Shown: positions 1 to 64,000 of the stretch, piece by piece
How positions within the stretch are numbered: position 1 is the first letter of the stretch
Layout of the letters: each line of letters opens with the position of its first letter
Notes under the pieces: model-generated
Told to the model about the DNA's origin: nothing
Databases searched by the model: none
The model's input: only the letters and a program-made list of their open reading frames with translations
Origin: Candidatus Lindowbacteria bacterium RIFCSPLOWO2_12_FULL_62_27
GTDB taxonomy: Bacteria > Lindowbacteria > 2-12-FULL-62-27
Direction of reading: 5' to 3'
NCBI GenBank assembly: GCA_001784175.1
Contig: MFPR01000011.1
Location: forward strand, 19,091-83,090
DNA: 64,000 nt
Position numbers and translations under genes: made by a program

Positions 1-1
1 G

Positions 2-1648
2 GTGTTCAACGGAGAGATTTACAATTTCCAGGAACTGCGGCAGTGGCTCGAAAGCCGCGGGTACCGGTTCCGGACGCGCACCGACACCGAAGTGCTTCTC
101 CATATATATAAGGAGGAGGGCGAGGCGGCGCTGGCGAGGCTCAACGGGATGTTCGGGTTTGCGCTGCTGGACCTGGAACGGCAGCGGTTGCTCCTGGCCC
201 GCGACCGCGCCGGCAAGAAGCCCCTGTATTATACGGTCCAGAACGGTGTCTTCGCGTTCGCCTCCGAACTCAAGGCGCTGACGGCGATGGCTGAATTGGA
301 TCGGACGGTCGATCCAGAAAGCGTGCGGCTGTTTTTCGGTTTGGACTACATTCCGTCGCCGAAAACCATCTACCGGGAATTCAGGAAACTGCGGTCGGGG
401 CACTATCTGATCTTCGACGGTCGAACTGTGACCGAAGAGCCGTACTGGCGCCTGCGGTACGTCCCCAAGGCCAAGGGCCACCCGCGAGAAATGGCCGTGG
501 AGATGGCCGACCGGATCCGCTCGGCGGTCAAGGCGAGGCTGGTGGCCGACGTGCCTGTGGGGGTGCTGCTCTCGGGCGGGATCGACTCGTCGTGCGTCGC
601 GTATTTTGCGCAGGAACACGCCACACAGCGCGTTCGGACATTCTCGATCCACTTCGACGATCCGTCCTACGACGAATCGGGATACGCGCGTCTCGTGGCG
701 GAGCGGTTGGGAACCGAGCATACGGAATTTTCTTTCACGGCCAGGGACGCACTCGACCGCATGGAAACAGTCTTCGCCTATCTCGACGAGCCCTTCGCCG
801 ATCCTTCCATTCTTCCGACGGCGCTTTTGTGCGAGAACACCGTCAAGCACGTCACCGTCGCGCTGGGCGGCGACGGCGGCGACGAATTGTTTTACGGCTA
901 TCCAACGTATCAGGCCGAGGCGGCGGCGAGGGCGCTGGCGCCCGTGCGGTGGGCCGCGCCGGCGTTTCATTATCTGGCACGGCGTCTGCCGGCCTCCGAC
1001 CGATACATGAGCTGGCCGTTCAAGCTCGAACGATTCTGCCGGGGTCTTGCGGCCGATCCGGTACGCCGCCATTTTCTGTGGCGCGGTCCATGCGCTCCGG
1101 AAACGCTCGACCGCCTGATGGGTCGGCCGGCGGCGAACGACCTGTACGGGCCGCTGGCGCGCGAGGTCGGAGAGAACCAACCGTACGACAGCGCGTTCGA
1201 GCCGGTGCTTTACAACGATTTCCGTTTTTATCTGCAGGATGGCGTGCTCGTGAAGGTGGACCGCGCGAGCATGATGCACTCGCTGGAGGTGCGTGCGCCG
1301 CTTCTGGACCAGCGCGTGATCGAATATGCGGCGAGCCTGCCGCGGGAGTTGAACTTTCGCGGATTCAAGACGAAATCTTTTTTCAAGGACATCCTTCGGG
1401 GCAAGTTGCCGGACGAGGTGATCGACCGGCCGAAGCAGGGGTTTGCGGTGCCGGTTTCGGGGTGGCTGAAGAAGGACCTGAGGGACCTGTTTCTGGATCT
1501 TTGGACGGGCCCGGCCGCCGCCGAGGCATGGATCCATCCGAAGGTTGCGACAGAATTATTCGAAGAGCACGCCTCAGGCCGGCGCGATCGCCGCAAGGAA
1601 CTGTGGGCGCTCCTGTCCTATCAGATGTGGCGCCGGTCGGCCGGATGA
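2..1648 (+). CDS. asnB: Asparagine synthetase, glutamine-hydrolysing (5' end missing)
   Basis: Transfers the amide nitrogen of glutamine to aspartate using ATP. The window opens inside the N-terminal Ntn-type glutaminase domain: the first visible residues are FNGEIYNFQELR, which normally lie some 70 residues into the protein, so the catalytic Cys2 lies upstream of the window. The synthetase domain follows, with the PP-loop SGGIDSS at about visible residue 190, the ALGGDGGDELFYGYPTY segment, and DGVLVKVDRASM with LEVRAPLLD near the C-terminus. This pattern also fits AsnB-like enzymes of polysaccharide or exosortase clusters, so the physiological substrate is less certain than the family. The stop overlaps the start of the next gene (ATGA), suggesting translational coupling. 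Confidence 0.93.
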   Translation: MFNGEIYNFQELRQWLESRGYRFRTRTDTEVLLHIYKEEGEAALARLNGMFGFALLDLERQRLLLARDRAGKKPLYYTVQNGVFAFASELKALTAMAELDRTVDPESVRLFFGLDYIPSPKTIYREFRKLRSGHYLIFDGRTVTEEPYWRLRYVPKAKGHPREMAVEMADRIRSAVKARLVADVPVGVLLSGGIDSSCVAYFAQEHATQRVRTFSIHFDDPSYDESGYARLVAERLGTEHTEFSFTARDALDRMETVFAYLDEPFADPSILPTALLCENTVKHVTVALGGDGGDELFYGYPTYQAEAAARALAPVRWAAPAFHYLARRLPASDRYMSWPFKLERFCRGLAADPVRRHFLWRGPCAPETLDRLMGRPAANDLYGPLAREVGENQPYDSAFEPVLYNDFRFYLQDGVLVKVDRASMMHSLEVRAPLLDQRVIEYAASLPRELNFRGFKTKSFFKDILRGKLPDEVIDRPKQGFAVPVSGWLKKDLRDLFLDLWTGPAAAEAWIHPKVATELFEEHASGRRDRRKELWALLSYQMWRRSAG

Positions 1649-2562
1649 AAAAAACGATCGCGCTGATCGCGCTTTTTGCCGCGCTCTGCCTGGCGCTCTG
1701 GGGCCTGAGTGACTCCGCCGTGCGCGCGGGCAGGGACCTGTTGCCCGAGTCGTGGACGGCGGGCGGTCCGGGCGAAAAAACGGTGTCTCTGAATCTGTAC
1801 GGCGTCGACCGGTTTCTTCGTCAGAGTCTGTTCGGTCCGGTTTCGCGGCGGTGGATGTTTCTCGGTCTGGCCGCCTTTTTTGCCGTGACCGGCCTCGTCG
1901 CGATCCGTGCGCTCACGGGAGAATCGCGGCTGGAGACGGAGCCGCGGTGGCGCTGGGCGGATCTCTTCTGGGTATTCGGGGCCGTGATGGTCTTCTGGGA
2001 ATGCGGCGCGGGCCCGGCGGAGGACTCGACCGGCCGGCTGTTTCTGAAGGATGCCGCCATCGGCGTGTGGATATGCGCGCTGGCGGCCGCGCGGGGCATT
2101 GGCGCGCGCGCCATGGGTCTGTCGGCGCGCGATCTTATGTCCGCCGTCGCGCGTGGCGTCGCCGCGTCCCTCCTGCTGATCCCGACGCTTGCATTTCTGT
2201 CCCTGATCGCGCTTGCGTCGGCGGGTCCCCCCGGCGTCGTTTCCGATGTCCGCCTGCCGGTGCCGTCCAGCGTGGCGGCGGCGTGGCTGGCAGCTTTGGT
2301 CCTGCCATTTTTTGAAGAGATGTTGTTCCGCGGCTTTTTATACCGGCACCTCCGCGCCCGTTGGCCGGAGGTCCTTGCGAACGTCGGAACGTCGCTGATC
2401 TTCGCGGCGATTCACGGCGTGGCCGGATCCGTGGGTCTCGCGCGGTTCGTCGGCAGCCTTCTCATGTGCCGGCTCTATGAGCACAGCGGGTCGCTCTGGT
2501 CTCCCCTGGCCGCGCATGCCACCTTCAACGCGATCCTCCTCGTCGGCCCCAAGCTTCTGTAG
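1645..2562 (+). CDS. CPBP-family intramembrane metalloprotease
   Basis: A polytopic membrane protein of 305 residues. An N-terminal hydrophobic segment is followed by a periplasmic-looking stretch, then several hydrophobic helices. The CPBP (Abi/CAAX protease-like) motifs are in the C-terminal half: EEMLFRGF at about residue 224, a lone His in FAAIHG about 30 residues later, and HATFN near the end. These form the di-glutamate/His active site of the family. The ATG overlaps the stop of the asparagine synthetase gene by four bases, so the two are probably co-translated. Members linked to asnB-like genes are sometimes associated with exosortase systems, but no exosortase is visible here. The substrate is unknown. 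Confidence 0.85.
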   Translation: MKKTIALIALFAALCLALWGLSDSAVRAGRDLLPESWTAGGPGEKTVSLNLYGVDRFLRQSLFGPVSRRWMFLGLAAFFAVTGLVAIRALTGESRLETEPRWRWADLFWVFGAVMVFWECGAGPAEDSTGRLFLKDAAIGVWICALAAARGIGARAMGLSARDLMSAVARGVAASLLLIPTLAFLSLIALASAGPPGVVSDVRLPVPSSVAAAWLAALVLPFFEEMLFRGFLYRHLRARWPEVLANVGTSLIFAAIHGVAGSVGLARFVGSLLMCRLYEHSGSLWSPLAAHATFNAILLVGPKLL

Positions 2563-2572
2563 GCCGGCGACC

Positions 2573-3214
2573 TCAGGCGCGGCCGAGCGCGTAGAAAATG
2601 AGTTTGATGGATTCCTTGAAGACCTGCTGATATGCGTCGGAAGATTCGTTATCGCGCCGCAGGAGGTCGTCGAACGTGGAGGACGCGATGTACAGGACGC
2701 GCTGTTCGGCTGCGGCGTTGGTGCGCGCCATGGAGAGCCGGATCCGCCGCAGGTGATATCCGTCCGAAACCGCGAGCGCCGTGGCCGCCGGCCGCGCCGC
2801 CAGAAAATCTGAAAACAACCGCGCGTCCTGCCACGTGCTGCGGGACTGGCCCAGAAACACAACCTGGGTTTCGCTCACGCCGTGCGACCGCAACAGCTTC
2901 AGCACGAGCGAGCCTTCCGTCAGGTCCTCACCGGCGATGTCCCGCATCTCCCGCCGCCACCGAGGCGGCTCGGTGACCGTCAGCACCAGCGTGTCGCCGA
3001 GGCGCCGATCCATCAGGCCGACGGCGAAGGGCAGCCGATAGAAGAGGCTGCCGGAGGGCACGAGCAGGTAATCGACGCGGCGGGGTTCCTGGGAAACGTC
3101 GAGAAACGAAAAGATCGTCCGGCTGACCGCCTTCGGCATCACGAGGGGCGTCACGAGGATGGCGGTCCAGACAAGGCACGCGGCCAGAAAGCCGTACACG
3201 AAACCCTTCCTCAT
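2573..3214 (-). CDS. YdcF/SanA-like DUF218 protein
   Basis: A 213-residue protein starting MRKGFVYGFLAACLVW with one N-terminal membrane anchor, followed by a DUF218 (ElyC/SanA/YdcF) domain. The core LVLTVTEPPR ... VVFLGQSRSTWQDARLFSDFL ... ALAVSDGYHLRRIRLSMAR fits the family pattern, in which a nucleotide-like binding fold ends in a 'vtd.yHm.R' segment. Related proteins act in envelope biogenesis, but the exact reaction is not known. I chose the ATG at 3214 because it overlaps the preceding gene's stop by ATGA; the reading frame extends further upstream without support. It is the last gene of the serS-kinase-regulator operon, so it may be a target or accessory of that two-component system. 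Confidence 0.8.
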   Translation of the reverse strand: MRKGFVYGFLAACLVWTAILVTPLVMPKAVSRTIFSFLDVSQEPRRVDYLLVPSGSLFYRLPFAVGLMDRRLGDTLVLTVTEPPRWRREMRDIAGEDLTEGSLVLKLLRSHGVSETQVVFLGQSRSTWQDARLFSDFLAARPAATALAVSDGYHLRRIRLSMARTNAAAEQRVLYIASSTFDDLLRRDNESSDAYQQVFKESIKLIFYALGRA

Positions 3215-4596
3215 GCCGGCCGGTCCTCCGCCGGCGTTCCGTAACCGTATTTTTCCATCTTCTTGTACAGGGTGGTGCGATTGATCCCGAGGACGCCGGA
3301 CGCGCGGCTGATGTTCCATTTTTCCGCGTTCAGCACGCTCAGGATGTGGCGCTTTTCCACCTCATCCAGCGACAGGCTCGACTCGTATCCGGCCGCCATC
3401 GCCGGCCGGGGCGCCGGCCGCTGGAGGGGCGCGGGCAGGTGCAACAGTCCGATCTCGCCGGCGTGCTGGGAGAGCGCGATGGCGTATTTGAGCGCGTTTT
3501 CGAGTTCGCGAATGTTGCCCGGCCAGTCGTACTCGAGACAGCGCTGGAGCGCCTCGTCGGAAAACGGTTTCTGCGAAACGTTCAATTCCTTGAACGCCTT
3601 CTGCGCCAGGTGCGAGATCAAGAGGGGGATGTCCTCAGGGCGCTCCCGGAGCGGCGGCATGCGAAGGGGGACGACGCTGAGCCGGAAGAAGAGGTCTTCC
3701 CGGAATTTTCCCTCCTTGACCATCAGCGCGAGGTCGACGTTGGTCGCGGCGATGACGCGGACATCCACCCGCGTTTCCTTGTCGTCGCCGAGCCGGCTGA
3801 AAGTGCGCTCCTGCAGGAAGCGGAGCAGTTTGGCCTGGAGGGTCGGGTCCATGTTTCCGATCTCGTCCAGAAAGACCGTGCCGCGGTCGGCGCTTTCAAA
3901 GCGGCCCTTGTGGCTCCGGACCGCGCCCGTGAACGCGCCGCGCTCGAAGCCGAACAGCTCGCTCTCCAGGAGCGTGCCCGGGATGCTGCCGCAGTCGACC
4001 ACGACGAAGGGATTGTCGCGGCGGCCCGACCGGAAGTGGACGGCGCGCGCCACGAGTTCCTTGCCGGTGCCGCTTTCGCCGGTGATGAGGACCGTGACGT
4101 CGGTCGAGGCGACTTCCTGGATGATATGGAAGATTTTCTGCATGACCGCCGTCTTGCCGACGAGATGTTCGAAGCTGTATTTTTCCGCGAGTTCCTCCCG
4201 GAGCCGCCGGTTGGCCGACCGGAGTTCCTTACGTTCAAGGGCCTTGGCCACGACAAGTTCGACGGCCTCCGGGCCGCCGGGGATGGGTTTGGTCAGGTAA
4301 TCGAACGCGCCGTCCTTCATCGCCTCGAGGGCCGATTCAACAGTCGCGAAGGCCGTGAGGAGGATGACTTCGGTTTCGTGGCTGCGGCGTTTGACTTCGC
4401 GCACAAGCTCGTTGCCGTTGAGGCCTGGCATCCGGATGTCTGAAATCACCACATCGATCTCGCGCTCGGACAAAATCGACAACGCCGCCGCCGCGTCCGG
4501 CGCCTGGTAGACGAGGTGGGACGCGCGCTCCAACGCTTTGGCGACCGAATCCCGCATGGACCGGTCGTCGTCGACCACGAGGATGACGGGTCTCAT
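3211..4596 (-). CDS. Sigma-54-dependent NtrC-type response regulator
   Basis: A 461-residue transcription activator. The receiver domain (residues 1-120) has the acidic pocket VVDDD and the phosphoacceptor Asp53 in ISDIRMPG. The AAA+ sigma-54 interaction domain follows with Walker A GESGTGKE, the GAFTGA loop that contacts sigma-54, and Walker B LDEIGNM. The C-terminus is a Fis-type helix-turn-helix (ILSVLNAEKWNISRASGVLGINRTTLYKKM). All catalytic motifs look intact. The start at 4596 overlaps the sensor kinase stop by ATGA, so the two form one two-component pair. The gene implies that the genome has sigma-54 and -24/-12 promoters. The signal and regulon are unknown. Confidence 0.95.
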   Translation of the reverse strand: MRPVILVVDDDRSMRDSVAKALERASHLVYQAPDAAAALSILSEREIDVVISDIRMPGLNGNELVREVKRRSHETEVILLTAFATVESALEAMKDGAFDYLTKPIPGGPEAVELVVAKALERKELRSANRRLREELAEKYSFEHLVGKTAVMQKIFHIIQEVASTDVTVLITGESGTGKELVARAVHFRSGRRDNPFVVVDCGSIPGTLLESELFGFERGAFTGAVRSHKGRFESADRGTVFLDEIGNMDPTLQAKLLRFLQERTFSRLGDDKETRVDVRVIAATNVDLALMVKEGKFREDLFFRLSVVPLRMPPLRERPEDIPLLISHLAQKAFKELNVSQKPFSDEALQRCLEYDWPGNIRELENALKYAIALSQHAGEIGLLHLPAPLQRPAPRPAMAAGYESSLSLDEVEKRHILSVLNAEKWNISRASGVLGINRTTLYKKMEKYGYGTPAEDRPA

Positions 4597-6164
4597 CGTT
4601 TGGACCTCATGCCGGCGGGCGTTTCGGTTTCGGCCTCCACGGCGCGCGGCAGATAGACGCGGAAGGTACTGCCCTTTTTCCACTCGCTCTCAAACGTGAT
4701 CTCTCCGCCGTGGACCTTCACGATTTTCCTGGAAATGGCGAGCCCCAGTCCCGTGCCCTTTTCGCGGGTGGTATAGAAATCCTCGAAGACCCGGCCCTTC
4801 TGTTCCTCGGTCATGCCGACGCCCGTGTCGGTAATCTCGGTCACCACCCACGGCCGGTGTTCTTCGGTCGCTGATTCCTTGTACAGGCCCCGGACCGTCA
4901 GGGTCCCGCCCGTTTCCTGCATCGACTGCGCGCCGTTCAGGAGCAGATTGAGGAACACCTGGCGGAGCTGGTCGAAGTTTCCGGTGACGACGAGGTCGCG
5001 CGGCATGACGCACTTGAATTTCACGCCGATGCGCTGGATTTCGGGTTTCACAAAGTCGCCCGCCGCCTCCAGCACGTCGGCCATCACGATCCGGTCGTTC
5101 ATCTCGCCGCGCGCGACCCGGGCGTATCCGAGGAGGTTGCCGACGATCGTGTCGAGCGTTTTGATGCCGTCGAGAATTTTCCCGATGATCTCGATGGCGT
5201 CCCCGTTGGACGGGGGCGCCGCCTGAAGGTCGCGCTGAAGGATCCGGGCGTACATGTCGAGCCCGCCGAGCGGATTTTTGATTTCGTGCGTGAGACTCGC
5301 GGCCATCTCGCCGAGGGCGGCCAGGGTTTCCGACAAACGCAGTTTTTCCTCCAGTTCCCGCTCGCGTCCGAGCGCCTCGCTGACCTTCAGGCCCAGCGTT
5401 TTCGACAGCGCTTTCTCGCGGTTCAGCAGCCGGACGCGCTGAAGAACCACCGAGACCTGATCGAGGTACGTTCCAAGAAGTCTCATCTCCTCGGGCTCGA
5501 TCCGCTGGCGCCGGCGGGCGTGCCGGACGCGGTCGATATACAGCGCGCCGGCGGTCTTGCCCTCCTGCCGCAGCGGGATCAGCGCAAACCGTTCGGGGCG
5601 CATCGCCTGGTCGCCGGCCAGCAAAAGTTCGCGGTCAAAGGCCGCCTCCCCCACGTTGTCGAAGACTTTCGGCAGGCCGGCCTCCACGGCCTGCGGGATG
5701 GGCGAGTCGCGCTTGAGGTCGATCACGGACGCGGCGACCTCCTCCATGGGAAATCCAACACAGGACCGGAGCCCCAGCCGGCCCGGCGGGAGTGCGTCGT
5801 CCGTCAGGAAAATCGCGGCGCGGTCGAATTCGAAAACTTCGAGAATGCTGCTCATCGCGCGTTTCAGCAGCGCCTCCTCTGTCTCCTCCTCCTGGACTTC
5901 CCGCGTGATCCGGTAGACCTCCTCCAACCAGCGCCGCATCCGCGCGTTGCGCTCCACAAAATACTCGATCAGCGTGAACGCGACGTAGTGGATCAGAACG
6001 ACCAGCAGGGCGTAGCCGGAGACCTGCCCCAGGTTTTCCTTGAGAAACCACTCGAACGACAGATAGGGCGAGATGAACCAGCCCCAGATGACGACGAGGA
6101 CGGTCAGCGCGAGCGTGCTGACCCATTTGATGATGGGAAGCGCGGCCTGGAGCCTCGAGGTCAT
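4593..6164 (-). CDS. GAF-domain sensor histidine kinase
   Basis: A 523-residue membrane sensor. Two N-terminal transmembrane segments (about residues 8-30 and 43-66) are followed by a coiled linker, a GAF domain (about 85-250) and a HisKA domain with the phosphoacceptor His near residue 293 in [12 protein letters not shown]. The HATPase domain has an N box ([10 protein letters not shown]), G1 (DTGVGM) and G2 (GTGLGLAI). The very long reading frame upstream is a by-product of GC-rich DNA. The ATG at 6164 is chosen because it overlaps the serS stop by ATGA and begins a plausible membrane segment. The partner is the adjacent NtrC-type regulator. The overall design resembles PrsK/ZraS-like kinases, but the stimulus cannot be read from sequence. 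Confidence 0.93.
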
Positions 6165-7432
6165 GCGGAGGTCAGGCGGTCGAGGCCGCCCATGTATCCA
6201 CGCAGCGCGTCCGGCACCATCACCGATCCGTCGGCCTGCTGGAAGTTCTCGAGAATCGCGACCAGCGTCCGGCCGACCGCGAGGCCCGATCCGTTCAGCG
6301 TGTGCACCAGCGCCGGCGAGCCGCCTTTCGGGCGGTACCGGATCATGGCGCGACGCGCCTGAAAGTCGGTGAAGGTCGAGCAGGACGAAATTTCGCGGTA
6401 GGCGTTCTGCCCGGGCAGCCACACTTCGAGATCGTATGTTTTGGCGGAAGCAAATCCGGTGTCGCCGCTCGACAGCACCACCACGCGGTAATGAAGGCCC
6501 AGCCGCCGCAGCACCTCCTCGGCGTCGGCCCGAAGGCCCTCCAGTTCCGCCTCGCTCTCCTCCGGCCGGCAGAACTTGACGAGTTCCACCTTGTCGAATT
6601 GATGCTGCCGGATCATTCCGCGCGTGTCCTTGCCCGCGGCGCCGGCCTCGGCGCGGAAGCAGGGCGTGTAGGCCGCGTAGCGGATCGGCAGGGCCTCCTC
6701 GGAAAGAATCTCGCCGGCGTGGAGATTGGTCACCGGCACCTCGGCGGTCGGCGCGAGCCAAAGGTCGACGTCTTCGCATTTGAAGAGATCGGCGCGGAAT
6801 TTGGGCAACTGGCCCGTGCCGGTGAGAGACGCGGCGTTGATCAGAAACGGCGGCCACACTTCCGTGTAGCCCCGGCCGGCGTGCAGGTCCATCATGAACG
6901 ATATCAGCGCACGCTCCATCCGGGCGCCGGCGCCGAGGAGCGCCGTGAACCGCGACCGCGCGATTTTTGCCGCGCGCTCGAAATCGAGAATCCCCAGCCG
7001 CTCGCCGATGTCCCAGTGCGGTTTGGGCGGAAACGCGAACGCCGGTTTTTCCCCCCACGTCGCAACGACCGGGTTGTCGTCCCCGGTCGCGCCGTCGGGA
7101 ACATCGGGCAGGAGAACATTGGGATACAGGAGTGCTTCGGATTCGAATTCGGCGTCCGCCTTGCGCTGTTCCTCCTCCAGCGCGCCGATCTGCGCCGAAA
7201 GGTCCCGAAGCTCGGCGCGGAGGGTATCGGTGTTGACCTTCATCCGCATCGCGCGCGCGAGTTCCTCGGACCGCCGTTTCTGGTGGCTGCGCAGGTCGTC
7301 CCCGCGCTTCTGGAGGTCGCGCCGCGTCTCGTCCTTGCAGATGAGCGCCTGGACGTCCATGTCCATGCGCCGCCGCCGGAGGCTGTCGCGCACCGCGTCG
7401 GGGTTTTTCCTCAACAGTTTCGGATCGATCAT
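6161..7432 (-). CDS. serS: Seryl-tRNA synthetase
   Basis: Charges tRNA-Ser. The 423-residue length is normal for the bacterial enzyme. The N-terminal coiled-coil tRNA-binding arm ([18 protein letters not shown] onward) is followed by the class II catalytic core: TGQLPKF, the tripartite motif 2 region [22 protein letters not shown], and motif 3 [18 protein letters not shown]. The ATG at 7432 gives the expected N-terminus; the frame runs further upstream but reads as non-coding. A sigma-70-like promoter lies just upstream and leaves almost no 5' leader. It is the first gene of a four-gene operon with a two-component system, an unusual partnership that ties the kinase to a housekeeping promoter. 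Confidence 0.96.
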
Positions 7433-7442
7433 CGCCGCGTCC

Positions 7443-7471
7443 AAATAACCATCTGGCCGGTGAAGGTTCAA
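7443..7471 (-). promoter_or_regulatory. Promoter of serS operon
   Basis: On the minus strand: TTGAAC, a 17-nt spacer, then TTATTT preceded by TGG (extended -10). Ten bases separate the -10 from the ATG, so the predicted transcript has a leader of only a few bases. Confidence 0.5.
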
Positions 7472-7477
7472 CGGGCT

Positions 7478-7505
7478 TTGAATCTTTGAAGTCCTGGGAT
7501 AGAAT
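7478..7505 (+). promoter_or_regulatory. Promoter of GIY-YIG/fbp/hly operon
   Basis: TTGAAT, 16-nt spacer, TAGAAT. The GTG start at 7515 follows nine bases after the -10. Together with the serS promoter this makes a compact divergent promoter region with no room for a standard leader on either side. Confidence 0.5.
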
Positions 7506-7514
7506 CGCCGTCCT

Positions 7515-7838
7515 GTGAATCCAAAATATCTCAAGATGATCCGGGGGATGAAGAAGGGGCGGAAGCGCGAGTGGGCCGTGTACATTTTGCGGTGCGGGGA
7601 TGGGTCGCTGTACACGGGGATCGCCAAGGACGTGGCGGCGCGGGTCGAGCGGCACCGGCGGGGCAAAGGCGCCGCGTACACGCGAACGCACCTCCCCGTC
7701 AGGCTTGTCTATCAGGAACCCCGTCGCACCCGTTCCTCGGCGCTCATCCGGGAGGCGCAGATCAAGCGAATGTCGCGTTCGTCCAAGAAAAAAATGATAT
7801 GCGGCAGATATGCCGGGATTGACAAAATCCAAAATTGA
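7515..7838 (+). CDS. GIY-YIG domain protein (YhbQ/UPF0213-like)
   Basis: A 107-residue protein made almost entirely of a GIY-YIG nuclease fold: [28 protein letters not shown] provides the YIL ... YTG core and the Arg of the family, and [15 protein letters not shown] ends the domain. Free-standing proteins of this type are related to the nuclease domain of UvrC and homing enzymes; E. coli YhbQ acts on DNA, but the role here is unknown. The GTG at 7515 fits a leaderless promoter; ATGs at 7536 and 7548 are alternatives. Last residues read DKIQN, encoded by a CAAAATCCAAAA-like stretch similar to the repeat found in argH. Four bases separate it from the FBPase gene. Confidence 0.8.
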
Positions 7839-7841
7839 CCG

Positions 7842-9806
7842 ATGATCGACTCCATGGACGGAAGCCCGCCGAACGACATGGACGCCCAGACGCTGGTCGC
7901 GCTTCGCGCGCTCGGCCGGCAGTATCCGACGATCGACGCCGCGACGGCCGAAATCGCGGGCCTTCGGGCGCGGCTGACCCTGCCCAAAGGCGCCGTTCAC
8001 GTCATCAGCGACATCCACGGGGAATACAGGAAACTCGTCCACGTGATCAACAACGCCTCCGGGAGTCTCCGGCCGCTCGTCGACGAGGTTTTTGGCGACC
8101 GGTTGAGCGCCGAGGACAAACTGGAACTGCTCAGCCTCATTTATTATCCGCGCGAAACCTTCGCGCATCTTTTGGCGCGTCTTTCGGACGAGCCGTCGCG
8201 CCGCGCGTTTGTGCGCCGCGCGCTCGAGAGGGCCTTTGAACTGATGAGGGTCCTGGTGCGGCGCTACAGTCTTGGCGCCGCGGAATCCATTTTTCCGGAA
8301 ACGTACCGGCCGCTGTTTCGGGAACTGCTGTTTGAGACGTATCTGGGCCGGAGCGAGGAGTATCTCAACACGATGATCGACCCGTTTGTCGAAGACGGCC
8401 GGGACGCGGAGCTTCTCCGGCAGGTGGCCCACGCGATCCGGGGAATGCAGATTTCAGAGCTGGTCGTCGCGGGGGATCTGGGCGACCGCGGACCCCGGAT
8501 CGACCGGGTGATCGATTTTCTGATGCATCAGCCGAACGTGCGCATCACGTGGGGCAACCACGACGCGTCCTGGATGGGTGCGTGTCTCGGCCACGAGGCC
8601 TGCATCGCCACGGTCCTGCGCATTTCGCTGCGATACCGGCGGCTGTCGCAGCTTGAGGAAGGGTACGGCATCCCGGTCGCGCCGCTCGAAAAACTGGCGC
8701 GGACCGTCTACGGCGACGACCCGGCGGCGTGTTTCGAATGCAAAGGCGAGGGACTGCGGGAGGCGCTGCTCATGGCGCGCATGCAAAAGGCGATCGCGAT
8801 CATCCAGTTCAAACTGGAGGGGCAGGCAGTTCGGCGGAATCCGGAATTTGAACTCGACCACCGAAACCTCCTGCACCGGATGGATCCTGGCGCGGGGACC
8901 GTGACCGTAGACGGGAAATCCCATCCGTTGCGCGACCGGAACTTCCCGACGATCGACGGCGCGGATCCATACCGGCTGACGTCCGGGGAGGAAGCGTGCA
9001 TTGGGCGGATGCGCCAGTCGTTCTTGCAAAGCCCCGTGCTCTGGCGGCATATGCAGTACGTGGCGCGGCGCGGCGCCATGCACGTGATCCGCGACGGCCA
9101 CGTCATATTTCATGGCTGCGTTCCGGTGGACGACACCGGCCGCTTTCTGTCGATGCGCGTGGCCGGCCGGGAGACATCCGGGCGCGCGCTGTTTGACGGC
9201 TTGGGCCGCGCGGTTCACCGCGCGTTCCGCGAGAAGTCCCCCCGCGATCTCGACCTTCTGTGGTATCTCTGGGCCGGCCCGCGCTCGCCGGTCTTCGGCA
9301 AGGACCGGATGGCGACGTTTGAAGGGTATTTCATCGAGGACAAGGCGACGCACAAGGAAATCAAGAACCCGTATTTCAAACTGATTCACGACCGCGCCTT
9401 TTGCCGCCGGGTCCTCGAGGAATTCGGCGTCGATCCCGACCGCGGGCTTCTCGTCAACGGCCATGTGCCCGTGAAGGTCGAGAGGGGCGAGTCGCCGATC
9501 AAGGACAGCGGCTGCGCCATCACGATCGACGGCGCGTTTTCCGAGGCCTACGGCGACAAAGGCTACACGCTGGTGCTGGAGGCAGGCCGCACGTATCTCG
9601 CGACCCACCATCATTTCGAATCCGTCGAGGAGGCGATCACACAGGGCGCCGACATCATTCCCACCGTGCAGGACGTCCGCGTCCACGCGAGCCCGCGAAC
9701 GGTCGCGGACACCGAAACCGGCGACGAGATCCGCCGGGAGATCGCCGCGCTCGAGCGCCTGATCCGCGCGTACCGGGAGAACGCGATTCTGGAAAATTCC
9801 TATTAA
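7842..9806 (+). CDS. fbp: Fructose-1,6-bisphosphatase, class III
   Basis: Hydrolyses fructose 1,6-bisphosphate to fructose 6-phosphate in gluconeogenesis. The protein has 654 residues, matching the large class III (Firmicutes-type, Mn-dependent) family rather than the ~330-residue class I enzyme. It is a metallophosphoesterase: [20 protein letters not shown] carries the D-x-H metal ligands, followed by [31 protein letters not shown], and C-terminal [20 protein letters not shown] with the metal-binding GH. The ATG at 7842 lies four bases after the GIY-YIG stop and the frame ends two bases before the next gene, so it sits within an operon. Confidence 0.95.
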
Positions 9807-9808
9807 GG

Positions 9809-10429
9809 ATGTATCGGGGCGAACGCTTTAGCGGCATCAGCCACCTGGTGGGTGCGGTTCTGGCCCTGGCCGGCGTGGTGGTATTGATTGTGATGGCGGC
9901 TCGACAGGGCGATGTCTGGAAAATCGTCAGCTTCAGCGTCTATGGCGCCTGCCTTTTCTTCCTGTATCTTGTGTCGACGCTCTACCACAGCCTGCGAGGC
10001 AAGGCCAAGATATTTTTCCGCGCCATGGACCATTCCGCCATTTATCTTTTGATTGCCGGCAGTTATACGCCGTTCACCCTCGTCACCCTTCGCGGAACGT
10101 GGGGCTGGTCGCTGTTTGGCGTGATTTGGGGTCTGGCCACGGCCGGCATCGTACTGGATGCCGTGCTGCCGAAGAGGGAACCCCGGATCTGGCCGGTGGT
10201 GATTTATGTCATGATGGGATGGCTCATCGTGATTGCCTTGAAACCGCTCTTGCAGGCGCTCCCGCCGGCCGGATTTGGTTGGCTTCTCGCGGGCGGCCTA
10301 TTCTATACGGTGGGGGTAATTTTTTTCGCTCTGGACGAAAAAATGCGCCATGCGCACGGCGTGTGGCATCTTTTCGTTCTGGCAGGCAGCGCCAGTCACT
10401 ATTTTGCCATCCTGTTTTATGTGGGATGA
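9809..10429 (+). CDS. Hemolysin III / TrhA-PAQR family membrane protein
   Basis: A 206-residue seven-helix membrane protein. It has the family markers GERFSGISHLVGAVLAL at the N-terminus, STLYHS with the conserved His in helix 2-3, AMDHSAIYLLIAGSYTPF in the middle, and HGVWHLFVLAGSASHYFAI at the C-terminus. The His/Asp/Ser residues that bind zinc in PAQR hydrolases are present. Bacterial homologues are implicated in membrane lipid homeostasis; the name 'hemolysin' comes from one Bacillus protein and should not be read as toxicity. The ATG lies two bases after the FBPase stop with AAGG just before it, so it is probably translationally coupled. Confidence 0.9.
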   Translation: MYRGERFSGISHLVGAVLALAGVVVLIVMAARQGDVWKIVSFSVYGACLFFLYLVSTLYHSLRGKAKIFFRAMDHSAIYLLIAGSYTPFTLVTLRGTWGWSLFGVIWGLATAGIVLDAVLPKREPRIWPVVIYVMMGWLIVIALKPLLQALPPAGFGWLLAGGLFYTVGVIFFALDEKMRHAHGVWHLFVLAGSASHYFAILFYVG

Positions 10430-10432
10430 GGG

Positions 10433-10461
10433 TTTACGATCCCTGCCCGGAGTGCTACACA
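10433..10461 (+). promoter_or_regulatory. Promoter of sat
   Basis: TTTACG, 17 nt, TACACA preceded by TGC (extended -10). The ATG at 10470 is eight bases after the -10, so a leaderless or near-leaderless transcript is predicted. Confidence 0.45.
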
Positions 10462-10469
10462 TACACGTG

Positions 10470-11645
10470 ATGAAACAGGCGGTTTTTGCGCGGGGGCTTC
10501 CGCACGGCGGGAAGCTGGCGAAGAATTTCGTGTCCGACGAGAAGCGCCGGAAGGCGCTCCAACAGAAGGCCGGCTGGATGCCGGCCCTGACGGTGCCGGA
10601 CAGGATTGTTTCAGACATCGAGATGCTGGCGTCCGGCGCGCTGTCTCCCCTGGCGGGATTCATGGGCAAGAAGCAGCTCCTTTCGGTGCTCAAGACGATG
10701 CACCTGCCGGATGGCCTTCCGTGGACGATCCCGATTGTTCTTCCCGTGGACGGCCCGACGGCCGATTCCTTCAAGACGGGCCGGCCGGTTGCGCTTAAAA
10801 GCGAAAACGGCAGGATCCTCGCTGTCCTCGATGTGGAGGAAAAATATCCCTACGACAAGGACACGTATGCCGAATCCGTCTACCGGACGAAATCGGCGGA
10901 ACATCCGGCGGTCCAGATCCTGATGGAGCAGGGCGAGATCTTTTTGGGCGGCCGTGTCCGCGTGATCGACCGATATCCCTACGGAAACTTCGAGGCCTAC
11001 CGGCTGGACCCGGAGGAGACGCGCCGGCGTTTTTTGGAGCGCGGATGGAAACGGATCGTCGGGTTTCAGACGCGCAACCCGGTCCACCGCGCGCACGAAT
11101 TCATCCAGAAATGTGCGATGGAGATCGTCGACGGCCTGCTCCTTCATCCGCTCGTGGGCGAGACCAAGTCCGACGACATTCCGGCCGATGTGCGGATGAG
11201 ATGCTATGTGGCCCTCCTGGAGAATTATTATCCAAAAGACCGCGTCCTGCTCAGCGTCAATCCGGCGGCGATGCGGTACGCGGGCCCGCGGGAGGCGATC
11301 TTTCACGCCATCGTCCGGAAAAATTTCGGCTGCACGCACTTCATCGTCGGCCGGGACCATGCCGGGGTCGGCAATTTCTACGGGCCCTTCGACGCGCACG
11401 CCATCTTTGACGAGTTTGACCCGCAAAGGCTCGGCATCACGCCGCTGTTTTTCGACAACAGTTTCTACTGCCGGACCTGCGGCAACATGGCGACGCCGAA
11501 AACATGCCCCCATCCGCCCGAATCCCGCGTGACCCTTTCCGGCACGCAGGTGCGGCAGATGCTGGCCGCCGGCCAGATCCCGCCTGTCGAGTTCACGCGT
11601 CCCGAAGTCGCCCGCGTCCTGATTGAAGCCTCCCGCGGGAAGTAG
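10470..11645 (+). CDS. sat: Sulfate adenylyltransferase (ATP sulfurylase)
   Basis: Activates sulfate to adenosine 5'-phosphosulfate. The 391-residue length fits the homo-oligomeric Sat family, which has no fused kinase domain. It shows the nucleotide-binding signature QTRNPVHRAHEF, the GRDHAGVGNFYGPFDAH segment, and a zinc-binding cysteine cluster CRTCGNMATPKTCPH typical of archaeal and sulfur-cycle bacterial enzymes. No APS reductase, APS kinase or sulfate transporter gene is in the window, so assimilatory and dissimilatory roles cannot be separated. I chose the ATG at 10470; a GTG directly before it is possible. Four bases separate the stop from the next gene. Confidence 0.93.
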   Translation: MKQAVFARGLPHGGKLAKNFVSDEKRRKALQQKAGWMPALTVPDRIVSDIEMLASGALSPLAGFMGKKQLLSVLKTMHLPDGLPWTIPIVLPVDGPTADSFKTGRPVALKSENGRILAVLDVEEKYPYDKDTYAESVYRTKSAEHPAVQILMEQGEIFLGGRVRVIDRYPYGNFEAYRLDPEETRRRFLERGWKRIVGFQTRNPVHRAHEFIQKCAMEIVDGLLLHPLVGETKSDDIPADVRMRCYVALLENYYPKDRVLLSVNPAAMRYAGPREAIFHAIVRKNFGCTHFIVGRDHAGVGNFYGPFDAHAIFDEFDPQRLGITPLFFDNSFYCRTCGNMATPKTCPHPPESRVTLSGTQVRQMLAAGQIPPVEFTRPEVARVLIEASRGK

Positions 11646-11649
11646 CAGA

Positions 11650-12333
11650 ATGGACATCATCTGGCTGAAAGAAATGTCGTGCCCCGTCTGCAGTGGGAAG
11701 TTCATGTCCGAAAACATCCGGCAGAACAAGCTGGCGCAGATTCAGGTGGACGAGGATTTCCACACGCACTTTGATCCCCTGAGCCCCCTCTATTACGCCG
11801 TGGTCGTCTGCCCCGACTGCTGCTACGCGGAGCGGCGGCAGAATTTCGAGGAGGTCAAAGGCAAGACGCTGATCGCGGTCAAGGGCGGGATCGGCGCGCT
11901 TAAGCAGCTCAGCGCCGGATTCAACTTCCGGCTCATCCGCACCTTTGAGCTGGCCCTCAAAAGTTTTGAGCTGGGCGCGCTCACGGTCCAGTTCAAGGGC
12001 GAGACATCGGACGTCATCGGCGGCATGTACCTGCGCGCCGCATGGCTTTGCCGGGAGGCCGCGGACGACAAGCTTGAGCAGGTGTACCTGCGAAAGGCGC
12101 TGGAGTTTTACGAGAAGGCCTACATGAACGAAGCGACGGAATTCGGCCAGCTCGGCACGTGCGGGTTTCAGTACATGCTCGGCGAAATTTACCGGCGGCT
12201 GGGCAACGACGAAAAGGCGATGGAGCTGTACATGCGCGCCGTGGCGAACAAGGAGATCCGGCAGAAGCCCCAGGTCGAGCGGCTCGCACGCGAGCAACTG
12301 TCGGCGCTCAAGGAAAAATTAAAAACGCCGTGA
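11650..12333 (+). CDS. DUF2225 family protein
   Basis: A 227-residue cytoplasmic protein. The N-terminus has two Cys pairs (CPVC near residue 11 and CPDC near residue 55, the latter followed by CYAE), which look like a zinc ribbon. The rest is helical with a TPR-like C-terminus (YLRKALEFYEKAYMNE ... GEIYRRLGNDEKAMELYMRAV). This matches DUF2225, known from Firmicutes, spirochaetes and others without an assigned function. The gene overlaps the following lipoprotein by GTGA, suggesting shared expression with the envelope proteins downstream. Confidence 0.8.
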   Translation: MDIIWLKEMSCPVCSGKFMSENIRQNKLAQIQVDEDFHTHFDPLSPLYYAVVVCPDCCYAERRQNFEEVKGKTLIAVKGGIGALKQLSAGFNFRLIRTFELALKSFELGALTVQFKGETSDVIGGMYLRAAWLCREAADDKLEQVYLRKALEFYEKAYMNEATEFGQLGTCGFQYMLGEIYRRLGNDEKAMELYMRAVANKEIRQKPQVERLAREQLSALKEKLKTP

Positions 12334-12635
12334 CGCGCCCGCTCCGGCTTTTCCTGTGCCTGCTGACTCTCTGCCTGGCCGGATGCACGACCGGTGTGAT
12401 CCGCGGGACCGTGGTGGACGCGTGGGGCCGGCCGGTCGAAAACGCGAACATCCAGACGCTCCCGCCGACCCATTCGATCCTCACCACCAAAGACGGCTTC
12501 GTGTTCCGCGACGTCGAGGACGGCGAGTATTCCCTGATCGTGTCGAAGGAAGGCTACCGGACCGGCTCGGCGAGGGTGGAAGTCCGCGGAAAAAAAATCA
12601 CATACGCCAACATCATCCTTCAGAAAGTCGACTAG
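12330..12635 (+). CDS. Small lipoprotein with carboxypeptidase regulatory-like domain
   Basis: A 101-residue exported lipoprotein. Reading from the GTG at 12330 gives a signal peptide RPLRLFLCLLTLCLAGC with the lipobox LAGC ending at about residue 19. The mature part GVIRGTVVDAWGRPVENANIQT ... DGEYSLIVSKEGYRTGSARVEV is a single CarboxypepD_reg/PEGA-like beta-sandwich. Such domains are found on surface and periplasmic proteins as binding or scaffold modules. The GTG overlaps the preceding stop, and the frame further upstream reads as non-coding. Confidence 0.78.
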   Translation: MTRPLRLFLCLLTLCLAGCTTGVIRGTVVDAWGRPVENANIQTLPPTHSILTTKDGFVFRDVEDGEYSLIVSKEGYRTGSARVEVRGKKITYANIILQKVD

Positions 12636-12640
12636 CCGGC

Positions 12641-13945
12641 ATGCCGGCCGCCCTGTTCTGGGTTTGCGTCACGATCCTCGGCTGGGGACTCGGGGGCGGC
12701 GCGGACGCCGCTGCGGCGGCCGACCGCACGATCGCGGCGCGGCTGGGCGAGCCCGTGGAGATTCCGATGCCGCCGTCCGACGCGCTCGCCGAGTGGATCA
12801 TCCAAGACATGACCGCGGCCATCGTGGAACACGTGGCGGTGCGGCGCCTGCCGGCGGAGACCGTTTTTCTGTTCCGGCCGACGGCTGTGGGAACGACGCT
12901 GATCCGGTTTGCGAAAAAAGCCGTGGGGTCGGCCGGGCCGATGGCGTTGACGGACCGGCAGGAGGTGGAGGTCATCGTGACGGCGGGCCAATCCAAATCG
13001 GCGAAACTGGCCGGGCCCAGGACCATTCCGGCGCTGAAGAAACCGGCGGGCGAAAAGGCCGACGCGGCCCGCGCACCGTCCGCCACAGCGGCGCCGGTAC
13101 CCGCCAACTACTCCGGCGACCCGCTGATCCTCGACATGCTCGAGGGTCAGCTCGGCTTTCCGGCGGAAAATCCACCGCCCTATGTCCCGACCGAAACGGA
13201 GCTTGCACTGATGGAGAAGTATCCGCTCCCCTTTTCGTATTACTATGTGATTCCGAAAGGCTCGTATCTTCTCAATCCGTCCCACCAGTTGCCGCTGCCC
13301 GACACACCGCCGGCGGTGGACACCCCGCAGTATCCGGCCTACCATCACGCGCTGGCGCTGGCGCGGCGCGGACTCCTGAAACAGGCGTCGGACGCGCTGG
13401 AGGAATTGATCAAGGAGCAGAGGGGGAAGCCGGAAAAGAATGCGGCCGTGGAGGCGTTCTACCAGTTCGTCAACGCGCACATCAAACTGGCGAACAAGGA
13501 ATATGGCGATGCGGCCAAGAAGTTCAAAACGCTCTACGCCGACCGCGACTACGGCCCGGCTTCGCGATTCTACGCGGCGCTCGCGACCGAATGGTCCGGC
13601 GACACGCTGGGCGCAATTTCCGGATACCAGGGAGCGCTTTCGAGGTATCCAAAAAGTTTTTTTGCGCCCGAAGCCGCGTGGCGGATCGCGCGGATATTTC
13701 TAAACGCCCGGGCCTTCGACCGGGCCAGGCTCGAGTATGAGGAGTTCATCCAGAAAAACGCGCGCACGCCGTTCATCGACGACGCGATCATGGACCTCGC
13801 CTACATCCACGACCAGATTTACGCCTACCAGGATTTCGAGCTGGCGATCAAACTCTACGACACCCTGGCCACGCAGTACGCCGAAAGCCTCTTCGCGGAC
13901 ACCGCGCAGGCGCGGAAGAAGTTTATTTTGGAAAATTATTACTGA
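12641..13945 (+). CDS. Exported TPR/YbgF-like repeat protein
   Basis: A 434-residue protein with a signal peptide (ALFWVCVTILGWGLGGGADAAAAAD). An N-terminal beta-rich region (about 27-120) ends in EVEVIVTAG; a Pro/Ala-rich linker follows; then tetratricopeptide-like helices from about residue 230 (HHALALARRGLLKQASDALEEL, AFYQFVNAHIKLANKEYGDAAKKF, SGYQGALSRYPKSFFAPEAAWRIARIFLNA, AIKLYDTLATQYAESLFADTAQARKKF). The last two resemble Tol-Pal system protein YbgF or BamD-type outer-membrane repeats. The function is not recognised; location should be periplasmic. It starts six bases after the lipoprotein stop and converges on the PpiD-like gene, with 23 bases between stops and no strong terminator hairpin. 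Confidence 0.72.
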   Translation: MPAALFWVCVTILGWGLGGGADAAAAADRTIAARLGEPVEIPMPPSDALAEWIIQDMTAAIVEHVAVRRLPAETVFLFRPTAVGTTLIRFAKKAVGSAGPMALTDRQEVEVIVTAGQSKSAKLAGPRTIPALKKPAGEKADAARAPSATAAPVPANYSGDPLILDMLEGQLGFPAENPPPYVPTETELALMEKYPLPFSYYYVIPKGSYLLNPSHQLPLPDTPPAVDTPQYPAYHHALALARRGLLKQASDALEELIKEQRGKPEKNAAVEAFYQFVNAHIKLANKEYGDAAKKFKTLYADRDYGPASRFYAALATEWSGDTLGAISGYQGALSRYPKSFFAPEAAWRIARIFLNARAFDRARLEYEEFIQKNARTPFIDDAIMDLAYIHDQIYAYQDFELAIKLYDTLATQYAESLFADTAQARKKFILENYY

Positions 13946-13968
13946 GCTGCGGAACCCCCCGGACAGAA

Positions 13969-15441
13969 TCAGCTTTCGATATCTATTTCGTACTTCACTT
14001 TCACTTTCTGCCGCTGGTCTTTCAGCCATTGGTTCAATGTCTGTTCGCTGAGGAGGCGCAGGTAGGTGTTGCGGATGATGGCGGCGTCGGTGTCGGTCGG
14101 GGCGGGATCTCCGATGGGCCGGCGCTCGTGGACTTTCACGATGTGCCATCCAAACACGCTGCGCACGAGTTCCGGCGCGACCGTCCCGGCCGGCGTTTCG
14201 AACGCGGCCTTGCTGATCGCACGGTCGATGGCGGCGCCCTGGGTGACTTCGCCGATGAGGTGTTCGCGCTCGTAATTGGACGGAAACACGAGCCTGGGAA
14301 TCCAGCCCACTCGGCCGCCCGACCTGGCCGAGATCGCCTGGGAATGGACGGACGCCAGGACCGCGAACTGGTCGGGAAATTTCAGGAGCGTGTCGAGGAC
14401 CCGTTGGGCGCGGACTTTGGCCCGGTCGACGTGCGAGTCGGTCACAACCGAGGGCCGAAGCTCTTCGAGGAGTTTTTCCGACCAGGGCCGGATGGTGGTC
14501 GGAACGCGTTCCTCCTGTTTGAGGATGTGCAACCCGAATTCGGTGCGGACGAACGTGTCGTGGACCTGTCCGGCCGCCAGCGCGAAGGCGACATTTTCGA
14601 CTTCCTGGAGCATGTCGCCGGGGGAATAGAATCCCATGTCGCCGCCGTCTTCGGCGTCCGGCGCCTCCGAATATTTTTTCGCCAGGGCCGCGAAATCCTT
14701 CCCGGCTCGCGCAAGTTCGAGTACGCGATGTGCCTTCGACATCACCTCGACGGCTTCGGTTTCGGCGGCGTCGAACGGCAGCTTGAACAGGATTTGCCGG
14801 GTGCGGACTTTCTCGGGCTCCAGGATGAGATGGCGGTGCGACTCGTAGTAGTCCTGGACTTCCGAATCGGTCACTTCGCGGGCCGCGGTAAACAGGATGT
14901 GGGAAAGGTCCGCCTCCCAGAACATGTCCCCGACGATCTTGGACCATTCCGCGTCCGACACCCACACCGCGTCCAGAATCGGCCATCGCGCGCGGGATAT
15001 CTTGATCCGCTTGTCCGTCGACTCCTCCAGCGTCTGCCACCACCTCGGGGACGCCTGGAAGAGGTAGGTCCGATAGACGTCGTCGTTCGGGAACTCCGCG
15101 TGCACGTGGCCCTTCAGCTCCTCCGGCGTCACGTAGATGCCGTTCTTGGTGGACGTCTGCTCCAGGATTTTTTCGTTGATCAGGTCCTCCGCCGCCTGCT
15201 TGCGGATCTGGCGCCGGAAGGACTCGGAGATGTCCTGGCCGCGATAGGACTCCATGTACCGCTCCACGGCCTGCTCGTAGGTGCGGATGGGGATGTCCTC
15301 GCCGTTGACGGAGAAGGCGACATTGCCGCGGAGCTGGCGCGAGTCGATGTCCATGCCCCAAAACGCGAAGATGGTGACAAGGAACGCGGCCGCCACGATC
15401 GCAAACACAATCTTCATTTTGGATCTCAGGTACGAAAACAT
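13969..15441 (-). CDS. Peptidyl-prolyl cis-trans isomerase, PpiD/SurA type
   Basis: A 490-residue periplasmic foldase anchored by one N-terminal helix (KIVFAIVAAAFLVTIFAFWG), as in PpiD. A SurA_N-like chaperone segment follows (VNGEDIPIRTYEQAVERYMESY). There are two parvulin regions: about 205-310 (RTRQILFKLPFD ... KKYSEAPDAEDGGDMGFYSPGDM ... TEFGLHILKQEE) and a more diverged second copy (SVHSQAISARSGGRVGWIPR ... RSVFGWHIVKVHERRPI). It probably assists outer-membrane protein folding. A TTGAAA/TATTAA promoter-like pair with a short 15-nt spacer lies upstream, with nine bases between -10 and ATG. Confidence 0.88.
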   Translation of the reverse strand: MFSYLRSKMKIVFAIVAAAFLVTIFAFWGMDIDSRQLRGNVAFSVNGEDIPIRTYEQAVERYMESYRGQDISESFRRQIRKQAAEDLINEKILEQTSTKNGIYVTPEELKGHVHAEFPNDDVYRTYLFQASPRWWQTLEESTDKRIKISRARWPILDAVWVSDAEWSKIVGDMFWEADLSHILFTAAREVTDSEVQDYYESHRHLILEPEKVRTRQILFKLPFDAAETEAVEVMSKAHRVLELARAGKDFAALAKKYSEAPDAEDGGDMGFYSPGDMLQEVENVAFALAAGQVHDTFVRTEFGLHILKQEERVPTTIRPWSEKLLEELRPSVVTDSHVDRAKVRAQRVLDTLLKFPDQFAVLASVHSQAISARSGGRVGWIPRLVFPSNYEREHLIGEVTQGAAIDRAISKAAFETPAGTVAPELVRSVFGWHIVKVHERRPIGDPAPTDTDAAIIRNTYLRLLSEQTLNQWLKDQRQKVKVKYEIDIES

Positions 15442-15481
15442 GGTCGCACGTTAATATGGATTGAAACGGATTTTCAAGGGA

Positions 15482-17731
15482 TCAGGCCCGGAAGAGGTCC
15501 TTGAAAAACTGCCGGGTCCGGTGCGCGGCGCGGTCGAGCGCGGAAAGCGCCGATCCGCGCGTGACGACGTCGGCCGGAAGTCTCGCGAGAAACCGCGACG
15601 GGCGGTGGGACACCACGCGGCCGTAGAGGCGGCGCTGTGCGGCGCTGGTGAGAACGAGCCGTTCCCGGGCGCGGGTGATCGCCACATAGAACAGCCGCCC
15701 TTCCTCCTCCTCTCGTTCCGCGCGGTCCGACTCCGTTTCCTCCGCCGAGCCGCCCGGATGCGAAAACGGCAGGAGGTCCTCCTCGACGCCGACCACAAAC
15801 ACCACGGGAAATTCCAGGCCCTTCGACGCGTGGATCGTGAGAAGCCGCACCGCGTTTTCCTGCGTGAGGTCGGTGATCGGCTCGCCCTCGGCGGATGCGT
15901 GGAAGGCGGCCAGCACCAGATCCAGCCCTGGCCGGCCCGGCGGCGCGTAGGGCAGGCGCGAAGCGAGCAGCCGCTGAAGCCACACGAGACCCCGCCGGAC
16001 CGTCGCGTCTCCGGTCGCGGCGTCCTTCAGGCCGAACGTGTCGACGAGAAACTTCAAAATATCCTGTGGCGTGTGGATGTCCATGCCGAAGGCCGCGCCG
16101 TGGATGCCGGTCCACATCCGTTCGAGATGCTGCTGGGCCTCTCCGCTCTGGCAGGCGCGGACCGCCTCGACATAGCCCTGCTCGTCGAGCAGAATCCGTT
16201 CGGGCGCCGGCAACGCCAGGAGCATGGCGTGATCGACGCGATTTTTTGGCCCGAGAATTCCCAGCGTCCAGATTTCGCGGAGCGCCTCCTGAAGCAGAAG
16301 CGAGTCGCGGATGGGGTCCAGCCGGCCCTCTCGTTTCAGCGCCGCCACGTTCACCGCCTGGTACACCGCGCGGAAGGTCCGGACCACGTCATTCTCCAGG
16401 AGCGCCGGCCCGCCGACTTCCACATACGGCACCTGCCGCGCACGCAGCGCCGATGCGACCGGCCCGGACAATTCGTGGACTCGGTAAAAGATCACCATGT
16501 CTTCGTGCCGGAATCCTTCCTGGAGGAATTCCTGAATTTGAAACGCGACGAAATTCATCTCGTCCTGTTCGTCCGACGCCTCGTAGACGACGATCTTCTC
16601 GGGCGGCCTCGCCCCCGCCGGGGCCATGGCTAGAAGCGTCTTGTCGGTCGCGCCGGCCGGCCGGTCGGCCAGGACGGCGTTGGCGGCGCCGAGGATGACG
16701 GGCGTGGACCGGTAATTCCGGATGAGCCGGACGATCCGCGCGTCCGGATAATCCTCCGTGAACGCCCGGATGTTGCGGATGTCGGCGCCGCGAAATCCGT
16801 AGATGCTCTGATCATCGTCTCCGACGACAAACAGGTTTCGCCGGGCCGCCGCAAGTTCGGTGGCGATGGCGTACTGCGCGACGTTGGTGTCCTGATACTC
16901 GTCGATCAGCACGTGCGAGAACCGCGTCTTCCACCGCTCGGCGCACATCCGCCGGTCGGCGATCGCCGTGGCGGCGAGATACAGGAGGTCGCCGAAATCG
17001 GCCAGCCCGCGCGACCGCTTGGTCTCCACGTATTTTTTCCATGCCTCCGCCGCCGCCTCGCCCGGAACGCCCTCGTAGGTTTTATGCCGCGCGAGCGTTT
17101 CCGGCGTCAAGAGCTCGTTGACGGCCAGATCGAGGGCGGCGCTGAGGTCCCGCGGGTCACAGGGGACCGCAAGGTCGGCGCAGGATTCCTTCAGGAGCTT
17201 CCGGCTGTCGGCGTCAGAGAGGATGGAGAACGTCGGCGGATAGCCCAATTCCTCCACCGCCGAAAATCCATCCGCGTCTTTTTCCCGGAGCATCCGCAGG
17301 CACAGGGAATGAAACGTGCCGATCCAGGCCTTCGGCAGCGCCCGCATGAGATCATCGAGCCGCGCCCGGATGGCCGGCGGAACGCGCCCCGCAAGGTCCT
17401 GGACCTGCTTGCCGATTCGCTCCTTCATTTCGCCTGCGGCCTTCACCGTGAACGTCGCGACAAAAATCTGGTCGGCCGGACAGCCGGCCAACAACAGAAG
17501 CGCCACGCGCCGCGTCAGCACCGCGGTCTTGCCGCTGCCCGCGCCGGCCACGATCAGAAGCGGCCGGCCATCCGACAGAGGGTGGGTGAGCGCTGCGACC
17601 TGTTCGCGATTCAGACCCGCGACGAGCGCGTTGAGCGCCGGGCGGATCTGCGGACCCAGCGCGTCGTACAGTTGTTCAACCTGCTGCAGCTCTTCGAACG
17701 ATAATCCGGGTAAGAGGGCGCTGGTCGATTC
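15482..17731 (-). CDS. UvrD/PcrA-family ATP-dependent DNA helicase (start codon unclear)
   Basis: A superfamily 1A 3'-5' helicase for repair or replication restart. The Q-motif LNREQVAALTHP at about 17612-17580, Walker A GAGSGKT, VATFTVKAAGEMKERI (Ia), DEYQDTN (II), VVGDDDQSIYGFRGAD (III), RNYRST (IV), TIHASKGLEF (V) and YVAITRARERL (VI) are all visible. The C-terminus ends RQFFKDLFRA. No in-frame ATG, GTG or TTG occurs between the upstream gene's stop and the Q-motif. The only nearby GTG (17551) sits inside the Walker A strand and would delete the Q-motif. I drew the feature from the first in-frame codon after the methyltransferase stop; the true start may be a CTG or ATC codon, or an indel may be present. 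Confidence 0.9.
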   Translation of the reverse strand, partial: ESTSALLPGLSFEELQQVEQLYDALGPQIRPALNALVAGLNREQVAALTHPLSDGRPLLIVAGAGSGKTAVLTRRVALLLLAGCPADQIFVATFTVKAAGEMKERIGKQVQDLAGRVPPAIRARLDDLMRALPKAWIGTFHSLCLRMLREKDADGFSAVEELGYPPTFSILSDADSRKLLKESCADLAVPCDPRDLSAALDLAVNELLTPETLARHKTYEGVPGEAAAEAWKKYVETKRSRGLADFGDLLYLAATAIADRRMCAERWKTRFSHVLIDEYQDTNVAQYAIATELAAARRNLFVVGDDDQSIYGFRGADIRNIRAFTEDYPDARIVRLIRNYRSTPVILGAANAVLADRPAGATDKTLLAMAPAGARPPEKIVVYEASDEQDEMNFVAFQIQEFLQEGFRHEDMVIFYRVHELSGPVASALRARQVPYVEVGGPALLENDVVRTFRAVYQAVNVAALKREGRLDPIRDSLLLQEALREIWTLGILGPKNRVDHAMLLALPAPERILLDEQGYVEAVRACQSGEAQQHLERMWTGIHGAAFGMDIHTPQDILKFLVDTFGLKDAATGDATVRRGLVWLQRLLASRLPYAPPGRPGLDLVLAAFHASAEGEPITDLTQENAVRLLTIHASKGLEFPVVFVVGVEEDLLPFSHPGGSAEETESDRAEREEEEGRLFYVAITRARERLVLTSAAQRRLYGRVVSHRPSRFLARLPADVVTRGSALSALDRAAHRTRQFFKDLFRA

Positions 17732-17733
17732 GA

Positions 17734-18465
17734 TTAGATCTTCACCGCCGAAATGATCATCGAGCCGGCGATCTCGCCCGTCAGCGGCATCCGCTCCAAA
17801 AATCGCCCGAACGCCGATACCGCCGGGATCAGCCGGTCGGGCGTGCTGGGATGGAGAAAATCAAACGGCCGGGCGCGCGCGTCTCGAAAGCCGTGCTCCT
17901 TCAGTTTCCGGACGATGTGCCAGCGCGTGAACGGCATCTCGTCGGGCGAGTAGGGCCGGAGGCGCCGCACAAACGTTATTCTGTTTTCAATCCAGTTTTG
18001 CGGGTTCAGGAGATTCGGCTCGGCGAACGCCAGCCGGCCGCCGCTCTTGAGCTGCCGCGCGCACACGGGCAGGATGCGGTCGAGTTCCAGATGGTGCAGG
18101 ATGTTGTTTCCGCAGACAGCGTCGAACGTGCCCGGCCTGAACGGCAGCCGCTCGCCGTCGGCCAGCACGCCCGCCGCCTGCCCTCCCAGCCTTTGACGAA
18201 ACCGTTTGAGCAGCCCAAGCGACACGTCGATGCCCACCACCAGCCTGAAATGCCCCGCCAGGTGCGGCGTCATCTCCCCCGATCCGCAGCCGATCTCCAG
18301 CACGAGCTTGCGCGGATCCGGTCCGAGTGCGTCCCGGACCAGCGCCGAGCGGCGCTCCGTCCGGAGTTTTCCCGCCGGCGTTCCGGCGCCCCACCAACTG
18401 TAGCCTTCCGCCTCCGCGACCTTGTCGAAATGGTCCTGCTCCCGTCGTACGCGATCCGGATCCAT
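17734..18465 (-). CDS. Class I SAM-dependent methyltransferase
   Basis: A 243-residue methyltransferase. The SAM-binding motif I is VLEIGCGSGEM, followed by the acidic VVGIDVS end of strand 2, ADGERLPFRPGTFDAVCGNNILHHL (motif II/III region) and LKSGGRLAFAEPN (motif post-III), typical of the UbiE/Methyltransf_11 group. The substrate cannot be told. I chose the ATG at 18465 because AAGGGA lies five bases before it; the ATG at 18483 is possible. The gene is divergent from the hybrid kinase and ends just before the helicase. Confidence 0.85.
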   Translation of the reverse strand: MDPDRVRREQDHFDKVAEAEGYSWWGAGTPAGKLRTERRSALVRDALGPDPRKLVLEIGCGSGEMTPHLAGHFRLVVGIDVSLGLLKRFRQRLGGQAAGVLADGERLPFRPGTFDAVCGNNILHHLELDRILPVCARQLKSGGRLAFAEPNLLNPQNWIENRITFVRRLRPYSPDEMPFTRWHIVRKLKEHGFRDARARPFDFLHPSTPDRLIPAVSAFGRFLERMPLTGEIAGSMIISAVKI

Positions 18466-18474
18466 CCGCGTCCC

Positions 18475-18503
18475 TTGTAGCATGGCTATGGTGGATATAG
18501 AAT
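18475..18503 (+). promoter_or_regulatory. Promoter of hybrid histidine kinase
   Basis: TTGTAG, 17 nt, TAGAAT, then only six bases to the ATG at 18510, predicting a leaderless transcript. The AT-rich box GATATAGAATATC is almost self-complementary and may also serve the divergent methyltransferase gene. Confidence 0.5.
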
Positions 18504-18509
18504 ATCCGC

Positions 18510-21242
18510 ATGGATTCTGTGTCTTTGCCCCCGCCTGAGCGTCCGACATCCATGTCGGACGGTGGGCGGGGACGGCTGACTTCCGTGTCGCCGGAAGATA
18601 CGGCGCGCCGGCCTTCGGCTCCGGGCTGGCGGGATAGAAACATTGCGTGGGTGCCCTGGACGGTGCTGGCCGTCTCCCTCTCGATCTCTGTTTGGGCCTA
18701 TCAGGCGGCGGAAACGGCATTGTCGTTGCGCGACATGATCCGATTTGACGGCCGCGTGGAGGACATCCGGACCGCCATCCGGGACCGGATGCAGGTTTAC
18801 GAGCAGGCCCTTCACGGCGCCCGCGGGCTGTTTGCCGCTTCCAAGTCGGTCGAACGGCTGGAGTGGCGGGAATATATTTCCTCCATCAATATTTCCAAGA
18901 GTTATCCGGGCGTCAAAGGACTCGCGTTTGTTTCCCATGTGCCGCACGCGAAACTGGAGTCGTTTCTTGCGTGGACCCGCGCGGATGGCGCGCCCAACTT
19001 CGAGATACACCCCAAACAGATCCGGGACGATTATTATGTCATCACGTACATCGAGCCGGAACCGGAGAACCGCCGGCTCCTGGGGTTTGACATCGGATCC
19101 GATACGCTGGTTCGCCGGCCGGCGGCCGACCTGTCGGTCGAGGAGGGCCGGGCCATTCTCAGCGGCAAGATACTGTCCGAACACGGCGGCTCGCCGTTTC
19201 TCGGAAGCATTTTCCTGCTTCCTGTGTACCGCACCGGCGCGCCGGTGGGAACCGCCGGCGAGCGGCGTGCGGCGCTCATCGGATGGATTTACGGGCGGCT
19301 CGACGCCCAAGAACTGATGAAAGGCATTCTGGGCGGCGGGCCGGCCGACATCGGGTTTTCCATATATGACGGCATCGAGATGACGGCCGAATCCCGCCTC
19401 TACGAAAAGGCGCCCGACCTTGTCGGCCCACCGGACTACCGTCCCACGTTTTCTCACACGTCGCCGATCGAAGTCGGCCGGCGCGTCTGGATGACCAATT
19501 TTTATTCCCGGCCCGAATTCGACGCGGCCGGCGACCACACCTCCGCGTACCTCGTGCTCATCGCGGGACTCCTCGGCAGCTTTCTGCTCTTCAGCATCAC
19601 CTGGTCGCTCGCGACCACGCGCCGACGCGCCCTGGCCGAGGCCGAACTCATGACCGCCCGGTTCCGCGCGGTCCTCGAGACGGCCTCGGACGCCTTCATC
19701 GCCGTCGACGCCGCCGGCCGCATTTCGGACTGGAACCGCCGCGCGGAACTGACGTTCCGATGGCGCCGGCCGGAGGTTCTCGGCCGAAGCCTGGTGGATC
19801 TTCTGGCGCCGCCAAAATACCGGGAAGCGGTTTTGAAACAGATGCAGGAGTTTCAGGCGAAGGGCGAGAGTCCCTATCTCAACCGCCGGATGGAGTTGAT
19901 CGCCCTGCGCCGGGACGGCAGCGAGTTTCCGGTGGAGGTTACCGTGTGGCCGATCTGGGACGAGCGGGGGTCCTTCACGTTTAACGCCTTCGTCCACGAC
20001 ATCACCGAACGGCAGCGCGCGAGGAAGGATATCCTCATGGCCCGGGATGCGGCCGTGGGGGCCAACCGCGCCAAGAGCGAGTTTCTGGCGAACATGAGCC
20101 ACGAACTGCGCGCGCCGCTCAATTCCATCCTCGGATTCGCCAATATCCTGCTTCAGAACAAGACCGGTTCCCTTCAGGACCCGGACCTCGCTTTCGTCGA
20201 TCGGATCCAGGAAAATGCCGTGCATCTGTTGAATCTCATCAACCAGGTGCTGGACCTTTCCAAGGTCGAAGCGGGCCAGACGGACCTCGAAATCGAGCCT
20301 CTGTACCTCGATGTGCTTGTTCAGGAAACGATCCAGCAGATGGAAAGCCGGGTCTTGGGCCGCGACATCAAACTCCTGACGGATCTCCCGCCCGTCCTCG
20401 CGCCGATCGAAACGGATGCGATCAAACTCAAGCAAATCCTGATCAACCTCATCGGAAACGCGATCAAGTTCACCGAAAAGGGCAGCGTCACCGTCCGGGT
20501 CATGGACGATCCCGAAACACACCACCCGGTCCGGATCGATGTCATCGACACCGGCATCGGCGTCCCCCCCGATTTGCAGGACGCCATCTTCGAGCCTTTT
20601 CAGCAGGGCGATCGCCGCACGTCGCTCAAATACGGCGGCACCGGCCTCGGGCTCAGCATCACGCGGTCGCTGTGCCAGCTCATGGGCTACAAGATTTCGG
20701 TGGAAAGCGTGCGCGGGAAGGGTTCGGTGTTCATGGTCACGATTCCCGCGGAGTCCCTTCGGCGGACCCGCCCCGTGGATGAGGACACGCCGTCGCGTTC
20801 GGCCAGAAAAATTTCTCTTTCGAGAGCGCTGCCCGTGGAGGAGAGCGTGGCCCGGAGTCTCTTTGCGGGCAAATGCGTCCTCGTCATCGACGACGACCCG
20901 GATTCCCGGCTGCTCCTCACGCATTATTTCGGAGATTTCGGCATGCGCGTGATTTCCGCCGGTGGCGGCGACCATGGGATCGCGATGGCGCGGCAAGACC
21001 GGCCGGACCTCATCACCGTCGATCTCATGCTGCCCCAAAAAAACGGCTGGCAGGTCATGCTCGACCTCCAGCGCGATCCGGTCCTCCGGGACATCCCGGT
21101 GATCGTCATCAGCACGATCGCCGACGACAACTGGCAGGCCTTCAACGACAAAATCGACCGGCTGAACAAACCGGTCAACCGGGAGGAGCTGTTTCTCGTT
21201 CTTCGAAAAAATCTCGCCCTGCCCCCTCCGCCCGCCGCTTGA
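18510..21242 (+). CDS. Hybrid sensor histidine kinase: CHASE-PAS-HisKA-HATPase-REC
   Basis: A 910-residue membrane sensor. A first transmembrane helix (about 47-67) is followed by an extracytoplasmic CHASE domain (about 90-290, with YPGVKGLAFVSHVP), a second helix (about 345-368), a PAS domain (about 380-495, VLETASDAFIAVDAAGRISDWNRRAE), and HisKA with phosphoacceptor His531 in NMSHELRAPLNSILG. The HATPase domain has DTGIGVPP and GTGLGLSI. The C-terminal receiver has Asp838 in TVDLMLPQKNGW. CHASE domains bind small external ligands in relatives. No downstream phosphotransfer partner is adjacent. The first ~40 residues are polar and variable, and a second ATG at 18552 is possible, but the promoter position favours 18510. 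Confidence 0.95.
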   Translation: MDSVSLPPPERPTSMSDGGRGRLTSVSPEDTARRPSAPGWRDRNIAWVPWTVLAVSLSISVWAYQAAETALSLRDMIRFDGRVEDIRTAIRDRMQVYEQALHGARGLFAASKSVERLEWREYISSINISKSYPGVKGLAFVSHVPHAKLESFLAWTRADGAPNFEIHPKQIRDDYYVITYIEPEPENRRLLGFDIGSDTLVRRPAADLSVEEGRAILSGKILSEHGGSPFLGSIFLLPVYRTGAPVGTAGERRAALIGWIYGRLDAQELMKGILGGGPADIGFSIYDGIEMTAESRLYEKAPDLVGPPDYRPTFSHTSPIEVGRRVWMTNFYSRPEFDAAGDHTSAYLVLIAGLLGSFLLFSITWSLATTRRRALAEAELMTARFRAVLETASDAFIAVDAAGRISDWNRRAELTFRWRRPEVLGRSLVDLLAPPKYREAVLKQMQEFQAKGESPYLNRRMELIALRRDGSEFPVEVTVWPIWDERGSFTFNAFVHDITERQRARKDILMARDAAVGANRAKSEFLANMSHELRAPLNSILGFANILLQNKTGSLQDPDLAFVDRIQENAVHLLNLINQVLDLSKVEAGQTDLEIEPLYLDVLVQETIQQMESRVLGRDIKLLTDLPPVLAPIETDAIKLKQILINLIGNAIKFTEKGSVTVRVMDDPETHHPVRIDVIDTGIGVPPDLQDAIFEPFQQGDRRTSLKYGGTGLGLSITRSLCQLMGYKISVESVRGKGSVFMVTIPAESLRRTRPVDEDTPSRSARKISLSRALPVEESVARSLFAGKCVLVIDDDPDSRLLLTHYFGDFGMRVISAGGGDHGIAMARQDRPDLITVDLMLPQKNGWQVMLDLQRDPVLRDIPVIVISTIADDNWQAFNDKIDRLNKPVNREELFLVLRKNLALPPPPAA

Positions 21243-21249
21243 TTTGCAC

Positions 21250-21278
21250 TTGTGAAGCCCCGCGTGGTCTGCTATAGA
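21250..21278 (+). promoter_or_regulatory. Promoter of the arg-lys cluster
   Basis: TTGTGA, 17 nt, TATAGA preceded by TGC (extended -10). Transcription would start near 21285 and give a leader of about 45 nt. The leader contains an alternating AT run followed by an eight-G tract, a C and five more Gs (21306-21319) just before argB. I see no clear ArgR box. Confidence 0.55.
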
Positions 21279-21328
21279 AGGTCGTCCTCTCCATATTATA
21301 TATAGGGGGGGGCGGGGGTGGTGACAGT

Positions 21329-22240
21329 ATGACAGCTCGGCCGAAGATCGTGGATGCCGGCCTGCGGGCGAAAATTCTGTCCGAGGCGCTTCCCTACATA
21401 CGGGCCTTCAACGGTAAAACCATCGTCATCAAGTACGGCGGCAGCGCGCAGGTTGCGTCCGACCTCAAGGAGGGCTTTGCGCAGGATATTGTGCTCCTCA
21501 AGTATGTCGGGATCCGCCCGGTCATCGTCCACGGCGGTGGCGAGCAGGTGTCGGACATGATGGAGAAGCTGGGCAAGGACCCGAAATTCGTCGACGGCCT
21601 GCGGGTCACGGACCCGGAAACGATGGAAGTCGTCGAGATGGTCCTGGGCGGGCGGCTCAACAAGGAGATCGTCGCGCGGATCAACAAACACGGCGGGTCG
21701 GCCGTCGGACTCACCGGCAAGGACGGCCGGCTGATGCAGGCGGTCAAGAAAAAACCGAAACGGCTGGTGGACGTCGAGGGCCGGGAGAAGCTCGTCGATC
21801 TGGGGTTGGTGGGCGACATCGAGAAAATTGATTCGCGCATCCTGGAAATCCTGCTGGCCAACGATTTCATTCCGGTCGTCGCCCCGGTCGGCGTCACGGC
21901 CGACGGCGTCAGCCTCAACGTCAACGCTGACACCGCCGCCGGATCCATCGCCGCCGCGCTCCGGGCGGCCCGGCTCATCTACCTGACGGACGTCCCGGGC
22001 TTGTTGAAGGACGAAAAGGACGACGACAGCCTCATCTCGACGGTTCGGCTGTCCGAAGTGGACGATCTTCGGGAGGCCGGCGTGATTTCGGGTGGGATGA
22101 TCCCCAAGATCGAGTCGGTGACCCAGGCGATCTACACCGGCGTCGAAAAAGCCCATTTCATCGACGGCCGGGTGCCCCGGTCCCTCCTGCTCGAGCTCTT
22201 CACCGATGAGGGCATCGGCACGGAAATCATCCAGAGCTGA
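21329..22240 (+). CDS. argB: Acetylglutamate kinase
   Basis: Phosphorylates N-acetyl-L-glutamate, the second step of arginine synthesis. The 303-residue length is typical. The amino-acid kinase fold is clear: KTIVIKYGGSAQ (phosphate loop), PVIVHGGGEQVSDMMEKLG (substrate site), LNVNADTAAGSIAAALRAARLIYLTDVPG and the C-terminal GGMIPKIESVTQAI. An N-terminal helical extension (LRAKILSEALPYIRAFNGK) is the kind seen in arginine-inhibited hexameric enzymes. It opens the large biosynthetic cluster; argA/argJ and argC are not in the window. The stop is followed one base later by the argD ATG. Confidence 0.97.
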   Translation: MTARPKIVDAGLRAKILSEALPYIRAFNGKTIVIKYGGSAQVASDLKEGFAQDIVLLKYVGIRPVIVHGGGEQVSDMMEKLGKDPKFVDGLRVTDPETMEVVEMVLGGRLNKEIVARINKHGGSAVGLTGKDGRLMQAVKKKPKRLVDVEGREKLVDLGLVGDIEKIDSRILEILLANDFIPVVAPVGVTADGVSLNVNADTAAGSIAAALRAARLIYLTDVPGLLKDEKDDDSLISTVRLSEVDDLREAGVISGGMIPKIESVTQAIYTGVEKAHFIDGRVPRSLLLELFTDEGIGTEIIQS

Positions 22241-22241
22241 C

Positions 22242-23438
22242 ATGGCCACAAATCTCGCCGCGCGCGCCTCCAGGGTTTTGATGAATACCTACGGCCCGCG
22301 CAGTCTTTCGTTCGTGAGGGGCCGCGGCGTCTGGGTGTGGGACGCGGCCGGAAAAAAATATCTCGACCTTCTGGGCGGCGTCGCCGTCAACGCGCTCGGC
22401 CACTGCCATCCGGCCGTCGTCCGCGCCATTTGCGCGCAGGCGCGGAAAATCCTGCACGTGTCCAACCTCTACCTGATCGAACCCCAGATCCGGCTGGCCG
22501 AGGAACTCGTCGAGTCCACCTTTGCGGACCGCGCCTTCTTCTGCAACAGCGGGACCGAGGCCAACGAGGCGGCGCTGAAACTGGCGCGAAAGTTTTTCTT
22601 TCTCAAAAAGGAAAGCCGCGACCATCTGGTCGCGTTTCAGAATTCCTTTCACGGCCGCACGACCGGGTCCCTCGCGCTGACCGCGCAGGAAAAATATCAG
22701 AAGGCCTTCCGGCCGCTGTTGCCGGTCAACGTCGCGCGCTTTAACGATCTCGGCGACGCGGACCGGATGATCACGCCGGGCACGGCGGCGGTGTTTGTCG
22801 AACTGGTCCAGGGCGAGGGCGGGATGGAAACGGCGACCGCGACGTTCCTGGCCGGCCTTCGGAGAATTTGCTCCCGGCGCGGCGCGCTCCTGGTGTACGA
22901 CGAAGTCCAGACCGGAAACGGCCGCACCGGCGACCTGTTCGCCTACCAGCACTTTGGCGAGCGGTTGGCCCCGGACCTGCTGACCACCGCGAAGGGCTTG
23001 GCGGGCGGCGTGCCCATCGGGGCGCTCCTCGCGCGTCGGCCGTACGCGGACGCGTTCGAGGCGGGGGACCACGCGGCGACGTTCGGCGGAAACTTTCTTG
23101 CCTGCGCCTCCGCGTTGGCGGCGTTTCGCGTGCTGTCGTCGGCGTCGTTTCTGAAGTCCGTCCGGGACCGCTCGGCCGTGCTGTGGGCGCGGTTGAGAGC
23201 GGTGAAGGAACGCTTTCCGGACAAGATCGAGACGCTGCGAGGGCTGGGCATGATGGCGGGGCTGAAACTTCGGTTACCATTTTCCTCCAAGACACTCCGC
23301 GAGCGCCTTCAGGCGCGGCGGGTCCTCACGGGGATTTCCGGCGAGTCCGTCCTGCGCCTCACACCGCCGCTCGTGATCTCCCGCATGGAAATTCTTCTGG
23401 GCGTTCGGGCTATCGAAGAGGAGGTGGCGGCGCTGTGA
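22242..23438 (+). CDS. argD: Acetylornithine aminotransferase
   Basis: A PLP enzyme converting N-acetylglutamate semialdehyde to N-acetylornithine, and possibly acting in the succinyl-DAP route in other species. The 398 residues carry the class III aminotransferase marks: NSGTEANEAALKLAR, FHGRTTGSLALTAQEKYQ, VYDEVQTGNGRTG and TTAKGLAGGVPIGALL with the PLP lysine in TAKG. Because lysine is evidently made here by the DapL route, a dual role in lysine synthesis is not needed. It overlaps argF by one base (TGATG arrangement). Confidence 0.96.
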   Translation: MATNLAARASRVLMNTYGPRSLSFVRGRGVWVWDAAGKKYLDLLGGVAVNALGHCHPAVVRAICAQARKILHVSNLYLIEPQIRLAEELVESTFADRAFFCNSGTEANEAALKLARKFFFLKKESRDHLVAFQNSFHGRTTGSLALTAQEKYQKAFRPLLPVNVARFNDLGDADRMITPGTAAVFVELVQGEGGMETATATFLAGLRRICSRRGALLVYDEVQTGNGRTGDLFAYQHFGERLAPDLLTTAKGLAGGVPIGALLARRPYADAFEAGDHAATFGGNFLACASALAAFRVLSSASFLKSVRDRSAVLWARLRAVKERFPDKIETLRGLGMMAGLKLRLPFSSKTLRERLQARRVLTGISGESVLRLTPPLVISRMEILLGVRAIEEEVAAL

Positions 23439-24421
23439 TGAAACATCTGGTGTCCCTCAACGACGTGTCGCCGGCCGATCTCCAGGCGCTCCTCGCGGTC
23501 TCCCGGAAAGTCAAAGCGGCCCGGTCCGCGAAAACGGCGCCGCTCTTCCGGCCGCTTCTGAATGCCTCAGTCGCGTTGCTGTTCGAAAAACCGTCGCTCC
23601 GGACGCGCGTGACGTTCGAAGTCGCCGTCACTGAACTTGGCGGTCATCCCATTTACCTCGGCCCGCAGGAGGTGGGCTTGGGCAGGCGCGAGAGCGTTTC
23701 AGACATCGCGCAAAATATGTCCCGCTGGATTCACGCCATCGTCGCGCGCACCTTCCAGCACGAAAGCGTCGCCGGCCTGGCGCGCACCGCGCGGGTCCCG
23801 GTCATCAACGCGCTGACGGACCGCGAGCATCCCTGCCAGGCCGTCGGGGACATTCTGACGATTCTGGAGCGGCGGGGCCGGCTCAAAGGCTTGACGCTGG
23901 CGTTTGTCGGGGACGGGAACAATGTCTGCAATTCTCTCCTGTATGCCGCCGCCAAAACCGGCCTGTCGATGCGCGTCGCCTGTCCCCCGGGCTTTGAGCC
24001 GGCGGCGGATGTGCTGGCCGCGGCGCGGGCCGCGGCGCGGATTTCCGGCGCGCGCCTCGCGGTGACGCACGATCCGGTCGAGGCGGTGCGCAATGCCGAT
24101 GCTGTGTATACCGATGTGTGGGTGAGCATGGGCTTCGAATCGGAGGCCGCCCCGCGCCGGCAGGCGTTTGAGTTTTACCGCGTCGACGGCCCGCTCATGT
24201 CGAGGGCCCGGCCGGACGCGATCTTTCTCCATTGTCTGCCCGCCCGGCGCGGCGAAGAGGTGACGGACGAGGTCATGGACGGGAAACAATCCGCGGTGCT
24301 CGATCAGGCTGAAAACCGCCTGCACTCGGCCAAGGCGGTCCTGCTGGCCGTGATGGCGCCGGCGGTGTTTGGAAAACTTGCGGCTTTGGGCCGGCGAAAA
24401 ACGAGAAGGAGATCAGGATGA
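23438..24421 (+). CDS. argF: Ornithine carbamoyltransferase
   Basis: Makes citrulline from ornithine and carbamoyl phosphate. The 327-residue protein has the carbamoyl-phosphate site EKPSLRTRVTFE, the DREHPCQAVGD segment, FVGDGNNVCNSL and the ornithine-loop HCLPA. The variant SLRTR in place of STRTR is common. The C-terminus ends in a basic tail (GRRKTRRRSG) beyond the usual domain. The stop overlaps the argG start by ATGA. Confidence 0.96.
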   Translation: MKHLVSLNDVSPADLQALLAVSRKVKAARSAKTAPLFRPLLNASVALLFEKPSLRTRVTFEVAVTELGGHPIYLGPQEVGLGRRESVSDIAQNMSRWIHAIVARTFQHESVAGLARTARVPVINALTDREHPCQAVGDILTILERRGRLKGLTLAFVGDGNNVCNSLLYAAAKTGLSMRVACPPGFEPAADVLAAARAAARISGARLAVTHDPVEAVRNADAVYTDVWVSMGFESEAAPRRQAFEFYRVDGPLMSRARPDAIFLHCLPARRGEEVTDEVMDGKQSAVLDQAENRLHSAKAVLLAVMAPAVFGKLAALGRRKTRRRSG

Positions 24422-25635
24422 AAAGGGAAATTCGAAAAGTGGTGCTCGCCTATTCCGGCGGGCTCGACACCAGCGTCATCGTCCGGTGGCTCATCAACAA
24501 ATACGGCTGCGAGGTCATCGGCTACAACGCCAACCTCGGCATCGCCGAATCCCGACGCGACCTTGACCGGCGGTTAAAGCTGGCCGGCGGAAAACGGATG
24601 GTCATGGAGGACATCCGCCGGGAGTTTTTGGAGGACTACTGTTTCCCCGCGATGCGCGCGGGCGCCGTCTACGAGGGGAAATACCTCCTGGCGACGGCCC
24701 TGTCCCGGCCGCTCATCGCGCAAAAGCTCATCGAGATCGCGCGCCGGGAAAAAGCCGATGCGGTCGCGCATGGATGCACGGGCAAGGGAAACGACCAGGT
24801 CCGGTTTGAGATCACGACCAAGGCCCTCGCGCCGGACGTCGAAGTCCTCGCGCCCGTGCGCGAATGGGAATTCAAAACCCGCGACGAGGAGATCGCCTAC
24901 GCCCGCGAGTACGGCATCCCGGTCACCGCGACCAAGAAAAATCCCTACAGCTATGACCGCAATCTCTGGGGTATCTCCATCGAGTGTGGCCCCCTCGAGG
25001 ATCCCTACCGGGAGCCCCCGGAGGGCGCGTTCGTCATCACGTCATCGCCGGCCGGCGCACCCGCAAAATCCGTAGTCATCACCATCGGATTTTCGAAAGG
25101 CGTTCCCGTTTCGCTCAACGGGCGGAACATGGGCCCGGTCGATCTCGTCGAACGGCTCACGGCGCTCGGCGCGCGGCACGGGATCGGCCGCGTGGACCTC
25201 GTGGAAAACCGGCTGGTCGGAATCAAGTCCCGGGAGGTCTATGAACAACCCGCTTCGACGATTCTGCACGCGGCCTACCGCGAGCTTTTGTCGATGGTGG
25301 CCGACCGCGACACGCTCCATCTCATGCCGGCGCTGTCCGACCGGTACGCCCAGCTCGTCTATGACGGATTCTGGTTCACACCGCTTCGGCATGCGCTCGA
25401 CGCATTTTTCGGAAAAATCGCCGCAGGGGTCACGGGCGAGGTCCGGCTCCGTCTCTTGCGCGGCTCTTGCATCCCGATCGGCCGCCGGTCGCCCAACGCG
25501 CTCTATCAGGAAAAACTCGCAACCTACGGAGCGGCGGACGTGTTTGACCAGTCAGCTTCGGTCGGCTTTATCAAGATTCTGGGTTTACCTGTGGAAGTGC
25601 GCGCGCGTCTCAGAAAGGGCCGGCCGCACGCCTGA
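24418..25635 (+). CDS. argG: Argininosuccinate synthase
   Basis: Condenses citrulline and aspartate with ATP. The 405-residue enzyme starts VVLAYSGGLDTSVIVRWL, the N-type ATP pyrophosphatase P-loop, and continues with HGCTGKGNDQVRFE and WGISIECGPLEDP, all in the usual order. AGGATGA provides a weak Shine-Dalgarno and the coupling overlap with argF. Its length and motifs are normal for the family. Confidence 0.97.
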   Translation: MKREIRKVVLAYSGGLDTSVIVRWLINKYGCEVIGYNANLGIAESRRDLDRRLKLAGGKRMVMEDIRREFLEDYCFPAMRAGAVYEGKYLLATALSRPLIAQKLIEIARREKADAVAHGCTGKGNDQVRFEITTKALAPDVEVLAPVREWEFKTRDEEIAYAREYGIPVTATKKNPYSYDRNLWGISIECGPLEDPYREPPEGAFVITSSPAGAPAKSVVITIGFSKGVPVSLNGRNMGPVDLVERLTALGARHGIGRVDLVENRLVGIKSREVYEQPASTILHAAYRELLSMVADRDTLHLMPALSDRYAQLVYDGFWFTPLRHALDAFFGKIAAGVTGEVRLRLLRGSCIPIGRRSPNALYQEKLATYGAADVFDQSASVGFIKILGLPVEVRARLRKGRPHA

Positions 25636-25638
25636 CCC

Positions 25639-27072
25639 ATGACTGACCCACAGGCGCCGACGCCGGAATCCAAAATCCAAAATCCAAAATCCAAAATCTC
25701 CGGAATGATGTGGGGCGGCCGCATGAAGGGCAAGCTCGACCGCCGCGCGCTGGAGTTTTCGTCTTCCATCGCGCTGGACATCCGGCTCCTGCCCTACGAC
25801 GTGTTGGCCAGCATCGCGTGGGCCGAGGCGATCCGGAAAGCCGGCATTCTCTCTGCGGGAGAGCTTCGGCGCATGAAAGGCGCGCTCCGCCTGATTGCCC
25901 GCGAGCCGATTCCGTCCCCTGCGGAACTCGCAGTCTACGAGGACGTTCACAGCTTCGTCGAATCCCGCCTGCGCGACCGGATCGGCGACACGGCCGACAA
26001 ACTGCATACCGGCCGATCAAGAAACGACCAGGTCCTGACCGACGTCGCGCTCTACATCCGGCGGTCGGCCGACCGGATCGTGCGGGAATTGAAAAATCTT
26101 TCGAAGGTTTTCTTGAACCTCGCGTCCAAAAACAAAAAAGTTCCCATGCCGGGCTTTACGCACTTGCAGCCGGCCCAGGTCGTCACCCTCGGCGCGCATT
26201 TCATGGCCTACGCCGAAATGTTTCTCCGCGATCTCGGCCGAATCAAGCTGCTCCTCCAGCCGCTCGACGCCTGTCCGCTCGGGTCCGGCGCCATCGGCGG
26301 AACCACCATCCCGGTCGACCGCGACTTTCTCGCGCGCCGGCTTGGCTTTCCGCGGCCGACGGCCAGCGCCATGGAGACGATCGCCGGCCGCGACCTCGCC
26401 AGCGATTTCCTCTACGCGCTGACCATCCTCATGATTCATCTTTCAAGATTCTCGGAGGAGGTCATCCTCTGGTCCAACCCCTACTTCGGATTTGTCCGCC
26501 TGCCCGACCGGTTTTCGACCGGCTCGTCCCTCATGCCGCAAAAACGAAATCCGGATTTGTCGGAACTCACGCGCGGCCGCGCCGCCCGCGCCATCGCCGA
26601 TCTCACAGGCATCTTGACGCTCCAGAAAGGCCTGCCCCTCACGTACAATCGTGACCTGCAGGAGGACAAGGTGTATCTGTTCGATCTCGTCGATCTCGTC
26701 ACCGCCACCCTCCGGGTTCACGTCCGCATGGTGCCGCGGTTTAAATTCAACCGCAAACGGCTCCGGGAAGCCTGCTCCGTCGGATACATGGAGGCCACGG
26801 ACCTTGCGGAGTATCTCGCCAAAAAAGGCGTGCCCTTCCGCCAGGCCCACGAGATCATCGGCCGGCTGGTCGCGCGCCTCGAGCGCCGCCGCCGGAAATT
26901 CCGCGACCTGACGCTGAAGGACCTTCAGGCATTTGACCCCCGCTTCGGCCCGGATGTCGTGGCCCTGCTGAACGCCGAGCAATCACCGTGGAGGAAGCAG
27001 ACCTACGGCTCCGTGTCGCCGGAATCCGTCGGCCGCCGCGTCATCCGCCTCCGGCTGACGAGGATTTATTAG
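25639..27072 (+). CDS. argH: Argininosuccinate lyase
   Basis: Cleaves argininosuccinate to arginine and fumarate. The fumarase/aspartase-superfamily markers are WGGRMKGKLD at the start, HTGRSRNDQVLTDVALY, GFTHLQPAQ, and the signature GSSLMPQKRNPD. From the ATG at 25639 the protein would carry about 22 extra residues encoded largely by a 7-bp tandem repeat (four ATCCAAA units, 25668-25695). The family normally starts close to the WGGR motif, so the ATG at 25705 or 25708 is a serious alternative. The gene follows argG by three bases. Confidence 0.95.
   Translation: MTDPQAPTPESKIQNPKSKISGMMWGGRMKGKLDRRALEFSSSIALDIRLLPYDVLASIAWAEAIRKAGILSAGELRRMKGALRLIAREPIPSPAELAVYEDVHSFVESRLRDRIGDTADKLHTGRSRNDQVLTDVALYIRRSADRIVRELKNLSKVFLNLASKNKKVPMPGFTHLQPAQVVTLGAHFMAYAEMFLRDLGRIKLLLQPLDACPLGSGAIGGTTIPVDRDFLARRLGFPRPTASAMETIAGRDLASDFLYALTILMIHLSRFSEEVILWSNPYFGFVRLPDRFSTGSSLMPQKRNPDLSELTRGRAARAIADLTGILTLQKGLPLTYNRDLQEDKVYLFDLVDLVTATLRVHVRMVPRFKFNRKRLREACSVGYMEATDLAEYLAKKGVPFRQAHEIIGRLVARLERRRRKFRDLTLKDLQAFDPRFGPDVVALLNAEQSPWRKQTYGSVSPESVGRRVIRLRLTRIY
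25668..25695 (+). repeat. 7-bp tandem repeat in argH 5' region
   Basis: Four perfect copies of ATCCAAA in a row. Shorter versions of the same CCAAAAT-like string occur near 7519 and 7826. The repeat is AT-rich against a GC-rich background and falls either inside the argH N-terminus or in its leader. Confidence 0.85.
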
Positions 27073-27074
27073 AG

Positions 27075-28358
27075 ATGGACTTCTTCTCCTACGACCAGGG
27101 CGCGTATTGCTGTGAGGGCATCCCGCTCGATCGGATCGCCGCCGAGTTCGGCACGCCCGCCTACGTCTACAGCGAGAAAACGGTCACGGACCATTACCAG
27201 AAACTGGACCGCGCCCTCGCGCCGGTGCCGCACCTCATCTGCTATTCGGTCAAAACCAATTCCAACCTCGCAATCCTCGCCCACATGGCGCGGCTCGGCA
27301 GCGGGTTCGACATCGTGTCCGGCGGCGAACTCTATCGCGTCCTCAAGGCGGGCGGAGACGCATCGAAGGTCGTGTTCGCCGGCGTCGGAAAAACGACGGA
27401 CGAAATGCGGCGCTCGATCGAGTCCGGTATTTTCATGTTCAACATCGAGTCCCTCCCGGAAGCCGAGGCGCTCTCCGGCGTCGCGCGCGACATGAACCGC
27501 GACGTGCGGGTGGCCGTCCGGATCAATCCCGACGTTTCGCCGGATACGCATCACTACATCACCACCGGAAAGAAGGAGACCAAGTTCGGCCTCCCCATCG
27601 ACCGCGCGATGGACGTCTTTCGGGCCATCGGCCGGATGGACCGGCTGATCCCGACGGCGGTCCATTGCCATATCGGATCGCAGATCACTGAAATCGATCC
27701 ATACAAGGAAACGCTGGAAAAGATCGGGCCGCTGATTCAACAATTGAGAGACGAGGGATTCGACATCCGTTACTTCAATCTCGGCGGAGGGCTCGGCATC
27801 ATCTACAAGGAGGAATCCCCGCAGACGGCCGCGCGGTTCGCCGAGTCGATCCTGCCCATGGTCAAACCGATGAACGTGGAACTCCTCATGGAGCCGGGCC
27901 GGTTCGTGGTCGGCAACGCCGGCGTGCTCCTGACCCGCGTCCTTTACATCAAGGACACCGGCAGCAAGTGTTTCGCCATCGTCGACGCCGGCATGAACGA
28001 TCTGGTCCGGCCGACCCTCTACGGCGCCTACCACGAGATCTTGCCGGTGCGGCAGAAGAGCGCGAAGAAAAAGACGTACGACGTCGTGGGCCCGGTCTGC
28101 GAGACCGGCGATTTTTTCGCGAAGGACCGCTCCATCGACGAGATGCATGCCGGGGATTTGCTGGCGATCAAAAGCGCCGGCGCCTATGGATTTGTCATGG
28201 CCTCCAATTATAATACCCGCCCACGCCCGCCCGAAATCTGGGTGAGCGGCGGCCGGCCGCGCATCGCGCGCCGCCGGGAAACGTACGAGGATCTGGTGTC
28301 GGCCGAATGCGACGGCATCGAATCGGTCCTGTCCGACCGGACAACCTTTGGGGGTTGA
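27075..28358 (+). CDS. lysA: Diaminopimelate decarboxylase
   Basis: Last step of lysine synthesis: decarboxylation of meso-diaminopimelate. The 427-residue PLP alanine-racemase-fold enzyme has ICYSVKTNSNLAIL with the PLP lysine, GSGFDIVSGGELYRVLKAG, HCHIGSQI, LNLGGGLGI-like FNLGGGLGI, MEPGRFVVGNAG and the C-terminal GPVCETGDFFAKDR with the catalytic Cys, then SAGAYGFVMASNYNTRPRP. Two bases separate it from argH, so arginine and lysine genes form one transcription unit. Confidence 0.97.
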   Translation: MDFFSYDQGAYCCEGIPLDRIAAEFGTPAYVYSEKTVTDHYQKLDRALAPVPHLICYSVKTNSNLAILAHMARLGSGFDIVSGGELYRVLKAGGDASKVVFAGVGKTTDEMRRSIESGIFMFNIESLPEAEALSGVARDMNRDVRVAVRINPDVSPDTHHYITTGKKETKFGLPIDRAMDVFRAIGRMDRLIPTAVHCHIGSQITEIDPYKETLEKIGPLIQQLRDEGFDIRYFNLGGGLGIIYKEESPQTAARFAESILPMVKPMNVELLMEPGRFVVGNAGVLLTRVLYIKDTGSKCFAIVDAGMNDLVRPTLYGAYHEILPVRQKSAKKKTYDVVGPVCETGDFFAKDRSIDEMHAGDLLAIKSAGAYGFVMASNYNTRPRPPEIWVSGGRPRIARRRETYEDLVSAECDGIESVLSDRTTFGG

Positions 28359-28359
28359 G

Positions 28360-29196
28360 ATGGCTAAACTTGCGCTGAGCGTCGCCAAAATGCAGGCGGC
28401 TGGAAACGATTTCGTCGTCGTCAACGACATGGCGCGCCGAATCTCCTCCCCCGCGCGCCTCGCGGCCAGACTCTGCCACCGGCAGTTCGGCGTCGGCGCC
28501 GACGGGCTCATCCTGCTCCAGCCCGCCCGGAACGGCCGGTCGGCCTACCGCATGCGCATCATCAATTCGGACGGCAGCGAGGCCGAAATGTGCGGCAACG
28601 GCTCAAGGTGCGCGGTGAAGTTCGCCGTCGAGTCCGGCCTGGCGCCCGCGTCCCACATCTTCGAAACGCTGGCCGGCGCCATCGCCGGGCGTTATCTTTC
28701 TCCGGCCAAAGTCCGGGTGGCGCTGACCGAGCCGTCGGAATTCCGGAGCAACGTCGTCGTGCCGCTAAGATCGGGCCGAATCCGCGGCACGTTCATCAAC
28801 ACGGGCGTGCCGCACTTCGTGACATTCGTGCGCCGGCTGGACGGATTGGACGTGAACGTCCTCGGCCGGGAAATCCGGACGCACCGGATTTTTTCCCCGC
28901 GGGGAACCAACGTCAATTTCGCGCAGGTCCTCAAATCCGGCCGGCGTAATTCCCGCATCCGCCTGCGAACGTTCGAACGCGGCGTCGAATCGGAAACCCT
29001 CGCGTGCGGCACGGGCGCCACGGCTTCCGCGATCGTCGCGGCGCTGACGCGGGGACTCTGCCCGCCGGTCGCAGTCGTGACCACGGGGGGATCGGTCCTG
29101 ACGATCCAGTTCTGCATTGGAAGTCCAACCGGCGTCTCCACCGTCACCATGGAAGGCCCGGTAGAAAAAGTGTTTGAAACGAGGCTGTCGATATGA
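28360..29196 (+). CDS. dapF: Diaminopimelate epimerase
   Basis: Interconverts LL- and meso-diaminopimelate. The 278-residue protein has both catalytic cysteines, in EMCGNGSRCAVKF and ESETLACGTGATASAIV, with MQAAGNDFVVVND at the N-terminus. The product of DapL (LL-DAP) is its direct substrate, so it completes the pathway together with the neighbouring genes. I chose the ATG at 28360, preceded by a G-rich ribosome-binding site, over a TTG at 28348. Confidence 0.96.
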   Translation: MAKLALSVAKMQAAGNDFVVVNDMARRISSPARLAARLCHRQFGVGADGLILLQPARNGRSAYRMRIINSDGSEAEMCGNGSRCAVKFAVESGLAPASHIFETLAGAIAGRYLSPAKVRVALTEPSEFRSNVVVPLRSGRIRGTFINTGVPHFVTFVRRLDGLDVNVLGREIRTHRIFSPRGTNVNFAQVLKSGRRNSRIRLRTFERGVESETLACGTGATASAIVAALTRGLCPPVAVVTTGGSVLTIQFCIGSPTGVSTVTMEGPVEKVFETRLSI

Positions 29197-29229
29197 TTCG
29201 AGAGAGGGTTAAAGAAAGGGAGTGATTCA

Positions 29230-30147
29230 GTGAAGAAACGAAATCATTTTACACTGCGAGGGTCCATCGTCGCCATGATCACGCCGTTTCGCGAGGGGCG
29301 CGTGGACGAGGAGGCGATCCGGCGGATCGTCGAGTTTCAGATCAGGAACGGCACCGACGCGCTCCTGCCCTGCGGGACCACCGGGGAAAGCGCGACGCTG
29401 TCGCATGATGAGCACCGGCGCGTGGTCGAGCGGACGCACGAGTTTGCCCGCGGCCGGATTCCCGTCATCGCCGGCACCGGTTCGAACTCCACGGACGAAG
29501 CGGTCGAGTTGACGCGGCACGCTGCCGACACCGGCTGCGCCGCGGCCCTGCTCATCTGTCCGTATTACAACAAGCCGACCCAGAGTGGGCTGATCAAGCA
29601 TTTTACCCGCGTGGCCGATGAGGTCGACATTCCGCAGGTCCTCTACAACATTCCCGGCCGCACCGGCGTGAACATGGCGCCGGAGACGATCGCGACGCTT
29701 GCCGAACATCCCCGGATCGTCGGCGTCAAGGAGGCCTCGGGCAACATGGCCCAGATCATGCAGCTCATGAGCCTCCTCCGAAGCCGACCCGCGCTCCGGA
29801 AAACGAATTTCTCGGTCGTGTCCGGCGATGACGCTCTGACCTTCTCGATCATGGCAGCCGGCGGAACCGGCGTGATATCGGCGACCGCAAACGTCGTGCC
29901 GAAACAAATCGCGGCCATCGTTCACCATTTTGCCGCCGGCCGCTTCGAGCAGTCGCGCCGGACTCAGCTTGATCTTCTGGAACTGATCGACGTGATGTTC
30001 ATCGAGACCAATCCGATCCCGGCCAAAACCGCCTGCGCCCTCATGGGGCTCTGCGGCCCCGAGTTCCGCCTGCCGCTCTGCGAGATGAGCGCGCCGCATC
30101 TCGACAAGCTCAAAAAGGTCTTGAAACAGTATCATGTCATCCGCTGA
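29230..30147 (+). CDS. dapA: 4-Hydroxy-tetrahydrodipicolinate synthase
   Basis: Condenses pyruvate with aspartate semialdehyde. The 305-residue TIM-barrel lyase shows GTTGESATLSHDEH, the Tyr of LYNIPGRTGVN and the Schiff-base Lys in VGVKEASGN. The start is GTG at 29230, supported by AAGGGAG seven bases upstream and the expected N-terminal SIVAMITPF. A 33-nt gap from dapF is among the largest inside the cluster; this strong ribosome-binding site may set independent translation. Confidence 0.96.
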   Translation: MKKRNHFTLRGSIVAMITPFREGRVDEEAIRRIVEFQIRNGTDALLPCGTTGESATLSHDEHRRVVERTHEFARGRIPVIAGTGSNSTDEAVELTRHAADTGCAAALLICPYYNKPTQSGLIKHFTRVADEVDIPQVLYNIPGRTGVNMAPETIATLAEHPRIVGVKEASGNMAQIMQLMSLLRSRPALRKTNFSVVSGDDALTFSIMAAGGTGVISATANVVPKQIAAIVHHFAAGRFEQSRRTQLDLLELIDVMFIETNPIPAKTACALMGLCGPEFRLPLCEMSAPHLDKLKKVLKQYHVIR

Positions 30148-30949
30148 TAAAATTTGTGTCGGCGTCAACGGCGCCGCCGGGAAAATGGGCCGCCGACTCG
30201 TCGCCCTCATCGTCGCCGGGCCCCGCTTCGCGCTCGCCGGCGCCTACGAACGCGCCGGCCACCCCGATCTCGGCAAGGACGTGGGCGTGGTCGTGGGCTG
30301 CGCAAAGACGGGCGTCACGCTCAAACCCCTCGATACCACCGACCGTGCCCTGCAGGTCCTCATCGATTTTTCCAGTCCCGAAGGCGCCGTCCACTGCGTT
30401 CAGACGGCTGCGGCGGCGTGCCGGCCGGCGGTGATCTGCTCCACGGGGATTTCGCCGGACTTGGAAAAGAAAATCCGGGCGGCGGCGAAAAAAATCGCCG
30501 TCGTCTACGCGCCCAACATGAGCCTCGGAATGAACCTGATGGTGTATCTCGCCGAACTCACTTCCAAATACCTGAGCGCGTCCTATGACGTCGAAATCGT
30601 CGAAGTTCACCACCGGTTGAAAAAAGATGCGCCCTCCGGCAGCGCCCGCGCCCTCGCCGCCGCCGTGCAGTCCGGCCGCGGAGGAAAACTGGACGAAGTC
30701 TACGGCCGATCCGGCGTCCCCGGCGAGCGCCCGCTCTCCGAAATGGGCGTGCTTGCAGTCCGCGGCGGCGACGTGGTCGGCGATCATACCGTCCATTTTC
30801 TGGGCTCGGGCGAGCGCCTGGAACTCACGCACCGCGCCTCGACCCGCGACACCTTCGCCGCCGGCGCGCTGCAGGCCGCCGAATGGGCGATCCGCGCCAA
30901 ACCCGGCCTCTACGGGATGCGCGACGTGTTGGGGTTGCCGACCGCGTGA
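30134..30949 (+). CDS. dapB: 4-Hydroxy-tetrahydrodipicolinate reductase
   Basis: Reduces the DapA product using NAD(P)H. The 271-residue enzyme has the Rossmann GVNGAAGKMGRRL, VLIDFSSPEG, YAPNMSLGMN and the substrate motif EVHHRLKKDAPSGSA. The gene overlaps dapA by 14 bases, and its stop overlaps the next gene by GTGA. Family membership is unambiguous. Confidence 0.96.
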   Translation: MSSADKICVGVNGAAGKMGRRLVALIVAGPRFALAGAYERAGHPDLGKDVGVVVGCAKTGVTLKPLDTTDRALQVLIDFSSPEGAVHCVQTAAAACRPAVICSTGISPDLEKKIRAAAKKIAVVYAPNMSLGMNLMVYLAELTSKYLSASYDVEIVEVHHRLKKDAPSGSARALAAAVQSGRGGKLDEVYGRSGVPGERPLSEMGVLAVRGGDVVGDHTVHFLGSGERLELTHRASTRDTFAAGALQAAEWAIRAKPGLYGMRDVLGLPTA

Positions 30950-31857
30950 CGACATGGGCAAGGTTTCTGAAAGACGGCCGCGCAGTCTATGGAATTGTCG
31001 AAGGCGCCGCAATCCAGCCGGTATCTGGCCATCCGCTCGAAACGTACCGGCTCCTGGACGAGCGATATGATCTCCAATCTGTCCGGCTTCTGGCGCCTTT
31101 TGAAAGCTCCAAAATCATCGGCGTCGGACTCAACTACCGCGACCATATTTTTGAACTCGACCGCAAGGGTGTTCCTTCCAAAATCCCCGACGAGCCTGTC
31201 TTGTTTTTCAAATCTCCGTCCGCGCTCCTCGCGCCAGATGAGCCGATCGTCCTGCCGCCGCAGTCCCGGCGGGTCGAGTACGAGGCGGAGATCGGATTCT
31301 ACGTCAAGCGCCGCGCCCGGCGCGTCTCAAAGGAAGAAGCGGCCGATTTTATTTTCGGTTACACCTGCGTCAACGATGTCACCGCCCGCGACCTGCAGCG
31401 AACCGACGTCCAGTGGACCCGGGCCAAATCCTTCGACACCTTCTGCCCGGCCGGCCCGGTGGTGGAAACCGAGTTCGACTGGTCCGGCGCCCGAATCGAA
31501 GGCCTTCTCAACGGCCACGCTGTCCAGTCTTCAAAAGGCAGCGATATGATTTTCGATCCCCCGGCGCTCCTGTCCTACATCTCGCAGTGTTTCACGCTCG
31601 AACCGGGCGATCTCGTGGCCACCGGCACGCCGGCCGGCGTGGGCCCGCTGCAGCCCGGCGACCGCTTCACCGTCCGGGTCGAAGGCATCGGCGAGCTGTC
31701 GAATCCGGTTCACCTCCTCTCCCCCCGCAGGGGGGAGAGGATTGAGGTGAGGGGGGTGGACGGCGTCGACCGAAACCTGCCACCCTCACCCCAACCCTCT
31801 CCCGCCAGAGGCGGGAGAGGGGGGATACTTGGACAGCCACAGCGGTGGACTCAATAA
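30946..31857 (+). CDS. Fumarylacetoacetate hydrolase family protein
   Basis: A FAH/YcgM-type metal-dependent hydrolase, isomerase or decarboxylase. Key elements are IIGVGLNYRDH, EPVLFFKSPSALLAP, VEYEAEIGFYV (metal-binding Glu pair), FGYTCVNDVTARDLQ, DTFCPAGPVV and GDLVATGTPAGVG. The usual C-terminus is reached near residue 256 (GELSNPV). The frame then continues for about 45 residues through an inverted DNA repeat, giving a low-complexity SPRRGERIEV / PSPQPSPARGG tail unlikely to be functional. The GTG at 30946 is coupled to the dapB stop. Why this enzyme sits within the dap genes is unclear. Confidence 0.88.
   Translation: MTTWARFLKDGRAVYGIVEGAAIQPVSGHPLETYRLLDERYDLQSVRLLAPFESSKIIGVGLNYRDHIFELDRKGVPSKIPDEPVLFFKSPSALLAPDEPIVLPPQSRRVEYEAEIGFYVKRRARRVSKEEAADFIFGYTCVNDVTARDLQRTDVQWTRAKSFDTFCPAGPVVETEFDWSGARIEGLLNGHAVQSSKGSDMIFDPPALLSYISQCFTLEPGDLVATGTPAGVGPLQPGDRFTVRVEGIGELSNPVHLLSPRRGERIEVRGVDGVDRNLPPSPQPSPARGGRGGILGQPQRWTQ
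31711..31824. repeat. Pair of inverted GC-rich palindromic repeats
   Basis: Copy A (about 31711-31759) and copy B (about 31780-31824) are reverse complements of each other with some changes. Each has a hairpin (CTCTCCCCCC/GGGGGGAGAG and CTCTCCCGCC/GGCGGGAGAG) followed by a TTGxGGTGAGGG-like arm. Together they can fold into a much longer stem. The sequence type, seen as 'PSPQPSPARGG' when translated, recurs in many bacterial genomes. It falls inside the C-terminal extension of the FAH-family gene and before dapL. Confidence 0.8.
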
Positions 31858-33092
31858 TGCCCAAATCCGTCGCTCGCAAAAAAACGCGCGCTGAGCCTGC
31901 AGCGCGTCGCAGCGCCTTCGCCCGCGCAGATCGCCTCAATGTCCTACCGCCCTACTTGTTCGCGGCGATCGACCGGAAAAAACGGGAGCTTCGGGAAAAG
32001 GGCGTCGACCTCATTGATCTCGGCATCGGCGATCCGGACATTCCGACCGCCCCGCATATCGTCGAGGCGCTGAAGGTCGCGGCCGGGCGGCCGGAGAACC
32101 ATCGCTATCCGGCCTACGAGGGTATGCTGTCCTTTCGCGCCGCCGCCGCGAGCTGGTTCAAGAAACGGTTCGGCGTCGACCTCGATCCCAAAACGGAGGT
32201 CCTGTCGCTCATCGGATCCAAAGAGGGCATCGGTCACATGGTGCTGGCCTTCTGCAACCCCGGCGATGTGGTGCTGGCCACCGAGCCGGGCTATCCGGTC
32301 TACAAAATCGGCACGATCTTTTCCGGCGGCCGCATGTACGAACTGCCGATCCTCGAGGAAAACAGCTTTTTGCCCGACCTCTCCCACATCCCGGCCGGAG
32401 TCCTTCGAAAGGCGAAACTTCTCTTCATCAATTATCCAAATAACCCAACCGGCGCGGTCGCGCCCATCGAATTTTTCGAAGAGGCCGTGGCCTTCTCCCG
32501 CAAGCATCGGATCATTCTGTGCCACGACGCGGCCTACACCGAAGTCGTCTTTGACGGATACCGTTCGCCGTCCGCGCTCCAGGTGCCGGGCGCGAAGGAC
32601 GTGACGATCGAGTTTCATTCGTTGTCCAAAACCTATTGCATGACGGGATGGCGCATTGGGTTCGCGGTCGGCCATCCGGACCTCGTCGCGGGGTTGGGCG
32701 CGATCAAAACTAATCTCGATTCCGGCGTCTTTCAAGCCGTCCAGGAGGCCGGTATCGCCGCGCTCACGGGCGACCAGTCCCACACGGCCAAAAACAACGA
32801 GCGGGTCGGCCGCCGCCGCGACCTCCTCGTGCAGGCCCTGCGATCGGCCGGATGGCGGATCGATCCGCCCCGCGCCACCTACTACCTGTGGGTCCGCGTT
32901 CCCGGCCGCATGTCGAGCGCCGACTGCGTCGACCGCCTGATGTCCGAGGCTGGCGTCGTCTGCACGCCGGGCAACGGCTTCGGCCCCAGCGGGGAGGGCT
33001 TCGTGCGCTTTTCCCTCACGGCCCCTGACGATCGCATCGCCGAGGCCGCGCGGCGCCTGTCCAAAATCCGGATCGCGGGACCGGCGAAGTGA
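31857..33092 (+). CDS. dapL: LL-diaminopimelate aminotransferase
   Basis: Converts tetrahydrodipicolinate directly to LL-diaminopimelate using glutamate, bypassing acylated intermediates. The 411-residue fold-type I aminotransferase has DapL-like features: LPPYLFAAIDRKKRELREKGVDLIDLGIGDPDIPT, ENHRYPAYEGMLSFR, INYPNNPTGAV and SLSKTYCMTGWRIGF with the PLP lysine. Placement after dapF, dapA and dapB and the absence of dapC/D/E here support the DapL pathway over a generic aspartate aminotransferase. The ATG at 31857 shares its A with the preceding stop; a GTG at 31845 is possible. Confidence 0.9.
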   Translation: MPKSVARKKTRAEPAARRSAFARADRLNVLPPYLFAAIDRKKRELREKGVDLIDLGIGDPDIPTAPHIVEALKVAAGRPENHRYPAYEGMLSFRAAAASWFKKRFGVDLDPKTEVLSLIGSKEGIGHMVLAFCNPGDVVLATEPGYPVYKIGTIFSGGRMYELPILEENSFLPDLSHIPAGVLRKAKLLFINYPNNPTGAVAPIEFFEEAVAFSRKHRIILCHDAAYTEVVFDGYRSPSALQVPGAKDVTIEFHSLSKTYCMTGWRIGFAVGHPDLVAGLGAIKTNLDSGVFQAVQEAGIAALTGDQSHTAKNNERVGRRRDLLVQALRSAGWRIDPPRATYYLWVRVPGRMSSADCVDRLMSEAGVVCTPGNGFGPSGEGFVRFSLTAPDDRIAEAARRLSKIRIAGPAK

Positions 33093-33439
33093 AGCTTCGC
33101 GTGTCGGGAATCCGGCTGGAGGCGGCGCACGCCGCGTACGAGTGGGAGCAGAAGCTCGGGACGACGCTGGAGGTCGACGTGGAGCTGGCCTACCGCCGCG
33201 CGCCGCAATCGGACCGGCTCGCGCAGGCGGTCCCGGTCGAAACCGTCGTCGACGCGGTCCACCGGATGTCTGCGCGCAAAACCTACACGATCCTCGAATC
33301 GCTCGCCGGCGACATTCTTTCAGCGCTCTGGAAATCGCACCGGTCCAAACTCGCGGAATTGGTTGTCCGCGTCCGGAAAATCCGCCCTGCGTCCGACCGC
33401 CGCATCGTTGGATACGAGGTCGAGGTCAGCAGAAAATGA
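33089..33439 (+). CDS. folB: Dihydroneopterin aldolase (FolB-like)
   Basis: A small 116-residue protein of the FolB/tunnelling fold: RVSGIRLEAAHAAYEWEQKLGTTLEVDVELAYR, TVVDAVHRM, YTILESLAGDILSALW, LVVRVRKIRP. The catalytic Glu and Lys positions of folate-pathway FolB appear present in ILESLAGDI and VRKIRP. It is fused by GTGA overlap to dapL and by ATGA to folK, its usual pathway partner, which supports the assignment. Confidence 0.87.
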   Translation: MKLRVSGIRLEAAHAAYEWEQKLGTTLEVDVELAYRRAPQSDRLAQAVPVETVVDAVHRMSARKTYTILESLAGDILSALWKSHRSKLAELVVRVRKIRPASDRRIVGYEVEVSRK

Positions 33440-33906
33440 TGCGAACGTATCACCTCTCCCTCGGGTCCAACATGGGCGACCGCGCGTCGATCCTGCGTTC
33501 CGGCCTCGACCGGCTGAAGGCCGTCGGGCAGGTGCGAAAGGTTTCTGCGTTCTATGAGACGAAGCCCTGGGGCAATCCAGACCAGGCCGATTTCCTGAAC
33601 GCGGCGGCGGAATTTCAAACCGATCTTTTGCCGGAGGGACTGCTCGACACGATCAAGAAAATCGAAATGGAGGCCGGCCGCGATCTGACGGCAGAGCGTT
33701 GGGGACCCAGGCCGCTCGACATCGACATTCTCCTCCAAGGAACCCTCCGGCTCTCCACGCCGCGCCTGACCATTCCCCATCCGCATCTGGCCGACCGCGA
33801 CTTCGTGCTGGCGCCTCTCTCTGAAATCGCACCCGAGGTCGAAGTACCTGGCACCGGCAAGACCGCCGCGGAACTTTGGGCCGGAAGGCAGGCGTCGGGA
33901 CGATGA
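33436..33906 (+). CDS. folK: 2-Amino-4-hydroxy-6-hydroxymethyldihydropteridine pyrophosphokinase
   Basis: Pyrophosphorylates hydroxymethyl-dihydropterin in folate synthesis. The 156-residue HPPK has LSLGSNMGDR, YETKPWGNPDQADFLNAA, and the metal-site signature RWGPRPLDIDIL followed by IPHPHLADRDFVLAPL. The start at 33436 is one of two successive ATGs overlapping the folB stop. The length and motifs are normal for the family. Confidence 0.95.
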   Translation: MMRTYHLSLGSNMGDRASILRSGLDRLKAVGQVRKVSAFYETKPWGNPDQADFLNAAAEFQTDLLPEGLLDTIKKIEMEAGRDLTAERWGPRPLDIDILLQGTLRLSTPRLTIPHPHLADRDFVLAPLSEIAPEVEVPGTGKTAAELWAGRQASGR

Positions 33907-34265
33907 CCAAATGGGAACTCCTGAAAGACCTTGGCATCACCGACCGGCTCCTCAAATTCTGGGTCGCCTGGTACAAACTCCCCGTCAATCGCCGCGGCCG
34001 CGGGTCGACCTATCCCCTCGAAACCATCGAGCGGCTGCGGTGGATCAAACGCCTCGCCGACAGCCGGTACTTCACGATGCGTTTCGTGAGAGAACTCCTG
34101 CGCGCGTCCCAGGGCGGCGACCGCGCCGCCGTCGACGCCAGCCTGTCGCTCTGCCGCTCCGTCCTCAGCCGTCAGCCGATCCCGGCCGCCGCGCGGCCTT
34201 CCGGAGCGGCCGCCCCCGAGGTGGCCGCGCAGCCGCAAAAACGAATCGGAGACGATCTCCTATGA
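33903..34265 (+). CDS. MerR-like DNA-binding protein
   Basis: A 120-residue protein. Residues 1-70 look like a MerR-type winged helix (LKDLGITDRLLKFWVAWYKLPVNRRGRGSTYPLETIERLRWIKRLADS) and are followed by a short helical arm and a Pro/Ala-rich tail. There are no cysteines for metal sensing. The position between folK and murI, with four-base overlaps on both sides, suggests a cluster-specific regulator, though that is inference. It could also be a divergent phage-type excisionase-like HTH. Confidence 0.65.
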   Translation: MTKWELLKDLGITDRLLKFWVAWYKLPVNRRGRGSTYPLETIERLRWIKRLADSRYFTMRFVRELLRASQGGDRAAVDASLSLCRSVLSRQPIPAAARPSGAAAPEVAAQPQKRIGDDLL

Positions 34266-35104
34266 ATAGAAACCGACCCATCGGCATCTTCGACTCCGGA
34301 CTCGGGGGACTCACGGTCCTGAGGGCCTTCCGCGCAAAATTCGCCAACGAAGAGTTCATCTACTACGCCGATACCAGGCACGTGCCGTACGGGGAGAAAT
34401 CCCCGGACGAGATTCGCGCGCTCGCCATGAACATCGTCGACTATCTGGTCCGCCGCAACGTCAAGATGATCGCCTTTGGATGCAACATCTCCTCGGCCGT
34501 GGCCCTCGAGGAGGCGCGGGAAAAATATCCGGACATCCCGATGGCAGGCCTGATTTCCCAGTCGCTGGCCGAAGAGGCGCGAAAGAACTCCGGCGGCAAG
34601 ATCGGCGTGATCGCCACCACCGCCACCGTGTCGACCGGCCGCTATCCACTCGTGCTCAAGTCCGGCGCGGAGAACATCGAGGTCTTCATGTGCGCCTGTC
34701 CCGTGTTCGTCCCGCTCATCGAGTCCGGCAAAACCGCCGGACCCGAGGTGGACGCCGCCGTCGAATCATCGATGGAGATGCTGGTCTCGGCCAGAATCGA
34801 CACGCTGATCTACGGCTGTTCGCATTACCTGCTTCTTGAGGAGCCGATCCGCGCGTTTTTTCAACGACACGGCATGGCGCCCCGTCCGGTGGACCCCGCG
34901 CTCCCCCTGGTCGCCGACACCAAAGCGACTCTGCGCAAATCCAAAATCGACAACATCCGGCTCGGATCGGGCGTCACCAAATTCGTGGTCAGTGGGAGCA
35001 AGCCGTCCTTCAAGGAAAATCTTAGAAAACTCTCCACCCCCTTCTTCGAAAGCATGGTGTTCGCCCCCGCCGAAATGGATGAAGAACTCCATCCGATTCT
35101 CTAG
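34262..35104 (+). CDS. murI: Glutamate racemase
   Basis: Supplies D-glutamate for peptidoglycan. The 280-residue protein begins PIGIFDSGLGGLTVLRAF and has EEFIYYADTRHVPYGEKSP. The two catalytic cysteines lie in AFGCNISSAVALEE and IYGCSHYLLLEEPI. The first catalytic loop reads GCNISS rather than the usual CNTAS, and the second GCSHYLLL rather than GCTHYPLL, so it is a somewhat diverged member. It overlaps lnt by 26 bases. Confidence 0.93.
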   Translation: MNRNRPIGIFDSGLGGLTVLRAFRAKFANEEFIYYADTRHVPYGEKSPDEIRALAMNIVDYLVRRNVKMIAFGCNISSAVALEEAREKYPDIPMAGLISQSLAEEARKNSGGKIGVIATTATVSTGRYPLVLKSGAENIEVFMCACPVFVPLIESGKTAGPEVDAAVESSMEMLVSARIDTLIYGCSHYLLLEEPIRAFFQRHGMAPRPVDPALPLVADTKATLRKSKIDNIRLGSGVTKFVVSGSKPSFKENLRKLSTPFFESMVFAPAEMDEELHPIL

Positions 35105-36458
35105 GGTTCTCTGTTTCGTCCCTCCGCTGGCGTCGGCCGTTCTCCTGTATTACAGCTTCGTCCCCGAATGGGGATTCCTGCTCGCGCATGTGGCGCTCGC
35201 GCCGCTGTTTGTTTCCATCCTGCGCGGATGCGGATTCGCGCCGGTCTGCATGTTTGGTTGCGTCTTCGCCGCCCTGTACTTTTCCTGGTTGACCGTCTTC
35301 AGCCCTTTGGCACCGATTTTGATGACGGCGCTACATGGATTCTGGCTGTGCGCCGGCCTCTGGACTGTCCTTCGGTTCCGGAGCGCCGATACTCCGTGGA
35401 AGACACTCATCCTCGCCGGCGCCGGCTGGATCGCGTCCGAATGGCTCAGATCCTTCGGACCCTACGGCTACGAGTGGGGCGCACTCGGCTACTCGCAGTA
35501 CGGGAGCCTCAAGCTGGCCGCCTACTCATCCATTGGCGGCGTGTGGCTTGTGTCGGCGATCGTGCTGGGGTCGAACGCGATCGTGACGGTCGGCTGGCTG
35601 AAGATGCGGCAGGACTGGATCGGCATCGCCACCCTCTATTGGGTCGCGCTCTGGGTTCTCTCCCCCTCGCACCATCTGTCCGGCGAAGCGCCCGCGGCGA
35701 AATCGTTCGCGCTGGTTCAGACCAACATCAGTCCCTGGCTCAAATCTCTCGAACGCGAGGCCGTCATGCAACAACAACTGGGCGATCTGGCCGTGGAAGC
35801 TGCGCGGTCGCCGGCGCAGAACGTCGTCCTTCCGGAAACCCTCTTCTCGACGGAGATTACCGGCATGCGCGGATTTCTGACCGAGGAGCCCCGCGCGCTT
35901 CTCATGGGCTTTCTCGCCCCCAGCGCCGACCGGCGACTGCTGGTGGGAGCGATCGAAAAGGACGACAGGGGATTCTACAACGCGGCGATCCTCTTCGACG
36001 GCCAGGGCGAGCGCATCGCGTCTTATCGAAAACGCCATCTGGTCCCCTTCGGCGAAACCATCCCGGGCCTCGAAAACGCCGATTGGGCTCGATCCCTTGG
36101 AGAGAAACTCGGCACGCCGTTTTTCTCCGCCGGCGACACCCACGCGCCGATCCTGTTCGGCCATGTCCCGGTGGCGGTCCTCGTCTGTTTCGAAGGCACG
36201 TTCTCGCGCCTCGTGGCCGAGTCCGCCGCCCACGCCCGGCTCATCCTCAACATCTCCAACGACGCATGGTCTGAAAGCGAATTCGGCCACGCCCAGCACG
36301 CACGGTTCCTCCGCTTCCGCGCCATCGAAACGGGCCTCCCGGTCCTCCGCGTCGGCAACAGCGGCCCCACGGCGCTCTTCGCCCCAAACGGCATAATCCT
36401 CTACGAAGCCCACCGCCCCACCCCTGCGGTCCTCGACCTCGACGCGTTCCGTAGCTGA
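35079..36458 (+). CDS. lnt: Apolipoprotein N-acyltransferase
   Basis: Adds the third acyl chain to lipoproteins in the inner membrane. The 459-residue protein has about six N-terminal membrane helices, then a periplasmic nitrilase-fold domain. The catalytic triad can be placed: Glu in LPETLFS (about residue 253), Lys in YRKRHLVPFGE (about 317) and Cys in LVCFEGTFS (about 369), matching the spacing of the E. coli enzyme. It implies a didermic envelope and serves the lipoproteins in this window. It closes the 16-gene cluster; its 3' end overlaps an antisense retropepsin-like frame. Confidence 0.95.
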   Translation: MKNSIRFSRVLCFVPPLASAVLLYYSFVPEWGFLLAHVALAPLFVSILRGCGFAPVCMFGCVFAALYFSWLTVFSPLAPILMTALHGFWLCAGLWTVLRFRSADTPWKTLILAGAGWIASEWLRSFGPYGYEWGALGYSQYGSLKLAAYSSIGGVWLVSAIVLGSNAIVTVGWLKMRQDWIGIATLYWVALWVLSPSHHLSGEAPAAKSFALVQTNISPWLKSLEREAVMQQQLGDLAVEAARSPAQNVVLPETLFSTEITGMRGFLTEEPRALLMGFLAPSADRRLLVGAIEKDDRGFYNAAILFDGQGERIASYRKRHLVPFGETIPGLENADWARSLGEKLGTPFFSAGDTHAPILFGHVPVAVLVCFEGTFSRLVAESAAHARLILNISNDAWSESEFGHAQHARFLRFRAIETGLPVLRVGNSGPTALFAPNGIILYEAHRPTPAVLDLDAFRS

Positions 36459-36930
36459 GTTTTCTGGGGATGGCGCCGTTTTGAAAAAATGGTGTGTTTT
36501 CCGTCAAAGCAGACCCGGAATCGGTCCAATCCCTGAAATCGACCGAGGAGCGGGGGGACGCGGCTGTCGGATGAGAAAACGACCCGCATCATGAACGCCA
36601 TCGGCCCGATTCGGCACGGGAGAGGTTTTTTGCAAAAATATCCGGCTGCGGATCCTCCGACGCCATGGGATTGGATCGGACGGCAATCTTCTTTCAAGGA
36701 TATCCCCAGAACTTTCGCCAGGTTGTGCGGCAGATACGTCAAATCCGCACCGCTGTCGACGATCACATCGATGTCCTGCCAGAACCCCGCCTTAAGGGAC
36801 TCTACGACAACCTGGGGAAGCGGCGGAAAATCCTGGTGACGGGCAGCGCGCGCCTGGATTTCTATCGCGGCTGATTTAGCTTCGGCAAGGATGAAAAACC
36901 CGTCCCTGCAAGCTAGAGTGGGCGACGTTT
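36401..36930 (-). pseudogene. Retropepsin-like aspartyl protease frame without a start codon
   Basis: The minus-strand frame reads DFPPLPQVVVESLKAGFW then DVIVDSGADLTYLPHNLAKVLG, a single-domain aspartyl protease motif (DSGA plus flanking hydrophobics), and RFQGLDRFRVCFDGK near the usual C-terminus. The only canonical start is a GTG at 36766, inside the catalytic strand. Upstream the frame stays open to a stop near 36932 with no ATG, GTG or TTG. After FDGKHTIF it runs on for about 25 arginine-rich residues into the lnt 3' end. I read it as a decayed or damaged gene; a non-canonical start is the alternative. Apart from this frame, I see no other gene in 36459-36961. Confidence 0.6.
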
Positions 36931-36961
36931 TTCAAATCGATCCAAGAAGAGGTGATTTGGC

Positions 36962-38221
36962 ATGAAAGCATCCGTCCGCAAGCGGACCCGAACGAACCCC
37001 AAACTGCCCGTGACCGTGCTGTCCGGTTTTTTGGGCGCCGGAAAAACCACGCTCCTCAATCATGTGTTGAACAATCGCGATGGCCTGCGCGTCGCGGTCA
37101 TTGTGAACGACATGAGCGAAGTGAACATTGACGCGGCGCTGATCCGGAAGGGGGAGGCGGCCGTGACCCGGCTGGATGAGCAGATGGTGACGATGACGAA
37201 CAGCTGTATCTGCTGCACGATGCGTGAGGACCTCCTGAAGGAAGTGGCGAAACTCGCGCGGCAGGGGAAATTCGATTACCTGCTGGTGGAGTCGAGCGGG
37301 GTTTCGGAGCCGATGCCGGTGGCGGAGATATTCGACGTCCAGGATCGCGAGGGCAACCGGCTGGGGGACAGCGCCCGGCTGGACACGATGGTGACGGTGG
37401 TCGACGCGTACCATTTCTGGAAGGACTATAATTCGAAGGAGGACCTGCGCGCGCGGGGGGTGAAGGTCGACAAAGACGACGACCGCAGTCCCGTGGATCT
37501 GTTGATCGAGCAGGTGGAATTCTGCAACGTGATCGTGCTGAACAAGACCGACCTCGTGACCGAGGATCAACTCAAGCGGCTCGAGGGGATTTTGTCCTCG
37601 TTGAACCCCGGCGCGAAACTCCTTCGCGCGGTGAACGCGAGCGTGCCCTTGGCCGAAATCCTGAATACGCGCCGGTACGACTATGAGCGGACCGCCCAGG
37701 GCGCCGGCTGGGTCAAGGCGCTGGAGGCCCACGAGGCCGGCGAACACGGACATGACCACCGGTCGATCGCCGAGAAGATCGGCATCAAGAGTTTTGTCTA
37801 CAAAGCACGCCGGCCCTTTCATCCGGCCCGGCTGCGCGGGGTGGTGGAGTCGAGCTCGCTGGACAAGGCCATACGCACAAAAGGCTTTGTGTGGATGGCG
37901 TCCCATCACGATGACTGCGGTCTCTGGAACCAGGCCGGCCGGCTCATGAAACTCGATCCCATCGGCCGCTGGTGGGCGGCGGTCCCGCAGTCCGGATGGC
38001 CGGACAACCCGGCGCTTCGAAAGGAGATCAAAAAAGACTGGGACATGATGCACGGCGACCGCAGGCAGGAGCTCGTGTTCATCGGAATTCAGATGGATTC
38101 GGCGTCGATCATCGCGTCTCTCAACGGGGCACTTCTGACGGACGAGGAAATGCTGTTGGGCCCGGGCGGCTGGCGTGGATTCCCCAATCCCTTTGGATGG
38201 CCCGCCATAATCCGCGCGTAG
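36962..38221 (+). CDS. CobW/COG0523 (ZNG1-type) G3E GTPase
   Basis: A 419-residue metal-chaperone GTPase. It shows Walker [14 protein letters not shown], the metal-binding CxCC motif in [13 protein letters not shown], switch [11 protein letters not shown], Walker B-like VTVVDAYHF and guanine specificity LNKTDL. A His-rich stretch ([12 protein letters not shown]) at about residue 256 and the CobW C-terminal domain ([14 protein letters not shown]) follow. Relatives deliver zinc or another metal to target enzymes under limitation. AGGTGA lies six bases before the ATG, a conventional ribosome-binding site. No Zur box is evident. Confidence 0.92.
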
Positions 38222-38299
38222 GACCGAAAATCAGGTGGAATATCATCCCTTGAACGGAGGGTAATCCCGAACCTCCAACCCACCAACCCAAAAAACGAA

Positions 38300-38329
38300 T
38301 TAGAACTTTTCCGCCCCTTCTGCTAGTAT
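38300..38329 (+). promoter_or_regulatory. Promoter of pyruvate carboxylase
   Basis: TTAGAA, 18 nt, TAGTAT preceded by TGC (extended -10). The ATG follows seven bases after the -10, so the transcript is predicted to be leaderless; no Shine-Dalgarno is present. Confidence 0.45.
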
Positions 38330-38336
38330 CCCCGCC

Positions 38337-41300
38337 ATGTCTCCGACCAGCGGGATCCAAAAACTTCTGGTTGCCAACCGGGGCGAGATCGCCATCCGGA
38401 TTTTCCGCGCGGTCAATGAGTTGGGCATCCGGACCGTCGCGATTTATTCCCATGAAGACCGGCTGAGCCAGCACCGCCAGAAGGCCGACGAGGCCTATCT
38501 GGTCGGGCGCGGCAAAGAACCGGTGAAGGCATACCTCGACATCGAGGACATTCTTCGGATTGCCAAAGAGTGCGGGGCCCAGGCGATCCATCCGGGATAC
38601 GGGTTTTTGTCCGAGAACGCGGATTTCGCGAGCGCCGTCCAGGACGCCGGATTGATCTTTGTCGGGCCGCCTCCGCCGGTCCTCCGGCAGATGGGGGATA
38701 AAACAGCGGCGCGGAAAGCCGCTCTGAGTGTCGGCATTCCGGTCATTCCGGGGACCGCCCGGTCGACGTTGTCCGTGAAAGTCGCCCGGCAGGAATCCCG
38801 GCGGATCGGATTTCCGCTGATGCTCAAGGCGGCCTTTGGCGGCGGCGGCCGGGGCATGCGCGTGGTGCGGAGCGCGGCCGATCTCGATGGGGCATTCAAA
38901 GAAGCATCGCGAGAGGCCGCCTCCGCTTTCTGGAACGGCCATCTCTTCATGGAACGGCTCGTGGAAAACGCCAAACACATCGAGGTCCAGATCCTGGCGG
39001 ACAAGAAGGGCGCCTGCGTTCATTTGTACGATCGGGACTGCTCCGTCCAGCGCCGGCACCAGAAGATGGTCGAAATCGCGCCGTCGCTCACTCTGCCGAC
39101 GAAGCTTCGCGAGGAACTTTGCGAGGCCGCCGTCCGGCTGGCGAAAGAGGTCGGATACGAGAACGCCGGAACGGTTGAGTTTCTCGTGGAGCATGGTCCA
39201 AGGCAGGGCGCCCGCAAGGAGCGCCCCTACTATTTTATTGAAATGAATCCACGGCTCCAGGTCGAACACACGGTCACCGAAATGGTCACCGGCATCGACA
39301 TTGTGGCGTCCCAAATCCAGATCGCCGCCGGCCAACGGCTGGCCGATCTGGGCATTGCCGATCAGTCGGTCGTATCGACTCGAGGGGTAGCCATCCAGTG
39401 CCGGATCACCACCGAGGATCCCTACAACAATTTCATTCCGGACCACGGCCGGCTGACGGTCTACCGGTCGGCCGCCGGGTTTGGTATCCGGCTGGACGGC
39501 GGCAACGCATTTACGGGAGCCGTGGTTGCGCCCTACTACGATTCGCTTCTGGTCAAGGTGACCGCGCTGGCGCCGACGTTTCCGCTGACGGTCGCGAAGA
39601 TGTCGCGGGCGCTGGCTGAATTCCGGGTCCGGGGCGTTCGGACCAACATTCCGTTTCTGCTGAACCTTCTGGCCCATCCGAAATTCCGGTCCGCCGATTT
39701 TGCAACGACCTTTATCGAGGAATCTCCGGAACTGTTCAAGTTCGTTCCGTTCCGCGACCGCGCCAACAAAATCCTGAGATGCATCGCCGATGTCATCGTC
39801 AACGGAAATCCCACGGTCCAGGGCGCTCCGAAACCTCCGAAACTGATCCAGCCGTACCTGCCGCCAATCCCTCCCATCGATCCGCCGGAAGGGATGCGGC
39901 AGAGATGGAAACAAATGGGCTCGGACGCGTTTTGCGATTGGATCCGGCGGCAGAAAAGATTGCTGATCACGGACACCTCATTCCGCGACGCCCACCAGTC
40001 GCTCCTGGCCACGCGGATTCGGACCTTTGACATGCTTCGGATCGCGCCGGTCTATGCGCGAACGTCGGCCGGGCTGTTTTCGATCGAGATGTGGGGCGGG
40101 GCGACGTTCGATGTGGCCATGAGATTTTTGAATGAGGATCCTTGGGAACGGCTCGCGAGCCTTCGGCAGGCCATTCCGAATATTCTGTTTCAGATGCTCC
40201 TTCGCGGGGCCAACGCGGTCGGCTACACCGCCTATCCGGACAATGTGGTCAAAGCGTTTATCCGGCAGTCGGTTGTGTCGGGCATCGATGTTTTCCGGAT
40301 CTTTGATTCGCTGAACAATGTTTCCCAGATGCGCAAAGCCATCGCCGCGGTCCGGGCCGCCGGCGGCCTGGCCGAAGGCGCGCTGTGCTACACGGGCGAT
40401 ATCGACGATCCGTCCCGGCCCAAGTTTGATCTCCGGTACTATGTCCGCATGGCCAAGGAGCTGGAGAAAACCGGCGCGCAAATTCTCGGGATCAAGGACA
40501 TGTCGGGTCTCCTCAAACCTTATGCCGCCCAGCGGCTCGTGCGGGCGCTTCGGGAATCTGTTGACCTTCCGATTCATTTTCACACGCACGACACGAACGG
40601 CCTGCAAGCGGCGGCGATCCTCAAAGCCGCCGACGCAGGCGTCCATATCGCCGACGCCGCCGTCGCGTCGCTGTCGGGCCTCACCAGTCAGCCCAACCTG
40701 AATTCGATCGTGGCGTCGCTCCGGCGGCAGACGCGGGATACCGGCCTTTCACTCAATGATCTGAACGACATTTCACAGTACTGGGAGGATGTCCGAACGT
40801 ATTATTCTCCTTTTGAGTCGGGCCTTCAGTCGGGCACGGCCGAAGTCTACGAGCACGAAATTCCCGGCGGCCAGTATTCGAACCTGCGGCCACAGGCCGA
40901 AGCCATGGGCCTGGGCGGGCGCATACGGGAACTCAAAAAAATGTACGCGGTGGTGAACCGGATGTTCGGAGACATCGTCAAGGTGACGCCCAGCTCCAAA
41001 GTCGTCGGCGACATGGCCTGTTTCATGCTGGCCAACAACCTCACGGAAAAAGACGTCCACGACCGGGGCCGGGACATGGCCTTCCCGGAGTCGGTGGTCG
41101 GATTCTTCCGCGGGGAACTCGGCCGGCCCACCGGCGGATTTCCGCCGAAGCTGAGAGACATCATTCTGAAGGGCGCGGATTCCCGCCGAAGCTCACGGGT
41201 GCCGCCGGCGAATTTTACGAAGACGAAGGCCGACGTGGAAAAGAAAGTGCGGCGGCGCATCCGGGACGAGGAACTCATGTCCTATTTCATGTATCCGAAA

Positions 41301-41810
41301 ATTTTTCTGGACAGCGCCCAGCGCCACGCCGAATACGGCGACGAGGGCGTTCTGCCCACCCCCGTCTTTTTCTACGGCATGCAGCCGGGCGAAGAGATCG
41401 AATTCGACATTGAGAAAGGCAAGACGCTGGTCGTCAAATATCTGGCCGTGTCGGAGCCGGACCACGAGGGCCGCCGGACCGTCTTTTTCGAACTCAACGG
41501 CCAGCCGCGGGAAGTCGTCGTCATCGACCGATCGCTTGGGCGGGAGATCAAAAAGAATCCGAAGGCCGAGCCGTCCAATCCTCTGCATGTCGCGTCGCCC
41601 ATGCCGGGCCTCGTGGTGGCGGTGTCGGTCAAACCGGGAGACGCGGTCGAAAAAGACGCGCCGCTGGTGGCGATCCAGGCGATGAAGATGGAGACCACTC
41701 TCTACGCCTCGCGCGCCGGGAAAATGTCCACGGTGCACGTCCGAGTTGGCAGCCGAGTCGAAGGAGGGGATCTCTTGATGGAGTATGAACGCTGGTGCAG
41801 AGTCTCATAA
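38337..41810 (+). CDS. pyc: Pyruvate carboxylase
   Basis: Carboxylates pyruvate to oxaloacetate using ATP, bicarbonate and biotin. The 1157-residue single-chain form has biotin carboxylase (about 1-455: LLVANRGEIAIRIFRA, HPGYGFLSEN, AAFGGGGRGMRVV, EMNPRLQVEHTVTE), then a carboxyltransferase domain from about residue 545 (DTSFRDAHQSLLATRIRTFDM, ETWGGATFD-like EMWGGATFDVAMRFL, IKDMSGLLKP, HFHTHDTNG), a tetramerisation segment, and a C-terminal biotinyl domain with the biotin Lys at about 1117 in QAMKMETTL. It is the anaplerotic entry to PEPCK encoded downstream. Confidence 0.97.
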   Translation: MSPTSGIQKLLVANRGEIAIRIFRAVNELGIRTVAIYSHEDRLSQHRQKADEAYLVGRGKEPVKAYLDIEDILRIAKECGAQAIHPGYGFLSENADFASAVQDAGLIFVGPPPPVLRQMGDKTAARKAALSVGIPVIPGTARSTLSVKVARQESRRIGFPLMLKAAFGGGGRGMRVVRSAADLDGAFKEASREAASAFWNGHLFMERLVENAKHIEVQILADKKGACVHLYDRDCSVQRRHQKMVEIAPSLTLPTKLREELCEAAVRLAKEVGYENAGTVEFLVEHGPRQGARKERPYYFIEMNPRLQVEHTVTEMVTGIDIVASQIQIAAGQRLADLGIADQSVVSTRGVAIQCRITTEDPYNNFIPDHGRLTVYRSAAGFGIRLDGGNAFTGAVVAPYYDSLLVKVTALAPTFPLTVAKMSRALAEFRVRGVRTNIPFLLNLLAHPKFRSADFATTFIEESPELFKFVPFRDRANKILRCIADVIVNGNPTVQGAPKPPKLIQPYLPPIPPIDPPEGMRQRWKQMGSDAFCDWIRRQKRLLITDTSFRDAHQSLLATRIRTFDMLRIAPVYARTSAGLFSIEMWGGATFDVAMRFLNEDPWERLASLRQAIPNILFQMLLRGANAVGYTAYPDNVVKAFIRQSVVSGIDVFRIFDSLNNVSQMRKAIAAVRAAGGLAEGALCYTGDIDDPSRPKFDLRYYVRMAKELEKTGAQILGIKDMSGLLKPYAAQRLVRALRESVDLPIHFHTHDTNGLQAAAILKAADAGVHIADAAVASLSGLTSQPNLNSIVASLRRQTRDTGLSLNDLNDISQYWEDVRTYYSPFESGLQSGTAEVYEHEIPGGQYSNLRPQAEAMGLGGRIRELKKMYAVVNRMFGDIVKVTPSSKVVGDMACFMLANNLTEKDVHDRGRDMAFPESVVGFFRGELGRPTGGFPPKLRDIILKGADSRRSSRVPPANFTKTKADVEKKVRRRIRDEELMSYFMYPKIFLDSAQRHAEYGDEGVLPTPVFFYGMQPGEEIEFDIEKGKTLVVKYLAVSEPDHEGRRTVFFELNGQPREVVVIDRSLGREIKKNPKAEPSNPLHVASPMPGLVVAVSVKPGDAVEKDAPLVAIQAMKMETTLYASRAGKMSTVHVRVGSRVEGGDLLMEYERWCRVS

Positions 41811-41868
41811 GTCCCTTTACATTCGTCACCCCCGCGAAAGCTGAGGTCCAGACTGCACGCCTCCTGAC

Positions 41869-41897
41869 TTGAATCCCTCACGGGCGCACCGTATAAT
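41869..41897 (+). promoter_or_regulatory. Promoter of nadA operon
   Basis: TTGAAT, 17 nt, TATAAT: the best sigma-70 match in the window. Transcription would start near 41904 and leave a ~30-nt leader carrying GAGGAGAG before the nadA ATG, so unlike several other units this one has a conventional leader. Confidence 0.7.
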
Positions 41898-41933
41898 GTC
41901 TCGGGTACGGTACCAGGACGAGGAGAGTGGAAC

Positions 41934-42922
<989 letters not shown>

Positions 42923-42926
<4 letters not shown>

Positions 42927-43906
42927 GCGTGCGTAAACTCCTCGTTTTGGTCGCCTGTCTGTCTCCTCTTTGGGCTTCCGCCGAGTCGATGTCCCTGTCC
43001 GATGGTGCGGTCATGTCTGACGCGCCGGCCAAGGGAAAAACGATCGGAAAGCTGAACGGCGGCATTCGCGTCAATCACATTCAGAGCCAGGGTGACCAGG
43101 CGCTTGTACAGGTCGAGGGATGGGTCCACCGCTCGGCCTTCGAAAAAATACCGCCCCTGCTCGCCCGAAACCGCTCCCTCACTCTTTCCCAGGCAAACGC
43201 CGATATCCGCTCGGCGGCCGACGGCGGCCGCGCGATGGGACGGCTCGGCAAGGACGCCAAACCCGAAATGCGCGACATCAAGGGCAAATGGATCAAGGTC
43301 ACGGTCGGCGCGTGGGTTCCCGCCGCCCTCCTCGCCGAGGTTTCCGCGGCGGCCCCGTCTTCCGACAAACCCGCGTCTGCGTCCGCGCCGGAAGGCGCCG
43401 GCCCTGGACCGCGCGTGCGCCTCTCGACGTCGATGGGCAACATCCTGATCGAACTCGATCCGGCCCGGGCGCCGAAATCCGCCGCCAATTTTCTCTCGTA
43501 CGTCGGGAAGGGCCATTATGACGGCACGATTTTCCACCGCGTGATCGACAATTTCATGGTCCAGGGCGGAGGATACGCCACGGACTACTCGAAGAAGCCG
43601 ACCGATGCGCCCGTTCCGATCGAGTCGAGCAACGGATTGAAAAACGCCCGCGGCACGGTCGCCATGGCCCGCACTAACGATCCGAACAGCGCGACCAGCC
43701 AGTTTTACATCAACGTCGTCGACAACGAGTTCCTCAACTACGTCTCGGACGCCGAGCCCGGCTACACGGTCTTCGGCCGCGTGATCGAGGGGATGGACGT
43801 GGTGGACCAGATCCGGAAAGTTCCGACGGGCCCCGGCCCCGCGGAGCTTTCCTCCGACGTTCCGAAAACCATGGTGGTGATCACGAAAGCCTCGAAAGTC
43901 GATTAG
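42923..43906 (+). CDS. Exported cyclophilin-type peptidyl-prolyl isomerase
   Basis: A 327-residue exported protein. A signal peptide ([18 protein letters not shown]) is followed by two SH3-like segments (about 22-150; [29 protein letters not shown] and [18 protein letters not shown]), an Ala/Pro linker, and a cyclophilin domain from about residue 168 ([87 protein letters not shown]). The active-site Arg of FHRVI and the Q of SQFYINV are present. The domain pairing suggests a periplasmic foldase that docks to peptides or the wall. Confidence 0.88.
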
Positions 43907-43913
43907 CCGCGAC

Positions 43914-45164
43914 GTGGACGATATCTCAATCAAGCCCCGGATTCGCCCGGTCGAGGCGTTTCCCATGCGCGAGAACGGTCAGATGTTGATTGTTCTGCGC
44001 GACCCCTGTCATTATTCGGACGCGGTCCTCACCCTTACACCCGCCGCCGCGCTGACCATTCAGATGCTGGACGGGACGCACACGCTTCTGGACATCCAGG
44101 CGGCCCTGACCCGGGCGGCCGGGCAGATTTTTCCTTCGGACAAAATTCAGGAACTGGTCCGGATCCTCGACGACTGCTTTTTCCTCGACAACGACCGGTT
44201 CGACGCCCACAAACGGCGCTGCGATGACGAATTCTCGGCCAGCCCCATCCGCCCGTCCGCGATGGCCGGCAAAAGCTACCCGGCCGATCCCTCCGAAGTC
44301 CGCGCGCTCCTCGACGGCCTCTTCGCGCAATCGGCGCCGTCCGGGCTCCTCTCCACCGGCGAAAACGGTCCCGTCGTCGGCGTCGTGTCGCCCCACATCG
44401 ACTTCGCGCGCGGCGGAACGACCTATACGCCTGCATACCGCGCGCTGGCGGAATCAGACGCGGAGACGTACGTGATTTTCGGAATTTCCCACGCCGGCGG
44501 CGAGACGCCGCTCATTCCGACCCGCAAGGATTTTCAAACGCCGTTGGGGCGGGTCGAAGCGGACCACGAGATCCTGGACCTCCTCGAAAAAAATCTCATC
44601 GCGCGGGACGGATGGCCCCGTCCCTACGCCGCCGAATTCGCGCACGCGCACGAGCATTCCATCGAATTCCAGGTCGTCTTTCTCCAGCACCTCCGGCCTT
44701 CCCGACCGTTCAGGATTCTGCCCATCCTCTGCGCGTTTTCCCACGAGGAAGTCCATGCCGAATCTGACCGGACCGGCCCGATCCGCGTCTTTCTGGACGC
44801 ACTGCGAGTGGCGATCGAGCAGAGCGGCCGGCGGGTCGGATACATCGCCGGGGTCGATTTCGCGCATGTTGGCGCCCAGTTCGGAGACACGTATCAGGTG
44901 AAGGAAAAAGAACTGGCGTTTCTCAAGGAACGCGACGAACAGATGATGGCCCTCATCGCCTCGGACGGGCCGGAGGCGTTTCACCGGTTTGTTTTCGAGG
45001 AAGCCAACAGCCGGCGAGTCTGCGGTTATCCGGCGCTCTATTCGTTTTTGTCCGTGCTTCCGCCGGCCGCCGCGCGCGGCGGACAAGTCCTCAAGTACGG
45101 CCAGTGGCCCGATCCCAACGGGACCGTTACCTTCGGCAGCATGGCCTTTTCGGCGGACGCCTGA
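43914..45164 (+). CDS. Memo-family protein (AmmeMemoRadiSam system protein B) with N-terminal extension
   Basis: A 416-residue protein. From about residue 117 it is a Memo/AmmB domain: SAMAGKSYPADPSEVRALLDG, VVSPHIDFARGGTTYTPAYRAL, IFGISHAG, HAHEHSIEFQVVFLQHL and VDFAHVGAQFGD, with the conserved His/Asp/Cys pocket (RRVCGYPALYSFL). The N-terminal ~100 residues (SDAVLTLTPAAALTIQMLDGTHTLLDIQAAL ... LDDCFFLDNDRF) look like a PqqD/winged-helix module. The usual partners AmmA and the radical SAM protein are not in the window. The GTG at 43914 is seven bases after the cyclophilin stop. Its role is unknown. Confidence 0.82.
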   Translation: MDDISIKPRIRPVEAFPMRENGQMLIVLRDPCHYSDAVLTLTPAAALTIQMLDGTHTLLDIQAALTRAAGQIFPSDKIQELVRILDDCFFLDNDRFDAHKRRCDDEFSASPIRPSAMAGKSYPADPSEVRALLDGLFAQSAPSGLLSTGENGPVVGVVSPHIDFARGGTTYTPAYRALAESDAETYVIFGISHAGGETPLIPTRKDFQTPLGRVEADHEILDLLEKNLIARDGWPRPYAAEFAHAHEHSIEFQVVFLQHLRPSRPFRILPILCAFSHEEVHAESDRTGPIRVFLDALRVAIEQSGRRVGYIAGVDFAHVGAQFGDTYQVKEKELAFLKERDEQMMALIASDGPEAFHRFVFEEANSRRVCGYPALYSFLSVLPPAAARGGQVLKYGQWPDPNGTVTFGSMAFSADA

Positions 45165-45166
45165 AG

Positions 45167-46954
45167 ATGGCTTCCAATCATTCGCTCGATGCGTGGGTTG
45201 AGGAATCCGCACGGCTGACCCGCCCGAAGGACATTCACTGGTGCGACGGCTCCGAGGCTGAGGTGGACCGGTTGATCGGCCTCATGCTCGATCAGGGGGA
45301 CCTCGTTCGGTTGAGCGAGACGCGGCATCCCAACTGTTACCTTCACCGCAGCCACCCCACCGACGTGTCCCGCACGGAGCATCTCACGTTCATCTGCGCG
45401 GCGCGGCCGGAAGACGTCGGGCCGACCAATAACTGGATGGACCCGCAAAAGGCCAGGACGGAGGTCGGCCGGTTGTTTGATGGCGCGATGCGCGGCCGGA
45501 CCATGTATGTCGTCCCCTATCTCATGGGTCCGGCGGGCTCGGCGCACAGCCGCGTGGGCGTGGAGATCACCGACAGCCCTTACGTGGTGGCGAACATGCG
45601 GATCATGACGCGGATGGGCCGGGTGGCGCTGGACCATTTGAAGAATGCCGGCGAGTTCTCTCCGGGGCTGCACTCGCTCGGAGACCTTTCACCCGACCGC
45701 CGGTTCATCGTGCATTTCCCGGAGGAGCGCCTGATCTGGAGCATCGGATCCGGATACGGGGGAAACGCGCTGCTCGGCAAAAAATGTTTTGCGCTCCGGA
45801 TCGCCAGTTGGATCGCGCGGCAACAGGGGTGGCTCGCGGAGCACATGCTGATCCTCGGCCTCGAGGACCCGGAGGGCCGCGTGACGTACATGGCGGCCGC
45901 CTTTCCGAGCGCCTGCGGCAAGACCAACCTGGCGATGCTGGCGTCCCCGCTGGCGCATCTCGGGTACAAAGTCTGGACGGTCGGAGACGACATCGCCTGG
46001 ATGCGGGTGGGCCCGGACGGCCGGCTGTGGGCGATCAATCCGGAAGCCGGATTCTTTGGCGTCGCGCCCGGAACGAATTCCCAGAGCAACCCGAACGCGA
46101 TCGCGGCGCTGAATAAAAATTCCATCTTCACCAACGTCGGCCTCACCCCGGATTTGCGGCCCTGGTGGGAGGGCATCAGCGAGCCGTTGCCGGCCGGAAC
46201 GATCGACTGGCGGGGCAGGTCCGCCGACCCGAACGGCGCCGATCCCGTGGCGCATCCCAACGCCCGGTACACCGCGCCGGCCCGGCAATGTCCCAGCATT
46301 TCGCCGGAGTGGGAATCCCCCGAAGGCGTTCCGATCTCGGCGATTCTCTTCGGCGGCCGGCGCCGGCGCGTGGCGCCGCTCGTGTACCAGTCCTTCGACT
46401 GGCCGCACGGCGTCTTCGTGGGCGCGTCGATGGCCTCCGAGACCACGGCCGCCGCCACCGGACAGGTCGGCGTCACGCGCCGGGACCCGATGGCGATGCT
46501 GCCGTTTTGCGGATACAACATGGGCGACTATTTCGGCCACTGGCTGTCGGTGGGCGCGCGCATGGCCCGGCCGCCGCTGATCTTTCACGTCAACTGGTTT
46601 CGCCAGAGCGCCGCCGGAATATTTTTGTGGCCCGGATTCGGCGAAAACGTCCGCGTCCTCCGCTGGATTCTCGACCGCGTCCGCGGCGGCGGCGAGGCGC
46701 GGGAAACAGAGATCGGATATGTCCCGACCCCCGCCGCGCTCGACCTCGACGGACTCGGGATCCCTCCCGAAACGGTCCGGGCGGCGCTGGAAGTTGACCG
46801 GGAAAGCTGGGTCGCGGAGATTTCAGAACAGCGCGAATTTTTTCAAAAATTCGGCGACCGGACGCCCGCGCGGATATGGGAGGAACACCGGCGACTCGCG
46901 GCGCGTCTCAAGTGCGCGGTGGACGCGCCTCCTGCGGCCTCCCGTGCGGATTGA
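45167..46954 (+). CDS. pckG: Phosphoenolpyruvate carboxykinase (GTP)
   Basis: Decarboxylates and phosphorylates oxaloacetate to PEP with GTP. The 595-residue length fits the GTP family, not the ~530-residue ATP family. Visible signatures are MYVVPYLMGPAGSAHSRVGVEITDSPYV, the P-loop AAFPSACGKTNLAM with the mobile-lid Cys, TVGDDIAWMRVG (metal site) and PFCGYNMGDYFGHWL with the guanine-site aromatics. With pyruvate carboxylase and FBPase it completes the gluconeogenic bypass reactions. The ATG follows the preceding stop by two bases. Confidence 0.96.
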   Translation: MASNHSLDAWVEESARLTRPKDIHWCDGSEAEVDRLIGLMLDQGDLVRLSETRHPNCYLHRSHPTDVSRTEHLTFICAARPEDVGPTNNWMDPQKARTEVGRLFDGAMRGRTMYVVPYLMGPAGSAHSRVGVEITDSPYVVANMRIMTRMGRVALDHLKNAGEFSPGLHSLGDLSPDRRFIVHFPEERLIWSIGSGYGGNALLGKKCFALRIASWIARQQGWLAEHMLILGLEDPEGRVTYMAAAFPSACGKTNLAMLASPLAHLGYKVWTVGDDIAWMRVGPDGRLWAINPEAGFFGVAPGTNSQSNPNAIAALNKNSIFTNVGLTPDLRPWWEGISEPLPAGTIDWRGRSADPNGADPVAHPNARYTAPARQCPSISPEWESPEGVPISAILFGGRRRRVAPLVYQSFDWPHGVFVGASMASETTAAATGQVGVTRRDPMAMLPFCGYNMGDYFGHWLSVGARMARPPLIFHVNWFRQSAAGIFLWPGFGENVRVLRWILDRVRGGGEARETEIGYVPTPAALDLDGLGIPPETVRAALEVDRESWVAEISEQREFFQKFGDRTPARIWEEHRRLAARLKCAVDAPPAASRAD

Positions 46955-47489
46955 AATCGCGCCGGAAGAATCCTATCACCTGATCAATCACGGCCCCTGC
47001 AATCTTCTCACGACCGGCGATGGCGCGCGTCGCAACGTCGCGCCCATCAACTGGACCATGCCCTTGAACAACGACCCGCCCCTCATGCTCACCGTCGTCG
47101 AAGAGGGCATCTTCACCGACACCCTCCTCAGGGCCAACGGCGAATTCGTGATCAACGTCGTCGGCGAACCGCTGGCCGCCAAGGTCCTCGTCTGCGGCCG
47201 GAGTCACGGAAGCGAAACCGACAAATTCGAAACGGTGGGCCTGACGCCGGCGGCGTCGAAAAAGGTCAAGCCGCCGTACCTTAAGGAATCCCTCGCGCAC
47301 ATCGAGTGCCAACCGGTCAATCGCCATCCCTACGACGGCGTCACGATCTACGTCGGCCGGGTCGTCCACGCCGAAGTCGAGGAGGCCTTCTGGACCGGCA
47401 AGACCCTCGACGCCGAAAAAGCCAAAACAATCCACCATCTCTCCGGCGGAACCTTCGCCGTCTCCGACCGCGTCATCCGCGTGCGGTAA
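46944..47489 (+). CDS. Flavin reductase family protein
   Basis: A 181-residue FMN-binding split-barrel protein: LINHGPCNLLTTGDGARRNVAPINWTMPLNNDPPLMLTVV, FTDTLLRANGEFVINVVGEPLAAKV, SLAHIECQPVNRHPYDGVTIYVGRVVHAEV. It likely reduces or carries flavin, or acts as a reductase component. The GTG start lies 11 bases inside the pckG 3' end. No partner monooxygenase is adjacent, so the electron acceptor is unknown. Confidence 0.85.
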   Translation: MRIEIAPEESYHLINHGPCNLLTTGDGARRNVAPINWTMPLNNDPPLMLTVVEEGIFTDTLLRANGEFVINVVGEPLAAKVLVCGRSHGSETDKFETVGLTPAASKKVKPPYLKESLAHIECQPVNRHPYDGVTIYVGRVVHAEVEEAFWTGKTLDAEKAKTIHHLSGGTFAVSDRVIRVR

Positions 47490-47492
47490 ATC

Positions 47493-47879
47493 ATGGACCG
47501 TTGCTTTTTCATGATGGGAAGCGTCTTCGCGTTCCTGGGCGTTACGGCGGGTGCGTTTGGCGCGCACGGTCTCAAACGGTACTTTGAAGCGCATCCGGAC
47601 ATGCAGGCGGTTTTCAAGACGGGCGTTGAATATCAGATGTGGCACGCGCTCGCCCTCCTCGCGGCGGCCTGGGCGGCGGCGCGCTGGCCGGGATCGTGGG
47701 TGAACGCGTCTGGCTGGTGTTTCGCGGCCGGGATCGTCCTGTTCTCAGGCAGCCTCTACGCCCTGAGCCTGACCCGCATTCGCATCTTCGGCGCCATCAC
47801 GCCGGTCGGAGGCCTGGCGTTCCTCGCCGGCTGGCTGTGCCTCGCGCTCGCCGCATGGCGGAATGTTCTGCCGCGCTGA
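47493..47879 (+). CDS. DUF423 (YgdD-like) membrane protein
   Basis: A 128-residue protein with four hydrophobic helices. It has the DUF423 N-terminal signature FAFLGVTAGAFGAHGLK and the central GVEYQMWHALALL, then GIVLFSGSLYALSLT and TPVGGLAFLAGW. Function is not known for the family. It starts three bases after the flavin reductase stop and appears to be the last gene of the nadA-to-DUF423 unit. Confidence 0.9.
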   Translation: MDRCFFMMGSVFAFLGVTAGAFGAHGLKRYFEAHPDMQAVFKTGVEYQMWHALALLAAAWAAARWPGSWVNASGWCFAAGIVLFSGSLYALSLTRIRIFGAITPVGGLAFLAGWLCLALAAWRNVLPR

Positions 47880-47947
47880 AGAAACCTGTTGATTTTTCCG
47901 CAGACTATGACACCATACCGCATTCTTCATCCCAAAGGAGGGTGGTC

Positions 47948-48223
47948 ATGAACAAAGCACTGAAAGTGGGCGTCGCGGTCGCGATGGCCCTGGCGCTTGC
48001 CGGATGCGGCAAGGCGCTGAAAGAGGAGAATGCCCGGCTCACCGAGCAGGTGACACAGCTTACGGAACTCAACAACTCGTTGACGACCGAAAAGGGATCG
48101 CTCGAAGCGCAGCTCGCAGAGATGACGGCCAAGGTCGCGGGGCTTGAGGCGGAAAACCAGAACCTCAACGAGCAGATCGCGGCCAAAATCAAGGCACGGC
48201 CGGCGCCCAAGAAAAAGGGCTGA
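47948..48223 (+). CDS. Small coiled-coil lipoprotein
   Basis: A 91-residue lipoprotein with signal peptide MNKALKVGVAVAMALALAGC (lipobox LAGC, Cys20) and a mature part that is almost wholly coiled coil with Leu heptads (ENARLTEQVTQLTELNNSL ... LEAENQNLNEQI), ending in a Lys/Pro-rich tail. The architecture is like Braun's lipoprotein or other small envelope-tethering lipoproteins; the C-terminal PKKKG could contact peptidoglycan, but that is inference. A very strong AAAGGAGG ribosome-binding site precedes the ATG, suggesting high expression. Confidence 0.85.
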   Translation: MNKALKVGVAVAMALALAGCGKALKEENARLTEQVTQLTELNNSLTTEKGSLEAQLAEMTAKVAGLEAENQNLNEQIAAKIKARPAPKKKG

Positions 48224-48231
48224 TCGGCCCG

Positions 48232-48250
48232 CCGGCCTCGTTCAGGCCGG
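48232..48250. terminator. Hairpin between convergent genes
   Basis: CCGGCCT and AGGCCGG form a perfect 7-bp stem with a five-base loop between the lipoprotein gene and glpD, overlapping the glpD stop. There is no T-run on either side, so termination by this hairpin is only a possibility. Confidence 0.4.
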
Positions 48251-49720
48251 ATGGTGCCGGGACCATTCGATCCGGGCCTGATGCGTTTCGCGGATCGTTT
48301 TCTCGGGATCCCAGCCTAAGCGTTTAGCAAATATTCCGGCCATGTTCGCCAGGATGCCCTCATCCGGCCGGCAGATGAGACCGAGGTTGGTGCGCCGCCG
48401 AAGGAAATCCATCGGCCGGCGGGCCATCTCGTGATCCAGCGCCCGGGACACATCCTCCCAGCAAACGCCGCTGCCCGAAACGATTTCTCCGGTTTGAGTG
48501 CGGCGGTCTTCTTGCCGCGCCACTCCCGGCAGCGGTCGTTCGGTCTGCCCCGGCGGGATCGGCCGGCGCAGCCGCCGGAAGACCTGCCGGACCACGCGGT
48601 CGGCCATGGCGCGATACGTGGTGTATTTCCCGCCGATGACCGATATCAGTCCCGACCGGCTTTCCAGGATTCTGTATTCTCTCGACACGCTGGATGGGCC
48701 GCCATCGTTGCGGAGAAGCGTCCGGATGCCCGCGAACGCGCCGGTCACGTCAGACGTTGAGAGAGAAACGCCGGAGAGAACTTCGGAAACTTCAGACAAC
48801 AGATAGGAGACATCCTCCGGTTCGATTCGCGGCTCCGCCGGGTCTTCCCCGCTGTCCGTGTCGGTCGTTCCGATCAGCGAGTGGCGTGACCCGAACGGCA
48901 AGAGAAACAACACACGGCCGTCGGACCGCGCCGTCCACGTGAGCCCGTGGGACCGCAGAAGCGCGCCGGTGATCAAATGGATCCCGCGCGTGCGCCGGAC
49001 CGTGGGCGGGCCGCCGGGATCGTCGAGGGCGCGGATGGCGTCGGCCCAGGGCCCCGTGGCGTTGACCGTGACGGATGCGCGGACGAAAAATTCCTGCGCC
49101 GTTTCAAGATCTTCGCAGCGCGCGCCGGTCACACAGCCCTTCGATTTTTCGAGACCCGCCACCCGGACGTAATTGGCGGCGGCCACGCCGGCTTGGACCG
49201 CGGCGATCACGTTTTCGAGACACAGCCGCGCGTCGTTCATCCGGCAGTCGTAATACAGGCCCGCGCCTTCGAGCCGGTCCTGATTCACCGCCGGCTCCAG
49301 CGCCCGAAGGCTCTCCGGCCACAGCATCCGGTGCCTTTGAATCACCCGCGGGCCGGCCAGAAAATCGTAGAGGACGAGGCCCAGCCGGATTTTCCAAAGC
49401 GGCCGGCCGAATCCGCGCCAGCAGGGGAACAGAACCGGCAGCGGCTCGACGAGATGCGGCGCGATCCGCAGGAGGATGTCCCGCTCCCGGCACGCCTCCG
49501 CGACCAGCCGGAATTCCGCGTGCTCTAGGTATCGCAGCCCTCCGTGCACGAGCTTCGACGACCTTGAACTCGTCCCGCTCCCGAAATCGCCCTGGTCGAC
49601 CAGCGCGACTCTCAGCCCCCGCAGAGCGGCGTCCCGGGCGACGCCGGCGCCGAGGATGCCGCCGCCGATGACCAGAAGGTCGAACGATTCGGAACGGAGC
49701 CGGCCGGTGTCTCGATTCAA
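48242..49720 (-). CDS. glpD: Glycerol-3-phosphate dehydrogenase, FAD-dependent
   Basis: Oxidises glycerol 3-phosphate to DHAP at the membrane, passing electrons to quinone. The 492-residue flavoprotein begins with the FAD Rossmann motif VIGGGILGAGVARDAALRG, followed by GTSSRSSKLVHGGLRYLE, a typical GlpD signature, ATGPWADAIRAL and IGTTDTDSGEDP. The start is a TTG at 49720; no ATG or GTG exists between it and the FAD motif. It is seven bases downstream of the adenylate cyclase stop, so the two are probably co-transcribed. Confidence 0.94.
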   Translation of the reverse strand: MNRDTGRLRSESFDLLVIGGGILGAGVARDAALRGLRVALVDQGDFGSGTSSRSSKLVHGGLRYLEHAEFRLVAEACRERDILLRIAPHLVEPLPVLFPCWRGFGRPLWKIRLGLVLYDFLAGPRVIQRHRMLWPESLRALEPAVNQDRLEGAGLYYDCRMNDARLCLENVIAAVQAGVAAANYVRVAGLEKSKGCVTGARCEDLETAQEFFVRASVTVNATGPWADAIRALDDPGGPPTVRRTRGIHLITGALLRSHGLTWTARSDGRVLFLLPFGSRHSLIGTTDTDSGEDPAEPRIEPEDVSYLLSEVSEVLSGVSLSTSDVTGAFAGIRTLLRNDGGPSSVSREYRILESRSGLISVIGGKYTTYRAMADRVVRQVFRRLRRPIPPGQTERPLPGVARQEDRRTQTGEIVSGSGVCWEDVSRALDHEMARRPMDFLRRRTNLGLICRPDEGILANMAGIFAKRLGWDPEKTIRETHQARIEWSRHHPA

Positions 49721-49727
49721 CTAAGCG

Positions 49728-52460
49728 TCAGAATGGAATCAGCGCGGCGGTCAGATCGTGTTCGAGGGTCAGTTTGAGTTTCAGCAGGTCGGCCGGAGGA
49801 ACCGCGAGAGATTTGTCCAGAACGATTTGGCTCACACCGAGGCCGGTCGCGCCGGCCTGCCGGACCGCCGCCGCCATGCGCGCGCGCTCGGCCGGAACCG
49901 ACAGATCGAGGGCGCCCGACGCCGTCTCGAATCTGAAATCCGCCGCGCCCAGCGCGGCCGGGTTCGGATTCGGCGTTTTCTGGATGGCTGTCCACCGGAA
50001 CGCGTTCGATGCGCCGGCCGCATCGGTCACCACCGCCGGACTGGCAACGATTTTGTCGCCGTCGGGGAAAACGTCGTACACATTGAGCCGCCGGTCCGGA
50101 GCCACCTGGGCGACAAACGCGCGGATGTCGCGCAGAGCGGAATTCCGGTGCGCCTTCGGGATCGAACAGGCCGACACGCGATTCAGATCGTCGGCGAACA
50201 GGATGAGACAGCGCGTTTCGTCCGGCCGCGCCGCGAAAATGTCGAACTCGCCGGCTCGGAATTTCCCGGCGGCCGCGCTGAAAAAACCCGTCACGCCGTT
50301 CCTCGCGCCGAACCGGTACTCCCGCGGCAGGTCGCTGGTCACCTGCCGCGCGATCCCGTCCAGGAGGCCGGCAAGGTCCGGATGCTCGACATGCCGCACC
50401 TCATGTCCGGCGGCCATGAATGCGTCCAGCCGGCCCCCGCGCTCGTCCAGATACACGCTCACCGCCTTCTCCGGCCGGTGCGTCCGAAACGCCGACACGA
50501 GGTCGGTGAGGTATCCCTTGAACGACAACATCTCCTTCAGCCGGCCCGTCACCGAATGGAAGAACAGGAACTGAACGGGATTCGGCCGGCCCTCCCGGAT
50601 GTAGCCGGACACCATCTCGCACAAGAGCGCGCGCATGTCGGTCTCGCTCGAAAAATGGTCCGCGAACAGCTCCGACCAGCTGTTCGCGTAAAACACGGCG
50701 ATCCGGTCCGCCTCGTCCGCCGGGTCGAGCAGGCACGTCACGAACACGCGCCGGATGAACGGGTCCTCGAGGTAATGGCGGGGCTTCGATTTGGCCTGCG
50801 ACAGGAGCTGTTCCGCCATCGCCGTGACGAGCTTGGAGACTTCGGCGAAAGAAATGTTCGCGTCGCCGGAATAGACGCTGAGTTTCGTCTGAAACGCTCC
50901 GAAGATCTTGCTGTTCGCGACCCAGAAGCACAGGTCGGACAGATGCGGCTGCGTGTTGATCACGTTGTCGAACTGCGGCTGAAACTGGTCCCTCCGCATC
51001 TCGCCGCGGTACAGCCGCCAGTCGCCCTGCCGGGCGATGGCGAGCTCGGGCTCGGAGACGCTGTCGTCGAAGGAAAAACAAAAATGCTTTATCTTTTTCG
51101 GTTTCGGCATGTAATAGGCCATCAGCTTCCGGGAAATGATCGTCAGGTCCGTCTGGCTGATCATGCTGTTGCCGCCGATCAGGTCCTTGGACTTGGTCAA
51201 CTCGGAAAACGTCCGGATCATGTAGACGCGCAGGTCGTGGTCGAACTTCATGACCTCCTCCATCGTCCACCGGTGGAAGGAGTCCAGCCGCCGGGTCCGC
51301 GTCGGGTCCCAGCTCCATGACTTGACGTACCGGTTCATCACCGTCTGCTTGTGGCTCCCGGCGTGCGCGTTCTTGTTCTGGCCCGACAGGTTCGGCTGGA
51401 CCTTCAGGTAGAAGCAGGACCGCAGGAGGTCCGCCTCCTGCGCTTTGTCGCGGGTCGTGAAAAAGGAATCGATGGAATTGAACATCAGAAGATACGCGTC
51501 GATCGCGTCGGTTTCCAGATTCTCGTTCCGAATGACGTTTTCCTTCAGCGTGTTCGACAGGAGCGTCACGCGGTCCTCGGTGTCGCCGAACAGGTATTTG
51601 TTGATCAGGCACATCTTGATGAAGGACTTGAACGGGTAGTGCAGCGACTTGACGAGTTGCCAGAGCGCGGCGCCGAAAAATTCGGTCTTCTCGATTTTGC
51701 TCACGTTGCCGATGTCGATGAAGTCCCTGGAAAAGGCCTCGTCGTCCTCGTGAAACTTCTCGTGGAACCGGTGATAATCCTCGTCCGATACGGCCGGGTC
51801 CACCATCCACCAGTACGGGACCTTCCCCGCGATCAGGATGGCGGTCCGGTAATACTCGTCCTTCAGCATGAGCGCCTGGGCCGAGCCGCAGGACTCGTCG
51901 TCCACGGCGCCGAACACATTGTTCTTGACGGATTTTATGTCGGTGGGAAAAAAGTGGACCTCCAGGCGCATCGTCGCCAGCCACTCCTCGATCCCGCGGA
52001 GCTTGTCGCAAAACCGCTTGAAGCCTTCGTCGTCCGCCTCGTCCCGGTGGATCCCGACCCACATGTCGAAATCGGACTGCCGGGTCTGCGCGACCGAGCC
52101 GACGCTGCCCATGACGCTCAAAAACTCGACGAACCCACCGCTCCGGTCATCCTTGTCGGAGACTTTGACGGTCTTGGAAAAATACCGCTGGATGTGCGTC
52201 ACCGTGTCCTCGTCCGGCACATAGTACTTGATCCCGTGCGGCGTCTCCGGATGGTCGACGAATCCGGGCAGGCCCCGAAAGTTCGTGTGGACCAGGAACG
52301 GGACGATCTTGAAGATCAGGGTGTAGTTTTCAGGAAAGACGTGGTGGACATTCTGAAACCGGATCCGGTTGAAGCGGTCGAAGATTGCCCGGTTCCGGAC
52401 CAAGTCCGGCACGACGACAGATAGCCCATCCCCCCCTGTCGACGCGGCATTCGACATCAT
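49728..52460 (-). CDS. cyaA: Class I adenylate cyclase
   Basis: Makes cAMP from ATP. The 910-residue protein has an N-terminal nucleotidyltransferase-like catalytic domain with FLSVMGSVGSVAQTRQSDFDMWVGIH, the counterpart of the enterobacterial GSIGSVAQ ... D-x-D-x-W motif with both metal-binding aspartates, then KTEFFGAALWQLVKSLHYPFKSFIKM and a long C-terminal regulatory half. Its length is close to the ~850 residues of E. coli CyaA. This class is best known from Gammaproteobacteria and occurs patchily elsewhere. It lies between glpK (10 bases upstream) and glpD (seven bases downstream). The -10 box overlaps the glpK stop codon. Confidence 0.9.
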   Translation of the reverse strand: MMSNAASTGGDGLSVVVPDLVRNRAIFDRFNRIRFQNVHHVFPENYTLIFKIVPFLVHTNFRGLPGFVDHPETPHGIKYYVPDEDTVTHIQRYFSKTVKVSDKDDRSGGFVEFLSVMGSVGSVAQTRQSDFDMWVGIHRDEADDEGFKRFCDKLRGIEEWLATMRLEVHFFPTDIKSVKNNVFGAVDDESCGSAQALMLKDEYYRTAILIAGKVPYWWMVDPAVSDEDYHRFHEKFHEDDEAFSRDFIDIGNVSKIEKTEFFGAALWQLVKSLHYPFKSFIKMCLINKYLFGDTEDRVTLLSNTLKENVIRNENLETDAIDAYLLMFNSIDSFFTTRDKAQEADLLRSCFYLKVQPNLSGQNKNAHAGSHKQTVMNRYVKSWSWDPTRTRRLDSFHRWTMEEVMKFDHDLRVYMIRTFSELTKSKDLIGGNSMISQTDLTIISRKLMAYYMPKPKKIKHFCFSFDDSVSEPELAIARQGDWRLYRGEMRRDQFQPQFDNVINTQPHLSDLCFWVANSKIFGAFQTKLSVYSGDANISFAEVSKLVTAMAEQLLSQAKSKPRHYLEDPFIRRVFVTCLLDPADEADRIAVFYANSWSELFADHFSSETDMRALLCEMVSGYIREGRPNPVQFLFFHSVTGRLKEMLSFKGYLTDLVSAFRTHRPEKAVSVYLDERGGRLDAFMAAGHEVRHVEHPDLAGLLDGIARQVTSDLPREYRFGARNGVTGFFSAAAGKFRAGEFDIFAARPDETRCLILFADDLNRVSACSIPKAHRNSALRDIRAFVAQVAPDRRLNVYDVFPDGDKIVASPAVVTDAAGASNAFRWTAIQKTPNPNPAALGAADFRFETASGALDLSVPAERARMAAAVRQAGATGLGVSQIVLDKSLAVPPADLLKLKLTLEHDLTAALIPF

Positions 52461-52468
52461 AAGCGAGT

Positions 52469-52477
52469 ATTATACCA
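52469..52477 (-). promoter_or_regulatory. Internal promoter of adenylate cyclase gene
   Basis: Minus strand TATAAT preceded by TGG (extended -10) and followed by eight bases to the ATG. Its TAA is the glpK stop codon. No good -35 is visible. The transcript would be leaderless and would allow cAMP synthesis independent of glpK induction. Confidence 0.45.
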
Positions 52478-53975
52478 CACGCCGAACGCAGATGCGCCAT
52501 TTTTTTTGCAGAGCCGCCGCCCGCGCCCTCGAGAGCCTCGGCCGGAAAACGGTCGTGCCGGAAAGGCCGGCCGGGTCAGCGCTTCCGGCGCTCCACATCG
52601 ACGCGCCGATCCCGGCGAGCCGCGCGGCGCCCCACGATGTCAGTTCCGCCATGCGGGGCCGGACCACGGGAAGCCCCAAAAGGTCCGCTTGGAATTGCAT
52701 GAGAAAATTGTTCCGCGTGGCGCCGCCGTCCACACGCAGTTCCCGGATGCGGATCGACGGTTTTCGCGTCGAACAGATCGACCGCATGAGGTCAAACACG
52801 TCGCACGTTTGATACGCAATCGATTCCAGCGTGGCGCGGATCAGGTGCGCGCGCGTCGCGCCGCGCGTCAGGCCGAAAATCGCGCCGCGCGCGTCCGGCC
52901 GCCAGTGCGGCGCGCCGAGGCCCGTGAAGGCCGGCACCACCACTACGCCGGCGCTGTCCGGAACGCTCCGCGCCCACCGCTCGCTCTCGGCGGAACTTCG
53001 GATGATCTCGATCCCGTCCCGAAGCCACTGGACCGCGGCGCCCGCAATGAACACCGAGCCTTCGAGCGCGTAGGCCGGGCCGCCGGCGCTGTCACAGGCC
53101 AGCGTGGTCAACAGGCCCTCGCCCGACAAGACGAAGCGGTCCCCGGTATGCAGCATCAGAAAACAGCCGGTGCCGTACGTGTTCTTCATCCCGCCCGCGC
53201 GCGTCGCGCCCTGCCCGAACAGCGCCGCCTGCTGATCGCCGGCCATTCCCGTGATCGGAATCCCGCCGGGAAGGCCGGCCGCTCCGCGCGTGACGCCGAA
53301 TCGCCCGGCGGAGGGCCGCACAGCGGGAAGGTGGAGCGCGGCGGGAACGCCGAGGAGATCCAGAAGCTCCGGGTCCCACGCGCGCTTGCGGATGTTGAAC
53401 ATCAGGGTCCGCGACGCGTTCGTGAAGTCGGTGGCGTGCGTGCCGCCGGTAAGATGCCACAGGAGCCACGCGTCGATGGTTCCAAAACAAACGTCGCCTA
53501 TTTTGACGCGCGCCCGCAGTCCCGCCACGTGGTCCATCATCCATCGGACTTTCGTGCCCGAAAAATATGGATCCAGCACAAGACCGGTCCGCGCGCGCGC
53601 CGCGCGCTCCAGGCCGCGCCCGCGAAGGTCCGCGCAGATTTCGGCCGACCGCCGGCATTGCCACACGATCGCGCGCGACCCTGCCACCGGCCGGCCGGTG
53701 CGCCGGTCCCAGAGAACGAAGGTCTCGCGCTGATTGGTGATCCCGATCGCGCCGATGCGTTTCCAGAGCCCGCGGCGGTCCACGGCCTCCTCGACCACGC
53801 GAAACACACTGCGCAAAATCTCCATCGGATCGTGCTCGACCCAGCCGGGTCTTGGATAATACTGGGTGAACTCGCGGTAGGCGCTCGACACCACCCGGCC
53901 GTCTTCGGAAAAAACAAACGCCCGGCTGCCGGTCGTGCCCTGGTCGATGCTCAAAACGAGGGATCGTCCGCTCAT
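52470..53975 (-). CDS. glpK: Glycerol kinase
   Basis: Phosphorylates glycerol to glycerol 3-phosphate, the substrate of GlpD encoded two genes downstream. The 501-residue FGGY kinase has IDQGTTGSRAFVF, TNQRETFVLWDRRTGRPV, GTIDAWLLWHLTGG, ITGMAGDQQAALFGQ, NTYGTGCFLMLHTG and ELRVDGGATRNNFLMQFQADLL. The last residues are unusually basic (RPRLSRARAAALQKKWRICVRRVV). No glycerol facilitator gene is adjacent. Upstream, TTGAAC abuts a 52-bp palindrome and is followed 17 bases later by a poor -10, a layout expected of a regulated promoter. Confidence 0.95.
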   Translation of the reverse strand: MSGRSLVLSIDQGTTGSRAFVFSEDGRVVSSAYREFTQYYPRPGWVEHDPMEILRSVFRVVEEAVDRRGLWKRIGAIGITNQRETFVLWDRRTGRPVAGSRAIVWQCRRSAEICADLRGRGLERAARARTGLVLDPYFSGTKVRWMMDHVAGLRARVKIGDVCFGTIDAWLLWHLTGGTHATDFTNASRTLMFNIRKRAWDPELLDLLGVPAALHLPAVRPSAGRFGVTRGAAGLPGGIPITGMAGDQQAALFGQGATRAGGMKNTYGTGCFLMLHTGDRFVLSGEGLLTTLACDSAGGPAYALEGSVFIAGAAVQWLRDGIEIIRSSAESERWARSVPDSAGVVVVPAFTGLGAPHWRPDARGAIFGLTRGATRAHLIRATLESIAYQTCDVFDLMRSICSTRKPSIRIRELRVDGGATRNNFLMQFQADLLGLPVVRPRMAELTSWGAARLAGIGASMWSAGSADPAGLSGTTVFRPRLSRARAAALQKKWRICVRRVV

Positions 53976-54005
53976 ATGGATTCGCCGCCGCTCCGGGTGA
54001 TGTTC

Positions 54006-54057
54006 AAAGTGATATCATGATATCATGATAGCTATCATGATATCATGATATCACTTT
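54006..54057. promoter_or_regulatory. Perfect 52-bp palindrome between glpK and gltX
   Basis: Twenty-six bases from AAAGTGATATCATG are followed by their exact reverse complement, centred between 54031 and 54032 (AG|CT). Each arm contains tandem ATATCATG octamers, so the element is also a direct repeat. It is AT-rich in GC-rich surroundings. It contains the gltX stop codon (54051-54053), and its edge supplies the first two bases of TTGAAC upstream of glpK. It could be a multi-site operator for glpK, a cruciform, or a hairpin that ends or protects gltX mRNA. No T-run follows a possible hairpin beyond three bases. Confidence 0.85.
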
Positions 54058-55517
54058 TGGGTCGCGAGGGCTTCCTGCGCGGCGTCGATCCTGAGCAGCG
54101 TTTCGGTCCGGCCCAGGAGCGCGGCCGACTGGAAAATCGGCGGCGAAACGGACTTGCCGGTCAGCATGACCCGGATGGCCTGGCCGACCTCCTTGAACTT
54201 GAGGCCGCCGCGCTCGGAAAAGTCCCGGAAAAATATCTCCATTGACTCGCCTTCAAAATCGGCCAGCGCCTCGAATTCCCGCCGGATCTTTTCGACCAGG
54301 TCCTTCCGGCCTTCCAGAAATTTCTTGAACGCCTGCTCGTCGTACGTTTTCGGGCGTACCCAGAAAAACCGGACATAGTCCGCGATCTCGGCCAGCGTGT
54401 CGCCGCGCTCGCCGTTTACTTTCAGCATCGCGCTCAGGTCCGCCGTCGACGGCGGAGTCTCGCCGCGCCGCGTCAGATAATCGGCCAGGAGCCGCGCCCG
54501 CGCTTCCGGCGGCCCGCCGTGGACGTGCTTGCCGTTGAGGAAGCGAAGCTTCGTCAGATCAAACACGGCGGCGGCGGTGCCGACGCGGTCCAGCGAAAAC
54601 GCGCGGATGAGTTCGTCGCGGCCAAGGATTTCCCTGCCCTCTGGATGGCTCCAGCCGAGCAGCGCCAGAAAGTTCAGGACCGCGTCCGGCAAAAAACCGG
54701 CCTCCCGGTACTCGAGCACGTTCTCCGCGCCCTCCCGTTTCGACAGGCGCTTGCGGTCGGACCCCAGAATCAGCGGGATGTGGACGTAGGTCGGGAGTTT
54801 CTCGCCGAGGGCCTGATAGATCACGATCTGTTTCGGCGTGTTGTCGAGGTGGTCGTCCCCGCGGATGACGTGCGTCACGCCGGCGGCGATGTCGTCGCAG
54901 ACGACCGCGAGATGATAGAGCGGCCGGCCGTCGCCTTTCATCACAATGATGTCGTCCAGATCCTCCTCACGCAGCGTGATCGTCCCGTGCAGAAGGTCCT
55001 GATAGGTGATCCCGCCGGCCGGCGTCGGAGACGCCGGCACTTGGGGCGCCGGAGGCGCTGATCCGGCCGGTTTGATCACGCGCACCACGAACCGCTCGCC
55101 GGCCGCCGCCCGGCGGTCGGATTCGGCATGGTCCAGCCGCCGGCACGTCCTGTCGTACCGGTAGGGCTTCCCCTGCGTCCGCATCGCCACGCGCTTGGCT
55201 TCCAGACTCTCCTCCGTGCAGAAACACCGGTAGGCGGCGCCTTGCTCGAGGAGCCGCTCGGCGGTCTGGCGGTGGATGCCGGCGTTCCGGCTCTGATAAA
55301 CGATTTCGCCGTCCCAGTCGAGCCCCAGCCACTTCATCGCGGCGATGATCTGGTCCGCGTATTCAGCCCGCGACCGCTCCCGGTCCGTGTCCTCGATCCT
55401 CAGCAAAAATTTCCCGCCCTGAGCGCGCGCGAACAGAAAATTGAACAGCGCCGTCCGCGCGCTGCCCACGTGCAAGGTCCCGGTCGGCGACGGCGGAAAC
55501 CGCGTGATGATCGTCAT
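54051..55517 (-). CDS. gltX: Glutamyl-tRNA synthetase
   Basis: Charges tRNA-Glu. The 488-residue class I enzyme begins ITRFPPSPTGTLHVGSARTALFN (HVGS as the HIGH motif), has HVIRGDDHLDNTPKQIVIYQALG and the KMSKS equivalent KRLSKREG, and a C-terminal helical anticodon domain. There is one copy here; whether the genome also has GlnRS or GatCAB cannot be judged. The ATG at 55517 overlaps the rpiA stop by ATGA; the longer upstream frame is non-coding. The stop codon lies within the 52-bp palindrome. Confidence 0.96.
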   Translation of the reverse strand: MTIITRFPPSPTGTLHVGSARTALFNFLFARAQGGKFLLRIEDTDRERSRAEYADQIIAAMKWLGLDWDGEIVYQSRNAGIHRQTAERLLEQGAAYRCFCTEESLEAKRVAMRTQGKPYRYDRTCRRLDHAESDRRAAAGERFVVRVIKPAGSAPPAPQVPASPTPAGGITYQDLLHGTITLREEDLDDIIVMKGDGRPLYHLAVVCDDIAAGVTHVIRGDDHLDNTPKQIVIYQALGEKLPTYVHIPLILGSDRKRLSKREGAENVLEYREAGFLPDAVLNFLALLGWSHPEGREILGRDELIRAFSLDRVGTAAAVFDLTKLRFLNGKHVHGGPPEARARLLADYLTRRGETPPSTADLSAMLKVNGERGDTLAEIADYVRFFWVRPKTYDEQAFKKFLEGRKDLVEKIRREFEALADFEGESMEIFFRDFSERGGLKFKEVGQAIRVMLTGKSVSPPIFQSAALLGRTETLLRIDAAQEALATQK

Positions 55518-56206
55518 GATCTTTTCATCGTCCGCACGCCGCCCGCGCCGGCCACGATGACTTCGGTGGCCATCCCTACGAAGATCCCTGTTTCGACGAC
55601 GCCGACGATTCGCTTCAGTTCCAGTTCCATCGCATCGGGCCGGCCGATCCCCTCGGGCCAGCGGCAATCCAGAATGAAGTGATGCCCGTCGGTGAGAAAC
55701 GGTTTGCCGTCCGCCGTTTTCCGCAGAACGGGGTCGGCCCCCAGTTTCCGGATTTTCCCCGGCAGCACCTCCCAGCCAAACGGCACGACCTCCACCGGGA
55801 GCGGCGCCTTGGTGCCGAGCTTCTTCACGAGCTTGCTCTCGTCAACCACGATGATCAGCCGCCCGGATGCGCCCGCGACGATCTTCTCCCTTAGAAGCGC
55901 CCCGCCGAGGCCCTTGACCAGCGTCAAATCCGGCGATACCTCGTCCGCGCCGTCGACCGTCACGTCCAGCGCCGGGTGCGCCTCAAACGTCGTCAGCGGA
56001 ATGCCGACTTGGCGTGCCTGCTCCGCCGTCCGTTCCGAGGTCGGAATCCCCACAATGTTTCGCAGCGAGCCTTCGCGCAGCCGCCGCCCCACGGACTCGA
56101 CCACAAAATACGCGGTCGACCCCGTCCCCAGGCCCACCGCCATCCCATCCCGCAGCCCATCGACCGCCCGTTCGGCCGCCTCCCGCTTGAGTTTGTTGGT
56201 GTCCAT
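55514..56206 (-). CDS. rpiA: Ribose-5-phosphate isomerase A
   Basis: Interconverts ribose 5-phosphate and ribulose 5-phosphate. The 230-residue protein has GMAVGLGTGSTAYFVVE, GIPTSERTAEQA, DVTVDGADEVSPDLTLVKGLGGALLREKIVA and the catalytic-lysine region VVDESKLVKKLG. The family match is clear. It lies between the DUF502 gene (four bases upstream) and gltX (overlap). Confidence 0.96.
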   Translation of the reverse strand: MDTNKLKREAAERAVDGLRDGMAVGLGTGSTAYFVVESVGRRLREGSLRNIVGIPTSERTAEQARQVGIPLTTFEAHPALDVTVDGADEVSPDLTLVKGLGGALLREKIVAGASGRLIIVVDESKLVKKLGTKAPLPVEVVPFGWEVLPGKIRKLGADPVLRKTADGKPFLTDGHHFILDCRWPEGIGRPDAMELELKRIVGVVETGIFVGMATEVIVAGAGGVRTMKRS

Positions 56207-56210
56207 GTTT

Positions 56211-56804
56211 CTACAGTTTCGCCGTCATCCGTATGTCCGGCCCCGCCACGCCGCAGGAGGCCATGAGCTTGATCATCTCCTCAAACGTCATGTCCAGCTC
56301 GATGAGCGCATCGCGCCGAGCCAATACGACGACGCCGAGGTGGAGATGGTTGGACGGGATGAAGACGTTGACCATTTCGGCGTCTCCCATGCGATCCACC
56401 TGCTCCTTGACCAGAAATCCATACGTGTGCGTGCCGGGCGCCGGATATTCCACCAGCACGGGTTTGCCGAACGTTTTGCGGCCGTCCTCGCCGAACGGCC
56501 CCAGAAGCTGTTTGACGCCGGAATAGATCGTCCGCACCACCGGGATTCGCTCGATGAGAATGTCGGTCCACCGCAGAAAATTCTTTCCGAAAAACGTCCG
56601 AGTGGCGAGGCCCGACAGGTAGATCAGGACCACAAAGAGCAGCAGCCCCAGGCCGGGAATCCGCACCTCCAGCAGTTTGGACAGCGCGTTGCCCAAAATC
56701 CCGTCGGTGAACCGGAACAGAATCTGCATCACCTTGAACGTCACCACCAGCGGCACCAGCACGACGATGCCGGCAAACAGGGTCTTGCGAAGATGGATCA
56801 GCAT
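56211..56804 (-). CDS. DUF502 family membrane protein
   Basis: A 197-residue protein with two N-terminal membrane helices (LFAGIVVLVPLVVTFKVMQILF and LGLLLFVVLIYLSGLATRTF), then a soluble part with RIPVVRTIYSGVKQLLGPFG and VNVFIPSNHLHLGVVVLARR. This is the DUF502 pattern, related to plant LIKE-COV proteins; function unknown. The ATG at 56804 is seven bases after a good -10, which favours it over the upstream ATG at 56897. It is the first gene of the DUF502-rpiA-gltX unit. Confidence 0.88.
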   Translation of the reverse strand: MLIHLRKTLFAGIVVLVPLVVTFKVMQILFRFTDGILGNALSKLLEVRIPGLGLLLFVVLIYLSGLATRTFFGKNFLRWTDILIERIPVVRTIYSGVKQLLGPFGEDGRKTFGKPVLVEYPAPGTHTYGFLVKEQVDRMGDAEMVNVFIPSNHLHLGVVVLARRDALIELDMTFEEMIKLMASCGVAGPDIRMTAKL

Positions 56805-56811
56805 CGTCCGA

Positions 56812-56840
56812 GTTATGACTTGTCCCCGCCGAACATTCAA
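56812..56840 (-). promoter_or_regulatory. Promoter of DUF502-rpiA-gltX
   Basis: Minus strand TTGAAT, 17 nt, CATAAC, then seven bases to the ATG at 56804. It predicts a leaderless transcript and supports the shorter gene start. Confidence 0.5.
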
Positions 56841-56890
56841 GGGAGCGGGCGGCGGCTCGGCGGCGCGGCCAAAAAACCGCCATTTTGTGC

Positions 56891-56919
56891 TTGACATTCG
56901 GTTTCCGCGGTGTCATCAT
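56891..56919 (+). promoter_or_regulatory. rRNA operon promoter
   Basis: A consensus TTGACA, 17 nt, then CATCAT. Transcription would start near 56926, leaving a ~330-nt rRNA leader. The 56805-57254 gap holds this promoter, the leader, a boxA-like site and two perfect hairpins (57091-57109 and 57213-57230); I see no protein gene in it. Confidence 0.6.
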
Positions 56920-57046
56920 CGTGACCCTGCGATAAAGGCGAATACTCTGCACGCGCTAGAGAGTAGTTTGGCGCCCGCAAGCGACAGGTACGGTGTGCTG
57001 ACGCGCGGAGGACTTTTTGCCTGTCGCTGATTCGCGGAGTTTGACC

Positions 57047-57058
57047 GCTCTTTGAAAA
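57047..57058 (+). promoter_or_regulatory. boxA-like antitermination site in rRNA leader
   Basis: GCTCTTTGAAAA resembles the boxA element that loads the Nus antitermination complex. A better match precedes the 23S gene in the same operon. Confidence 0.45.
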
Positions 57059-57254
57059 GAATATAAGGATAGCCTACAGAAGCTCTGACCCATCCCGCAT
57101 TGCGGGATGTGTGCGCGGGTTCCCGATTGGGAATCCGAGTTTCAAGTTCGGAGCAGGACAACGAACATTTGGAGCCAACAAGCACTCCAAATCGAAAAGC
57201 GATCACTTTCCCGGCCGCCCTCGGGCGGCCGATGGTGATAAACACATGCTTTTC

Positions 57255-58815
<1,561 letters not shown>

Positions 58816-58827
58816 CTAAGGAGAATC

Positions 58828-58849
58828 GTTCACTCCTCCGGGAGTGAAC
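58828..58849 (+). other. Hairpin after 16S rRNA
   Basis: GTTCACTCC and GGAGTGAAC form a perfect nine-base stem with a TCCG loop, 12 bases after the 16S 3' end. It is probably a precursor-processing structure. A T-run 40 bases later (58887-58893) is too far away to make it a terminator. Confidence 0.5.
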
Positions 58850-58907
58850 ACCCCCCGCGCACGGGGTCGGACTTCTGTAGGCGTCCTTTTTTTCTAAATT
58901 TTGATGG

Positions 58908-58980
58908 GGGGCTGTAGCTCAGCTGGGAGAGCACCTGCTTTGCAAGCAGGGGGTCGCCCGTTCGAATCGGGTCAGCTCCA
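58908..58980 (+). tRNA. tRNA-Ala (TGC)
   Basis: Cloverleaf by eye: acceptor GGGGCTG/CAGCTCC (one G-U), D-arm GCTC/GAGC, anticodon stem CCTGC/GCAGG with loop TTTGCAA (anticodon TGC), T-arm GCCCG/CGGGT with TTCGAAT, discriminator A. No CCA is encoded, so tRNA nucleotidyltransferase must add it. Confidence 0.97.
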
Positions 58981-58992
58981 TGATCCGGTTTC

Positions 58993-59064
58993 GGGCGCAT
59001 AGCTCAGTGGCAGAGCACAGTCCTGATAAGGCTGGGGTCGAAGGTTCGATACCTTCTGCGCCCA
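58993..59064 (+). tRNA. tRNA-Ile (GAT)
   Basis: Acceptor GGGCGCA/TGCGCCC, D-arm GCTC/GAGC with a short loop, anticodon stem CAGTC/GGCTG with loop CTGATAA (anticodon GAT), T-arm GAAGG/CCTTC with TTCGATA, discriminator A. No CCA is encoded. The spacer order is Ala then Ile, the reverse of the common Ile-Ala order. Confidence 0.97.
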
Positions 59065-59078
59065 TGATCAACAGATAT

Positions 59079-59093
59079 TGTTCTTTGACAACA
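59079..59093 (+). promoter_or_regulatory. boxA antitermination site before 23S
   Basis: TGTTCTTTGACAACA is a close match to bacterial rrn boxA and lies about 80 bases before the 23S gene, the usual position for a second antiterminator site. Confidence 0.6.
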
Positions 59094-59170
59094 CCATAGT
59101 GTGTAAGTCTCCAAACACGGATGGAAGTTTGGAAGTTTAGAGCCACAGGCAAACGCACTACATGTGCGTT

Positions 59171-62525
<3,355 letters not shown>

Positions 62526-62626
62526 CCTTTTTTTTCTTTTCGCGACACTTGGCTCGGGTCGCAACCGTGTTTGGGACTTACACACTATGTTTTTTACTCA
62601 CAGGATAATATTGATTTGAACACATG

Positions 62627-62749
62627 TGGCTTGGTGGCCACACCGATCGGGACACACCCGGATCCCATTCCGAACCCGGAAGTTAAGCCGATCAGGGCCG
62701 ATGGTACTCGGAGGGCAGCCTCCCGGGAGAGTAGGACGCCGCCAGGCCT
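62627..62749 (+). rRNA. rrf: 5S ribosomal RNA
   Basis: The terminal helix pairs GGCTTGGTGGC (from 62628) with GCCGCCAGGCC (to 62748). The internal block CCGATCGGGACACACCCGGATCCCATTCCGAACCCGG-type loop B/C, the GAAGTTAAGC motif and the GGGAGAGTAGG segment are typical 5S. Mature ends are estimated to within a few bases. Confidence 0.95.
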
Positions 62750-62755
62750 TTTTTT
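62739..62755 (+). terminator. rRNA operon terminator after 5S
   Basis: The 5S terminal stem runs directly into seven Ts (62749-62755), so the end of 5S plus the T-run looks like an intrinsic terminator. A separate eight-T run follows 23S (62528-62535). Confidence 0.55.
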
Positions 62756-62780
62756 ATTCTAGGAATGGAGCCAATTTCGC

Positions 62781-63866
62781 ATGCGGTTCGTTTCCGCTCA
62801 GATTAGCCTTCTTGTTTGCTTCTTGAACGTCACGGTTACTTCCACATGGGCCTTCGACTACTTCACAGGGCTAATGGCCATCAAGAAAAGCAAAACCGGA
62901 AGCGATTCCACGGAGATTTACGTTCTGGGAGGACAGGACCGAAACAATCCTTTCGACACATGCATTCTTCAGACAACTCTTCCCCTGCCTCAGACCGGCA
63001 AAAATTTTAAATTTCTGACGGGGTATTACAATGACGACCGCTACGCCGACCTGTATGTCATCCAGAAGAGTGGGACGGCATCGAAGAAAACCGAGGTCGG
63101 CGTACTGGATGGGAAAAGCAATTTTCAGACATGGCTTCTCCGTACGACCACTGCGTTGCCGGAGACGGGAGATAACGTCGAGTTTGGATTGGGACACTAC
63201 GGACGCCGAAGCGGTACGGGAATTGACATTGGATTCGACGGCCAATATCCAGATATCTTTATCATCAAGAAAAGCCAGACAGCTTCGAAAAAAACCGAGG
63301 TGAGCGTGTTGGAGGGGGAAAGTAACTTCCAGACATGGATCGTTCGTGATGCGCAGACTCCTTTGCCCGAGACCGGCGACAATTTTGAATTTTTAGTGGG
63401 TGGCTACAGGGCATCCCATCTGGTCGACCCGACATCGGCTCTCTATGCAATCCAAAAGGGTTCCACTGCTTCGAAAACCACCGAAGTAACGGTATTCCAA
63501 GGGCGAAATCCGGGGACATATTCAGATGCCCGGCCCTTTTGGCGCGTTCTTCTTGGTCCAACAAGCACGGCACTGCACGAGACGGGTGATCATTTCACTT
63601 TTTTGCTGGGATCTTTTTGGCCTCGGGGCCGGTATTACGACAATGCATTCGGAGGGTTGCGTCAGGAGGAACTTCATCAGGATATATACGTCGTAAAAAA
63701 AAGCGGCACGGGGACATATTCGACGGAAGTCCACATTTTGGATCCTGATTTCATCAACCATCTAAATGAATACAAGAAATGGAAACTCCAAAAAGGAACG
63801 CCGCTGCCCGAGACAGGAGACACGTATGACTATGATTTTGGGGTCTTCCGGTTTTCCTGTGGGTAA
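62781..63866 (+). CDS. Secreted protein with five VCBS/FG-GAP-like repeats
   Basis: A 361-residue protein with a signal peptide (ISLLVCFLNVTVTSTWA). The mature part is five ~60-residue repeats of the form (L/I)YVIKKSGTASKKTEVxVLxGxSNFQTWxLRxxTxLPETGDNFEFLxGxY; repeats 2 and 3 are the most alike. Similar 'IKKSGTGTxSTEVHVL ... ALHETGD' repeats occur C-terminal to secreted hydrolases and toxins in actinobacteria and fungi as presumed beta-propeller blades, and are probably carbohydrate- or surface-binding. Here the repeats make up the whole protein. The DNA is visibly more AT-rich than the neighbouring genes, hinting at transfer. It follows the rRNA terminator by 25 bases; GGAATGGAG upstream is a weak ribosome-binding site. 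Confidence 0.75.
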   Translation: MRFVSAQISLLVCFLNVTVTSTWAFDYFTGLMAIKKSKTGSDSTEIYVLGGQDRNNPFDTCILQTTLPLPQTGKNFKFLTGYYNDDRYADLYVIQKSGTASKKTEVGVLDGKSNFQTWLLRTTTALPETGDNVEFGLGHYGRRSGTGIDIGFDGQYPDIFIIKKSQTASKKTEVSVLEGESNFQTWIVRDAQTPLPETGDNFEFLVGGYRASHLVDPTSALYAIQKGSTASKTTEVTVFQGRNPGTYSDARPFWRVLLGPTSTALHETGDHFTFLLGSFWPRGRYYDNAFGGLRQEELHQDIYVVKKSGTGTYSTEVHILDPDFINHLNEYKKWKLQKGTPLPETGDTYDYDFGVFRFSCG

Positions 63867-63985
63867 AAGAGAGGCATTTTATCGGGAGACGCGCCCCCTC
63901 TCCCGAGCCCTCTACCCCACATTCCCCCTTCTCGAATGTCGTCAACGTCATGGATCTGGGATGAACGATGTGAGGACTTTGAGCC

Positions 63986-63998
63986 GGAGGTATTCGTG
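63986..63998 (+). promoter_or_regulatory. Possible ribosome-binding site and GTG start of a gene running off the window
   Basis: GGAGG (63986-63990) is followed five bases later by GTG at 63996, so a new gene may begin here and continue beyond the window. The rest of 63867-64000 holds a GGGAGA/TCTCCC stem and no convincing coding frame. Confidence 0.3.
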
Positions 63999-64000
63999 AT

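Follow-up and report, generated by a model that had tools for sequence, protein, structure and literature searches.

A palindromic octamer array between gltX and glpK belongs to a dispersed family in two genera of Candidatus Lindowbacteria and may be bound by an orphan ribbon-helix-helix protein

What purpose could a long, perfect palindrome serve at the junction of two housekeeping genes? The palindrome in question lies between gltX and glpK in a 64,000-nt stretch of contig MFPR01000011.1 (hereafter ‘the window’) from the genome of Candidatus Lindowbacteria bacterium RIFCSPLOWO2_12_FULL_62_27 (G000), and had been proposed, from the letters alone, to be a cooperative operator for the glycerol genes. 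Its two arms (AAAGTGATATCATGATATCATGATAG and CTATCATGATATCATGATATCACTTT) are 26 bp each, 100% complementary and joined by a spacer of 0 nt. From base composition, 7e-11 such palindromes are expected per window, and the runners-up among the spacerless perfect palindromes of the window have 9-bp arms. The original prediction was accurate in describing a perfect, spacerless 52-bp palindrome far beyond chance that contains the gltX stop codon, and the 8-bp internal period it claimed is likewise present, although the unit is better written as TGATATCA, itself palindromic. In this notation, the element reads AAAG - TGATATCA - TGATATCA - TGATAGCTATCA - TGATATCA - TGATATCA - CTTT (Table 1). As the central dodecamer amounts to an octamer plus four bases, the half-array on one side is shifted in phase by 4 bp relative to that on the other. 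Promoter-like hexamers (TATCAT and extended TG) score within the array on both strands, which is due to the repeat sequence itself.

Table 1. Features of the palindromic element and its flanking genes (positions refer to the window).
Feature	Position	Strand	Remark
Whole palindromic element	54006..54057	.	contig C11 copy, one of 15 in G000
Left AAAG flank; element consensus (C)AAAG...CTTT(G)	54006..54009	.	flank profile, 33 non-convergent copies
Box 1, TGATATCA, self-palindromic octamer	54010..54017	.
Box 2, TGATATCA	54018..54025	.
Central dodecamer TGATAGCTATCA	54026..54037	.	GC centre in all G000 copies; TA in most G001 copies
Box 3, TGATATCA	54038..54045	.
Box 4, TGATATCA	54046..54053	.	minus strand gives gltX stop TGA (54053-54051)
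Right flank CTTT	54054..54057	.	flank profile
gltX (glutamyl-tRNA synthetase), upstream gene	54051..55517	-	Pfam tRNA-synt_1c + Anticodon_2
glpK-like FGGY carbohydrate kinase, downstream gene	52470..53975	-	Pfam FGGY_N + FGGY_C

Elsewhere, the window contains an rrn operon (57255-62747) whose 23S rRNA gene harbors a group I intron (61830-62139; Rfam RF00028, 62.9 bits), as well as a perfect tandem array of the 7-bp unit AATCCAA in 4.6 copies (25667-25698).

The palindrome has relatives. Within the 4.39-Mb genome, there are 15 near-identical, dispersed elements of the form AAAG-(TGATATCA)2-3-TGATAGCTATCA-(TGATATCA)2-3-CTTT. The sequence TATCATGATA occurs 70 times, versus once for a reversed control, and nearly all of its occurrences fall within the 15 full elements; AAGTGATATCA occurs 20 times and, with one exception, at array ends. 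Candidatus Lindowbacteria nzgw232 (G001), which represents a sister genus within the same family, contains at least 25 elements that share these boxes and the (C)AAAG...CTTT(G) ends; the smallest have two boxes, the largest five boxes and the centre. The third genome of the phylum in our collection, from a third genus of that family (G002, ~81% complete), contains no array. The arrays span 44-60 bp. Among 386 genomes, the array TGATATCATGATATCA was found in two (G000 and G001), and no exact array was present in viral contigs.

All 40 copies in the two genomes reside at gene junctions. About half of them extend into the 3’ terminus of the preceding gene, which takes its stop codon from a TGA in box one, two or three; the frame of the TGA differs from box to box. 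In G000, the neighbors are unrelated housekeeping genes (APC permease, trmFO-xerC, macA-macB-like, gltX-glpK, moaC-bioF, sixA, lpxB, pdxA-rsmA, glyA and rseP-proS; names read from the sequence and partly profile-tested), to which G001 adds an apparent atpG-atpD and guaA. No coherent regulon emerges from the flanking genes, and in G001 several arrays are placed between genes that converge, leaving a repressor nothing to target. An excess of co-directional junctions was considered as a functional sign and dropped, since the background of the window itself is tandem at 42/47 junctions. At L215 and L213 (both preceding a PI3K-like gene), L023 and L030, the downstream gene apparently starts at the TTG of the element end CACTTTG; the element may therefore provide a stop codon for the gene before it and also a start codon for the gene after it.

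Comparison with relatives suggests how the copies arose. G002 retains the order rpiA-gltX-glpK, yet there gltX abuts glpK, with the gltX TGA located within the glpK start region and the element absent, which indicates that the element copies were inserted. The G002 counterparts of three further loci (L017, L019 and L024) are stop/start overlaps without an element, and those of L018, L026 and L027 are empty as well. At 12 comparable loci in G001, the element is present in five and missing from seven. The five loci shared by G000 and G001 (moaC-bioF, amidohydrolase-glyA, the 3’ end of a cyclase gene, the region upstream of the PI3K-like gene, and a ribbon-helix-helix (RHH) gene) compare with ~0.2 expected by chance (P ~1e-6). 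Most simply, these comparisons mean that insertion added the copies, in some cases before the two genera split.

Once in place, the copies did not decay. Proteins flanking the shared loci are mostly 64-83% identical between G000 and G001, so unconstrained DNA would be expected to have drifted; across all 40 copies, ~8 positions in 1716 nt deviate from the box pattern, and conservation declines stepwise across the AAAG/CTTT flanks. The GC centre occurs in 15/15 G000 copies (one with a change beside the centre), whereas the G001 centres are TA in 20/25 copies and CCAC in two, with three copies having no centre. Each copy at a shared locus bears the centre of its own genome (GC in G000; TA or CCAC in G001). 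Together with the scant drift of the arrays, these own-genome centres indicate that the arrays are maintained and change in concert. Genome-specific centres would be expected either from homogenisation or from arrays that co-adapt to a factor acting in trans.

A candidate for such a factor is encoded at one of the shared loci, which is the leader of an orphan, single-copy gene for a 65-aa, FitA-like RHH protein (C30:79899-80093 in G000). In both genomes, the array lies 12-17 bp from the RHH start, with unrelated neighbors upstream; the two RHH loci share no conserved neighbor and have no conserved toxin gene beside the RHH gene. The G001 protein scores 29.0 bits (E=1e-6) against PF22513 (FitA-like RHH; cut-off 27) and the G000 protein 22.6 bits, which is below that cut-off. 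A single-sequence structure model (pLDDT 70) predicts helices at residues 10-22 and 27-39, forming a two-helix core after an N-terminal strand, and its Foldseek neighbors are mostly RHH proteins (NikR, VapB, AmrZ, CopG, MatP, Arc, CdbA and FitA), all at E >0.1. Searching the 386 genomes with the protein returned G000 and G001 only, that is, the same two—related—genomes that contain the arrays. The gene is absent from G002 (~81% complete), and no homologs were found in phages, plasmids or viral contigs. With six matches to the RHH_1 profile in the G000 genome, RHH genes are scarce enough to make the adjacency of array and RHH gene unlikely by chance.

A DNA-only pattern scan of 85k genomes yielded five cyanobacterial loci, and in 5/5 of these a small RHH-like gene starts 36-40 bp downstream of the dyad TATCATGATA-N2-TATCATGATA. 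The products of these Nostocales genes are orthologous, 57-66 aa long and begin with MPRKKL. Protein similarity led to two further copies on Nostoc plasmids (pNOS7524.01 and pNLP3) that also carry the dyad, and the seven Nostocales dyad loci (L043, L046, L048, L054, L062, L218 and L219) are located in a divergent intergenic region. The Nostocales protein bears a weak likeness to RHH_9, RHH_1 and RelB/DinJ, with RHH_9 the best match at E=3e-4, below the Pfam cut-off, and its model (single-sequence, pLDDT 66) predicts two helices. There was no detectable homology between the Lindowbacteria RHH protein and the Nostocales protein beyond the fold. Judged by sequence, the same dyad is tied to small RHH-like genes in Nostocales independently of Lindowbacteria. 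Pattern matches in Magasanikbacteria and Paceibacterota fall within genes and look like chance. A Planctomycetota MAG, DeMMO6_1, contains several TTATCATGATAATTATCATGATAA-type palindromes in unrelated places (L045, L047, L053, L061 and L068); they are of another palindrome type and possibly constitute another dispersed family.

On balance, we favor the interpretation that the palindrome is a dispersed, cooperative binding array of the MetJ/omega kind for the orphan RHH protein, spread by insertion. Each TGATATCA octamer would be the box for one RHH dimer, and several dimers would bind cooperatively side by side, as do MetJ on met boxes and omega/ParB-pSM on heptads, with the central 4-bp phase shift producing two mirror-image half-arrays. 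The array in the leader of the RHH gene would most likely mediate autoregulation. The remaining copies would have been inserted into junctions, often giving the upstream gene its stop codon, and would then have been kept and co-adapted to the RHH protein of each genome. Bound arrays at the other 14 sites might repress or road-block the downstream gene, or else mark the chromosome as is the case with CdbA. The missing regulon and the convergent G001 sites argue that transcription control is only part of the story. The array copies are also more uniform than is usual for known operators, which counts against the favored interpretation. The earlier idea that dimers of a single regulator line up on the 8-bp period thus stands in kind, given an orphan RHH gene that is led by an array and co-occurs with arrays in 2/386 genomes; the glycerol target assigned to it does not.

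MetJ, a small RHH protein, provides a close precedent for the layout. The met boxes (AGACGTCT) are 8 bp long, self-palindromic and arranged in sets of two to five contiguous copies (PMC12925634), and the MetJ/Arc family is named in PMC4803016. The present element likewise consists of self-palindromic 8-bp boxes, at least two of which are contiguous and in tandem. However, the box sequences are unrelated, the central 4-bp phase shift is peculiar to the element described here, its uniform copies are scattered among unrelated genes rather than over an amino-acid regulon, and the candidate partner is a FitA-like RHH protein, not MetJ. Because TGATATCA differs from AGACGTCT and the adjacent genes are not met genes, the element is not a MetJ operator. 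For omega/ParB of pSM19035, RHH dimers occupy contiguous heptads, with several arrays per replicon and one at the protein’s own promoter (PMC9499535; PMC4803016). Contiguous short repeats and multiple arrays are features common to both systems, as would be an array at the binding protein’s own gene if the candidate is the partner, but the omega repeats are 7-bp, non-palindromic (WATCACW) and plasmid-borne. The omega system works with a ParA partner. Pfam ranks the candidate protein nearest to FitA-like RHH proteins. Unlike the operators of FitAB and other RHH antitoxins, however, the arrays described here are tandem rather than a single spaced inverted repeat, have genome-wide copies and come without a conserved toxin gene.

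The strongest competing explanation, to which we grant a real but minor chance, is a mobile palindrome of the REP/MITE kind that spreads autonomously or through a transposase acting in trans, has no cellular binding partner, and lies next to the RHH gene by coincidence. REP/REPIN sequences are dispersed, extragenic, hairpin-forming palindromes that are near-identical within a genome (PMC3116915), and the copies reported here are also dispersed, extragenic, palindromic and near-identical. Such mobility would also be consistent with relatives in which the same gene pairs overlap or abut without the element, with lineage-specific copies such as that at the apparent atpG-atpD junction of G001, with stop codons in several frames that would lessen the damage of insertion, and with the occurrence in G000 of Y1 transposases and of a second dispersed, palindrome-like repeat family. 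Against it, no target-site duplications were seen. REPs flank their RAYT, whereas none of the Y1-transposase genes (eight in G000, six in G001) lies near an element, and it is for want of an adjacent RAYT that we do not classify the element as REP/REPIN; AT-rich octamer arrays and the preservation of shared loci between genera likewise set it apart. Moreover, old shared copies are undecayed, their centre changes concertedly, and arrays and RHH gene co-occur exactly.

The second repeat family is represented within gltX itself, at positions 55013-55070 on the minus strand of the window, by a 58-bp, GC-rich, palindrome-like sequence (CCGGCCGGATCAGCGCC...CCGACGCCGGCCGGCG). It is inserted in frame, adds 16 residues that are missing from the G002 GltX, and matches ~25 other places in G000 and some in G002. 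In this respect it resembles the Rickettsia palindromic elements found within genes.

It is also conceivable, if improbable, that the RHH protein and its arrays constitute, in this uncultured phylum, a chromosome-marking (nucleoid or segregation) system with a MatP/matS- or omega/parS-like function, whose MetJ-like arrays would have spread by insertion into operon junctions. The matS site is a single short palindrome and is confined to Ter. CdbA is an RHH nucleoid protein with many chromosomal sites and no single regulon (PMC7156744). MatP/matS and CdbA resemble the present case in pairing a small RHH protein with numerous sites across the chromosome that belong to no one regulon, but matS is single and CdbA sites are loosely conserved, as opposed to the 44-60-bp arrays in Lindowbacteria.

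A similarly low probability applies to the palindrome acting at the RNA level, namely as an mRNA hairpin of 24-26 bp that would lie between the genes of an operon and serve as a terminator or attenuator, an RNase III site or a protector of transcript ends. The predicted hairpin is very stable (-47.4 kcal/mol in context, z -7.4), copies occupy 3’ ends and junctions of co-directional genes, and extra octamers lie on the downstream (RNA-3’) side in ~14/17 asymmetric copies with a defined direction, albeit as a weak signal (P ~0.013). Yet the co-directional placement equals the window background, and a stem would require neither self-palindromic octamers nor a uniform sequence nor a genome-specific centre. 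In addition, single-sided changes are found without compensation, and minimal two-box copies occur. On the transcribed strand, no T-run follows the stem (CACTTTGAAC), which rules out an intrinsic terminator; the stem is AT-rich, and the site returned by a terminator scan lies on the plus strand only, with the genes on the minus strand.

A gap of 30 bp separates the array from the glpK start, and its 8-bp dyads would suit an operator. That the array is an operator dedicated to the glycerol genes, as originally predicted, is refuted by 14 other copies at unrelated junctions and by G002, which lacks the element before glpK despite retaining rpiA-gltX-glpK—the very observation named in advance as speaking against it—and we regard this role as extremely improbable, while an incidental effect on glpK is possible. 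An assembly fold-back is excluded, as the array is present 15 times in G000, and the independently assembled G001 has at least 25.

What appeared to be a lone palindrome is now a family of 40 copies, spread over two genera, for which a binding candidate can be named and cloned. The dyad TATCATGATA in front of the Nostocales RHH-like gene suggests a wider recognition theme that is accessible in culturable strains. If the RHH protein binds, a repressor-type operator array would be acting as a dispersed, concertedly evolving repeat, and REP-like repeats and transcription-factor sites, usually separate subjects, would be joined. Such binding would also provide a first handle on regulation or chromosome biology in Candidatus Lindowbacteria.
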